From Actinomycetes bacterium (GTDB lineage: Bacteria > Actinomycetota > Thermoleophilia > RBG-16-64-13), in the NCBI GenBank assembly GCA_021372435.1, contig JAJFUK010000059.1:1-39656 (forward strand): a DNA stretch of 39,656 nucleotides, in the 5' to 3' direction. Shown one piece after another: positions 1 through 39,656 of this stretch (the first letter of the stretch is position 1; each line of letters starts with the position of its first letter). The notes beneath the pieces are model-generated. The model saw nothing but the letters and a program-made list of their open reading frames with translations. It had not been told where the DNA came from and searched no databases. A program made the position numbers and the translations under genes.

Positions 1-954
1 GGCCAGGGGAGCATCCTTGACGTTGCCCAGCGGCTTCTCGAACAAAGGGCACAGGAACAGCTCCCCGTTACTGCGTACGAAGAAATAGTTGAAGCCGCAG
101 GTGCAGGGCTTGTCCATGCAACCCGTCCGAAGGTAACGGGCCAGGGTCTGGCCGTGGTAGCTCCACCGCGAGTCCCCACCCTCGCCCTCGTAGAACGAGG
201 CGAGGCGGGCACACTCTGCGGCGCTCAAGGTGAGGTCTCGCTCCCTATTCTGGTTGAGGTAGCGGCCGGGCGTGACTATCGCCGGCGAGATGATGGTGAA
301 CAGGTCTCGCTCCCGGGCGTAGGCCGCGATCTTCTCCAACTCGCCCAGGTTCTGCCGTATCACGGTGGTCTTCACCCCCACGACCAGGTTCGGATGGCGG
401 TCACGTAGCTCGAGAAGCCCCGCTATGGACCGGTCGACTCGAGACCACGCCCCGGGGTAACGCCGGATCTCATCGTGCAGTTCGCCGACGGCATCAAGGG
501 CACACACGATCACCAGTTCCAGTCCATCGCGCGCCGGCGGCTCCAGCATCTCCGCCACCATGCCCACCACGCGGTCGCTGAGCACCCCATTGGTAGTGAT
601 CGCCACCGACCGCAGACGGGGTAGGCGGGTATCCTTCAGTGTGCGGACGGCCTCCATCAAGGCGACGAGATCATCGCGGAGGAAAGGCTCCCCGCCGGTG
701 ATGTCCAGCTCTCTCAGGTCGCTCAGCAGATCCTCGGAGAGTAGAGAGACCCACTCTTCCAAGGACAGATCGGGCAAAGAGCGCGGGATCTTCCAGATGT
801 TGCACATCACGCACCGGCATACGCAGGAGTGAGTGACCTCCAGGCTGATCGCCTGAGGCCGTCCCGGCCGGCCGGTCAGACGGAGGTACCGGTATCGAAG
901 ACCGTTGCGCACCAGCTTGACGGCGATCCCTGCTGTAGTGAGCCATACCTTCAT
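1..954 (-). CDS. Radical SAM protein with SPASM-like C-terminal cysteines (partial, 3' end off window)
   Basis: The protein begins MKVWLTTAG and at least 318 residues are present; the C-terminus lies beyond base 1. The radical SAM cluster motif CxxxCxxC is C44, C48 and C51, followed by a TGGEPF motif near residue 94. A second cysteine group near the visible end (GC..KPCTCGF, then LFLCPLFEKPLGN) looks like a SPASM or auxiliary-cluster domain. It should use S-adenosylmethionine and a [4Fe-4S] cluster; the substrate is unknown. The ATG lies 17 bases past the dihydrolipoyl dehydrogenase stop, so it is probably the last gene of that operon, although the upstream Shine-Dalgarno is weak. A peptide- or cofactor-modifying role is possible, but no precursor peptide is adjacent. 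Confidence 0.85.
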   Translation of the reverse strand, partial: MKVWLTTAGIAVKLVRNGLRYRYLRLTGRPGRPQAISLEVTHSCVCRCVMCNIWKIPRSLPDLSLEEWVSLLSEDLLSDLRELDITGGEPFLRDDLVALMEAVRTLKDTRLPRLRSVAITTNGVLSDRVVGMVAEMLEPPARDGLELVIVCALDAVGELHDEIRRYPGAWSRVDRSIAGLLELRDRHPNLVVGVKTTVIRQNLGELEKIAAYARERDLFTIISPAIVTPGRYLNQNRERDLTLSAAECARLASFYEGEGGDSRWSYHGQTLARYLRTGCMDKPCTCGFNYFFVRSNGELFLCPLFEKPLGNVKDAPLA

Positions 955-971
955 CCTGAACGCGCGCTGCG

Positions 972-2405
972 CTACAGGTGAAGGGCCCGGCTCTGCGCGG
1001 CAAGGGCGGCCTCACCCACGGCCTCGGACAGCGAGGGGTGGGCCCGCATCACGGAGACGAGCTCGTCGAGGGTGACTTCCAATTCCAAGGCCAGGACGGC
1101 CTCGGCCAACAACTCGCCCGCCTGAGGGCCGACTATGTGCACCCCCAGCACCCGGCCGAACCGCGCATCGGCCACCACTTTGACCAAACCGTGCTCCACG
1201 CCCTGTGCCGCCGCCCGGCCGTTGGCCGACAGGGGGAACCTGCCCACGAGCACACTCATGCCGGCCGCCCGCGCTTGAGCCTCGGAGAGGCCCACGCCCG
1301 CCACTTCCGGGTCGGTGTAGGTAACCGACGGGACGCGGCCGTGGCGGACAGGGAGGGGCGACAACCCGGCCAGCTTCTCCACGGCCACGATGCCCTGGCG
1401 ATAGGCCACATGGGCGAGCAGCGGCCCACCGGTCACATCTCCCACCGCCAGCACCGAGGGCACGTTCGTGCGTTGGTACTCATCGGTGGTGATCCACCCC
1501 CCGGCGTCGGTGTGCACTCCTACCGCTTCAAGGCCGAGACCGTCGGTAAGGGGCGCGCGCTCTGCTGCGACGAGCACGTATTCCGCCTCGACCGTGCGCC
1601 GGGGGCCGCCACCGGTCGGCGCCAACTCCACAACAAGATCGGAACCCGCCTCTGCGATGGCCTCCATGGCGGTCTCGGTTTTGACGGTCACGCCTTCATC
1701 GTCGAGCACTCTCGCGATCTCCGCGCTCGAGTCCGCGTCTTGATCGGGCAGGACGGCCGGCAGCGTCTCCACCAGGGTCACTCTCGCCCCCAAGCGGGCG
1801 AAGATCTGGCTCCACTCGCACCCGACCGCCCCCGCCCCCACCACCACGATGCTGGAGGGAACGGCGGTCAGAGCCAAGGCCCCGTCGGAGTCCAGCACTC
1901 GCGGGTGGCCGGCCCCGGGCACCCGAAGCCCCAGAGGTATGGAGCCTGTGGCCACGATGATATGACCGGCCTCCACGGTCGCCGTCTCCGGGAGCGCCGC
2001 GCCTTTACCGGCACCGATGTCCGACGAGACCGGCTCGACGGCCAGGGTGTACGGTCCCGTGAACGAGGCCCGGCCGGCAAGGATCTGTACCTTGCCGTGC
2101 TTGAGCAGTCCCCACACCCCGTTCCGCAGGCGGGCGACCACGGCATCGCGCCGGGCTAAGGCCACGGGATAGTCCACGTGCCAGCCGCCCTCGAGAACGA
2201 TCCCGAAAGCTCCGGCGTTCTTCACCTCCTGCGCCGCCATCGCCGTGCGCAGCATGGTCTTGGTAGGGATACAGCCACGATTCAGGCAGACGCCCCCCAG
2301 ACGGGCACTCTCCACGATGGTGACGCGCATACCGAGCTGCGCCGCTCTGAGGGCGGCGATGTACCCGCCGGGGCCCGCGCCGATGATGGCAAGGTCGGTC
2401 TTCAC
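972..2405 (-). CDS. lpdA: Dihydrolipoyl dehydrogenase (E3)
   Basis: This 477-residue FAD-dependent disulfide oxidoreductase reoxidises the dihydrolipoyl arm of E2 with NAD+. The N-terminal FAD motif GAGPGG is at residues 9-14. The redox-active pair is C40/C45 in GGVCLNRGCIPTK, and the NAD-binding loop VVVGAGAVG is mid-protein. The C-terminal active-site HPSLSE supplies the catalytic His-Glu pair. The start is GTG. Length and motif order are normal for the family, and there is no N-terminal lipoyl domain. It follows the E2 gene after about 16 bases and is the third subunit of the complex encoded just upstream. Confidence 0.95.
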   Translation of the reverse strand: MKTDLAIIGAGPGGYIAALRAAQLGMRVTIVESARLGGVCLNRGCIPTKTMLRTAMAAQEVKNAGAFGIVLEGGWHVDYPVALARRDAVVARLRNGVWGLLKHGKVQILAGRASFTGPYTLAVEPVSSDIGAGKGAALPETATVEAGHIIVATGSIPLGLRVPGAGHPRVLDSDGALALTAVPSSIVVVGAGAVGCEWSQIFARLGARVTLVETLPAVLPDQDADSSAEIARVLDDEGVTVKTETAMEAIAEAGSDLVVELAPTGGGPRRTVEAEYVLVAAERAPLTDGLGLEAVGVHTDAGGWITTDEYQRTNVPSVLAVGDVTGGPLLAHVAYRQGIVAVEKLAGLSPLPVRHGRVPSVTYTDPEVAGVGLSEAQARAAGMSVLVGRFPLSANGRAAAQGVEHGLVKVVADARFGRVLGVHIVGPQAGELLAEAVLALELEVTLDELVSVMRAHPSLSEAVGEAALAAQSRALHL

Positions 2406-2421
2406 TGCCGCACTATCCCTT

Positions 2422-4041
2422 TTATTCCGGCCAGGCCGCGAGGCTGAACGGCGCGGCCAGGAGATCCATCAGCATCCGCAGGAACTCGGCCGCCGGAGCT
2501 CCGTCGACCACACGGTGGTCGCAGGTCAACGACAGGCCTATGGTGGCGCGCACCACCGGCGCGCCGTCCACCGCCACCACCGTATCCTGCATTCGCCCCA
2601 CACCCAGGATCGCGGCTTCGGGCTGGTTGATGATCGGGCTGAAGAACTCGACCGAGCGGTAGGAACCGAGAGTGGTCACCGTGAAAGTCCCTCCACCGAC
2701 CTCGTCGGGGAGTAGCCGGTTCTCTCTGGCCCGCCCGGCCAACTCCCGGATCTCCCGGGCTATCCGGCTCAAGGTCTTGCGGTTGGCTTCCCGCACCACC
2801 GGCACGATGAGACCGTCGCTGAGGGCCACAGCCACGCCGACGTTGATGCCCCGCCACACCTTGATGACGTCCCCGTCGAGCGTGGCGTTGAACCGGGGCA
2901 TCTTCTCCAACGTGAGTGCCACGGCTTTGACGACCGCGGCGGTGATGCCCACCTTGTCCTCCTCAGCCCGGGTGGCGTTGGCCATAGCCAAGGCCTGCTT
3001 GAGGTCCTGCACATCGGCTGTGGCGAAGTAGGTCACCGTCGGCGACCCCCGACGGCTCGCGTCCATGTGCTCCCCGATAAGACGGCGCATCCCTGCGTAG
3101 GGGAGCGCCTGCGCCACTCCTCCCTTGATGTCCGCGAGACCCCCGACCCCCGGCTCCAGCGGCAGGCCCGGGGGGACCGCCGCAGCCGCGGCGACGTCCT
3201 CGGCCCTGATGCGGCCGCTCACCCCACCACCGGCCACCCACGTGAGATCGACGCCCAGCTCCGTAGCCATCATCTTCGCTGTGGGCGTGGCGAAGCCCTG
3301 AGCCCCGGCGGGCGCCGCCCCGGCGCGAGGGACGAGGCCGGCGCCGGGCGCAACACCGGCGCCGGGCGTAGGCGCCACGCCTGTCGCAGGCGCCACGCCT
3401 GTCGCAGGCGCCACGCCTGTCGCAGGCGCCGCTCCGGTCGCAGGCGCCACGCCTGTCGCAGGCGCCGCTCCGGTCGCAGGCGCCGCTCCACCGCCGCCGG
3501 GCGCCGCGTACACCGGGCCTGCCGCGGTCGCGACCGCCGCTTGGGCCACCGCTGCTCCGACGTCCTCCAAGGTCACCCGTCCACCCGGCCCGGTGCCGGC
3601 GACCCTCGTCAGATCGACGTCCAGTTCGGCCGCCAGTTTCTTCGCCGCGGGAGAGGCCAGGACGCGCCCGCCCGGGGCTCCGGCTTGCGCGCCGGCGGCC
3701 GGAGCACCCATGCCACCCGTCCCGGATGGAACAGGCACCTCCGCCAAAGCGGAGGCTCCGGCCTCACCGGCCGGGGCCGCCACGAAGGCGGAAACGTCCT
3801 CTCCCGGCCGGCCGACCACGGCGATAGGGGCGCCCACCGGGGCTTCCTCACCCTCGGGCAGGATGATCTTGAGCATCACTCCCTCGGCTTGAGCCTCCAG
3901 CTCGTAGGTGATCTTCTCGGTGCTGATCTCGGCGATGACCGTGCCGATAGTCACCGGGTCGCCTTCCGACACCTTCCAGGCGCTGACGACGCCCGTCTCC
4001 ATGAGGAGCCCAAGCTTGGGCATCACGACCAGCTCAGCCAT
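2422..4041 (-). CDS. 2-oxoacid/acetoin dehydrogenase E2, dihydrolipoamide acyltransferase with two E3-binding domains
   Basis: The E2 core enzyme carries acyl groups on lipoyl-lysine to CoA. I chose ATG 4041 (539 residues) because GGAGGT lies 11 bases upstream, whereas the ATG 24 bases earlier has no Shine-Dalgarno. Domain order: lipoyl domain (residues 1-80, lipoyl Lys 43 in STEKIT); Ala/Pro linker; peripheral subunit-binding domain at about 127-162 (VLASPAAKKLAAELDVDL); an APATG(V/A) hexapeptide repeat linker at about 186-225; a second subunit-binding-like domain at about 249-284 (FATPTAKMMATELGVDL); and the acyltransferase domain from about 307 with catalytic His509 and Asp513 in HRVVDG. 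Most E2s have a single subunit-binding domain. The lipoyl sequence and flanking E1 genes look most like acetoin dehydrogenase, but a branched-chain or pyruvate substrate is not excluded. Confidence 0.93.
   Translation of the reverse strand: MAELVVMPKLGLLMETGVVSAWKVSEGDPVTIGTVIAEISTEKITYELEAQAEGVMLKIILPEGEEAPVGAPIAVVGRPGEDVSAFVAAPAGEAGASALAEVPVPSGTGGMGAPAAGAQAGAPGGRVLASPAAKKLAAELDVDLTRVAGTGPGGRVTLEDVGAAVAQAAVATAAGPVYAAPGGGGAAPATGAAPATGVAPATGAAPATGVAPATGVAPATGVAPTPGAGVAPGAGLVPRAGAAPAGAQGFATPTAKMMATELGVDLTWVAGGGVSGRIRAEDVAAAAAVPPGLPLEPGVGGLADIKGGVAQALPYAGMRRLIGEHMDASRRGSPTVTYFATADVQDLKQALAMANATRAEEDKVGITAAVVKAVALTLEKMPRFNATLDGDVIKVWRGINVGVAVALSDGLIVPVVREANRKTLSRIAREIRELAGRARENRLLPDEVGGGTFTVTTLGSYRSVEFFSPIINQPEAAILGVGRMQDTVVAVDGAPVVRATIGLSLTCDHRVVDGAPAAEFLRMLMDLLAAPFSLAAWPE
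3371..3493 (-). repeat. Tandem 18-bp repeat in the E2 linker
   Basis: Six 18-bp units lie head to tail from 3371 to 3478, with a partial seventh to 3493. On the plus strand each reads GGCGCCACGCCTGTCGCA or the variant GGCGCCGCTCCGGTCGCA. On the coding strand each unit encodes the hexapeptide A-P-A-T-G-(V/A). Identical adjacent copies suggest recent expansion by slippage or unequal recombination, so copy number may vary among strains. Confidence 0.95.
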
Positions 4042-4131
4042 GCGCGCGACCCACCTCCGCCTCATAGGTCTCTATGTGAACGTGCCTCAGTATGGGCCGG
4101 GATACGGCGCACCGGCCCCTCCAGCGGGCGT

Positions 4132-5115
4132 CTAGCCCAGCAACTCCCGGACCGCAGCGGCGATCTTATCGGCCTTGACGATGAACTCCGCCTCCAGCAC
4201 CGGCGAAAACGGGACCGGCGTATCGGGCCCGGCCACCCTCTTGATGGGAGCGTCGAGCAGATCGAAGCCCTTGTCGGCCACGATGGAAGCGATCTCGCCA
4301 CCGAAGCCCCCGGTCAGACAGGCCTCGTGAACGATGGCCAGCCTGTGCGTTTTGGCGACAGACTCGAGGATGGCTTCCTTGTCAAGCGGGATGAGGGTCC
4401 GAAGATCGAGGACTTCCGCGCTTATGCCCTCCTTCTCCAAGTCCTCGGCCGCGGCCAGACACTGCCGCACCATCCCGGACCAGCAGACCAGGGTCACATC
4501 CGAGCCCTCGCGCTTGATGTCGGCCCTGCCGATGGGGATCAGGTACTCGCCCTCGGGAACCTCCCCCTTCTGCGCGTAGAGCATCTTGTGCTCGAGGAAC
4601 ACGACCGGGTTGTCGTCCCTGATCGCAGAGCTGAGCAGGCCTTTCACGTCGTAAGGAGTAGCCGGGGCGATCGTGATCAAGCCGGCCGTGTGACAGAGCA
4701 TCGCCTCCAGAGACTGCGAGTGGTGGGCGGCGGTGCCCATACCGGCGCCCACCGCGGTCCGGAGGACCAGAGGGCATTTCAGTTGACCCCCAAAAAGGTA
4801 ATGCACCTTGGCCGCCTGGTTGCAGAGCTCATCCATGGCTATCAGCAGGAAGTCCATGAACAGGATCTCGATCGCCGGTCTCAGCCCTGCCGCCGCCGCA
4901 CCGACCGCGTGACCGACGATGGCGGTCTCCGAGATGGGCGTGTCGCGGACCCTTTCCGGTCCGAACTCAGCGAACACCCCGTAACCGGTAACGCCGAAGC
5001 TGCCTCCGAACCTGCCCACGTCTTCACCGGCGATGTAGACCCTCGGATCCCGGCGCATCTCGATCTTCAGAGCATCGGCGACAGCCTCGGCATAGCTCAT
5101 TATCCTGGTGCCCAC
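4132..5115 (-). CDS. 2-oxoacid/acetoin dehydrogenase E1 beta subunit
   Basis: This 327-residue protein is the beta chain of the thiamine-diphosphate-dependent E1 heterotetramer. The N-terminal segment MSYAEAVADALKIEM and the block YIAGEDVGRFGG are typical. RVRDTPISETAIVGHAVGAA and the later HHSQSLEAML block (residues about 130-140) match the family's active-site region. The C-terminal transketolase-type domain ends with the expected KADKIAAAVRELLG. The GTG start at 5115 is 6-7 bases after GGGAGGG; ATG six codons later is the alternative. It lies 17 bases after E1-alpha and 90 bases before E2, consistent with one transcript. The substrate (acetoin, pyruvate or branched-chain 2-oxoacid) cannot be decided from sequence alone. 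Confidence 0.94.
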   Translation of the reverse strand: MGTRIMSYAEAVADALKIEMRRDPRVYIAGEDVGRFGGSFGVTGYGVFAEFGPERVRDTPISETAIVGHAVGAAAAGLRPAIEILFMDFLLIAMDELCNQAAKVHYLFGGQLKCPLVLRTAVGAGMGTAAHHSQSLEAMLCHTAGLITIAPATPYDVKGLLSSAIRDDNPVVFLEHKMLYAQKGEVPEGEYLIPIGRADIKREGSDVTLVCWSGMVRQCLAAAEDLEKEGISAEVLDLRTLIPLDKEAILESVAKTHRLAIVHEACLTGGFGGEIASIVADKGFDLLDAPIKRVAGPDTPVPFSPVLEAEFIVKADKIAAAVRELLG

Positions 5116-5132
5116 GTTGACCCTCCCTTCCG

Positions 5133-6107
5133 TCAGTCGACGTAGACGTCGGTCAGGAGCTCATCCTTGCTGGGATAAGGGCTCTTCTTGGCGAACTCAA
5201 GGGCCGCCACCATCTCAACGTCAGCCTCAGCCTGAATCTTCTCTAGATCCTCTTCCGTAGCCCATTCCCGGCTGCGGAGCGCCTCCGCACAGAGTATGAG
5301 CGGATCCCTCTTCAGCCAGGCTTCGTGCTCGACCGGATCGCGATAGGTGGCGGCGTCTCCGATGAAGTGACCCCAATGCCGCCAGGTCTTGCACTCCATC
5401 AGGGTCGGCCCTCCCCCGCCGCGCGCCCTGTCCACCGCCTCAGCCGCCGCTTCGCGGACGGCGATCACATCGTTGCCGTCGACCACGACGCCTGGGAACC
5501 CATAGCCGGCCGCGCGGTCGGCGATGTCTTTTATCCTCATATGCTCACTCTGGGGGTTCGCTACGCCGTAGTGGTTGTTCTCCACCACGTAGACTACCGG
5601 CAGCTCCCAGATAGAGGCCAGGTTGAGCGCTTCGTGGAACGTACCTCTGTTTGTGGAGGCGTCCCCTAGGAAGGCCACCGCGATCTTGCCGTTCTTCTGA
5701 TACTGACAGGCGAATGCCGCCCCGGTGGCTATGTGCACGCACGCGCCTACGATGCCGTTGGCGCCGAGCACACCCAGAGATATGTCCGCGATGTGCATCG
5801 AGCCGCCCTTGCCTTTGCAGAACCCGTCGGCCTTGCCCAGGAGCTCCGCGAACATCCGCTTGGTGTCTCCGCCCTTGGCTATCAGATGGCCGTGTCCTCT
5901 GTGGTGGGTGCTCAGATAGTCGTCGGGCTCAAGGACCGACATCACTCCCACCGCGATCGCTTCCTCCCCGCTGTAGAGGTGAAGAAAGCCGGGCATCTCG
6001 CCCTTCAGGAACTCCTTGTGGGCCGTCTCCTCAAACGTCCGGATCCTCACCATGGTCCGATAGAGAGCGAGGAGCGTCTCTCTGTCTACCGCTCTGCCGA
6101 CTGCCAT
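5133..6107 (-). CDS. 2-oxoacid/acetoin dehydrogenase E1 alpha subunit
   Basis: This 324-residue thiamine-diphosphate-binding chain performs decarboxylation or cleavage and reductive acylation of lipoyl-E2. The TPP motif runs from GDA at residues 148-150 to NN at 177-178, whereas the family consensus begins GDG. Other family blocks are RIRTFEE near residue 24, HLYSGEEAIAVG near 43 and KGKGGSMH near 100. GGAGG sits 8 bases before the ATG. At 324 residues it matches acetoin-dehydrogenase E1-alpha size rather than the longer branched-chain type. It follows the SDR gene after 24 bases. Confidence 0.94.
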   Translation of the reverse strand: MAVGRAVDRETLLALYRTMVRIRTFEETAHKEFLKGEMPGFLHLYSGEEAIAVGVMSVLEPDDYLSTHHRGHGHLIAKGGDTKRMFAELLGKADGFCKGKGGSMHIADISLGVLGANGIVGACVHIATGAAFACQYQKNGKIAVAFLGDASTNRGTFHEALNLASIWELPVVYVVENNHYGVANPQSEHMRIKDIADRAAGYGFPGVVVDGNDVIAVREAAAEAVDRARGGGGPTLMECKTWRHWGHFIGDAATYRDPVEHEAWLKRDPLILCAEALRSREWATEEDLEKIQAEADVEMVAALEFAKKSPYPSKDELLTDVYVD

Positions 6108-6131
6108 ACCGTCGCCTCCCCCTCGCAGGTC

Positions 6132-6917
6132 CTACTCGTTCGCTTCCTGACCGCCGCCGTACTGCATGCCCCCATCTATCATGTACATCCCGCCGGTGCA
6201 GTTCCCGGCCGCGTCGGAAGCCAGGTAGAGCATGAGCTCCGCGACCTCTTCGGGCCGGACGAAGCGCTTGAGGAGCGTCGCAGACTGCAGTTTCGCCCGT
6301 CCCCGCAACGGGTCGCCCAGGCCCACCTCCGCCTCGACTATCCTCATCATCGGAGTGTCGACCAACCCCGGGTTGACCGTGTTGACCCGGATGTTCTTGG
6401 AAGCCAGCTCCCGGGCCGCCACCTTCATGACCCCGGTCAACGCATGCTTGCTCGCCGTATAGGCCACGGCCTCGGGGTTGCCGAGTACGGCGCCCACCGA
6501 CGAGGTGATGATGATGCTGCCCCCGCCGCGCTCGGCAAGGTAGGCGACGGCGTGTTTGATGGTGATCACCACCCCGGTCACGTTGACGGTCATCACTTTG
6601 TTGAAGTTGTCGATGGAGGATTTCTCGATGGGCGCCTGCGTACCGAAGATGCCCGCGTTGGCGATCACGACGTCGATGCCGCCATACACCTCAGCCGCCT
6701 TGGCCATCGCCTGCCCGACCTCGGTCTCCTGGGTCACGTCGGCGGTGAACGGCGTGGCTCTGGGGCCCAGATCCGCCACCGCCCGCTCGAGAGCCCCGCC
6801 TTCCACATCCACGGCTAGGACCTTCGCGGCCTCCCGCACGAAGAGCGTCGTCGCCGCCAGCCCGATGCCGGAAGCCGCTCCGGTGATCACCGCGACCTTG
6901 TCCGCCAGTCTGTCCAA
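6132..6917 (-). CDS. SDR-family NAD(P)-dependent oxidoreductase, first gene of the dehydrogenase-complex operon
   Basis: This classical short-chain dehydrogenase has 261 residues. I chose the TTG start at 6917 because a strong AGGAAGGAG lies just upstream; an in-frame start 16 codons earlier would add a tail with no family similarity. The cofactor motif TGAASGIG is at about residues 13-20, with NAG (IANAGIFG) mid-domain. Catalytic residues are the serine of ITSSVGAV and the Tyr/Lys of YTASK, and the C-terminus is a typical DGGMQYGGG. Its place ahead of an acetoin-type dehydrogenase suggests an acetoin/diacetyl or 2,3-butanediol reductase, or a 3-hydroxyacyl substrate. That assignment is inference. 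Confidence 0.9.
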   Translation of the reverse strand: MDRLADKVAVITGAASGIGLAATTLFVREAAKVLAVDVEGGALERAVADLGPRATPFTADVTQETEVGQAMAKAAEVYGGIDVVIANAGIFGTQAPIEKSSIDNFNKVMTVNVTGVVITIKHAVAYLAERGGGSIIITSSVGAVLGNPEAVAYTASKHALTGVMKVAARELASKNIRVNTVNPGLVDTPMMRIVEAEVGLGDPLRGRAKLQSATLLKRFVRPEEVAELMLYLASDAAGNCTGGMYMIDGGMQYGGGQEANE

Positions 6918-7306
6918 CTCTTCTCCTTCCTCAGACCTTGGCGCTTGGGCGTAGCGACCCGTCACCCTCCCGGCGTCTCCGAACCGGTTCTAGATGCTCG
7001 ATGGAGAATGGGGCCGCGACCGCTCACACGGCGCCGGGTGGGGTGGGGTGGCGCATCCTCACTCGCGCTCGTAGCGCCGCTATGAGCGCTCCCGGCGCTT
7101 TTGCCTCCACTCGTTCACGGTGGCCTTCGGCACCGCTCCGTCTGGAACCGGGTTCTGGAGCGCACGGCAAAAGCCGCCCCACGCATTCAAGAACCGCGTG
7201 AGGAAGCGCCTTTACTTCCAGATCACCCCCCTGCAGGGCCGGAGTATGGCAACAAGTCACCGAGGCGCCCGGTGATAGTCGACGATATCAGCCGCCGGAG
7301 ACCCGG
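6918..7306. other. 389-base intergenic region without a convincing gene
   Basis: Short open frames exist on both strands, but none combines a ribosome binding site, coding-like third-position GC and recognisable protein sequence. It holds the Shine-Dalgarno of the SDR gene (near 6921-6931), a G/T-rich stretch around 7036-7050 and a small AGCGCC/GGCGCT inverted repeat around 7074-7100. On the minus strand this would be a long 5' leader for the dehydrogenase operon. No known riboswitch was recognised. Confidence 0.5.
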
Positions 7307-7310
7307 TCAA
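7282..7310 (-). promoter_or_regulatory. Possible sigma-A promoter for the SDR/dehydrogenase-complex operon
   Basis: On the minus strand TTGACC (7310-7305) and TATCGT (7287-7282) are separated by 17 bases. The -35 box overlaps the glycerate kinase stop. Transcription from here would give a leader of roughly 360 nt before the TTG start at 6917, which is long, so a nearer unrecognised promoter is also possible. Confidence 0.35.
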
Positions 7311-8821
7311 GCATCAGGGAGAGGGCCGCCTTCGGCCCGTCCGGACCCGCGCACCAGGATCGCCCTGAAGTCGTTCACGTTGTTGAAAGTGGGCCCGGTG
7401 ACGATGGTGTCGCCGAGCACGGAGAAGAATGAGTACGAATCGTTTTCGCGCAGCAGGCGACGCGGATCAAGCCCGGCCGCGGCGGCGCGCTGAAGGGACG
7501 TGGCGTCTGCCACGGCGCCGGCGATCTCGACCAGGCCGTCGGCGCCGTCGGTATCGCAGGCCAGGGCCGTGTACTCGACATCTCCACGGAGGGCCAGCGC
7601 CAGGGCCAGAAGGAACTCGCCGTTGGGGCCTCCGCGACCGGCGCCGCGGACGGTGACGGTCGTCTCCCCTCCGCTCAGTAGTACGCAGGGGGCGGAACAG
7701 GGTTGGCCGTGGTAGGCCACCTGTCTGGCTATGGCCGCGTGGACCAAGGCCACGTCTGCAGATTCGCCCTCCACGGAGTCGCTCAGGATGACCGCCTTGA
7801 TGCCGCGGCCTTCGAAGAAGCGGGCGGCCGACTCGAGCAGCATATGAGCCGAGGCGATGATGTGAATCGACACCCGCTTGAAGCAGGGATCGCCGGTCTT
7901 GGGGGTCTCGTTCTCCGGCGAGGACAGATGCCGGAGAACCGCGGCCGAGGCTTCCACCCCGTAGGTTTCTATCACGCGACGGGCATCGGCCAAGGTCGTC
8001 GGATCGGCGACCAACGGCCCGGAAGCGATGACGGAGGGGTCGTCGCCGGCCACATCCGAGATGAGCAGGCCGATGACTCGAGCCGGAGCACACGCGCAGG
8101 CCAGCCGGCCTCCCTTGATGGCGGAGAGGTGCTTGCGTACTGCGTTGATCTCGCCGATGGTGGCGCCGGCCCGCAGGAGCTGCGAGGTGAGCGACTGCTT
8201 GTCTTCCAACGTGACCCAGCCCGCCGGCAGAGGGAGCAAGGCAGAGCCGCCCCCGGAGAAGAGGCCGATCACCAGATCCTCGGCGCCCAGATCGCTCACC
8301 AGGGCGAGCATGCCAGCCGCCGCCGCCGTGCCGACTACGTCCGGCACGGGGTGGGCGGCCTCCCTGACTTCGATCCGCCTGCATGGTACGGCGTGACCAT
8401 ACTGCGTCACCACCAGACCCGAGAGTTCTCCGGGCCATCGGGCTTCGACGGCCCGGGCCATGGCCGCTGCAGCCTTGCCGGCCCCGACCACCACGGTCCG
8501 CCCCAGAGGGGGCTCCGGCAGATACCGCGGCACCACCTTGGCCGGGTCGACATCCTGGAGGGCCTGCCGAAAGGCCGTGACGAGCAGAGCGGCATCTGAA
8601 ACCGCGGACCCCGCGTCAACGACCGCCCCCACAGACCGCCCGCCTGCGCTTGACGGCGCGACGGCCGCCCGGGCCGCACCGGCCTTCTGGGCCGCAGCGG
8701 TCTTCTGGGCCACGGCAGCCTCCCGGGCCGCAGCGGCCTCCCGAGCCGCGGTCCGCCTCCCTACCGCCCCGACCTCGGTCGCTGCGGGCCTGGTGCTCCC
8801 CTTCTCCGCGTCGCCGGTCAC
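7307..8821 (-). CDS. Glycerate 2-kinase, DUF4147/MOFRL family, with Ala-rich N-terminal extension
   Basis: ATP-dependent phosphorylation of D-glycerate to 2-phosphoglycerate is the known activity of this GckA-like family. The domain starts near residue 75 (LLVTAFRQALQDVDP) with the block VVVGAGKAAAAMARAVE, followed by GLFSGGGSALL, INAVRKHLSAIKGGRLA and LLISDVAGDDPSVIASGP. The C-terminal MOFRL domain includes GGPNGEFLLALA and ALACDTDGADG. The GTG at 8821 (504 residues) is preceded by GGGAGGAGG about 8 bases upstream; an in-frame ATG 96 bases earlier is less well supported. Residues about 25-60 are a low-complexity (A/Q)(R/K)-E/T-AAA pattern atypical of the family. It stands alone on its strand, and the link to central carbon metabolism is inferred. 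Confidence 0.9.
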   Translation of the reverse strand: MTGDAEKGSTRPAATEVGAVGRRTAAREAAAAREAAVAQKTAAAQKAGAARAAVAPSSAGGRSVGAVVDAGSAVSDAALLVTAFRQALQDVDPAKVVPRYLPEPPLGRTVVVGAGKAAAAMARAVEARWPGELSGLVVTQYGHAVPCRRIEVREAAHPVPDVVGTAAAAGMLALVSDLGAEDLVIGLFSGGGSALLPLPAGWVTLEDKQSLTSQLLRAGATIGEINAVRKHLSAIKGGRLACACAPARVIGLLISDVAGDDPSVIASGPLVADPTTLADARRVIETYGVEASAAVLRHLSSPENETPKTGDPCFKRVSIHIIASAHMLLESAARFFEGRGIKAVILSDSVEGESADVALVHAAIARQVAYHGQPCSAPCVLLSGGETTVTVRGAGRGGPNGEFLLALALALRGDVEYTALACDTDGADGLVEIAGAVADATSLQRAAAAGLDPRRLLRENDSYSFFSVLGDTIVTGPTFNNVNDFRAILVRGSGRAEGGPLPDA

Positions 8822-9174
8822 CGCGTGGCCTCCTCCCGGTAGTCCTCGAGTCTCCGCATGATCCGACCAGATCGTTACCAGCATACCTCGAGAGCGAGCG
8901 CGCCCGCACCGGGGCACAATCGAGGCTCACCGCGCTCCACATGGGCGCCTCTGACTTCAGCCGGTCCGGCGACTCGGCGGTATGCCCGGCGCCTGTTAGC
9001 CCCGACCGAGGGCTCCGACCGGGACATCCGCGGGATGGCCCCGGCCGGTCCTCGGGTCACGGCGTGCCACCCGCGGCCCGCAGTATCATGAAACGGTGCA
9101 AGATCGACCGCGGTGGGCTTCGAGGGTGCCCGGCGCAGGCGCGACCCACGTCATCGAATGCAAGGAGGACGATC
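8822..9174. other. 353-base divergent intergenic region
   Basis: This separates the glycerate kinase (minus) from the [4Fe-4S] protein (plus). It contains both Shine-Dalgarno sites, GGGAGGAGG on the minus strand and AAGGAGG at about 9161-9168 on the plus strand. A TATCAT at 9084-9089 could be a -10 box, but no matching -35 is visible. No small gene is supported. Confidence 0.5.
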
Positions 9175-10044
9175 GTGGCCCCCATCCCCGATGCGGATCT
9201 GACCGACGAGGTGCGCGAGTTCGTCTTGGACCGGCTGGACATCGACCTCTTCGGCGTAGCGCCCGTGGGGCGTCTCGCCGGAGGACCGGAAGGGGGCCGC
9301 CCGGCCGACTACCTGGCCGCCGCCACCTCGGTGATCGTCCTTGCTGCCAAGATCCCCGACGGGGCGATAGAGGTGGCGGGGCACTACGAAGAGGAGGGGA
9401 AGACGCTCGGACCCTACATGTGGTACGGCTACGTCGTTCCCAACTGGGACCTCTCCACCGCGGCCGGCCGCCTGGTGAGGTTCCTCGAGAGACGAGGCCA
9501 CGCGGCGGTGCCGTTCCCGCCGACCGGACTCCTCTACAAGTTCGGCACCAGGGCCGATTTCTCCCACCGGCACGCGGCTGTGGCCGCCGGCTTGGGAGAG
9601 TTTGGACTGAGCGGGTTGTTGCTGACTCCCGAGTTCGGGCCCCGGCAAAGGCTCGTCTCGATCATCACCGATGCTCCCCTGGAGTCCTCGCCGATGTATG
9701 CCGGGCCGGCACTGTGCCGTCCCGACGCCTGCGGCCGGGCCTGCATCAAGGTCTGCCCCACCCGGGCGCTCAAGGGGAAGGTATCGGTAGTCATCGGGGA
9801 CGAGACCTTCGCTTACACTCCCGTGGACCAAGTCAGGTGTAGATGGCAATACCCCGAGAAGGGTTTCCGCCGGACCAAGGTTCCTATCCCGCCGCATGCC
9901 ACCGAAGAGGACTTCCATGAGGTGATGAGCGTCACGAAGCCCCACCCCTTCGACGCCGCTCTCAGTCAGCACGCGTTCGTGCCGCAGTGCGGCGCCTGCG
10001 TCTTCCGTTGCCCCTCCCCCCAGTTCGAGGCGGGGAACGGATAG
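9175..10044 (+). CDS. QueG-like double [4Fe-4S] cluster protein (COG1600-related)
   Basis: The 289-residue protein starts at GTG, placed by AAGGAGG about 6 bases upstream. The central part (SVIVLAAKIPD; LLYKFGTRADFSHRHAAVAAGLGEFG; LTPEFGPRQRLVSIITDAPL) resembles the epoxyqueuosine reductase and related corrinoid/iron-sulfur family. The C-terminal half has two ferredoxin-like cysteine clusters: CRPDACGRACIKVCP near residue 180 and QCGACVFRCP near 276. It is shorter than QueG and lacks its C-terminal HEAT repeats, so tRNA queuosine modification is not assured. It may instead be an accessory redox protein. It is followed after about 156 bases by the DUF1846 gene. Confidence 0.82.
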   Translation: MAPIPDADLTDEVREFVLDRLDIDLFGVAPVGRLAGGPEGGRPADYLAAATSVIVLAAKIPDGAIEVAGHYEEEGKTLGPYMWYGYVVPNWDLSTAAGRLVRFLERRGHAAVPFPPTGLLYKFGTRADFSHRHAAVAAGLGEFGLSGLLLTPEFGPRQRLVSIITDAPLESSPMYAGPALCRPDACGRACIKVCPTRALKGKVSVVIGDETFAYTPVDQVRCRWQYPEKGFRRTKVPIPPHATEEDFHEVMSVTKPHPFDAALSQHAFVPQCGACVFRCPSPQFEAGNG

Positions 10045-10128
10045 AAGCGGCCGCGCCTAGTACACCCCGTACTCGAGCACGGTGCCGACCAGGTACCCGT
10101 GACCTTCCCCCGGCGTGAAACACGAGGC

Positions 10129-10158
10129 TTGCGCGCGGGGCGACTGCGCCGCTATCCT
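10129..10158 (+). promoter_or_regulatory. Possible promoter for the DUF1846 gene
   Basis: TTGCGC (10129-10134) and TATCCT (10153-10158) are 18 bases apart. They sit about 40 bases before the GTG start at 10201 and its GAGAGGAG ribosome site. Both boxes are imperfect. Confidence 0.4.
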
Positions 10159-10200
10159 GTCCAAGGCCGGCCGAGGTCGGACCGGCCTGAGAGGAGTACC

Positions 10201-11715
10201 GTGGCGAGCAGGGTCGGCTTCGACAATGACAAGTACCTCGAGGAGCAGAGTCGCGCGATCGTCGAGCGCTCCGAACGCCTCGGCGGCAGGCTCTACCTCG
10301 AGTTCGGCGGGAAGATCGCCTTCGATTTCCACGCGGCGCGCGTGCTTCCCGGTTACGACCCCAACGTCAAGATCCGCCTGCTCCAGAGACTGAAGGACCG
10401 GGCCGAGATCGTCGTCTGCATCTACGCGGGGGCGATCGAGCGGCGCAAGGTGCGCGCGGATTTCGGCATCCCCTATGACGTGGACGCGCTGAAGCTCATC
10501 GACGACCTGCGCGACTGGGGTTTGCTGGTACGCGCGGTGGTGATCACGCGCTTCGAGGACCAGCCCTCGGCGCGGGTATTCAAGGCGCGGCTGGAGCGCC
10601 GCGGTGTCCCCGTCTACACGCACGCCTTCACCCGCGGCTCTCCCACCGACGTCGACCGTATCGTGAGCGACGAAGGATACGGCGCGAACGAGTTCATCCC
10701 GACGGAGCGGCCCGTCGTCATAGTGGCCGGTCCCGGCCCCGGGAGCGGCAAGCTGGCCACCTGCCTTTCCCAGGTCTATCACGAGCATCTACGGGGCAAC
10801 ACGGCCGGTTACGCGAAATTCGAGACGTTCCCGATCTGGAATCTGCCGCTGAAACACCCGGTCAATGTGGCCTATGAAGCTGCGACGGTGGAACTCCGGG
10901 ACGTGAATCAGATCGATCCCTTCCACCTGGAAGCCTACGGCGAGCAGGCGGTGAACTACAATCGCGACATCGAGGCCTTCCCGCTTGTCGCCCGGATCCT
11001 GCAGCGCATCGGTAGCGATGCCTCGTACCGGTCGCCGACCGATATGGGTGTGAACCGCGCCGGGTTCGCCATCGTGGACGACGCGGTGGTGCGCGCGGCG
11101 GCCGAGCAGGAGGTGATCCGCCGGTACTTCCGGTACGCCTGCGAGTACGCGCTGGGGCTGGTGGACCAGGAGGACGCCGACCGCGCCCACCTGATCATGG
11201 ACGGCCTCGGCCTCGATGAAGAGCAGCGGGTCGTGGTGCATCCCGCGCGGGAGGCGGCGGCCGCAGCCGAAGCGACGGGCAAGGGCAACAAAGGCGTCTT
11301 CTGTGGCGCCGCCATCGCCCTCCACAACGGCCACATCGTCACCGGCAAGAATTCCACGCTGATGCACGCCGCTTCAGCGGCGGTACTGAACGCGGTCAAA
11401 TACCTGGCGCACATCCCTGATGAGCTTCCGCTGCTCACCTCGAACGTCATGGAGTCCATCGCCGGCATGAAGAAGGACATCCTCCGGATGAAGTCGGTAA
11501 GCCTCGACCTCGACGAGATGCTCATCGCCCTCGGCATCAGTGCGACCACCAACCCGGCTGCGCAGATGGCTGTGGGGCATCTGACCGACCTGTCCGGGTG
11601 CGAGTTCCACACCACCCACCTGCCGACGGCGGGCGACGAGGCCGGCCTGCGGCGCCTGGGCCTCAATGCCACCAGCGATCCGCAGTTCGCCACGCGCTCG
11701 TTGGTGATCGGTTAG
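10201..11715 (+). CDS. DUF1846 family protein
   Basis: This 504-residue protein starts at GTG after GAGAGGAG. The opening VGFDNDKYLEEQSRAIVER and the block RLYLEFGGKIAFDFHAARVLPG are hallmarks of DUF1846 (COG4868), and the length matches the family. A glycine-rich GPGPGSGKLATC segment near residue 181 resembles a nucleotide-binding loop. Further conserved-looking stretches are NVAYEAATVEL, TDMGVNRAGF and TGKNSTLMHAASA. The biochemical role of the family is not established to my knowledge. Its TAG stop overlaps the TAA stop of the convergent oxidoreductase gene. Confidence 0.93.
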   Translation: MASRVGFDNDKYLEEQSRAIVERSERLGGRLYLEFGGKIAFDFHAARVLPGYDPNVKIRLLQRLKDRAEIVVCIYAGAIERRKVRADFGIPYDVDALKLIDDLRDWGLLVRAVVITRFEDQPSARVFKARLERRGVPVYTHAFTRGSPTDVDRIVSDEGYGANEFIPTERPVVIVAGPGPGSGKLATCLSQVYHEHLRGNTAGYAKFETFPIWNLPLKHPVNVAYEAATVELRDVNQIDPFHLEAYGEQAVNYNRDIEAFPLVARILQRIGSDASYRSPTDMGVNRAGFAIVDDAVVRAAAEQEVIRRYFRYACEYALGLVDQEDADRAHLIMDGLGLDEEQRVVVHPAREAAAAAEATGKGNKGVFCGAAIALHNGHIVTGKNSTLMHAASAAVLNAVKYLAHIPDELPLLTSNVMESIAGMKKDILRMKSVSLDLDEMLIALGISATTNPAAQMAVGHLTDLSGCEFHTTHLPTAGDEAGLRRLGLNATSDPQFATRSLVIG

Positions 11716-13817
11716 ATCGTCCGGCCCACCTTCGCTCCGTCGGCCACCGCGTCGAATATGAGCCCCGGCTCCCGGCTGTCTCCGAGCACATAGACCTCTT
11801 TCACGGTGCCCCTCAGTCTTTGGGCGACTTCGGTGTCGGGCAACATGGGCATGGCGGTCAGGATCTTGCTTGCCTTGAGGGTCCGCCGGTTGCCGTCCTT
11901 CGTGGTCACGACGAGTCCTGCCTTGTTGATCTCCTGGTATTCCACCTCGGATAGGATCTCCACACCCCTGTCCTCGAGCCACAGGAGGAGCCAGGGCTTC
12001 ATGAAGGTCTCCAAAAGCCCCTCCCCGATCTGTTCCCGGGGACAGGTGTCGACGATGGTCACGTTCCGTCCTCTCTTCACCAGGAACTCCGCCGTCTGAC
12101 AGCCGTGAAGCCTGCCGCCGATCACGACGACATCCTTGCCGAGCATGACCGGCAGAGCGAACTTGGTCCCCCACCGGAGGAACTTCGGCCCGGCGAACCT
12201 CAGGAGAGACTTGAGCAGGTGATGGAGCTTCTCGCCGGTCATGACCTTCCGGCTGTCGATACCGGGGATCGTGGGAACATCGTGCTTGGCGCCCGCCGCC
12301 ACCAGAAGGACATCGGGACCGACCTGCTTCACCAACTCGGCCGTGACCTTGATCCCTCGGTGAACCTCGACGCCCAGCTTCTTCATCTGCGTCTCGTAGT
12401 AGCGGGCGAAACCGGGAAGGTCTTCTTTCTGGGTACCTTTGACCACGGCGGCGACCAGCATCGATCCGCCCAGCTTCCTCATGGCTGTGTAGAGCGAGAC
12501 CTCATGCCCTCTCAAAGCGGCCACGCGCGCCGCTTCCAAGGCGGCCGGGCCGCCCCCCACGACCATGACCGTCTTCCTCTTCTCAGCCGGCTTGATCTCG
12601 TATTCCTTCTCCCTGCCCAATGCGGCGTTCGTGCGGCACCCGGGGGTCTCCCCGTGCTCGACGCGTGAGTAGCACGTCATGCAGGCGGTGCAGGGGGCAA
12701 TGTCCTCTTCTCTTCCCTCCCTGATCTTCCTGGGGAGATCATGATCGGCCATCAGGCGGCGGTTGTGGCTGATGAAGTCGGCCCGGCCGTCGCGTAGGAT
12801 CTTCTCTCCCAAGTCGGGATCGAGCCGTCCCACGGCCACGACCGGCACCGAGACCACCTTCTTCACCTCAGCCGCGGCGGGCACCCAGGCCGCTTCGCCA
12901 TGACGGCTGAAGTCGAGTTCTTTCTCCACGTTCTTGGGCAGACTGGGGTATGGGACCATGTCGGGGAAGTGGGTGCTGTCCCGTTTCATGAGGTCCCGGG
13001 GGTTCGTGTAGAACTCGACCCGCGGATGGATGGCATCGGCTCCGGCCTGCTCGGCCATGACGGCGAACGCTCTGCATTCCTGCAGCGTGATGCCGTCCTT
13101 CAGACCGGCCTCGAGGCTGTTGAGCATGAAGGCTATGGGGAAGTCCGCGCCCGTCGCCTCCTTCATCCCCCTGATGATCTCGACCATGAACCTGGCCCGG
13201 CTCTCCAAACTGTCGCAACCGTAGCCGTCGTGGCGCTTGTTCCATGCGCGCGAGAGGAACGAGTTGCCCAAGTGGTTGCAGGCGAAGTTCAGCTCTACGC
13301 CGTCGAATCCCGCTCTCTGGGCCACGAGAGCCGCGTTGACGAACCTCTCCTTCACCCGCTCGATGTCGTCCAGGGTCATCTCCTTGGCGTTGTCGGAGAA
13401 GTCCTTGCGCGGAAGCTCCTCCTTGGAGAGACGGGAGGCGGCTATCGGCTGGAAGCCGGTCAGAGCCTTCGGATGCATGGGGCCCATGTGGAAGACCTGG
13501 ATGAACGCCGGGCAGTCGTGTCTGTGGATGGCGTCGGTGACCCGCTGCAGGCTGGGGACGTACTTCAAGTCGTCTTGACGGTAGCCATGATCAGGGACCG
13601 TGCCGATCGGATAATCGATCTCGCCTCCCCCCACCGTCACCAGACCCACGCCGCCTGCGGCGAGAGCCTCGTAATAGTCTACGATCTGCCGATGCATGAT
13701 CCCGTCTTGGTAGGGGAAGAATCCAGGGTTAGCGCCGGTCTTGATCAGACGCATCCTGGTCTTGACCGGTCCTATGAAACCCGGTTGCAGCAGCCGCTCA
13801 TATCTCTCTTTTCCCAT
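11712..13817 (-). CDS. OYE-type NADH:flavin oxidoreductase with [4Fe-4S] and FAD domains
   Basis: This 701-residue flavoprotein belongs to the 2,4-dienoyl-CoA reductase / trimethylamine dehydrogenase / bile-acid BaiCD superfamily. Residues 1 to about 360 form the FMN-binding TIM barrel (LLQPGFIGPVKTRMRLIKTG; DGVELNFACNHLGNSFLS). The cluster motif CTACMTC then GETPGC (near 375-395) has Cx2Cx2Cx11C spacing, closer to trimethylamine dehydrogenase than to E. coli FadH. An FAD/NAD domain follows, beginning VMVVGGGPAALEAARVAALRG. I chose the ATG at 13817 because AAAGGGA lies 8 bases upstream and family similarity begins there. It may reduce an enoyl compound or demethylate an amine; the substrate is not predictable here. 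Confidence 0.9.
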   Translation of the reverse strand: MGKERYERLLQPGFIGPVKTRMRLIKTGANPGFFPYQDGIMHRQIVDYYEALAAGGVGLVTVGGGEIDYPIGTVPDHGYRQDDLKYVPSLQRVTDAIHRHDCPAFIQVFHMGPMHPKALTGFQPIAASRLSKEELPRKDFSDNAKEMTLDDIERVKERFVNAALVAQRAGFDGVELNFACNHLGNSFLSRAWNKRHDGYGCDSLESRARFMVEIIRGMKEATGADFPIAFMLNSLEAGLKDGITLQECRAFAVMAEQAGADAIHPRVEFYTNPRDLMKRDSTHFPDMVPYPSLPKNVEKELDFSRHGEAAWVPAAAEVKKVVSVPVVAVGRLDPDLGEKILRDGRADFISHNRRLMADHDLPRKIREGREEDIAPCTACMTCYSRVEHGETPGCRTNAALGREKEYEIKPAEKRKTVMVVGGGPAALEAARVAALRGHEVSLYTAMRKLGGSMLVAAVVKGTQKEDLPGFARYYETQMKKLGVEVHRGIKVTAELVKQVGPDVLLVAAGAKHDVPTIPGIDSRKVMTGEKLHHLLKSLLRFAGPKFLRWGTKFALPVMLGKDVVVIGGRLHGCQTAEFLVKRGRNVTIVDTCPREQIGEGLLETFMKPWLLLWLEDRGVEILSEVEYQEINKAGLVVTTKDGNRRTLKASKILTAMPMLPDTEVAQRLRGTVKEVYVLGDSREPGLIFDAVADGAKVGRTI

Positions 13818-13983
13818 GTAGCGATTCCCTTTCGCAGGCCCGACGACCGCGACCGAAGCGCAGTTCTCACACTCGGGGTCGCGGTGCAGCAAATCGGTAT
13901 GGCAACTTTTCCATTTGCGGCTTAGCTTAGCAAAAAGGGACGGCGCGGCAGGCGGCCGCGAGGACGCGGTGATAAGGTGGCGA

Positions 13984-14021
13984 GGTGGGGCGCGGCGGGC
14001 GGCTGCCCGCCGCGCCCCACC
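13984..14021 (-). terminator. Strong GC hairpin downstream of the ABC permease
   Basis: A perfect 17-bp stem (13984-14000 pairing with 14005-14021) closes on the 4-base loop GGCT, 14 bases past the permease stop. No U tract follows on the minus strand. That is common for high-GC bacteria, so termination is likely but not certain. Confidence 0.75.
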
Positions 14022-14035
14022 AGTCATCCCGGTCG

Positions 14036-15076
14036 CTAGGCCCGGATCTCCTCGCGCATGAACAGGATGTAGCTCACGGTGAAGAACACGAGCACGCAGC
14101 CCACCAGAGCCAGTATCTGGGGCCAGCACAGTAACAGGCTCTGCCCGAAGCTAAGAGGGCCGACCACGGCCCGGTCGATCTGTTCGTAGACGAGAACCCC
14201 CAGTGAGCGCACGCTCGGATTGAGTAGGACGGTGGTGGCCTCGTCGTACAACGTACCGGGAGAGAACCGGTTGAGAGTAGTCTCCAGCTGGGCATTACGT
14301 AGCAGCTCGGCATTCGTGGCGTTGTCCCCGGCCGGCGCCACCGCGTTCACGATGAGCCCTACGATGAGACTGGCGAAGATCGCGAAGAAAAGCCAGACCG
14401 CTATAGACGCCAGTGCAGACGTGGCCGCCTGCTTGAAGAGCACGGAGAAGAGCTGGGCCAGCGCCAGCCAGAAGGCGACGTAGATGACGGTCACGACGAT
14501 GAAGGCTATCAGCCTCCCCACTTCCTCGAGCGAAGGAGTGGTGCCCAGAAGCACGATGCCTATTCCCCCGACGATGATGACAAGAGCCGTCAAGGCCAGG
14601 CTGACCACTCCCAGACCGGCCAGGAACTTGCCCTGTAGCACGGCATCGCGGTGGATGGGCTGCGAGATCAGACGGCTGAGCGTCCCCTGAGAACGCTCGC
14701 TGTTGAGTGCGTCGAACCCCAGGGCGATGCCGAGCAACGGCGCCAGGAACGTGATGAAACTGGTGAACGAGGGCAGGCTTTCGCCAGAGACGGTGAACAG
14801 GTAGAGGAACGCGAACTCGACCTTCGCCGAATCGGAGGCCGCAGCTCTGATGGCCGAACTGGCCGCGTACACGGCGGCCAGTGTCGTCACGGCGATCAGC
14901 ACGAGCAGGATGCCGAAACGAAGCCCGGACAGGTGATCGGCGAACTCCTTGCGGGCCACCGGTCCGACTCCCACGGCGAAGAAGCGGCTCCGCGGCCGGG
15001 AGACCTGCTCCGACCTTGCGGACGGCCCCCTGCCGGGATCCGACAGCACGACAGATGCGTTACTTGATTCCGACAT
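14036..15076 (-). CDS. ABC-2 type transporter permease
   Basis: The 346-residue membrane protein has a soluble N-terminus ([20 protein letters not shown]) and then about six hydrophobic segments, including [51 protein letters not shown] and a final [20 protein letters not shown]. The block [29 protein letters not shown] is typical of ABC-2 permeases. ATG 15076 overlaps the ATPase gene end by 17 bases, suggesting translational coupling; an ATG 36 bases earlier is also open. With the ATPase and the NEW3 protein it forms an export-type system of unknown substrate. Confidence 0.9.
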
Positions 15077-16106
15077 GGCCGACGCTCGCCTCCTCTCGGA
15101 AATAGCGATCATAGATATCGTCCAGGCTCATGCCGCGCTGGCGAAGGTGCACGGGAACCAATCCCTGTTCGATGGCCGAGCGCGAGACGCGGGCCCGGAT
15201 ATCGCCCCGGCCGCGCAGGGTGATCAGGTCCCGCACCCTGGTCACGTCCCGCACGCCTTCCAGGGACTTCAGGGAGAGGGCCAGGCGGTCGAGCACTTCA
15301 TCCGAGACCGGCCGGCCGTCGCCACCGACGACCGCAATCTCGAACTCGGAATCGTCCTTTTCAGCCAACTGCCGCTCGAGTTCAGGGACCGGTCCGGCGG
15401 CGATGAGATGCCCTCCGACGAAGATGCCCACCCTGTCACAAACGGCCTGCACCTGATGCAACAGATGAGAGGACAGGAGGATCGTCATGCCTTCCTCGGT
15501 CTTGAGCCGCGAGAGCAGGGCAAGCATGTCCCGCACACCTTCCGGGTCGATACCGATGGTAGGCTCGTCAAGGATCAGGATCGAGGGCTTCTTGATGAGC
15601 GCGTCGGCGATGGCGAGACGTTGCCGCATGCCCCGGGAGTACTTCCCGGCCCGTTTGTCGGCCGCCTCGGTGAGTCCCACGTCGGCCAGGAGCGTGTCGA
15701 TGCGCTGTTCGGCCTCTTTGGGAGGGATCCGATTCAGCGAGGCCGTGTACCGCAGGTTCTGCCTGCCGGTCATGTTGGGGTAGAACCCCACGTTGTCCGG
15801 AAGATACCCCACGACCGACTTGACACTCAGAGGATCGCGCACGGAATCGTAGCCCACCACCCGTACGGTCCCCGAGGTCGGCTCGGTCAGGCCCAGCAGC
15901 ATGAGGATCGTGGTGGTCTTGCCCGCTCCGTTCGGTCCCAATAACCCGAAGATCTCGCCTTTACGTATGGAAAGATCGAGATCGTCGACCGCGGTGAACT
16001 GACCGTACCTCTTGGTCAGACCTGTGGCCTCGATCACGATCTCCAGCGGGGGTCCGGGCATCCGGTCCGCATCCGGGCCGGCGTCTTGTTCGACCATGAC
16101 GCTCAC
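15060..16106 (-). CDS. ABC transporter ATP-binding protein
   Basis: The 348-residue ATPase has Walker [11 protein letters not shown] (near residue 57), signature [15 protein letters not shown], Walker [10 protein letters not shown] and a following H-loop region LLSSHLLHQ. The sequence [27 protein letters not shown] is typical of the ABC-2 exporter (CcmA-like) class. The C-terminal 120 residues form an extension ([17 protein letters not shown]) common in this group. It starts at GTG 16106, 8 bases after the NEW3 gene stop. It energises the permease encoded immediately downstream. Confidence 0.95.
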
Positions 16107-16114
16107 GGCCGGCC

Positions 16115-17305
16115 TCAGCGATGCCCGTAGCGACGGAAGACGAACCCGAGGATGGCTATGGCGGCGATGACGATGAGTACGCCGATGACGCCCCAGAGGG
16201 TCCCGGTCTTGACCGTGACCCTGATGTCCGACGTCGCGGAGGCCTGTTTAGCACTGGCCTTCATCGTGACCACGTAGTCGCCCGCGATCGCGTTCTCCGC
16301 CGGATCGAACACCGCCACGACCGTCTGCTGCTGACCGGCCGGCAGTACGTCGATGACACTCGGCTCGAACTTGACCTCCCAGTTCGCCGGAGCGGTGGCC
16401 GACAACTTCACTTCTTGCAGAGGCCCGGTCCCGTTGTTGCTGACCACGAACTGCACCCGGGTGACATCGCCGGCCTTCACCTCCGCGTTGAGATTGCCGT
16501 CCGGAGTAGTCAGCGAAAGAGTGTACGTACCCGTGATCTCGATCTGCAGCGGTATCTTCACGGTCTCGCCGCCGCCCACCGCCGTGACCATCACATCGTA
16601 GGTGCCCATCTCCACGTTCGGCGCAGGGGTCACCTTCAGGTTCAGGCCCTGCGAACCCTGGGAGTCGACGCTCACAGTAGGCGTCTCCTGGGAAGACCCC
16701 GAGGGCGTGAGCGACAAGGTCCAGTTCTCCGGACCATCGACTGTCAGGTTGTAGGTCCGTTCCTCGAGAGTGCTGTTCTTGAGCGTGAGCGAGAAGGTGA
16801 AGGTGGCGGTGGCGGGGCCGCGCAGTGAGCTGTACTCGGCCGTCAGTTCGGTGGTCCCGCCTTCGAGCTCACTGACTTTCAGCGAGATGGGGAGCGATAC
16901 GGAGGTCCCACCGGCCCGGGCGACCACCGTGAGGGTCTCGGTGGTCTCTGCTTGACCGGCGGGGATCTTGACCTGAAGATCGAGCGAACGGGGAGACTCG
17001 GGGTCGGTCTGGATGGCGGAGACCGGCCGTCCTCCGCCCAGTATCGAAGCTTCCCACCCCTCCGGTACGCCCTGGACCGACAGGTCCACCCGCTGCACGA
17101 CTTCATCAGCCACCGTGAGGTCGATGGTCACGGTCTGCCCGGGTTGGACCGTCATCGCCAGGTAGGGGGTGGTGACGGTAACGGCCTGGGCGTCACCGCC
17201 CCCGCCTGCCAGGAGCAGCATGAAGGCCAGAGCCACCGCGAGACCGGACGCAGCCGACCCCACCGCGCAACGCCGAAGATGCGACCCACGAGTGAAATGA
17301 CGCAT
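16115..17305 (-). CDS. Exported, membrane-anchored NEW3-domain protein of an ABC operon
   Basis: This is a 396-residue extracytoplasmic protein. The N-terminus [16 protein letters not shown] leads into a hydrophobic signal segment ([10 protein letters not shown]), with likely processing after GGGDAQA. Four or so beta-rich repeats follow, with the NEW3 flavour seen in [37 protein letters not shown] and [22 protein letters not shown]-terminal transmembrane helix ([19 protein letters not shown]) ends in RRYGHR. CGGAGGT is 9 bases before ATG 17305. NEW3 proteins are repeatedly encoded next to ABC-2 exporters, so it probably works outside the cell with the two downstream products; the cargo is unknown. 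Confidence 0.88.
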
Positions 17306-17594
17306 GGTTAACGACCTCCGAAGCATGCCGAGTGTTATGGCCCGCACCACCCGCGCAACCCTGTCCAGGGCAGCACGCAGCCCAGACGTACCGGAGAAGT
17401 TTACCAACCCTCGATAAAATCCGCATAAGATTTCTGAGAACCGACGCGCGTGAACCTGCTCACTGGGGCTCAACGCGGTCCGGGGCCGGATGACCGCCCG
17501 CGTTTCCTTCGTCGGCTTGTTTACAACCGCGCGCTTGGTGGTAGAGGCTTGTATACAGAGTCACTCCTCAGACCCCCAGAGAGGCACAACACAC

Positions 17595-17960
17595 ATGGAT
17601 CCTCAAGAGGCCAAGCGACAACTCCTTGTCCTCCGTGCTCGACTTCTCGAGCAAGACGAGGCGCTCAGCGAATCGCTGGGCATCTCGTTGGAAGAGGAAT
17701 CAGGAGAGGAGTCATCGGACCAGCACTCGGCGGATGTCGCCGCCGTCACCTTGACGCGCGAGATGGACCTCTCTCTCAGGTCGACCATCGAGCACCTCCT
17801 TGCCCAGGTCGACCGAGCACTGGAGAAGATCGAAGAGGGTACGTACGGACTCTGCGATCGCTGCGGCGCTCCCATCGAGGAGAGCCGGCTACAGGCGGTA
17901 CCGGAAGCTACGCTGTGCTTGGAACACCAGAGGGCTCTGGAACGGCAGGAAGAGATCTGA
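17595..17960 (+). CDS. DksA/TraR-family zinc-finger protein
   Basis: The 121-residue protein has an acidic coiled-coil N-terminal half (residues 1-80) and a C-terminal zinc finger, C87-x2-C90-x17-C108-x2-H111. In the consensus the fourth ligand is usually Cys, so the finger here is C3H. The flanking GLCDRCGAPIEESRLQAVPEA is characteristic. Family members bind RNA polymerase in the secondary channel or are stress-linked regulators, but a regulatory target cannot be predicted. GAGAGG precedes the ATG by about 10 bases. It is transcribed away from the NEW3/ABC operon. Confidence 0.9.
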   Translation: MDPQEAKRQLLVLRARLLEQDEALSESLGISLEEESGEESSDQHSADVAAVTLTREMDLSLRSTIEHLLAQVDRALEKIEEGTYGLCDRCGAPIEESRLQAVPEATLCLEHQRALERQEEI

Positions 17961-17983
17961 GCCCGGCGGCCTGCTGAACAATG

Positions 17984-18022
17984 AAGCCCCGCCACCGCTC
18001 TACGCCGGCGGTGGCGGCTTTG
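17984..18022 (+). terminator. Hairpin terminator between dksA-like and HEAT-repeat genes
   Basis: CCGCCACCGC (17989-17998) pairs with GCGGTGGCGG (18008-18017) around a 9-base loop. AAGC and CTTT flank it, giving a short U-rich tail on the plus strand. The two genes converge here, so it may act in both directions. Confidence 0.8.
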
Positions 18023-18035
18023 TCTGTGAGCACCC

Positions 18036-18551
18036 CTAGCCTTCGTGCAGCGCCCGCAATGCCGCCAGCGCCTTCTCTGCTTGGGCCGCGATGACCCCGA
18101 CATCCGGGGCGGAGTCCTCGAGGGCGACGAGCACAGGCTCCAGGATGTCTCGCAAGACGCCGTTCCGCGCCGCCAGGTCGTGCAAGACGTGGTGGGCACT
18201 CTTACAGAAGGGCTTCGATCCTGCGTTCTCGTTCTGAGTGAGGGCCAGCAGCACGTGAGGAACGGAGCGGGTCCCCAGGTTGATCAACGCCACCGCCGCC
18301 AGCCAACCGATGTCCGACCGCCCGCCGCCGAGCAACGCCACCAAGCCGGGGATCGCGGCCGGCTCGGGGATCTCCGCCAGAGCCTTGGCCGCTTCCCAGC
18401 GCAACCGAGGCTCCGGACTGTCCAGCAGCCCGACCAGCAGGTCGAGTGCCGGCTCGCCGATCGCGGCTAAGGTCTCGCGGGCCTGGAGCCGTGCCCTGCC
18501 GTCGTCTCCGGCCAAGTCTGTGAGCAATCGTTCCCGCCAATCGGATCCCAT
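18036..18551 (-). CDS. HEAT-repeat protein
   Basis: This 171-residue soluble protein is built of helical repeats. ARETLAAIGEPALDLLVGLL, RWEAAKALAEIPEPAAIPGLVALL, WLAAVALINLGTRSVPHVLLAL and a last degenerate copy give about four HEAT units. No catalytic residues are evident, and such proteins usually mediate protein contacts. ATG 18551 is preceded by GGGGAGG 7 bases upstream and is preferred to a start 12 codons earlier. It converges with the DksA-like gene, and the partner is unknown. Confidence 0.8.
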   Translation of the reverse strand: MGSDWRERLLTDLAGDDGRARLQARETLAAIGEPALDLLVGLLDSPEPRLRWEAAKALAEIPEPAAIPGLVALLGGGRSDIGWLAAVALINLGTRSVPHVLLALTQNENAGSKPFCKSAHHVLHDLAARNGVLRDILEPVLVALEDSAPDVGVIAAQAEKALAALRALHEG

Positions 18552-18693
18552 CTCCCGGCCTCCCCTCCCGTGGTCACGCGGCGACACTACCAGTCTACCC
18601 CAGGCTGCGGACCGGGGCAGGGCATCGACCGAGGGGGGGCATCAGCCTGCACGGCCCGCGGCACCGCGCCCACCGCCACAGGGCGAAGGGCGA

Positions 18694-18709
18694 GGCGCTT
18701 CACAGCGCC
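18694..18709 (-). terminator. Small hairpin spanning the Fe-ADH stop codon
   Basis: GGCGCT and AGCGCC pair around the four bases TCAC, overlapping the TGA of the alcohol dehydrogenase gene. The 6-bp stem is short, so termination is only possible. Confidence 0.35.
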
Positions 18710-19854
18710 GCCTCGACGATCGCGGCCAGCTCCTCGGATGTCAGTTCGACGGGATTGGGCTTCATGCTGCTGGCCCGCGCCGCCTTCCCTACCAGTTCGG
18801 GTATCCGTTCCGGGGTGAGACCGTGGTCGCGCAGCCGAGGAATGTCCAAGTCCGTGATCAGCCGGTCCAGCCATCCCACAGCGTCCTCCGCCTCTGCTTC
18901 TGGGTTGTCGGTCAGCAACCGCGCTACCTCGCGATAGCGAGGGAGAGCCCCGCTTCCCGGCTCCCGGGCGCGCAGGGCGCGCAGGTTCGCCTCCACCACC
19001 CGTGGCAGCAAGGCCGCGCACAGCGCGCCGTGGGGGGCGCGGATCATCCCTCCCAGCGGCCCGGCCAGCCCGTGGACCGCTCCGAGGCCCGCGTTCGCCA
19101 GAGCCATCCCTCCGAAAAGGCCGGCGAGCGCCATGTCCTCGCGCGCCCGGGCATCGTATCCGGCGGCGACCGCCGCCCGCAGGGAACGCGCCGCCCGGCT
19201 CATGCCCTCCCGGCAAAGCCCGTCGGTGAGCGGATTCGCACGCTTGGACACAAAGGGCTCGATCAGCTGCGCTAAGGCGTCCAGGCCGGTGGCGGCGGTG
19301 ACGGCAGCAGGCAGACCGTAGGTCAGTTCCGGGTCGACCAACGCGAGTCTGGGCAACATCATCGGGCTGCGCAGGCTCACCTTGACGCGGTGCTCCGGCG
19401 AGGCCAGCACCGAGTTGGCCGTCACTTCCGAGCCGGTACCGGCGGTGGTCGGGATCGCCACCAACGGCACCGGCGGCACGATCAAAGCCTTCCCGCGGCC
19501 GACGATCTCCACGTAGTCGGCGACGTCGCCGTCGTTGGTAAGCAGGATGGCGACCGCCTTCGCCGCGTCCAGAGCAGCACCACCGCCGAACCCGATGACG
19601 CAGTCGCACCCTTCATCCCGGGCCAGGGCCGTACCCCGGCGGACCGTGTCCACCTCCGGCTCCCCCGCCACCGGGAAGACGCCGACCTCCAGCTTCTTCT
19701 CGCGCAAAAGGGCGAGCAGGTCCCCGGCGCGCTCGGGCGTGCGTCCCGTCACCACGAGGGCGTGCCTGCCCAAAGCCCGGGCTATGTCACCGATCTCGCC
19801 CAGCCTGCCCGCTCCGAAGATGATCCGCGCCGCGGTGGCGAACTCGAAGGCCAT
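18700..19854 (-). CDS. Iron-containing (group III) alcohol dehydrogenase-like protein
   Basis: The 384-residue protein has the group III dehydrogenase fold. GFGGGAALDAAKAVAI (near residue 88) and PTTAGTGSEVT (135-145) bind NAD(P). The metal-ligand positions read D192, Q196, H261 and H275. The second is normally His (DxxxH), but here the motif is DALAQLIEPFV, a variant that may change the metal or its affinity. The ATG is one base past the stop of the ABM-domain gene (TGACATG), so the two are translationally coupled. The product is probably an NAD(P)-dependent alcohol or aldehyde reductase/oxidase; maleylacetate reductase-like activity is an alternative. Confidence 0.9.
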   Translation of the reverse strand: MAFEFATAARIIFGAGRLGEIGDIARALGRHALVVTGRTPERAGDLLALLREKKLEVGVFPVAGEPEVDTVRRGTALARDEGCDCVIGFGGGAALDAAKAVAILLTNDGDVADYVEIVGRGKALIVPPVPLVAIPTTAGTGSEVTANSVLASPEHRVKVSLRSPMMLPRLALVDPELTYGLPAAVTAATGLDALAQLIEPFVSKRANPLTDGLCREGMSRAARSLRAAVAAGYDARAREDMALAGLFGGMALANAGLGAVHGLAGPLGGMIRAPHGALCAALLPRVVEANLRALRAREPGSGALPRYREVARLLTDNPEAEAEDAVGWLDRLITDLDIPRLRDHGLTPERIPELVGKAARASSMKPNPVELTSEELAAIVEAAL

Positions 19855-19855
19855 G

Positions 19856-20176
19856 TCACCAGCCCTCAGGTCCAGGGAAGATGTTCACGTACCTCACGCT
19901 GGAGCGCGGCTCAGCCATCATCGGCCCAACCGCGTCCCGCCACGCCTGGTAGTGGGCGGTCTCTTTGTGCGCATCGGCGGCCTCAGCCGTGCGGTACGCC
20001 TCCACAAGGACAAAACGCGTCGGCTCGTCCTGCTGCTGCACGACATCGAAGCGGGCGATGCCCGGTTCCGCGAGACTGTGACGAGCGTTCTCGCAGGTGG
20101 CCGCCTTGAACTGTGAGACGTATTCCGGCAGAACATGGACGTGAACGTGTACGATCAGCATAGCGTTCGTTTCCAT
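19856..20176 (-). CDS. Antibiotic biosynthesis monooxygenase (ABM/YgiN-like) domain protein
   Basis: This 106-residue single-domain protein has the dimeric ferredoxin-like fold. The block [21 protein letters not shown] opens it, and [37 protein letters not shown] is the family core. Such proteins oxidise quinols or aromatics without cofactor, or handle reactive small molecules. AAGGAGGG lies 4 bases before the ATG. It is coupled to the Fe-ADH gene, which suggests a shared small-molecule redox pathway (inference). Confidence 0.9.
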
Positions 20177-20203
20177 CGGCCCTCCTTCAAGCGGCTTTTG
20201 AAC

Positions 20204-20278
20204 GACCCCGGCCTGACCGGTTCCGGCTTGACCGACCCCGGGTCGACCGGCCCCGGCCTGACCGACTCCGAGTCGAGT
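20204..20278. repeat. Five tandem 15-bp repeats in a divergent promoter region
   Basis: Units begin at 20204, 20219, 20234, 20249 and 20264: GACCCCGGCCTGACC, GGTTCCGGCTTGACC, GACCCCGGGTCGACC, GGCCCCGGCCTGACC and GACTCCGAGTCGAGT. They lie between the ABM and VanW genes, 28 bases upstream of the ABM start, and no gene on either strand covers them. Confidence 0.9.
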
Positions 20279-20397
20279 TTAACTCCCGGTCCGCGGAAAC
20301 GTGTCCCCCCGCCCGGCGGCGTTTCCGCCGCCGTCTGCCGGAAGCGCCCCGCCATCTGCTATCTTGTGCCATCTGCCTTCTTGGAGGTGCGAGCTTT

Positions 20398-22251
20398 TTG
20401 AGTAGTGTGACCGCTGCGTCGAGACACCGGCCCGGCCGGAAGCGCCGTCGGGCCCTCCTCATAGTCGGTTCCCTCGTCGCGGTCCTGGCGCTGGCCGTCC
20501 TGATCGACTCAGCGCTGTATTACGGGAAGGTCCACGCGGGAGTGAGCGTGGCCGGTCGCAGCCTGGGCGGTCTCACCCACGATGAGGCCGTGGCTCTTGT
20601 CACCCGCGTGACCAAGGAGACAGGGAACAGCGCAGTCGTCCTTGAGAGCGGAGATAAGAAGTGGACCGTCACCCCTGCCGACGTCGGGGCGAAGGTCGAC
20701 ATAGCCGGGGCGGTGGCGGCCGCACTCGACGTCTCGCGGAAGAGCAACTTCCTCATCGACCTCGGGCGCCGCTTCACCCTTTTCTTCGATGGCGAAGACA
20801 TCCCCCTGCAGGGCACCCTCGACACGACACTCTTGGACGCACTCCTGGGCGAAGTGGCTCAGAAGCTGGACGTGCCGCCCGTCGACGCCGGTCTCGCCAT
20901 CGAAGGAGACGAGATCACGGTCGTCGAAGGCCGGAAAGGGCTGGTCGTCGACCGGGATGCCCTTGCGGAGCGACTGCGGTCCCTCCTCCTGACGTTCCAG
21001 GCTGCGGAGCTGCCGGTGCCCATGGTCGTCGCTGAACCCGCGCTGCGGGTCGATGAGACCCAGGAGGCCGTCGAACAGGCCAAGATCATGATCTCCGCCC
21101 CCGTGGTGCTGAGGGCGGACTCCCGGGTCTGGAGCCTGACCCCGGAGCAGATCGCCGCCTACATGGATTTCACCGCTGTAGATCGCGACGGCGTCTCCAC
21201 GCTCGTCTGCCACCTCTCGGCCGACAGGATGGGACCGTTCTTGAAGGACCTCGCCGCCTCGGTGGACAAGGCCCCCGTCGACGCCACCTTCGGGAGCAAC
21301 GGCGAGCAGGCCTGGGTGATCCCCAGTGCCGTAGGAAAGACTCTCGATCACGAGAGGACCGCGGAGGCCCTGACCGCGGCGGCGCTCAAGACCAGCGCTC
21401 GGACGACCACCGCCGTTCTTGTCACTGTGCAGCCCGACCTTACCACCGAAGAAGCCGGGGCGATGGGAATCGAGGATCTGCTGGGCACCTTCACCACCAA
21501 GTGGGAGGGTACGGAAGACCGGCAGACGAACGTCCGCATCACGACGCAGTACGCGAGCAACGTGATCCTGGCTCCCGGAGAGGTCTACGATTTCGACAAG
21601 CAGATCGGTCCGCGGACCGAAGCCCGCGGTTACAAGCTTGCGCCGGGCATCACCAAAGGCGAGCTGGAGGACGTGCTCGGCGGCGGCATCTGCCAGGTGT
21701 CCACCACGCTCTTCAACGCGGCCTTCTTCGCGGGACTCGAGATAGTGGAGCGCAAGAACCACTCCATCTACATCGATCACTATCCCAAAGGCAGGGACGC
21801 GACCGTCAGCGCCGGCGGGCCCAACATACGCTTCCGTAACGACACTGCGCACCATATCCTGGTCCGCGGCCACTCAGACGGCATCACCACCACCTTCAAC
21901 ATCTACGGCTCCGACGACGGGCGTACGGTGAGCCACACGACCGGCGACTTCTACGACGAAGTGGAGATGGCCACCTACGAGATCCCTGCGTACTGGCTGG
22001 GACCGGGGACCACCTACGTCAAGATCGCCGGGCAGCCGGGCAAGTCGATCAAGGTGGAGCGCACGGTGAAGGCCAAGGACGGCTCCGTGCTCCACAAGGA
22101 CACCTTCGTGAGTACGTGGAAGATGATCACCCGCGAGATCGAGGTGGGCACGGGGCCCACGACGACCACCACTCAGCGGCGGACGACCACGACGCAGCCT
22201 TCCTCCACCACCGGCAGCACCGGGCCGCCGCCCTCCGGCGGCGGCCCGTAG
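20398..22251 (+). CDS. VanW/YoaR-family cell-wall protein
   Basis: The 617-residue protein starts at TTG 20398, supported by GGAGGTG nine bases upstream. A basic N-terminus (RHRPGRKRRR) precedes a membrane or signal segment (ALLIVGSLVAVLALAVLI). Residues about 45-330 hold two YoaR-like putative peptidoglycan-binding domains (VHAGVSVAGRSLGGLTHDEA). The VanW domain at about 385-520 includes YDFDKQIGPRTEARGYK, GGGICQVSTTLFNAAFFAGLE and GRDATVSAGGPNIRFRNDT. The tail is Thr-rich and ends GPPPSGGGP. VanW proteins occur in some vancomycin-resistance clusters with no proven enzyme activity; no van genes are nearby, so a general envelope role is likelier. Confidence 0.92.
   Translation: MSSVTAASRHRPGRKRRRALLIVGSLVAVLALAVLIDSALYYGKVHAGVSVAGRSLGGLTHDEAVALVTRVTKETGNSAVVLESGDKKWTVTPADVGAKVDIAGAVAAALDVSRKSNFLIDLGRRFTLFFDGEDIPLQGTLDTTLLDALLGEVAQKLDVPPVDAGLAIEGDEITVVEGRKGLVVDRDALAERLRSLLLTFQAAELPVPMVVAEPALRVDETQEAVEQAKIMISAPVVLRADSRVWSLTPEQIAAYMDFTAVDRDGVSTLVCHLSADRMGPFLKDLAASVDKAPVDATFGSNGEQAWVIPSAVGKTLDHERTAEALTAAALKTSARTTTAVLVTVQPDLTTEEAGAMGIEDLLGTFTTKWEGTEDRQTNVRITTQYASNVILAPGEVYDFDKQIGPRTEARGYKLAPGITKGELEDVLGGGICQVSTTLFNAAFFAGLEIVERKNHSIYIDHYPKGRDATVSAGGPNIRFRNDTAHHILVRGHSDGITTTFNIYGSDDGRTVSHTTGDFYDEVEMATYEIPAYWLGPGTTYVKIAGQPGKSIKVERTVKAKDGSVLHKDTFVSTWKMITREIEVGTGPTTTTTQRRTTTTQPSSTTGSTGPPPSGGGP
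22221..22248 (+). terminator. Coding-sequence-embedded hairpin abutting the VanW stop codon
   Basis: CGGGCCGCCGCC (22221-22232) and GGCGGCGGCCCG (22237-22248) form a perfect 12-bp stem around CTCC, and the TAG stop follows directly. The arms encode the final GPPPSGGGP of the protein. The structure is strong enough to be a terminator or a 3'-end protector, but no U tract follows. Confidence 0.6.
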
Positions 22252-22303
22252 ACGGCAGCAGATCCGCGCCGGCCGGGGCCGAGCGCGAGCCGCCTCCCGG
22301 GGG

Positions 22304-22327
22304 TCGCGCGGGCCGCGGCCCGCGCGA
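22304..22327. terminator. Perfect 24-bp palindrome between convergent genes
   Basis: The 24 bases from 22304 to 22327 equal their own reverse complement; the left half is TCGCGCGGGCCG. The sequence lies between the ends of vanW-like (plus) and the aminotransferase (minus), where a bidirectional terminator is expected. A protein-binding palindrome is the alternative. Confidence 0.6.
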
Positions 22328-22364
22328 AGTCCTGCTCGTGGCCGCTCAAGCCCGGCCCCAGAGC

Positions 22365-23741
22365 CTAGTACTCCTTCAGCACGTCGATCATGATCTCGGT
22401 GGCCTTGAGCGCGTAGTCGCGGGGGATGGTCAGCGGCGGCATGAATCGGAAGACGTTGCCGTAGCGCCCGCAGGGGGTGATGATGATCCCCTTGTTCAGG
22501 AGCTTCATGGCAATCTCGCCGCACACGCCCGGTTCCGGAGGCTGCTTGGTCTTCTGGTCGGCCACCACCTCGCACCCGATCATGAGGCCGCGGCCCCGCA
22601 CGTCTCCGATGGCCTTCACCGTCTTCATAGCCTCGGTAAGGATCCCCCGGATCTCCTCGCCCAGCCGGGTCGCCCGCCCCATCAGGTCCATCTCCGGATC
22701 CTGGATGAGGTCGATGTTGGTCAGGCACACCTCGCAGCCCAGCGCGTTGCCGGCGAAGGTGGAGGGCTGGGAACCTTCCGCCAGGCCGGCTTCGATATCG
22801 GCCCGGAAGGTCAGACCGGCCATGGGTAGGTCACCGCCCATGCCTTTACCCCAGGTAAGCATGTCGGGCTTCACCCCGGTGTGTTCGACGGCCCACATCT
22901 TGCCGGTACGGCCGGCCCCGGCCTGGACCTCGTCGGCCACGTACAGGCAGCCGTACTTCTCGCAGGCGGCCTTGATGAGCTGGAAGAACTCCGGCGGAGG
23001 AGCGACGTACCCGCCCTCGCCCTGCTGGGCCTCGACGATGACCGCCGCCACGTCGTCGGCGGCCGTGTAGGGGGTGTTGAGCACGTAGTCCACATACTTG
23101 CCGCACTGGACATCGCAGGCCGGGTAGGTCATGTTGAAGGGGCAGCGGTAGCAGTAGGCGTAGGGGAGGTGCTGGACCCCGGGGATGAGCGGGCCCCATC
23201 CGTGACGGTAGTTGTAGCCGGTGGTGAGGGCGGCCGTCCCGCACCAGACCCCGTGATAAGCGCCTTGGAAGGCGATGATCTGGCTGCAGCCCGTGTACCG
23301 CCGCGAGAACTTGATGGCCGTCTCGACCGCATCGGAACCGGCCTGGAACAGGGTGGTGTGGCAGTTGCCCCGTAGGCCTTCGGGCATGACCTCCGAGACC
23401 CTCTTGGCCAGTTGGATGCGCTTGGGGTTGGTGATATCGGTGGTGTGCATGATGACGCCGGACTGCCGCCGGATGGCCTCGAGGATCTTGGGATGGCCCC
23501 GCCCGACGGCGTTCACCGCCACCCCCGCGGCCATGTCGATGTAGAGGTTGCCGTCGGCATCCTTCACGGTGGCGCCTTTGCCGTGCTCGAGGATCACCGG
23601 GAAGCCGCCCCCGCCCCGGGTGAGGGCCTCATACTTGCGCGATTCTTCCATGAGGGCCGCGACCTTGGGCCCGGGGACCTCGCACACCATCTGGGGAGCA
23701 TCTTCGAAAGAGAGGGCTCTTAGTTCGGCTTCGGAGATCAT
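22365..23741 (-). CDS. Class-III PLP-dependent aminotransferase
   Basis: This 458-residue omega-aminotransferase has the fold-type I order: GKGATVKDADGNLYIDMAAGVAV; FQAGSDAVETAIKFSRRYTG; AYHGVWCGT; the cofactor-binding aspartate in YVADEVQAGAGRTGKMWA; and PLP lysine in TWGKGMGGDLPMAG. An insert rich in Cys and Tyr (YAYCYRCPFNMTYPAC) is typical of a 4-aminobutyrate/aspartate-family clade. AAAGGATGGAAGG precedes the ATG. Alanine dehydrogenase lies 85 bases upstream on the same strand, so the pair may move amino groups between an omega-amino acid and pyruvate/alanine with NAD-linked recycling. The exact amino donor is not decided. Confidence 0.92.
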   Translation of the reverse strand: MISEAELRALSFEDAPQMVCEVPGPKVAALMEESRKYEALTRGGGGFPVILEHGKGATVKDADGNLYIDMAAGVAVNAVGRGHPKILEAIRRQSGVIMHTTDITNPKRIQLAKRVSEVMPEGLRGNCHTTLFQAGSDAVETAIKFSRRYTGCSQIIAFQGAYHGVWCGTAALTTGYNYRHGWGPLIPGVQHLPYAYCYRCPFNMTYPACDVQCGKYVDYVLNTPYTAADDVAAVIVEAQQGEGGYVAPPPEFFQLIKAACEKYGCLYVADEVQAGAGRTGKMWAVEHTGVKPDMLTWGKGMGGDLPMAGLTFRADIEAGLAEGSQPSTFAGNALGCEVCLTNIDLIQDPEMDLMGRATRLGEEIRGILTEAMKTVKAIGDVRGRGLMIGCEVVADQKTKQPPEPGVCGEIAMKLLNKGIIITPCGRYGNVFRFMPPLTIPRDYALKATEIMIDVLKEY

Positions 23742-23826
23742 GACCTTCCATCCTTTCCTGACGGGATAGCGGGGATAGGAGAACCGTCGCGTTTACTTGG
23801 TCGCGTTGACTTGAGGATTTCCGTCC

Positions 23827-24942
23827 TTACAGGTCGGCCGGGGTGCAGGCCGTGTACTCCAGGTCCACGCCTTGGGCCACCGCTTCGCAGACCAGCTGCC
23901 CCCTCAGCACGTTCAGTCCTTTGAAGAGTGCGGGGTCACTTGCGAGGGCCGCTTTGTAGCCCAGGTTGGCCAGCTTAGAAACGTAAGGGAAGGTGGCGTT
24001 GGTGAGGGCGAAGGTGGAGGTACGGGAGACGGCGCCGGGCAGATTGGCGACGCAGTACATGGTAATGCCATCGACATCGAAGACCGGATCATCATGGGAC
24101 GTCGGCACGGCCCCTTCTACGCAGCCTCCCTGGTCGATGGCCACGTCGACCACCACCGACCCCTTGCGCATCTTGGCCATCATGGCCTGGGTGACGACCT
24201 TCTTAGCCCTCGCCCCCGGGATGAGAAGCGCACCCACCACGAGGTCGGCGTCGGCCACAGCCCGCTCGATGTTGTAGGCGTTGGAGGCAAGAACGGTCAC
24301 GCGACCGGAGAGCACGTCGGCGAGATACCGCAGACGGTCGAGGTTGATGTCGAGGATGGTGACGGCGGCCCCCATCCCCAGGGCAATCTTGGCGGCGTTG
24401 AGACCCACCACTCCCCCGCCGATGATGGTCACCTTCCCGGAAGAGGTGCCTGGGACGCCTCCCAGCAGCACCCCCGAGCCGCCGGCCGCCTTTTCCAGAT
24501 AGTGGGCGCCCACTTGGACCGAGAGCTTGCCCGCCACCTCGCTCATGGGAGTGAGCAGGGGCAGCGAGCCGTTCTCGAGTTGCACGGTCTCGTAGGCGAT
24601 GGCGATGACCTTCTGCTCGAGGAGGGCCTCGGTGAGATCGCGAGCCGGAGCGAGATGCAGATAGGTAAAGAGCACCTGGCCCTCTCTCAGCAGGGGATAC
24701 TCCTCCGGCAAGGGCTCCTTCACTTTGACGATCATGTCCGCCTGGGCGAAGATGTCTTCCGCCCCGGGAATGATCTTGGCTCCGGCCGCCACGTACTCGG
24801 CATCGGAGATGCCCGATCCTTCCCCGGCCGATTTTTCGATGAGCACAGTGTGGCCGTCATCCACCAGGCTGTCCACCCCCGCCGGTACGATGGCCACCCG
24901 GTATTCGTGGTTCTTGATCTCCTTGGGTACGCCGACGATCAT
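23827..24942 (-). CDS. ald: Alanine dehydrogenase
   Basis: This enzyme catalyses L-alanine + NAD+ to pyruvate + NH4+ + NADH. The 371-residue length is exactly typical when translation begins at ATG 24942, which GGGAGGGG precedes. Landmarks are the N-terminal [18 protein letters not shown], the active-site region [10 protein letters not shown], the Rossmann motif [20 protein letters not shown], and the [11 protein letters not shown] and [13 protein letters not shown] blocks. It leads an operon with the aminotransferase and is expressed from the promoter at 25044-25072. Confidence 0.96.
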
Positions 24943-25043
24943 GTTGCCCCTCCCACCAGTTCTTTGCACCTGACCACAGCGAGCGCGGCGTTTGCGCCAT
25001 ACGCATCCGCGCCGATCTCTATTAAACGCTTGGATAATATCAT

Positions 25044-25072
25044 TTTATACTACCCGCCGCGGTTGCCGTCAA
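25044..25072 (-). promoter_or_regulatory. Near-consensus sigma-A promoter for ald
   Basis: On the minus strand, TTGACG (25072-25067) and TATAAA (25049-25044) have 17 bases between them; each differs from consensus at one base. The surrounding DNA is unusually AT-rich. Transcription would begin near 25037, giving a leader of about 95 nt to ATG 24942. Confidence 0.85.
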
Positions 25073-25131
25073 TACCCTCGGAGATCTTCCTTAAAAACAG
25101 GCCAATGCCGCTCTCGATGGCCCGTTCGGCG

Positions 25132-25151
25132 ATTTGTACGCGCATACAAAT
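25132..25151. promoter_or_regulatory. Palindromic operator, probably for the adjacent TetR-family regulator
   Basis: ATTTGTACGCGCATACAAAT is a 20-bp palindrome with a single mismatched pair (7-bp perfect outer arms). It lies 51 bases before the tetR-like start and about 60 bases upstream of the divergent ald -35 box. Position and symmetry fit autoregulation by the TetR protein; binding is inferred. Confidence 0.7.
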
Positions 25152-25202
25152 ATGGAGGCGAGTGTGTTACTGTGTGGCTGGAGGGAGTTGGAGCGATCAA
25201 CC

Positions 25203-25934
25203 ATGATCAGGATGCGGATGACCGAAGAAGGGAAACAGACGGCGGCAAGGCGGGGGCGCGAGACCCTCCGGAGCGCTGGTGACACCGTCCGCAGCCCGCG
25301 TCCGTCGACCACAGGCCTCCCCGGCGCCGGGCCCGGGTTGCCTCCGACCGCTCAGCGCCTCTTGGATGCGGCGCGCCGGCTGCTGGCCCGCTCCGGGTTC
25401 AACTCGCTCTCGGTCGAGGCCATAGGGCGCGAGGCAGGTGAGAACAAAGCCCTCATCCGCTACTACTTCGGGTCGAAAAACGGTCTGCTCTTAGCTCTCG
25501 TCGACGGGCTCGTCTCGGACACTCTCCGGTACACGCGGCAAAGGCTGTCGGCGCTTTCGAGCCAGGAAGACCGGTCCCGCCTCATCGTCGAGACCGCCGA
25601 GGCCATATTGGCCGATGAGGAGTCTTACCGACTCCTGTTCGATCTTCTACCCCGCCTGCTGGAGAACCCCTCCATGGCAAAACAACTGGCGGAGCTGTAC
25701 CGCGGCTACCGGGAGCTGAACACGCGCGCTCTCTGGGCCGACCGCTCTGAGGAAGCCCCGGATGAGGTACGCAACCTCGCCGCCATGACGGTCGCCCTTA
25801 CAGACGGCCTCGCTGTGCAACTCCTCGCCGAGCCGGGCAGTGTGGACATCCGCGGCATGCTGGCCATGTGGCAGTCATTCGTCGAAAGTGCGCTCGCTTC
25901 CGCCTCCGCCGCCAGGCCGCCGGGGACCGCGTAG
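25203..25934 (+). CDS. TetR-family transcriptional regulator
   Basis: This is a 243-residue one-domain-plus-ligand-pocket repressor. An unconserved N-terminal stretch of about 50 residues precedes the HTH: AQRLLDAARRLLARSGFNSLSVEAIGREAGENKALIRYYFGSKNGLL. The C-terminal domain is helical and ligand-variable. ATG 25203 is chosen because GGAG lies nine bases upstream; a TTG at 25134 would start inside the palindrome. It is followed by an MFS transporter whose expression it likely controls, with the operator at 25132-25151. The inducer is unknown. Confidence 0.9.
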   Translation: MIRMRMTEEGKQTAARRGRETLRSAGDTVRSPRPSTTGLPGAGPGLPPTAQRLLDAARRLLARSGFNSLSVEAIGREAGENKALIRYYFGSKNGLLLALVDGLVSDTLRYTRQRLSALSSQEDRSRLIVETAEAILADEESYRLLFDLLPRLLENPSMAKQLAELYRGYRELNTRALWADRSEEAPDEVRNLAAMTVALTDGLAVQLLAEPGSVDIRGMLAMWQSFVESALASASAARPPGTA

Positions 25935-25941
25935 AAAACGC

Positions 25942-27240
25942 ATGAATGCCGGTAGAGCGCCCGGACGAAGCAGCGCGCCTGGTCCGGCGCCCGCGACCCC
26001 GGGCACGGCAGCCACCGCGGCCACCGCAGTCGCTACCCAGACCCGCGCCGATCTCCTCGCGACTTCGCTCATGCTCATGTTCGTCATGTCGGCGATCACG
26101 CTCTCGCTGATGCCGGTGGTCACCAACCAGCTTCGCACCGAGATAGGCCTCGGCGATGCCCAGATAGGTTTGCTTACCTCGGTGTTCATGGGCTTCTACG
26201 GGGCTTCGGGGATCCTGTCGGGGATAGCCGCCGCCCGCTGGGGCGGGCGGCTCTTCGCGGTGAGCTCGGCCTGCTTCGTCGTCGGGTCACTCGCGTTCGC
26301 GCTGAGCTCGAGCTTCCCCGGGTTCCTCCTCGGGCGGGCCGTCCAGGGGATAGGGGGCGGCATGGTGGTCGCCACCTGCAACCCGGTGCTGGCGCGGTCG
26401 GTGCCGGCAGAGAAGCTGGGCAGAGCATGGGGCATCACCGGCATCGGCTTCGGGTTGGGCAGCATGGTGGCGCTTTTCGCCCTGCCGCCCATCCAGAGCG
26501 CCGGCGGCTACCGAGCCGCGTGCCTCACCACCGCCGGTCTGGGTCTTGCCATCGGGGTGGCCGTCCTCTGCCAACGGCCCGTCCGGGCCCTGCCGCGCCC
26601 CGGCGACATGGCCACCAGCATGCGCGGCCTGGCAGGCGCTTTCGTGGCGGTCGTGAGGAACCGGAGAGTACTGATTCTGGGTCTCTGCAACACAGCCGGA
26701 CTGGCCATGGGGGTAGCCGCCGTCGCCTGGTCCCCCAGCTTCCTACAGGACATCTACGGGACGCCCGAGGCGACCTCTATGTACCTGATAGCGGCCCTGG
26801 GAGCGGCCCAGATGATCGGCAACCCTCTGGGGATCTTCGTGGCGGCGCGTTGGGGTCTCTTCCGGACGCTGGTGTTCGGGGTGATCGCCACCACGGTCAC
26901 GACCGTGCTCATCGGAGTGTTGCCGGGCGTCGCGCCCATCGTGGCGGTGATCATCCTGGCACAGGCGTTCAACATGTTCTACTTCCCGGTCATGCTCTCC
27001 TACATACCCAAGGTGGTGGGCAACCCCGGGCACGTGGGACCGGCCACCGGCATGAACAGCCTGCTGGGGTTCGCGGGCTCACTGTTCGCGCCCTGGCTGT
27101 TCGGTCTTATCCTCGACGCGGGCCGGCAATCGGCCGGTGCCTACACGGCCGGCTTTGTCATGTTGGGCGCTTTCGGCGTGGTGACACTCATCTCGCTCGC
27201 CTTCTTCAAGCCGGGGCGACAGGCGGTCGCGGACCGCTGA
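25942..27240 (+). CDS. MFS transporter
   Basis: The 432-residue protein has about twelve membrane segments after an Ala/Pro/Thr-rich cytosolic N-terminus (to about residue 33). LTSVFMGFYGASGILSGIAAARWGG holds the family loop 2-3 region, and GRAVQGIGGGMVVATCNPVLA is segment 4 to 5. Later helices include TLVFGVIATTVTTVLIGVL and SLLGFAGSLFAPWLFGLIL. The start follows the TetR stop by 7 bases with no clear Shine-Dalgarno, so translation may depend on coupling. It is probably a drug or metabolite exporter or an organic-acid carrier; the direction cannot be read from sequence. Confidence 0.88.
   Translation: MNAGRAPGRSSAPGPAPATPGTAATAATAVATQTRADLLATSLMLMFVMSAITLSLMPVVTNQLRTEIGLGDAQIGLLTSVFMGFYGASGILSGIAAARWGGRLFAVSSACFVVGSLAFALSSSFPGFLLGRAVQGIGGGMVVATCNPVLARSVPAEKLGRAWGITGIGFGLGSMVALFALPPIQSAGGYRAACLTTAGLGLAIGVAVLCQRPVRALPRPGDMATSMRGLAGAFVAVVRNRRVLILGLCNTAGLAMGVAAVAWSPSFLQDIYGTPEATSMYLIAALGAAQMIGNPLGIFVAARWGLFRTLVFGVIATTVTTVLIGVLPGVAPIVAVIILAQAFNMFYFPVMLSYIPKVVGNPGHVGPATGMNSLLGFAGSLFAPWLFGLILDAGRQSAGAYTAGFVMLGAFGVVTLISLAFFKPGRQAVADR
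27223..27237 (+). terminator. Small hairpin at the MFS gene end
   Basis: GCGGTC and GACCGC pair around GCG within the last codons, directly before the TGA. The 6-bp stem makes this only a candidate terminator. Confidence 0.3.
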
Positions 27241-27382
27241 GGGCAGACCGGTCCGGCGGCTTCGATCGAGTGGGCGACCCCGGGCCCGTCCGGCCGGCCG
27301 GAACGGCGCCAATGCCCGTCCAAGGTCCGATGTGTGCGCAGCGCACCCAACGCCACAATAGCGCCGTAGACGGACGAGGTGT

Positions 27383-27418
27383 CATAATGTGGTCACCTAA
27401 CGCACCACTTATCATAAA
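27383..27418 (+). promoter_or_regulatory. Inverted repeat upstream of the toxin-antitoxin pair
   Basis: GTGGT (27389-27393) and ACCAC (27404-27408) flank 10 bases, with outer ATAAT and TTAT extending the symmetry imperfectly. It lies just before the antitoxin ribosome site, AAAGGAGG. Antitoxins of the Phd type normally bind such sites to autoregulate. Confidence 0.45.
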
Positions 27419-27428
27419 GGAGGCCAGC

Positions 27429-27689
27429 GTGCCTCGCATCGGTCTACGCCACTTCAAGACGCACGCGTCCGAGGTTCTTCGAGACGTAGGAGAGAACAAG
27501 ACCAGGTACGTCATTACCAGCAGAAATAAGCCCCTGGGCATCATCGTCCCCTATTCTTCCCGGGAAGAGACGGACCCCGGGAGCAAAGAAGAGGCGTGTG
27601 AAGCATTCTTCGCTGCCGGGGAGAACGTGAGAGAGGCGTGGGAGAGCCCCCTCACTGCGGTGGAGATCCTGCACGAGATCAGACGGTAG
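27429..27689 (+). CDS. Phd/YefM-type antitoxin
   Basis: The 86-residue protein starts at GTG, set by AAAGGAGG five bases upstream. The N-terminal core RIGLRHFKTHASEVLRDVG and YVITSRNKPLGIIVPY has the Phd/YefM DNA-binding fold. The acidic C-terminal half (EEACEAFFAAGENVREAWES) should wrap the toxin. The PIN-domain gene follows after 6 bases. No Phd/Doc-type toxin is present, so this is a hybrid Phd-PIN arrangement of the VapBC kind. Confidence 0.88.
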   Translation: MPRIGLRHFKTHASEVLRDVGENKTRYVITSRNKPLGIIVPYSSREETDPGSKEEACEAFFAAGENVREAWESPLTAVEILHEIRR

Positions 27690-27695
27690 ACGGTC

Positions 27696-28130
27696 ATGCT
27701 CGACCGGGTTACGCTCGACGCAAGCGTCGTCGTGAGTGCTTTCAGCCCCAACGAAGAGGCCGCAAAGGACAGCCGTCATTTACTCGAGCTGCTCTTGCGT
27801 GACCGGGTTGTGATCGTCGTGCCCACTCTGATACGCCCCGAGATCGTCGCCGCGATCCGGAGGGCGACCGGTGACCCGGGCAAGGCGAAGGTTTTCGAGG
27901 AGTCATTCTCTAGACTGCCCGGCGTGGTTTTCCAAGAACTGGACGACCGAATCGCCGACGCAGCCGTCGAAATCGTCGCGGGAGCAGGACTCAGGGGGGC
28001 CGATGCCGTGTATGCAGCGACCGCACGCCGTTTCGAAGCCGCACTGGTCACTCTCGATGAGGAACAACGGACACGACTCCCGACCGGCATCCCGGCCCTC
28101 TATCCGGCAGAGGCCATCGCCCTGCTGTAG
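27696..28130 (+). CDS. PIN-domain toxin (VapC-like ribonuclease)
   Basis: The 144-residue PIN domain carries the acidic metal-binding set: D8 (TLDASVVVSAF), E49 (PTLIRPEIVAAI), D102 (GADAVYAATA) and D120 (LVTLDEEQ). VapC proteins cut tRNA or rRNA; the target here is unknown. It is translated with the upstream antitoxin. Base composition does not stand out from the neighbours, but such pairs are often mobile. Confidence 0.9.
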   Translation: MLDRVTLDASVVVSAFSPNEEAAKDSRHLLELLLRDRVVIVVPTLIRPEIVAAIRRATGDPGKAKVFEESFSRLPGVVFQELDDRIADAAVEIVAGAGLRGADAVYAATARRFEAALVTLDEEQRTRLPTGIPALYPAEAIALL

Positions 28131-28241
28131 GCCCGGAGGATGTTCGAGCCACCTGTCCGGACAGCGGTGCGCCCGGGTAGGGCGATCACCTCGGACCCCG
28201 GGCCGGGCCGGCCGCGACTCGGCGGCCCGGCTTGACGCGAC

Positions 28242-28328
28242 TCAAGCCTGGGCGGTGCACATATCGTCGGTGCTCACCACGTTGTACTGGACCTCCATAC
28301 CGCCCCGGTCAAAGTAGGCCTTGGTCAT
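28242..28328 (-). CDS. Possible 28-residue small protein
   Basis: An ATG at 28328 is preceded by AAGGAG with six bases between. The peptide runs MTKAYFDRGGMEVQYNVVST then DDMCTAQA and stop. Third-codon-position GC is 24 of 28, in line with the coding genes here. It lies on the strand and downstream of the DUF4177 gene, about 136 bases away, in a stretch otherwise without a gene. I do not recognise the family; it contains one cysteine and no membrane segment. Confidence 0.5.
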   Translation of the reverse strand: MTKAYFDRGGMEVQYNVVSTDDMCTAQA

Positions 28329-28464
28329 CTCGCGCTCCTTGTCGTCATGGAGCCTGTTGTCATCTCCTCCGCGCCCGTCGCGCGACCCCGGGATCCGCCG
28401 GCCGGTCGGGACTACCCCCGGGGCCGCAAGGCCGGACTATCCAGCAAAGACGATCAGGATTGGA

Positions 28465-28746
28465 TCACCTGCGGAGTCCGCCCAGTCCTCCGGTAGGGGT
28501 GGGATTGATGCGGATCGTCCCATCCTCGTCGTAGTCCTCATCGCCCTCGTCGTCGGTCTCGTCGTCGTAGTCCTCTTCCTCCGGCTCGTCTCTGTACGGC
28601 CGCTTGAAGATGTACCAAGCCCCCTGGATCGCGGTCAGCTCCCAACCCTCACTGCCCAGGCCGTCGAGCTCCTCTAGACGCGTTGCCGCGTCCGACTCAC
28701 CGTCGGTGACTAGGACCTGGTACTCCCACTTCGGCTGAGTCCTCAC
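28465..28746 (-). CDS. DUF4177-like small protein with acidic tail
   Basis: This 93-residue protein has a core (QPKWEYQVLV; DGLGSEGWELTAIQGAWYIFKRP) matching the compact DUF4177 fold. The C-terminal third is strongly acidic (EEEDYDDETDDEGDEDYDED). GTG 28746 is chosen because GAGGAG lies 5-6 bases before it; an ATG five codons earlier would place the Shine-Dalgarno inside the gene. Function is unknown. It is transcribed divergently from the liv operon. Confidence 0.75.
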   Translation of the reverse strand: MRTQPKWEYQVLVTDGESDAATRLEELDGLGSEGWELTAIQGAWYIFKRPYRDEPEEEDYDDETDDEGDEDYDEDGTIRINPTPTGGLGGLRR

Positions 28747-28924
28747 TTGTTCTCCTCTCATTGACGCTTCTCAAGGATCCTCCATCCCTCGCGGGTCGCC
28801 CGCGGTCCTCCTCCGGCATGCGCGGGGTGAGGTCACCCGTCTCGGAAAGTTTAGCGTCAAGATGCGCCTTGAAGGAGTCACCCCGTACTCGAGTGTCGCG
28901 TCCGCCCGGGCAATTGGGTCATCA

Positions 28925-28954
28925 TTGAATCCTTAAGGCCATAGATGCTATCGT
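28925..28954 (+). promoter_or_regulatory. Possible promoter of the liv operon
   Basis: TTGAAT (28925-28930) and TATCGT (28949-28954) are 18 bases apart and end about 30 bases before the livG start. The -10 box is only a partial match. Confidence 0.45.
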
Positions 28955-28985
28955 GAGCCGAGACAACGTATCCCGGGGTGGGGTG

Positions 28986-29759
28986 ATGGCGCTACTTGAG
29001 GTCCGTGGATTGACGAAGATATTCGGGGGGTTGACCGCCGTCGGCGACCTCAGCTTCGACGTGAACGAGGGAGAGATCGTCGGCATCATCGGTCCCAACG
29101 GCGCCGGCAAGAGCACCGTCTTCAACATGGTCTGCGGCACCCTCAAGCCCACCGCCGGCACCATAAAGTTCCGGGGTAAGAACATCACCGGCCTCGCCCC
29201 CCACAAGATAGCCAAGAAGGGGATAGCGCGGGTCTTCCAGGGAAACGTCCTCTTCCCCGCCTCCACGGTGTTGGACAACGTGGTCATGGGTGCGCATCTG
29301 CACACCCAACTCGATCTGTTCGGCTTTCTCTTCGGCGGCCGCCGCGCGCGCCGCAAGGAGGAGGCCGTCCGGGCCCGGGCCATGGAGATACTGGAACTGG
29401 TGGGTCTGGCCGACGATGCCGACACACTCGCGTCGGACCTCCCTCACGGGAATCAACGCCACCTATGCCTGGCGGTAGCTCTGGCCGTGGAGCCCAAGCT
29501 GCTGCTGCTGGACGAGCCCGTCACCGGGATGAACGCCGAAGAAGTCTCGGAGATGCTGGACCTGATCAGGATGCTGCGGGAGAAGACAGGGCTGACCCTT
29601 ATCGTGATAGAGCACAACATGAAGGCCGTCATGGGTCTGTGCGACCGCATCGTGGTCATCAGCTACGGCGTCAAGATAGCCGAAGGTCTGCCCCAGGAGA
29701 TAGCGAACAACCCGGCCGTGATCGAAGCTTATCTCGGAGTCGAAGACGATGCTGCTTGA
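28986..29759 (+). CDS. livG: Branched-chain amino acid/amide ABC transporter ATP-binding protein LivG
   Basis: The 257-residue ATPase of a hydrophobic-amino-acid uptake (HAAT) system has Walker A GPNGAGKST (near residue 38), signature-like LPHGNQRHLCLAVALA and Walker B LLLLDEPVTGMNAEE. LivG proteins normally carry such a non-canonical signature. ATG 28986, not the ATG 33 bases upstream, aligns with family starts. It overlaps livF by 11 bases. With livF, livH and livM it forms a full import core. Confidence 0.93.
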   Translation: MALLEVRGLTKIFGGLTAVGDLSFDVNEGEIVGIIGPNGAGKSTVFNMVCGTLKPTAGTIKFRGKNITGLAPHKIAKKGIARVFQGNVLFPASTVLDNVVMGAHLHTQLDLFGFLFGGRRARRKEEAVRARAMEILELVGLADDADTLASDLPHGNQRHLCLAVALAVEPKLLLLDEPVTGMNAEEVSEMLDLIRMLREKTGLTLIVIEHNMKAVMGLCDRIVVISYGVKIAEGLPQEIANNPAVIEAYLGVEDDAA

Positions 29760-30456
29760 GATCAAGGATCTGCGGGTCCGCTACGGCGGCGCAGAAGTCC
29801 TGAAGGGCATCTCCGTCGAAGTCGAGGAGGGGTCTGTCGTCACCCTTCTCGGTGGCAATGGGGCGGGCAAGTCGACCACCCTGCGCGCGATCACGGGGTT
29901 GGCGCCCATCTACGGGGGTGAGATCTGGTTCGACGGCAGGCGGATAGATGGACAGCCCCCGCAGAAGATCGTCGAGCTGGGGATCCGCCACGTGCTGGAG
30001 GGCAGGGCCCTCTTCCCCTACATGTCGGTGCTCGAGAACCTCAGGGTGGGGGCCTACCTGCAGAAGGACAAGCGCAGGACGGCCGAGACCCTCAAAGACA
30101 TCTTCCTCCATTTCCCCCGACTGAAAGAGAGGCAGGATCAGCAGGCGAGGACCCTGAGCGGGGGCGAACAGCAGATGCTGACCATCGCCCGGGCCCTGAT
30201 GGGCAATCCGAGGCTCCTCTTACTGGACGAGCCGTCCCTGGGGCTGGCACCGATGATGATCCGCGAGATCGCCAAGATAGTGAAGGGCATCCACGAGCAG
30301 GGGGTGACGGTGCTCCTGGTCGAACAGAACACCAGATTGGCCCTCAGAGTGGCCGATATGTGCTACCTGCTGGAGACGGGCAGCGTCGCGGCTTGTGGAG
30401 CGACCCGCGAACTGATGGAGAGCGACCAGGTGAGAAAGGCCTATCTCGGACTATGA
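29749..30456 (+). CDS. livF: Branched-chain amino acid/amide ABC transporter ATP-binding protein LivF
   Basis: The second ATPase has 235 residues, the usual length. Walker A is GGNGAGKST (near residue 36), signature TLSGGEQQMLTIARAL and Walker B LLLLDEPSLGLAP. The ATG lies inside the end of livG, so translation is coupled. It pairs with LivG at the cytoplasmic face of the LivH/LivM permease. Confidence 0.95.
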   Translation: MLLEIKDLRVRYGGAEVLKGISVEVEEGSVVTLLGGNGAGKSTTLRAITGLAPIYGGEIWFDGRRIDGQPPQKIVELGIRHVLEGRALFPYMSVLENLRVGAYLQKDKRRTAETLKDIFLHFPRLKERQDQQARTLSGGEQQMLTIARALMGNPRLLLLDEPSLGLAPMMIREIAKIVKGIHEQGVTVLLVEQNTRLALRVADMCYLLETGSVAACGATRELMESDQVRKAYLGL

Positions 30457-30484
30457 GAGTCATCAGCGATCACGAGGCCGGTCG

Positions 30485-31351
30485 ATGGACATAACCGCGC
30501 AGGATGCAGTACAGAGCATAATCAACGGGCTGTGCATGGGCGGTACCTATGTCCTGATAGGGCTGGGCCTGACCCTCATCCTCGGCATCATGAACATCCT
30601 GCAGTTCGCCCACGGCGAGGTCTACATGGTCGGGGCGTTCATCGTTTACCTCCTGTGCGTGCTGAACGGTGTCAACCTGTATCTCGCAGTCGTGATAAGC
30701 ATGATAGCCACAGCCGTCCTGGGGCTCATCCTGGAAAGGGTGTTCCTCCGGCCCCTGAAGGGCGTGTTTCTCTCCTACGTCTGCGTGACCACCGGACTCA
30801 GCCTCATCCTACAGACGGCTGTCATGCTCGTGTTCAGCAAAGGTGTCAAGCAACTTCCGTCCCTGTGGGGAGGCTCGTTCTCCGTCGGCGGCATGTTCAT
30901 CTCCAGAGAGAGGGTCGTCGCGATCGTCATAGCCCTGCTGCTCACCTTGGCCTTGTACAGCTTCCTCAAATGGACCAGGTACGGACTGGCGATGACGGCA
31001 TCCGCTCAACACCGTGAAGGCGCCTTGATGCAGGGGATAAACCCCAATCTTATGTCGGCCTTGGTCGTGGCGATCGGTAGCGGCTTGGCGGCGGTCGGCG
31101 GCGCGCTGGGCGGCAGCATTTTCAATCTGGATCCCTACATGGGCGGCCTGGCCTTCATGAAGGGGGTCACTCTCATCGTCATCGGGGGTCTGGGCAGCAT
31201 ACCGGGCGCGGTCGTGGGCGGGCTCTTCCTCGGCGTGGCCGAGAGCCTGCTTGCCCTTTTCTTCGGATCACAGATGGGGATAATCCTCCCGCTGGTCCTC
31301 GTCATCATCTTCCTCCTCTTCCGACCGAAAGGGCTGTTCGGCCATGACTGA
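30485..31351 (+). CDS. livH: Branched-chain amino acid/amide ABC transporter permease LivH
   Basis: This 288-residue integral membrane permease starts at ATG 30485, 28 bases after livF. The N-terminal NGLCMGGTYVLIGLGLTLIL and MNILQFAHGEVYMVGAFIV are highly typical, as are GVAESLLALFFGSQMGIILP and the end FLLFRPKGLFG. It carries eight or so transmembrane helices and overlaps livM by eight bases. Substrate range (branched-chain amino acids, amides, urea or aromatic compounds) depends on the binding protein. Confidence 0.94.
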   Translation: MDITAQDAVQSIINGLCMGGTYVLIGLGLTLILGIMNILQFAHGEVYMVGAFIVYLLCVLNGVNLYLAVVISMIATAVLGLILERVFLRPLKGVFLSYVCVTTGLSLILQTAVMLVFSKGVKQLPSLWGGSFSVGGMFISRERVVAIVIALLLTLALYSFLKWTRYGLAMTASAQHREGALMQGINPNLMSALVVAIGSGLAAVGGALGGSIFNLDPYMGGLAFMKGVTLIVIGGLGSIPGAVVGGLFLGVAESLLALFFGSQMGIILPLVLVIIFLLFRPKGLFGHD

Positions 31352-32384
31352 GCGCGCACAGCGAATCACGAAGACCTCGGCCTTCGTGGTCATCCTCCTG
31401 CTGGTCCTTGCGCTTCCCTGGATCCTGCGCGGTACGGTCAAGGCCGCTCCCTACTGGACCCACGTCTTCGTCTTGATCGGCGTCTTCACTCTGATGACGT
31501 CCAGCATGCGGGCCATCTTCCGTACCGGCGAGGTGAGCCTGGGTACCGCCGGCTTCATGCTCGTCGGGGGTTACGCCGCCGCCATACTGTCCATAAGGCT
31601 GGGACTCTCGCCTTGGCTGACCATGCTTCTTGGCGGCCTGCTCTCTGCGGCGATCGGGGGGCTCCTGGCCTATCCCTTCTTCCGGGTCAAAGGCGTGTAT
31701 TTTTCCATCACCACACTCCTGCTCGGGTTTGTCTTCCTCTACCTAGCGGGTTGGATGGATTGGCTCACCGGTGGCTGGCAGGGACTACAGTTCTTCAATA
31801 TCACGCCTGAGCTCACCATCGGGTCGCTCAACGTCGCCTTCACAACCAAGACCAACATCGAGTACTACTACCTGGTGGTCGTAGTGGTGGGGATATGCCT
31901 GTTCGTCCTCTATCGGATGGAGCGCTCCCGGGTAGGCCTTGTCTGGAAATCGATAAGCGAGGCCGATCACCTGGCTCAGTCGGTAGGAGTCAATGTGATG
32001 GGCCACAAGATCTTCGTCTTTACCGTTGCCTGTTTCTTCACCGGTCTGGCCGGCGGCCTTTATGCCTTCCACGTACACGCCCTCTCCCCCACCAGCACTC
32101 CCGCTAATGTGTTCCATTTCTTTACGTCCGTCTATTGCCTGATGTATATGGTGGTCGGCGGGGTCAACAGCTTCTACGGTCCCCTTGTCGGCACTACGTT
32201 GTTCATGCTTTTGCGGGAGTGGGGCCGGTCGGTATCGGAGTACTGGCCTTTGGTCATGGGGTCGATACTCATACTCATAGTCTTCTTCATGCCTAAGGGG
32301 CTCGTTGGGCTGCCTGGGTATTCCCGCATATGGTATGAGAAACTGCGCGGGTTCTTGCGCAGAAGAGCCTTATCGTCGGAGTGA
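31344..32384 (+). CDS. livM: Branched-chain amino acid/amide ABC transporter permease LivM
   Basis: This is the second permease, 346 residues. RTGEVSLGTAGFMLVGGYAAAIL and MERSRVGLVWKSISEADHLAQSVGVNV are LivM signatures, and the C-terminus ILIVFFMPKGLVGLPG is usual. ATG 31344 overlaps livH (ATGACTGA). A 7-bp hairpin (32383-32405) begins at its stop codon and precedes the binding-protein gene. Confidence 0.94.
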   Translation: MTERAQRITKTSAFVVILLLVLALPWILRGTVKAAPYWTHVFVLIGVFTLMTSSMRAIFRTGEVSLGTAGFMLVGGYAAAILSIRLGLSPWLTMLLGGLLSAAIGGLLAYPFFRVKGVYFSITTLLLGFVFLYLAGWMDWLTGGWQGLQFFNITPELTIGSLNVAFTTKTNIEYYYLVVVVVGICLFVLYRMERSRVGLVWKSISEADHLAQSVGVNVMGHKIFVFTVACFFTGLAGGLYAFHVHALSPTSTPANVFHFFTSVYCLMYMVVGGVNSFYGPLVGTTLFMLLREWGRSVSEYWPLVMGSILILIVFFMPKGLVGLPGYSRIWYEKLRGFLRRRALSSE

Positions 32385-32405
32385 CGCTGCTCGTCTATCA
32401 GCGTC
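32383..32405 (+). promoter_or_regulatory. Intercistronic hairpin between livM and the binding-protein gene
   Basis: GACGCTG (32383-32389) pairs with CAGCGTC (32399-32405) around a 9-base loop at the livM stop. Such structures often partly terminate or stabilise transcripts so that binding proteins are made in excess. TATACT at 32453-32458 could add an internal -10 box, though no -35 is clear. Confidence 0.4.
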
Positions 32406-32504
32406 GTGCGCTATGAAGATAAGGAGGTGGGTAACGGTACAAGATGAGGCCCTATACTCTCTTAGTGTGAACGCTCTTGATAATCGAAGGAGGGGAGCGA
32501 ACAA

Positions 32505-33863
32505 ATGAAAAAAAGGTCATTAGCCATCTTGCTGGCTCTGATGTTGGTGCTAGGTCTTGGATCGGTGTGGATGGTCGCCTGCGGAGAAGACGAAGAGACG
32601 ACGACCACAGCAGCACCGACAACCACAGCAGGACCGACGACGACAGGCGGCGGCCCTCAGACCACGGCAGCTCCTACCACCGCGACCACCGCGGCGGGAG
32701 AGACCAAGGAGCTCGTGATCGGCGGCATCGCCTTCCTCACCGGCCCCGGCGCCGCAGGAGGAATGGCCGCCAAGACCGGATGGGAACTGGCCGCGGCTAA
32801 AATCAACGATGCCGGCGGTCTGAAGATCGGCAACGATACCTACATGGTGAAGCTCCTCGTAGAAGACGACGCGATGAGCGTCGACCAGGCGTCCACCGCG
32901 GCGCAGAAGCTCATCCAGCAGGATGGGGCCACGTTCATCATGGGTCCGCTGGTAGACGCTTTCAAGAACGTGATCTACCCCATCTGCGCCCAGAACGGCG
33001 TGATGCTGGCCGATGTCGATACCAAGAACGCGTCCGCGGCCATCAAGTATGAGGGCAACACCGATGTGTCCCCCGACCGGCCGCTTCATGCCCGGTTCCA
33101 TTGGGCCAACGACGAGATGATGCCCTATCTCTTCGACTATCTCCAGGAGAACTATCCGGATGCCAAGAAGATAGCCGTTTGTGGCGTCACCGAAGCGTGT
33201 ACGGTGGCCTTGTACGACTGGCTCGGGACCACGCTCCCGGCGAGAGGCCTCGAGCGCGTGGGTGCTCTGGAGCAGATGGCCCCGGACACCGCCGACTACG
33301 TCCCTCCGGTGACGCGTCTGCTGTCCGCCAAGCCTGATGCCATTTTGGTGGCGGTTTCGACACCGCAGACCTGGGGCCAGGTCACCAAGGCGGCCCGCGA
33401 CCTGGGATTCAACGGTCCCGTCATGTGCTCCACGCACATGGGGGTCGAGTTCGCCTTGATGATCGCCGAAGGCGCCAAGGACGTGTTCGGAGCCGGCATA
33501 GCCATGGCCGATCTTGCCGGCCTACCCCCGGCGATGCAGGAAGCCCATGAGGCGTATGTAGCCAAGGGATACCCCGCCCAGGACGAGATAGCCGACGTCT
33601 ACCTGGTGGGCTACAACGGTCTGTGGGTACTGCTGCAGGCCATAGAGAAGGCCCAGAGCGTCGACCCGCAGGAAGTCTACGACTTCTACCAGACCCTGAC
33701 CAACCCCGGGGATCTCCAGACCCTCTGGGGTGACGGCGCCTATGTCGGCGGGCTGCAGTCCACGGGTGTCAACGCGGTGCTGTGCGAACCCTACTGGATC
33801 AACGGGGTCGGAGCGGACGGCGTCCAGAAGAACCTGAAGCAGGTCTTCATAGACGTGCCGTGA
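32505..33863 (+). CDS. Liv-type substrate-binding lipoprotein of the liv operon
   Basis: The 452-residue extracytoplasmic binding protein has a Sec signal peptide and lipobox ending at C26 (WMVAC). A Thr-rich linker (TTTTAAPTTTAGPTTTGGG) extends to about residue 65, and the type I periplasmic-binding fold starts at KELVIGGIAFLTGPGA. VEDDAMSVDQASTAAQKLIQ and FIMGPLVDAFKNVIYPI are typical ligand-site regions. AAGGAGG precedes the ATG. It is the operon's own receptor; the ligand could be an amino acid, amide, urea or aromatic acid and is not predictable from sequence alone. Confidence 0.92.
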   Translation: MKKRSLAILLALMLVLGLGSVWMVACGEDEETTTTAAPTTTAGPTTTGGGPQTTAAPTTATTAAGETKELVIGGIAFLTGPGAAGGMAAKTGWELAAAKINDAGGLKIGNDTYMVKLLVEDDAMSVDQASTAAQKLIQQDGATFIMGPLVDAFKNVIYPICAQNGVMLADVDTKNASAAIKYEGNTDVSPDRPLHARFHWANDEMMPYLFDYLQENYPDAKKIAVCGVTEACTVALYDWLGTTLPARGLERVGALEQMAPDTADYVPPVTRLLSAKPDAILVAVSTPQTWGQVTKAARDLGFNGPVMCSTHMGVEFALMIAEGAKDVFGAGIAMADLAGLPPAMQEAHEAYVAKGYPAQDEIADVYLVGYNGLWVLLQAIEKAQSVDPQEVYDFYQTLTNPGDLQTLWGDGAYVGGLQSTGVNAVLCEPYWINGVGADGVQKNLKQVFIDVP

Positions 33864-33896
33864 TCCGTTCCCGGCCGACCGGGAGCTGATCCCTTA

Positions 33897-33932
33897 AGAG
33901 GCGCGCCCGTCCGTGGGGAGGGGCGCGCCTCT
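33897..33932. terminator. Bidirectional hairpin terminator after the liv operon
   Basis: AGAGGCGCGCCC (33897-33908) and GGGCGCGCCTCT (33921-33932) form a 12-bp perfect stem around a 12-base loop. It sits between the end of the binding-protein gene (plus) and the end of the TetR-like gene (minus). A CTCGTCCTT tail follows on the plus strand. Confidence 0.8.
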
Positions 33933-33979
33933 CTCGTCCTTGGCGCGCGCCGGGACGGCACGGTGCGGCGGACCTTGGA

Positions 33980-34594
33980 TCAAGGGGAACCGGCCGCGTC
34001 CTTGAGCATCAGCTCGAGCGAGTAGTTGGAATGGCCTTCGTCTATGTACTCGGTCAGTCCCATGAGCGTGCTCAGGTTCTCGGCCCACAGGATCGTGTAG
34101 AACTGCCAGGTGAGCCTCTTTGCGTCGATGTCGTCCCGGATGACTCCTTCGGCCTGCCCCTGCTCAATGATCTTCAGCATCTTCGCGAAGGCCTTGGCTT
34201 GAGTCTCGGTGACCGCTTCGCGGAGTCCCACTTGGGGTCCGGCCACAACGAACTCAATCCACGGCGACGTGAAGCGGTCGCGCTCGGTCTTCATCACCTC
34301 GGAATGGCGGCGCGCGATATCTCGAAGCATCTCGTCTGCGCTCATCTGCGGAGCGGCGTCGATGAGGGCGGCCATTCTCGTGAAGATGCCGTCAAGAGCC
34401 GCCCGCAGCATCTCTTTGCGGCTCGGATAGTAGACATACAGGGTACCTTCGGACACCTTGGCCGCCGCGGCGATACGGGCCACGGTCGCTCCTGATACCC
34501 CGTGTTCGGCGACGACCTGTGTAACGGCCTCGATGATCTGCCGGCTTCTCTCCTCCGGAGGAAGGCGCCTACGCCTACTTACCCTCGCCGACAC
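33980..34594 (-). CDS. TetR-family regulator, divergent from the binding-protein/hydrolase operon
   Basis: The 204-residue regulator starts at GTG 34594, five bases after AAAGGAG; earlier in-frame starts lack a ribosome site. The HTH is RSRQIIEAVTQVVAEHGVSGATVARIAAAAKVSEGTLYVYYPSRKEMLRAAL, which matches TetR closely. The C-terminal helical domain would bind an effector. It is transcribed away from the Tat-lipoprotein gene. The operator at 34723-34740 lies at that gene's expected transcription start, so this protein probably represses the operon. The effector may be the transported compound (inference). Confidence 0.92.
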   Translation of the reverse strand: MSARVSRRRRLPPEERSRQIIEAVTQVVAEHGVSGATVARIAAAAKVSEGTLYVYYPSRKEMLRAALDGIFTRMAALIDAAPQMSADEMLRDIARRHSEVMKTERDRFTSPWIEFVVAGPQVGLREAVTETQAKAFAKMLKIIEQGQAEGVIRDDIDAKRLTWQFYTILWAENLSTLMGLTEYIDEGHSNYSLELMLKDAAGSP

Positions 34595-34687
34595 GCACAC
34601 TCCTTTCACACAGACGGTTTCACCGAGACGGAGCCCCGGGCAAGACACAAGCTGCACAACAGCTTACCTGAACGCGTTGACGGAGTG

Positions 34688-34716
34688 TTGACAGAGGTGC
34701 GCGGCCGGCGTACTGT
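34688..34716 (+). promoter_or_regulatory. Promoter of the Tat-lipoprotein/CocE-like operon
   Basis: A perfect -35 box TTGACA (34688-34693) and a weak -10 TACTGT (34711-34716) are 17 bases apart. Transcription would start near 34723, at the left edge of the palindromic operator. Confidence 0.7.
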
Positions 34717-34722
34717 GATCTT

Positions 34723-34740
34723 AATGAGCACCCGCTCATT
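34723..34740. promoter_or_regulatory. Perfect TetR-type operator palindrome
   Basis: AATGAGCACCCGCTCATT has two perfect 7-bp arms separated by ACCC. Centred about 9 bases after the predicted transcription start, it would block transcription when bound. The adjacent divergent TetR gene is the natural candidate binder. Confidence 0.85.
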
Positions 34741-34846
34741 GTCTCTCTACGCCACGTCTGGGGATGCGGCCAAGTGCTTCGTACAAGAGAGACGGGTTGA
34801 TCTTCAAGCGGAACGCACTGTCAGAGATGCTACTCGAGGGAGGGAG

Positions 34847-36355
34847 ATGATGCATCAAGACGACGAACCCAATAAGAGTCATGCTGCGGGAGAAGACAGT
34901 GCCGGCGGCGACGATCCCGGGCGGGTGTTGAGCCGGCGGCAATTCTTGAAGATCGCGGGAATGGCAGGAGCCACCGTAGGCATGGCCGGTGGGTTGGGCG
35001 GACTGCTCGCCGGCTGCGCCGAAGAGGCTGAGACGACCACGACCGCTGGCCCTACCAGCACCGCGGCCGCGACGACGACCACCGCGGGCGCGACCACGAC
35101 TATCGCCCCCGTAACGACGACCACCGCGGCGGCCGGACCCCAAAAGGGCACGCCCATCAAGCTGGGCGTAGTGGCCCCCAAGACGGGAGGTTTGGCCTTC
35201 TTTTCCATCGCGAGCGACTGGTGGCTCGACCTGGCCAAGAACGCCCTCAAAGACGGCATCATCGCGGGGGACAAGAAGCTGCGGAACATCGAATTCCTGA
35301 TCGAAGACAGCCAGTCGGATACGGCGCGCGCAGCGCAGGTCGCGGCGGGCCTCATCAGCGACCGCAAGGTCAATCTGATCATGAGTTTCGGCAGTCCGGA
35401 CACGGTCGTCCCCGTTTCCGATCAGGCCGAGGCGCTCGGCTGCCCCAGCATCGGTACGAACTGCCCCTGGCAGTCCTTCACCGAGGGGCGGGGCATGCCG
35501 AAGGAAGGGTTCAAGTGGACCTACCTCTTCGGTCTTGGCTCGGAACAGACCATGATCAACTTCACCGAGATGTTCGACCAGGTGCCGAACAACAAGGTCG
35601 TGGGCATGCTATTCGCCAACGATATCGATGCCCAAGGTTGGATGGCCGAGAACGCCGCTCCCAAGATCTTGGGTGACAAAGGCTACAAGCTGGTGGTGCC
35701 CTCGTTCTATCCGCCTGGAGCGGAGGACTTCACTCAGCAGATCTCGATGTTCAAGAAGGAAGGATGCGACATCGTCTGCGGGACGAACAACCCGCCCGAA
35801 TTCACGAACTTCTGGAAACAGTGCTACCAGCAGGGTTTCCGTCCCAAGCTGGTCAGTTCCGGCAAATGCCTGCTGTTCCCCGAGACCCTTCAGGCCTTCG
35901 GTGAGATCGGCTACGGGTTGATCGGCGAGGTGGCGTTCCATCCCGTCAGTTGGCCTTTCGTCGACGCCATAACCGGCATGGACTGTGCCGAGCTGGCGGC
36001 CGACTACGAGACAAAGACCGGCAACCAATGGACCCAGGTCATCGGAACGTATACCAATGCTCAATGGGCCGTTGATGTCTTCAAACGGGCCACGGATCCC
36101 GAGGATCCCGAATCCGTGGTCCAGGCCATCAGAACCACCAAGTTGGAAACGGTCCACGGCCAGATCGACTACACGGCGCCGGTGGACACCAGCGTCGAGT
36201 CGCTGCGGCCTTCGCCCAACATCTGCAAGCAGTGCTACGCCGGCGGCCAGTGGGTACGGGGCGACAAGTACCCCTTCGACTTGGTGGTCTGCAGCGTAGC
36301 CCAGGCGCCCGGCTGCAAAGTGCAGGCCAAGACCCAGCCGATGCAGTACACCTAG
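34847..36355 (+). CDS. Tat-exported Liv-type substrate-binding lipoprotein
   Basis: The 502-residue protein carries a twin-arginine signal, SRRQFLK at residues 29-35, followed by a hydrophobic stretch and lipobox LAGC ending at C57. It is therefore probably exported folded and lipid-anchored. A Thr-rich linker (TTTTAGATTTIAPVTTTTAA) follows. The type I binding fold begins PIKLGVVAPKTGGLAFF, with LIEDSQSDTARAAQVAAGLI and FGSPDTVVPVSDQAEALGCP in the ligand-site area. GAGGGAGGG lies before a tandem ATGATG; the second ATG is equally possible. The CocE-like gene follows after 16 bases. No permease is encoded here, so it may feed LivHMGF. Confidence 0.92.
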   Translation: MMHQDDEPNKSHAAGEDSAGGDDPGRVLSRRQFLKIAGMAGATVGMAGGLGGLLAGCAEEAETTTTAGPTSTAAATTTTAGATTTIAPVTTTTAAAGPQKGTPIKLGVVAPKTGGLAFFSIASDWWLDLAKNALKDGIIAGDKKLRNIEFLIEDSQSDTARAAQVAAGLISDRKVNLIMSFGSPDTVVPVSDQAEALGCPSIGTNCPWQSFTEGRGMPKEGFKWTYLFGLGSEQTMINFTEMFDQVPNNKVVGMLFANDIDAQGWMAENAAPKILGDKGYKLVVPSFYPPGAEDFTQQISMFKKEGCDIVCGTNNPPEFTNFWKQCYQQGFRPKLVSSGKCLLFPETLQAFGEIGYGLIGEVAFHPVSWPFVDAITGMDCAELAADYETKTGNQWTQVIGTYTNAQWAVDVFKRATDPEDPESVVQAIRTTKLETVHGQIDYTAPVDTSVESLRPSPNICKQCYAGGQWVRGDKYPFDLVVCSVAQAPGCKVQAKTQPMQYT

Positions 36356-36371
36356 AAGGAGGAAGTAGAGT

Positions 36372-38063
36372 ATGAGGAATGAAGCGGACCGGCCCGCATC
36401 GCAGCCCGAATATGGGGTGCAGGTCGACAAGGACGTCTTCGTCGCATCACGGGACGGGGTACGCCTGGCAGTGGACGTCTACCGGCCCGATGCTCCCGGC
36501 ACGTTCCCGGCCTTGCTGGCCATATCGCCCTACGGCAAAAGCGTCCAGGTCAACGACTCTCCTCCTCAACCCTTCGGCAAGTCGGTGTTCGAGGCTTCGA
36601 TCGAAGCAGGCGACCCCTACTTTTATGCCAAGCGCGGGTACGCCTACGCCATCGCCGACCTGCGCGGCACCGGCGATTCGGAGGGCGAATATGAGGGTCT
36701 GCTCTCGAAATATGAGGGACGCGACGGGGCGGATATCGTAGAGTGGCTGGCAAAGCAGCCTTGGTGCACCGGCGACGTGGGCGGGGCAGGTATCTGCTAC
36801 TTCTCGTCGATGCAGCTCCACATAGCCGCGGAGCAGCCACCCCACCTCAAATGCATCGCCCCCTGGGAGATCTTCGCCGACGACCTGTACAACCACGGTG
36901 TGTACGAGGGCGGTGTCCTCAACATCTTTCTGTACGGACTGTACACCGGGACGTATCCGGCCCGCTGCGGCTGGGCCATCAAGAACACGGCCTCGGCGAT
37001 GATCAAGAACACGCCCAAAGACGAGCTGGAGAAGTTGAGGGCCGAGGCTCTGAAGAATCCCGACCTGAGGCAGTATCCCTACCTAGACCACCTGCTGAGG
37101 TACCCGGGCAAGAACCCGCTGCTCTTCGACTTCATGCTGAATCCGCTCGACGGTCCCTTCTACCGGGAACGTTCGGTCTCAGAGCGCCTAGACAGGATCA
37201 AGATCCCGACCTACGTGGGCGGGCCGTTTTTCAGCTTCTTCACGGAGCCGCAGGTCAACGTGTTCAACCGGCTGCAGGCGCCGAAGAAGATGTTCCTTTA
37301 CACGGACATGGGCTACCGTCCCTGGAGGGCGGATCATGATGAGATCCTGCGCTGGTACGACTACTGGCTCAAGGGGATCGACACCGGGATCATGGACGAA
37401 CCGCCTATCCGGTACCGCATCGCCGGCGCAGAGAAGTGGTCGACCGCCGAGGAATGGCCCTTGGAGACCACGCGGTGGACCAAGTTCTACCTCAACAGTC
37501 TGCAGAGACTCATGCCTCAGCCTGAGCTGTACAATGACGAGCCCGACGCCTTCGTCCAGCAGCCGCTGTACGTCACCGAAGAGCGCGCCCGCGTGACCTA
37601 CGTGACCCCGCCTCTCTCCGAAGACCTGCAGATCACCGGACCGCCCCGCATCACCTTCTATGCGTCGATAGACCGGCCGGACACCAATTTCCGCATCTCG
37701 GTAAGGGATGCTGATTCAGACGCCGTCTATCCCCTCGCCCAGGGCTGGCTGAAGGCCTCACACCGGGCGCTTGACGAGGCCAACGCCACACCGTGGGAGG
37801 TCGCCCACGACCACACTAAGGCCGTACCGGTGAAACCCGGCGAGATCAACGAATACCAGGCACAGCTGCGTCCCATGTCCTACATGTTCCGGGCGGGTCA
37901 ACGCATCAAGCTGGAGATCTCGAGCATCGATATCCCCACCGACATCGAGACGTACGACGTGATGTGGCACGTGTGCAGCAGTGCGACGACTCTGCATAAG
38001 GTCTATCGCGACGCGGAACACCAATCGTTCCTTGAACTGCCGGTGATCCCGCGGGGCGCCTGA
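36372..38063 (+). CDS. CocE/NonD-like alpha/beta hydrolase with a Cys at the nucleophile position
   Basis: This 563-residue protein belongs to the X-Pro dipeptidyl peptidase / cocaine-esterase-like hydrolase family: RDGVRLAVDVYRPD opens it, DLRGTGDSEGEY follows, and the C-terminal beta domain ends with the typical MSYMFRAGQRIKLEISS. The nucleophile elbow, normally GxSxxG, reads G-I-C-Y-F-S with C142 (codon at 36795-36797), a Ser-to-Cys change. The usual triad Asp region (GGWxDxF) reads GGPFFSF near residue 284, and the usual GPWxH histidine block is not seen; the nearest His is 322. Activity may be altered or lost. No signal peptide is evident, so it acts in the cytoplasm, perhaps on what the co-transcribed lipoprotein imports. 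AAGGAGGAAG precedes the ATG. Confidence 0.85.
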   Translation: MRNEADRPASQPEYGVQVDKDVFVASRDGVRLAVDVYRPDAPGTFPALLAISPYGKSVQVNDSPPQPFGKSVFEASIEAGDPYFYAKRGYAYAIADLRGTGDSEGEYEGLLSKYEGRDGADIVEWLAKQPWCTGDVGGAGICYFSSMQLHIAAEQPPHLKCIAPWEIFADDLYNHGVYEGGVLNIFLYGLYTGTYPARCGWAIKNTASAMIKNTPKDELEKLRAEALKNPDLRQYPYLDHLLRYPGKNPLLFDFMLNPLDGPFYRERSVSERLDRIKIPTYVGGPFFSFFTEPQVNVFNRLQAPKKMFLYTDMGYRPWRADHDEILRWYDYWLKGIDTGIMDEPPIRYRIAGAEKWSTAEEWPLETTRWTKFYLNSLQRLMPQPELYNDEPDAFVQQPLYVTEERARVTYVTPPLSEDLQITGPPRITFYASIDRPDTNFRISVRDADSDAVYPLAQGWLKASHRALDEANATPWEVAHDHTKAVPVKPGEINEYQAQLRPMSYMFRAGQRIKLEISSIDIPTDIETYDVMWHVCSSATTLHKVYRDAEHQSFLELPVIPRGA

Positions 38064-38106
38064 CCCCGGCCCGACCGCCACGGGACCCCGGTCCAACCGT
38101 CACGGG
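38063..38106 (+). repeat. Two direct 22-bp repeats after the hydrolase gene
   Basis: Units 38063-38084 and 38085-38106 both begin ACCCCGG and end CACGGG, differing at three positions. A third truncated copy runs into the terminator hairpin. It begins within the stop codon of the hydrolase gene. Confidence 0.8.
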
Positions 38107-38135
38107 ACCCCGGCGCCGACGGCGCCGGGGTCCCG
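38103..38135 (+). terminator. Strong hairpin terminator after the CocE-like gene
   Basis: CGGGACCCCGGCGCC (38103-38117) pairs perfectly with GGCGCCGGGGTCCCG (38121-38135) around the loop GAC, a 15-bp stem. No U tract follows, as elsewhere in this window. The convergent binding-protein gene on the minus strand may share it. Confidence 0.8.
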
Positions 38136-38257
38136 GCGGCTTCTCACCAAACGGAGCTACCCATCCCCGGCGGATATGTGGTTGCTCGGCTCAGCCGCCG
38201 GGCTATGCGTCTACACGACTCATCCCGCTTTTCCGGAGCCGCGACCAGAAGCTATCG

Positions 38258-39553
38258 TCACTCGCCCAGAAGCACCTGTTCGTACGTGTGGACCGGCCTC
38301 CAGGAGATGTTGTCGCCCACCTGCTCCGTCGTCACGATGAAGAAGTCGCGGGTCCCGATGTAGGCGTCCTTGTAGGGCGACATGGTGACCTTGCCGGCGG
38401 GGGTGTCGATGCTGATCGTCGACATGGCCTCGATGACCTTGGCCGGGGTGGTATCGCCGCCGGTCAGCTTGAGCGCTTCCTTGTAGAGCATCACTGCCAC
38501 CCATCCCGTGTAACTCTGCGTGCTAGGAGGCTCGTCCGGGTACAGCTTCTGGTAGGCCGCCGTGTACTCGGCGTTCAGGGGGTTCTCAAGTAGAGGCGTG
38601 TAGATGTCACAGCCGACTATGCCCAGGCCCGCCTCACCCAGATCGGCCAACTGCTCCTCTACAAAGTTGTTGGCCATCGGGACGACCAGCGGCGCAGTGA
38701 GGCCGTAGTCGTGGCACTGCTTGACGAACGGGACGGAGCCATTGCCGATGATCCAGAAGTACGTACAATCGGCCGGCTTCAACGTCGACAGATAGGCGCT
38801 GAAGTCCACGGTGTCCATAGGAACGTAGTTCACGCTCACGACCTGGCCGCCGCCCTCAGCGAAGCCTCTCTCAAACCCCGACTGGAGGTTGTACGCCGCG
38901 GTGTCCTCGTAGTTGATACAGTTGGCCGTCTTGTAACCGAGCTCTTGAGAGACATACCTGCCGAAGTAGTAACCCCAGGAGCCGTAAAGACCGGCCGGGA
39001 TGAACGCGAGCTTGTTGGCGGTCTGGAGGTTGTCGCTCGGTTGGCCCATGAGTGAGCACTGTGGGATCCCCCCGGCCTTTGCCAAATAGTCGGTGACGGC
39101 TTGAGTGGCCGGTGAGAAAAGGGGCCCGATCATGTAGTTGATGCCGTCACTCTCCACCAGCTGTCTGGCTTTGTCGACCGCGACGACAGGATCGGAACCG
39201 TTGTCCGCCTTGAGGTATTCCACCGGCCGCCCGGCCATCTGGTTCTCGAGCATGGCCAGACCCGTCAAGATCCCTTTCTCGCACTGTTCGGCGTCGAATG
39301 CCATGAAACCGGTGAAGCCCTCGTCGAACGCCATCTTGATCGGTCCACCCGCAGCGGCCGTGGTCTCAGTGCCACCGGCCGTGGTCTCAGTGCCACCGGC
39401 CGTGGTGACGGCCCCGCCAGCCGTGGTCGTAGCGGGCTCTTCCGTACCGCATGCGACCGCCAACAGACAGACCCCCAGGGCCGTCAAGAGCATCACCATC
39501 AGTAGTCGCCTACCCATTCCCCTGCTCCTAGTGTTCGATCCCCTACCGTCCAT
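38258..39553 (-). CDS. Liv-type substrate-binding lipoprotein (orphan in this window)
   Basis: The 431-residue protein has a Sec lipoprotein signal (GRRLLMVMLLTALGVCLLAVAC, in two halves around the hydrophobic core) with lipid-attachment C35. A short TETTAGGTETTA repeat linker follows. The type I binding fold begins IKMAFDEGFTGFMAFDAEQ, with KADNGSDPVVAVDKARQLVE and NYMIGPLFSPATQAVTDYLA in the ligand region. GGGAGG lies about 6 bases before ATG 39553. It is on the opposite strand from the other two binding proteins. Its own operon partners, if any, are not visible: it converges with the hydrolase gene and its upstream side runs off the window. Confidence 0.9.
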   Translation of the reverse strand: MDGRGSNTRSRGMGRRLLMVMLLTALGVCLLAVACGTEEPATTTAGGAVTTAGGTETTAGGTETTAAAGGPIKMAFDEGFTGFMAFDAEQCEKGILTGLAMLENQMAGRPVEYLKADNGSDPVVAVDKARQLVESDGINYMIGPLFSPATQAVTDYLAKAGGIPQCSLMGQPSDNLQTANKLAFIPAGLYGSWGYYFGRYVSQELGYKTANCINYEDTAAYNLQSGFERGFAEGGGQVVSVNYVPMDTVDFSAYLSTLKPADCTYFWIIGNGSVPFVKQCHDYGLTAPLVVPMANNFVEEQLADLGEAGLGIVGCDIYTPLLENPLNAEYTAAYQKLYPDEPPSTQSYTGWVAVMLYKEALKLTGGDTTPAKVIEAMSTISIDTPAGKVTMSPYKDAYIGTRDFFIVTTEQVGDNISWRPVHTYEQVLLGE

Positions 39554-39656
39554 AGCGTCCTCCCTTGCTCTCCAACACCCGGATACACGTTCTTCGTACT
39601 CTCGCCGCCGATCTTCCGGTCCGGCCCCGACTCCCCGACGATGGCGCCCCAGGACA

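Follow-up and report, generated by a model that had tools for sequence, protein, structure and literature searches.

A subfamily of CocE/NonD proteins with an invariant cysteine in place of the catalytic serine, kept across three bacterial phyla

Results

A CocE/NonD protein outside the serine-hydrolase definition

The window (the whole stretch of 39,656 nucleotides analysed here) encodes a protein which belongs by sequence to the CocE/NonD family and yet stands outside the definition of a serine hydrolase: the position of the catalytic serine is occupied by a cysteine, Cys142, which is shared by a clade of 18 proteins from three phyla. The gene lies at 36372..38063 on the + strand, is directly preceded by a ribosome-binding site (AAGGAGG) and codes for 563 amino acids. 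The protein scores 283.7 bits against TIGR00976 (CocE/NonD), for a cut-off of 66.3, while in Pfam the Peptidase_S15 domain (residues 28-309) scores 150 bits (cut-off 23) and the PepX_C domain (residues 339-554) 115 bits (cut-off 22.5). No signal peptide was seen on inspection by eye, and the best reading is that the protein is cytoplasmic.

Positions 36786-36803, GCAGGTATCTGCTACTTC, are translated as A-G-I-C-Y-F (residues 139-144). The first-pass annotation had proposed that G-I-C-Y-F stands here for the GxSxxG of the family, with Cys142 at the place of the CocE serine, that GGPFFSF replaces GGWxDxF and that GPWxH is missing; all of this is borne out. The triad of CocE consists of Ser117, Asp259 and His287, and Tyr44 takes part in its oxyanion hole. 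In a profile alignment of 50 homologues to cocaine esterase (1ju3), Cys142 (codon TGC, 36795..36797, + strand) faces Ser117, Phe287 (37230..37232, + strand) faces Asp259, and Gly314 or Met313 faces His287. Hence each of the three residues by which MEROPS S15/CocE defines its serine hydrolases is replaced: the Ser of GxSxxG by Cys142, the Asp following strand 7 (GWxD) by Phe287, both invariant in the clade, and the His of the strand-8 loop (GPWxH) by a segment, [TSK][DN]MGxRPW, which contains no His in any Cys protein. The oxyanion tyrosine is kept, as Tyr54 (36531..36533, + strand) is aligned with Tyr44; it is invariant in the clade, and so is Tyr143.

The view that the fold is intact is upheld by an AlphaFold2 model built from a 50-row alignment (mean pLDDT 90.1, pTM 0.91), in which strands and helices follow each other in the CocE order. 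The best structural match of the model is SACOL2612 (3ib3_A; Z 37.0, 485 residues aligned, 2.4 A), and CocE itself (1ju3) is matched with a Z of 33.6 (471 residues aligned, 2.4 A). From end to end, the predicted fold follows the CocE-type structures that have been solved.

The replacement is shared by a single branch

Bacterial and archaeal genomes were scanned, and the close relatives (56-78% identity) came from Actinomycetota, Dehalococcoidia/Chloroflexi, Clostridiales Family XIII, Lachnospiraceae and Eubacterium. All 17 of them have the elbow G-I-C-Y-F, the cysteine being encoded by TGC or TGT, while the more distant homologues that come next, with at most 50% identity, all have Ser. At position 142, the 125 aligned homologue rows comprise 104 Ser, 16 Cys (all from this clade), 1 Ala and 4 gaps. 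We computed a maximum-likelihood tree with column 142 left out: it groups the Cys proteins on a single branch (SH-aLRT 100), and the Cys/Ser label requires one change only. From this tree, Ser was replaced by Cys once, and the cysteine was kept thereafter across three phyla. As the clostridial Cys proteins are placed beside the actinobacterial ones, the tree also suggests horizontal transfer. The hosts, judging from record titles, lineages and general knowledge, are presumably anaerobes of sediments, digesters and guts. Broad samples of the phylum of the window and of those of loci L050 and L039 yielded no further Cys-type copies, which means that the subfamily is rare.

A sequencing or assembly error at codon 36795-36797, which the first-pass annotation had named as a possible refutation, could be imagined in an assembly fragmented into 197 contigs; since 17 other contigs have the same residue, through both TGC and TGT, we regard it as negligibly probable. 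Selenocysteine was considered as well, a Chloroflexota relative (L133) having been flagged with an internal TGA, and was rejected, as the aligned region of that relative has Ser and no stop. Two observations on individual genomes can be added. Actinobacteria bacterium RBG_16_64_13, of the genus of the window, has a Cys-type orthologue (L048:1469-3178, the same gene as L013) which is apparently frameshifted around residue 447, since tblastn returns it as two pieces in different frames. The 1.7 Mb clostridial genome of locus L047 (G1065; L137) contains 14 candidate CocE-family regions, an unusual expansion.

About 200 of the 563 positions are invariant across the phyla and many of these are in the cap, as can be expected of a specific pocket under selection. 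The features specific to the Cys clade are Cys142, the loss of the strand-8-loop His, the invariant Phe287 and Phe290, the cap residues Trp165, Asp170, His175, Tyr191, Thr192 and His240, and the segment Y-T-G-T-Y-P-A-R. This bears on one further account of the protein, an ordinary CocE-like esterase in which Cys took the place of Ser in a near-neutral manner, was fixed by descent and left the substrate range unchanged. The overall fold is intact, and so are both domains, S15 and PepX_C, as this account would have it. However, the cysteine came together with the loss of the strand-8-loop His and with many clade-specific invariant residues, and the other CocE-family copies examined in Cys-bearing genomes all have Ser. 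We consider this account very improbable.

A candidate acid after strand 6 and a candidate base after strand 8

The first-pass annotation had noted that nearby triad regions differ, too, and asked whether the Asp and His partners are re-supplied. The differences are real, but they are not all of one age. Of 17 sister sequences with Ser, 15 have Asp or Glu at position 166, 13 keep the strand-8-loop His and 16 have His at 322, and W-x-D follows strand 7 in none of them. Since W-x-D is missing in these Ser-type sisters too, its loss predates the cysteine and is no part of the Ser-to-Cys change. In the Cys protein, Glu166 (36867..36869, + strand) follows strand 6, which ends at residue 162 in the model, and is invariant in the clade; the motif P-x-[DE] after strand 6 occurs in 0 of 53 canonical rows, that is rows with both WxD and GPWxH. 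From this pattern of motifs, a move of the acid from strand 7 to strand 6 most likely preceded the Ser-to-Cys change, so that Glu166 may re-supply the triad acid. A column test over all Ser-type homologues, in which an acid at 166 was set against Asp at strand 7, gave no significant anticorrelation (p = 0.22); the contrast shows only at the level of motifs and against the sister branch, a comparison which was defined after seeing the data. There are precedents for such a move: the triad acid of ZenA lactonase (D153/D137) lies after strand 6, as proven by mutation and structure (PMC10913051), with a nucleophile-to-acid spacing of 25 residues as against 24 in the Cys protein, and a superfamily survey describes the migration of the triad acid to strand 6 in many clusters (PMC11878206).

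For the histidine the outcome is less favourable, as the strand-8-loop His is gone from every Cys protein. Strand 8 spans residues 305-310 in the model, and His322 (37335..37337, + strand) falls in the first turn of the following helix (319-334); it is His in 17 of the 18 clade members and Gln in the remaining one (L042). The cap offers two clade-specific invariant histidines, His175 (36894..36896, + strand), at the start of the cap and near the position of CocE Trp151 in sequence, and His240 (37089..37091, + strand). His322 is, as an unproven candidate, the best remaining base.

Proposed mechanism and its alternatives

The first-pass annotation had suggested a thiol hydrolase or acyltransferase, or else a non-catalytic binding protein; with the fold intact and a conserved Cys exactly at the nucleophile position, a thiol enzyme is a reasonable reading. 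We propose that the protein may be a thiol hydrolase, derived by a single descent from a Ser-type CocE/NonD enzyme and using Cys142, Glu166 and probably His322; we put the chances of this proposal at about even. In this scheme an ester, thioester or lactone would be attacked at its carbonyl by Cys142 of the nucleophile elbow; Tyr54, together with the backbone NH of Tyr143, would hold the oxyanion, and hydrolysis of the acyl-thioester would follow. The base would be His322, oriented by Glu166, and the substrate would be taken up by the neighbouring Liv-type transporter. We infer the catalysis itself, the roles of His322 and Glu166 and the uptake by the transporter. A bolder version, which strikes us as somewhat unlikely, is that the whole catalytic apparatus was swapped (Cys for Ser, the acid from strand 7 to strand 6, the base at His322 or at His175 or His240 of the cap) and that the chemistry is new to the family.

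A thiol hydrolase is weakened chiefly by the missing conventional His and by the Gln at 322 in L042, which lend weight to two other readings; that the gene neighbourhood varies outside Actinomycetota also counts against it. In the first of these readings, which is the main rival, the protein is non-catalytic, possibly a sensor, whose pocket binds a hydrolase-type ligand without turnover, Cys142 being structural or a contact with the ligand. The replacement of the CocE Ser, Asp and His positions altogether is in its favour, and so is the loss of triad residues in other branches of CocE/NonD such as the Caulobacteraceae copies (GWFS, GPWA). However, a non-catalytic elbow is expected to drift, whereas all 18 proteins of the three phyla have Cys and none has Ala or Gly; moreover, neither of the oxyanion tyrosines, Tyr54 and Tyr143, varies in the clade, which also retains a possible acid and a possible His. 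On balance we judge it unlikely. The second is a thiol acyltransferase, in which Cys142 would form a thioester and hand it on to CoA, an amine or another acceptor, or else a C-C or C-O lyase with Cys142 as the acid/base group. A Cys nucleophile serves acyl transfer in PHA synthase as well as hydrolysis elsewhere, and C-C lyases of the alpha/beta hydrolase fold have altered triads (PMC11878206). The cap is heavily reworked, with the clade-specific segment mentioned above, and genes for SDR proteins, alcohol dehydrogenase or old yellow enzyme are close by in some loci. Against this, neither an acceptor-binding domain nor a CoA-ligase partner is kept beside the gene, and an enzyme of this second kind seems quite unlikely to us.

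Gene surroundings

A complete Liv/HAAT-type ABC transporter, with two ATPases, two permeases and one substrate-binding protein, is encoded upstream (28953..33863, + strand). It is followed by a TetR-family regulator (33980..34657, - strand) and by a TAT-type lipoprotein which is a Liv/HAAT-type substrate-binding protein (34502..36355, + strand; Pfam Peripla_BP_6 and TAT_signal). The open reading frame of the latter, as listed, exceeds the true gene, and 16 bases separate its end from the Cys gene. In L043, a substrate-binding protein 52% identical to it is encoded near the Cys gene. Orthologues of the TetR regulator (55-66% identity) adjoin the Cys gene divergently in five other actinobacterial loci, while in the window the two are separated by the lipoprotein gene, which makes six of six actinobacterial loci with the regulator adjoining or near. 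The best reading is that in Actinomycetota the Cys protein is regulated by a divergent TetR repressor, and this context of regulator, substrate-binding protein and transporter suggests that a small molecule is imported and used on induction.

Other loci have genes for old yellow enzyme, SDR, alcohol dehydrogenase or a sodium/solute symporter. Outside Actinomycetota we found no conserved neighbour and no more than a scatter of genes for old yellow enzyme, SDR, symporter and ABM proteins. As no partner is kept there, we rejected the idea of reading a function from the gene neighbourhood.

Between 28953 and 39553 the window encodes three Liv/HAAT-type substrate-binding proteins (32505-33863, 34502-36355 and 38258-39553) for one ABC transporter, which suggests several ligands served by one permease. 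Further upstream, the open reading frame 26427-27689 has a match to PhdYeFM-like antitoxins at its C-terminal end and is directly followed by a PIN-domain gene (27696-28130); the two are likely a toxin-antitoxin pair.

Discussion

Ser-to-Cys switches are few among alpha/beta hydrolases and are linked to special chemistry, as in dienelactone hydrolase and PHA synthase. The literature searched contained no published description of a Cys-type CocE/S15 protein, and a classification paper, where it treats active-site variation, names Cys triads for the dienelactone hydrolase and PHA families and not for S15 (PMC11878206). The Cys nucleophile is already known elsewhere in the superfamily; what appears to be new is a conserved Cys subfamily within CocE/S15. 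With a conserved switch of single origin and Ser-type sisters which are fairly close (37-50% identical), the clade would provide a clean test of what changes together with an exchanged nucleophile. In practice, a family model would name all these proteins just CocE/NonD hydrolases, and they would escape serine-directed probes. Were the whole apparatus indeed swapped, a thiol enzyme chemistry new to CocE/S15 would have spread among anaerobe-type bacteria of three phyla.

Among known systems, CocE of Rhodococcus (1ju3; TIGR00976, MEROPS S15) shares with the Cys protein the S15 core, the cap, the PepX_C jelly roll, the position of the elbow and the oxyanion tyrosine, and differs from it at all three triad positions. 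SACOL2612 of Staphylococcus aureus (3iii/3ib3), also of CocE/NonD, resembles the Cys protein in the absence of WxD and in the P-W-E that follows strand 6; in contrast to the Cys protein, its elbow still has Ser, and a His is still found where strand 8 ends (VHGRKEW). On a Caulobacteraceae contig, tandem Ser-type CocE paralogues (L063, L102) keep the Ser with an otherwise eroded triad, the strand-7 Asp (GWFS/GWFA) and the strand-8 His (GPWATGG, GPWAAGG, GPWGAGG) both being absent. ZenA zearalenone lactonases have their triad acid after strand 6, where Glu166 is found in the Cys protein (PMC10913051), but they belong to a different family, with a Ser nucleophile and the canonical His loop. Finally, dienelactone hydrolase, PhaZ depolymerase and PHA synthase have Cys-Asp-His triads, with the Cys nucleophile in the same elbow as in the Cys protein (PMC11878206); they are other families of the superfamily, with the canonical His and without the S15/PepX_C architecture. 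The Cys protein shares with them the Cys of the elbow and no family membership: up to an E value of 0.001, its Pfam and NCBIfam matches include no dienelactone hydrolase or PHA family and consist of S15, PepX_C, CocE/NonD, two weak matches to Xaa-Pro dipeptidyl-peptidase and one weak match to UilS.
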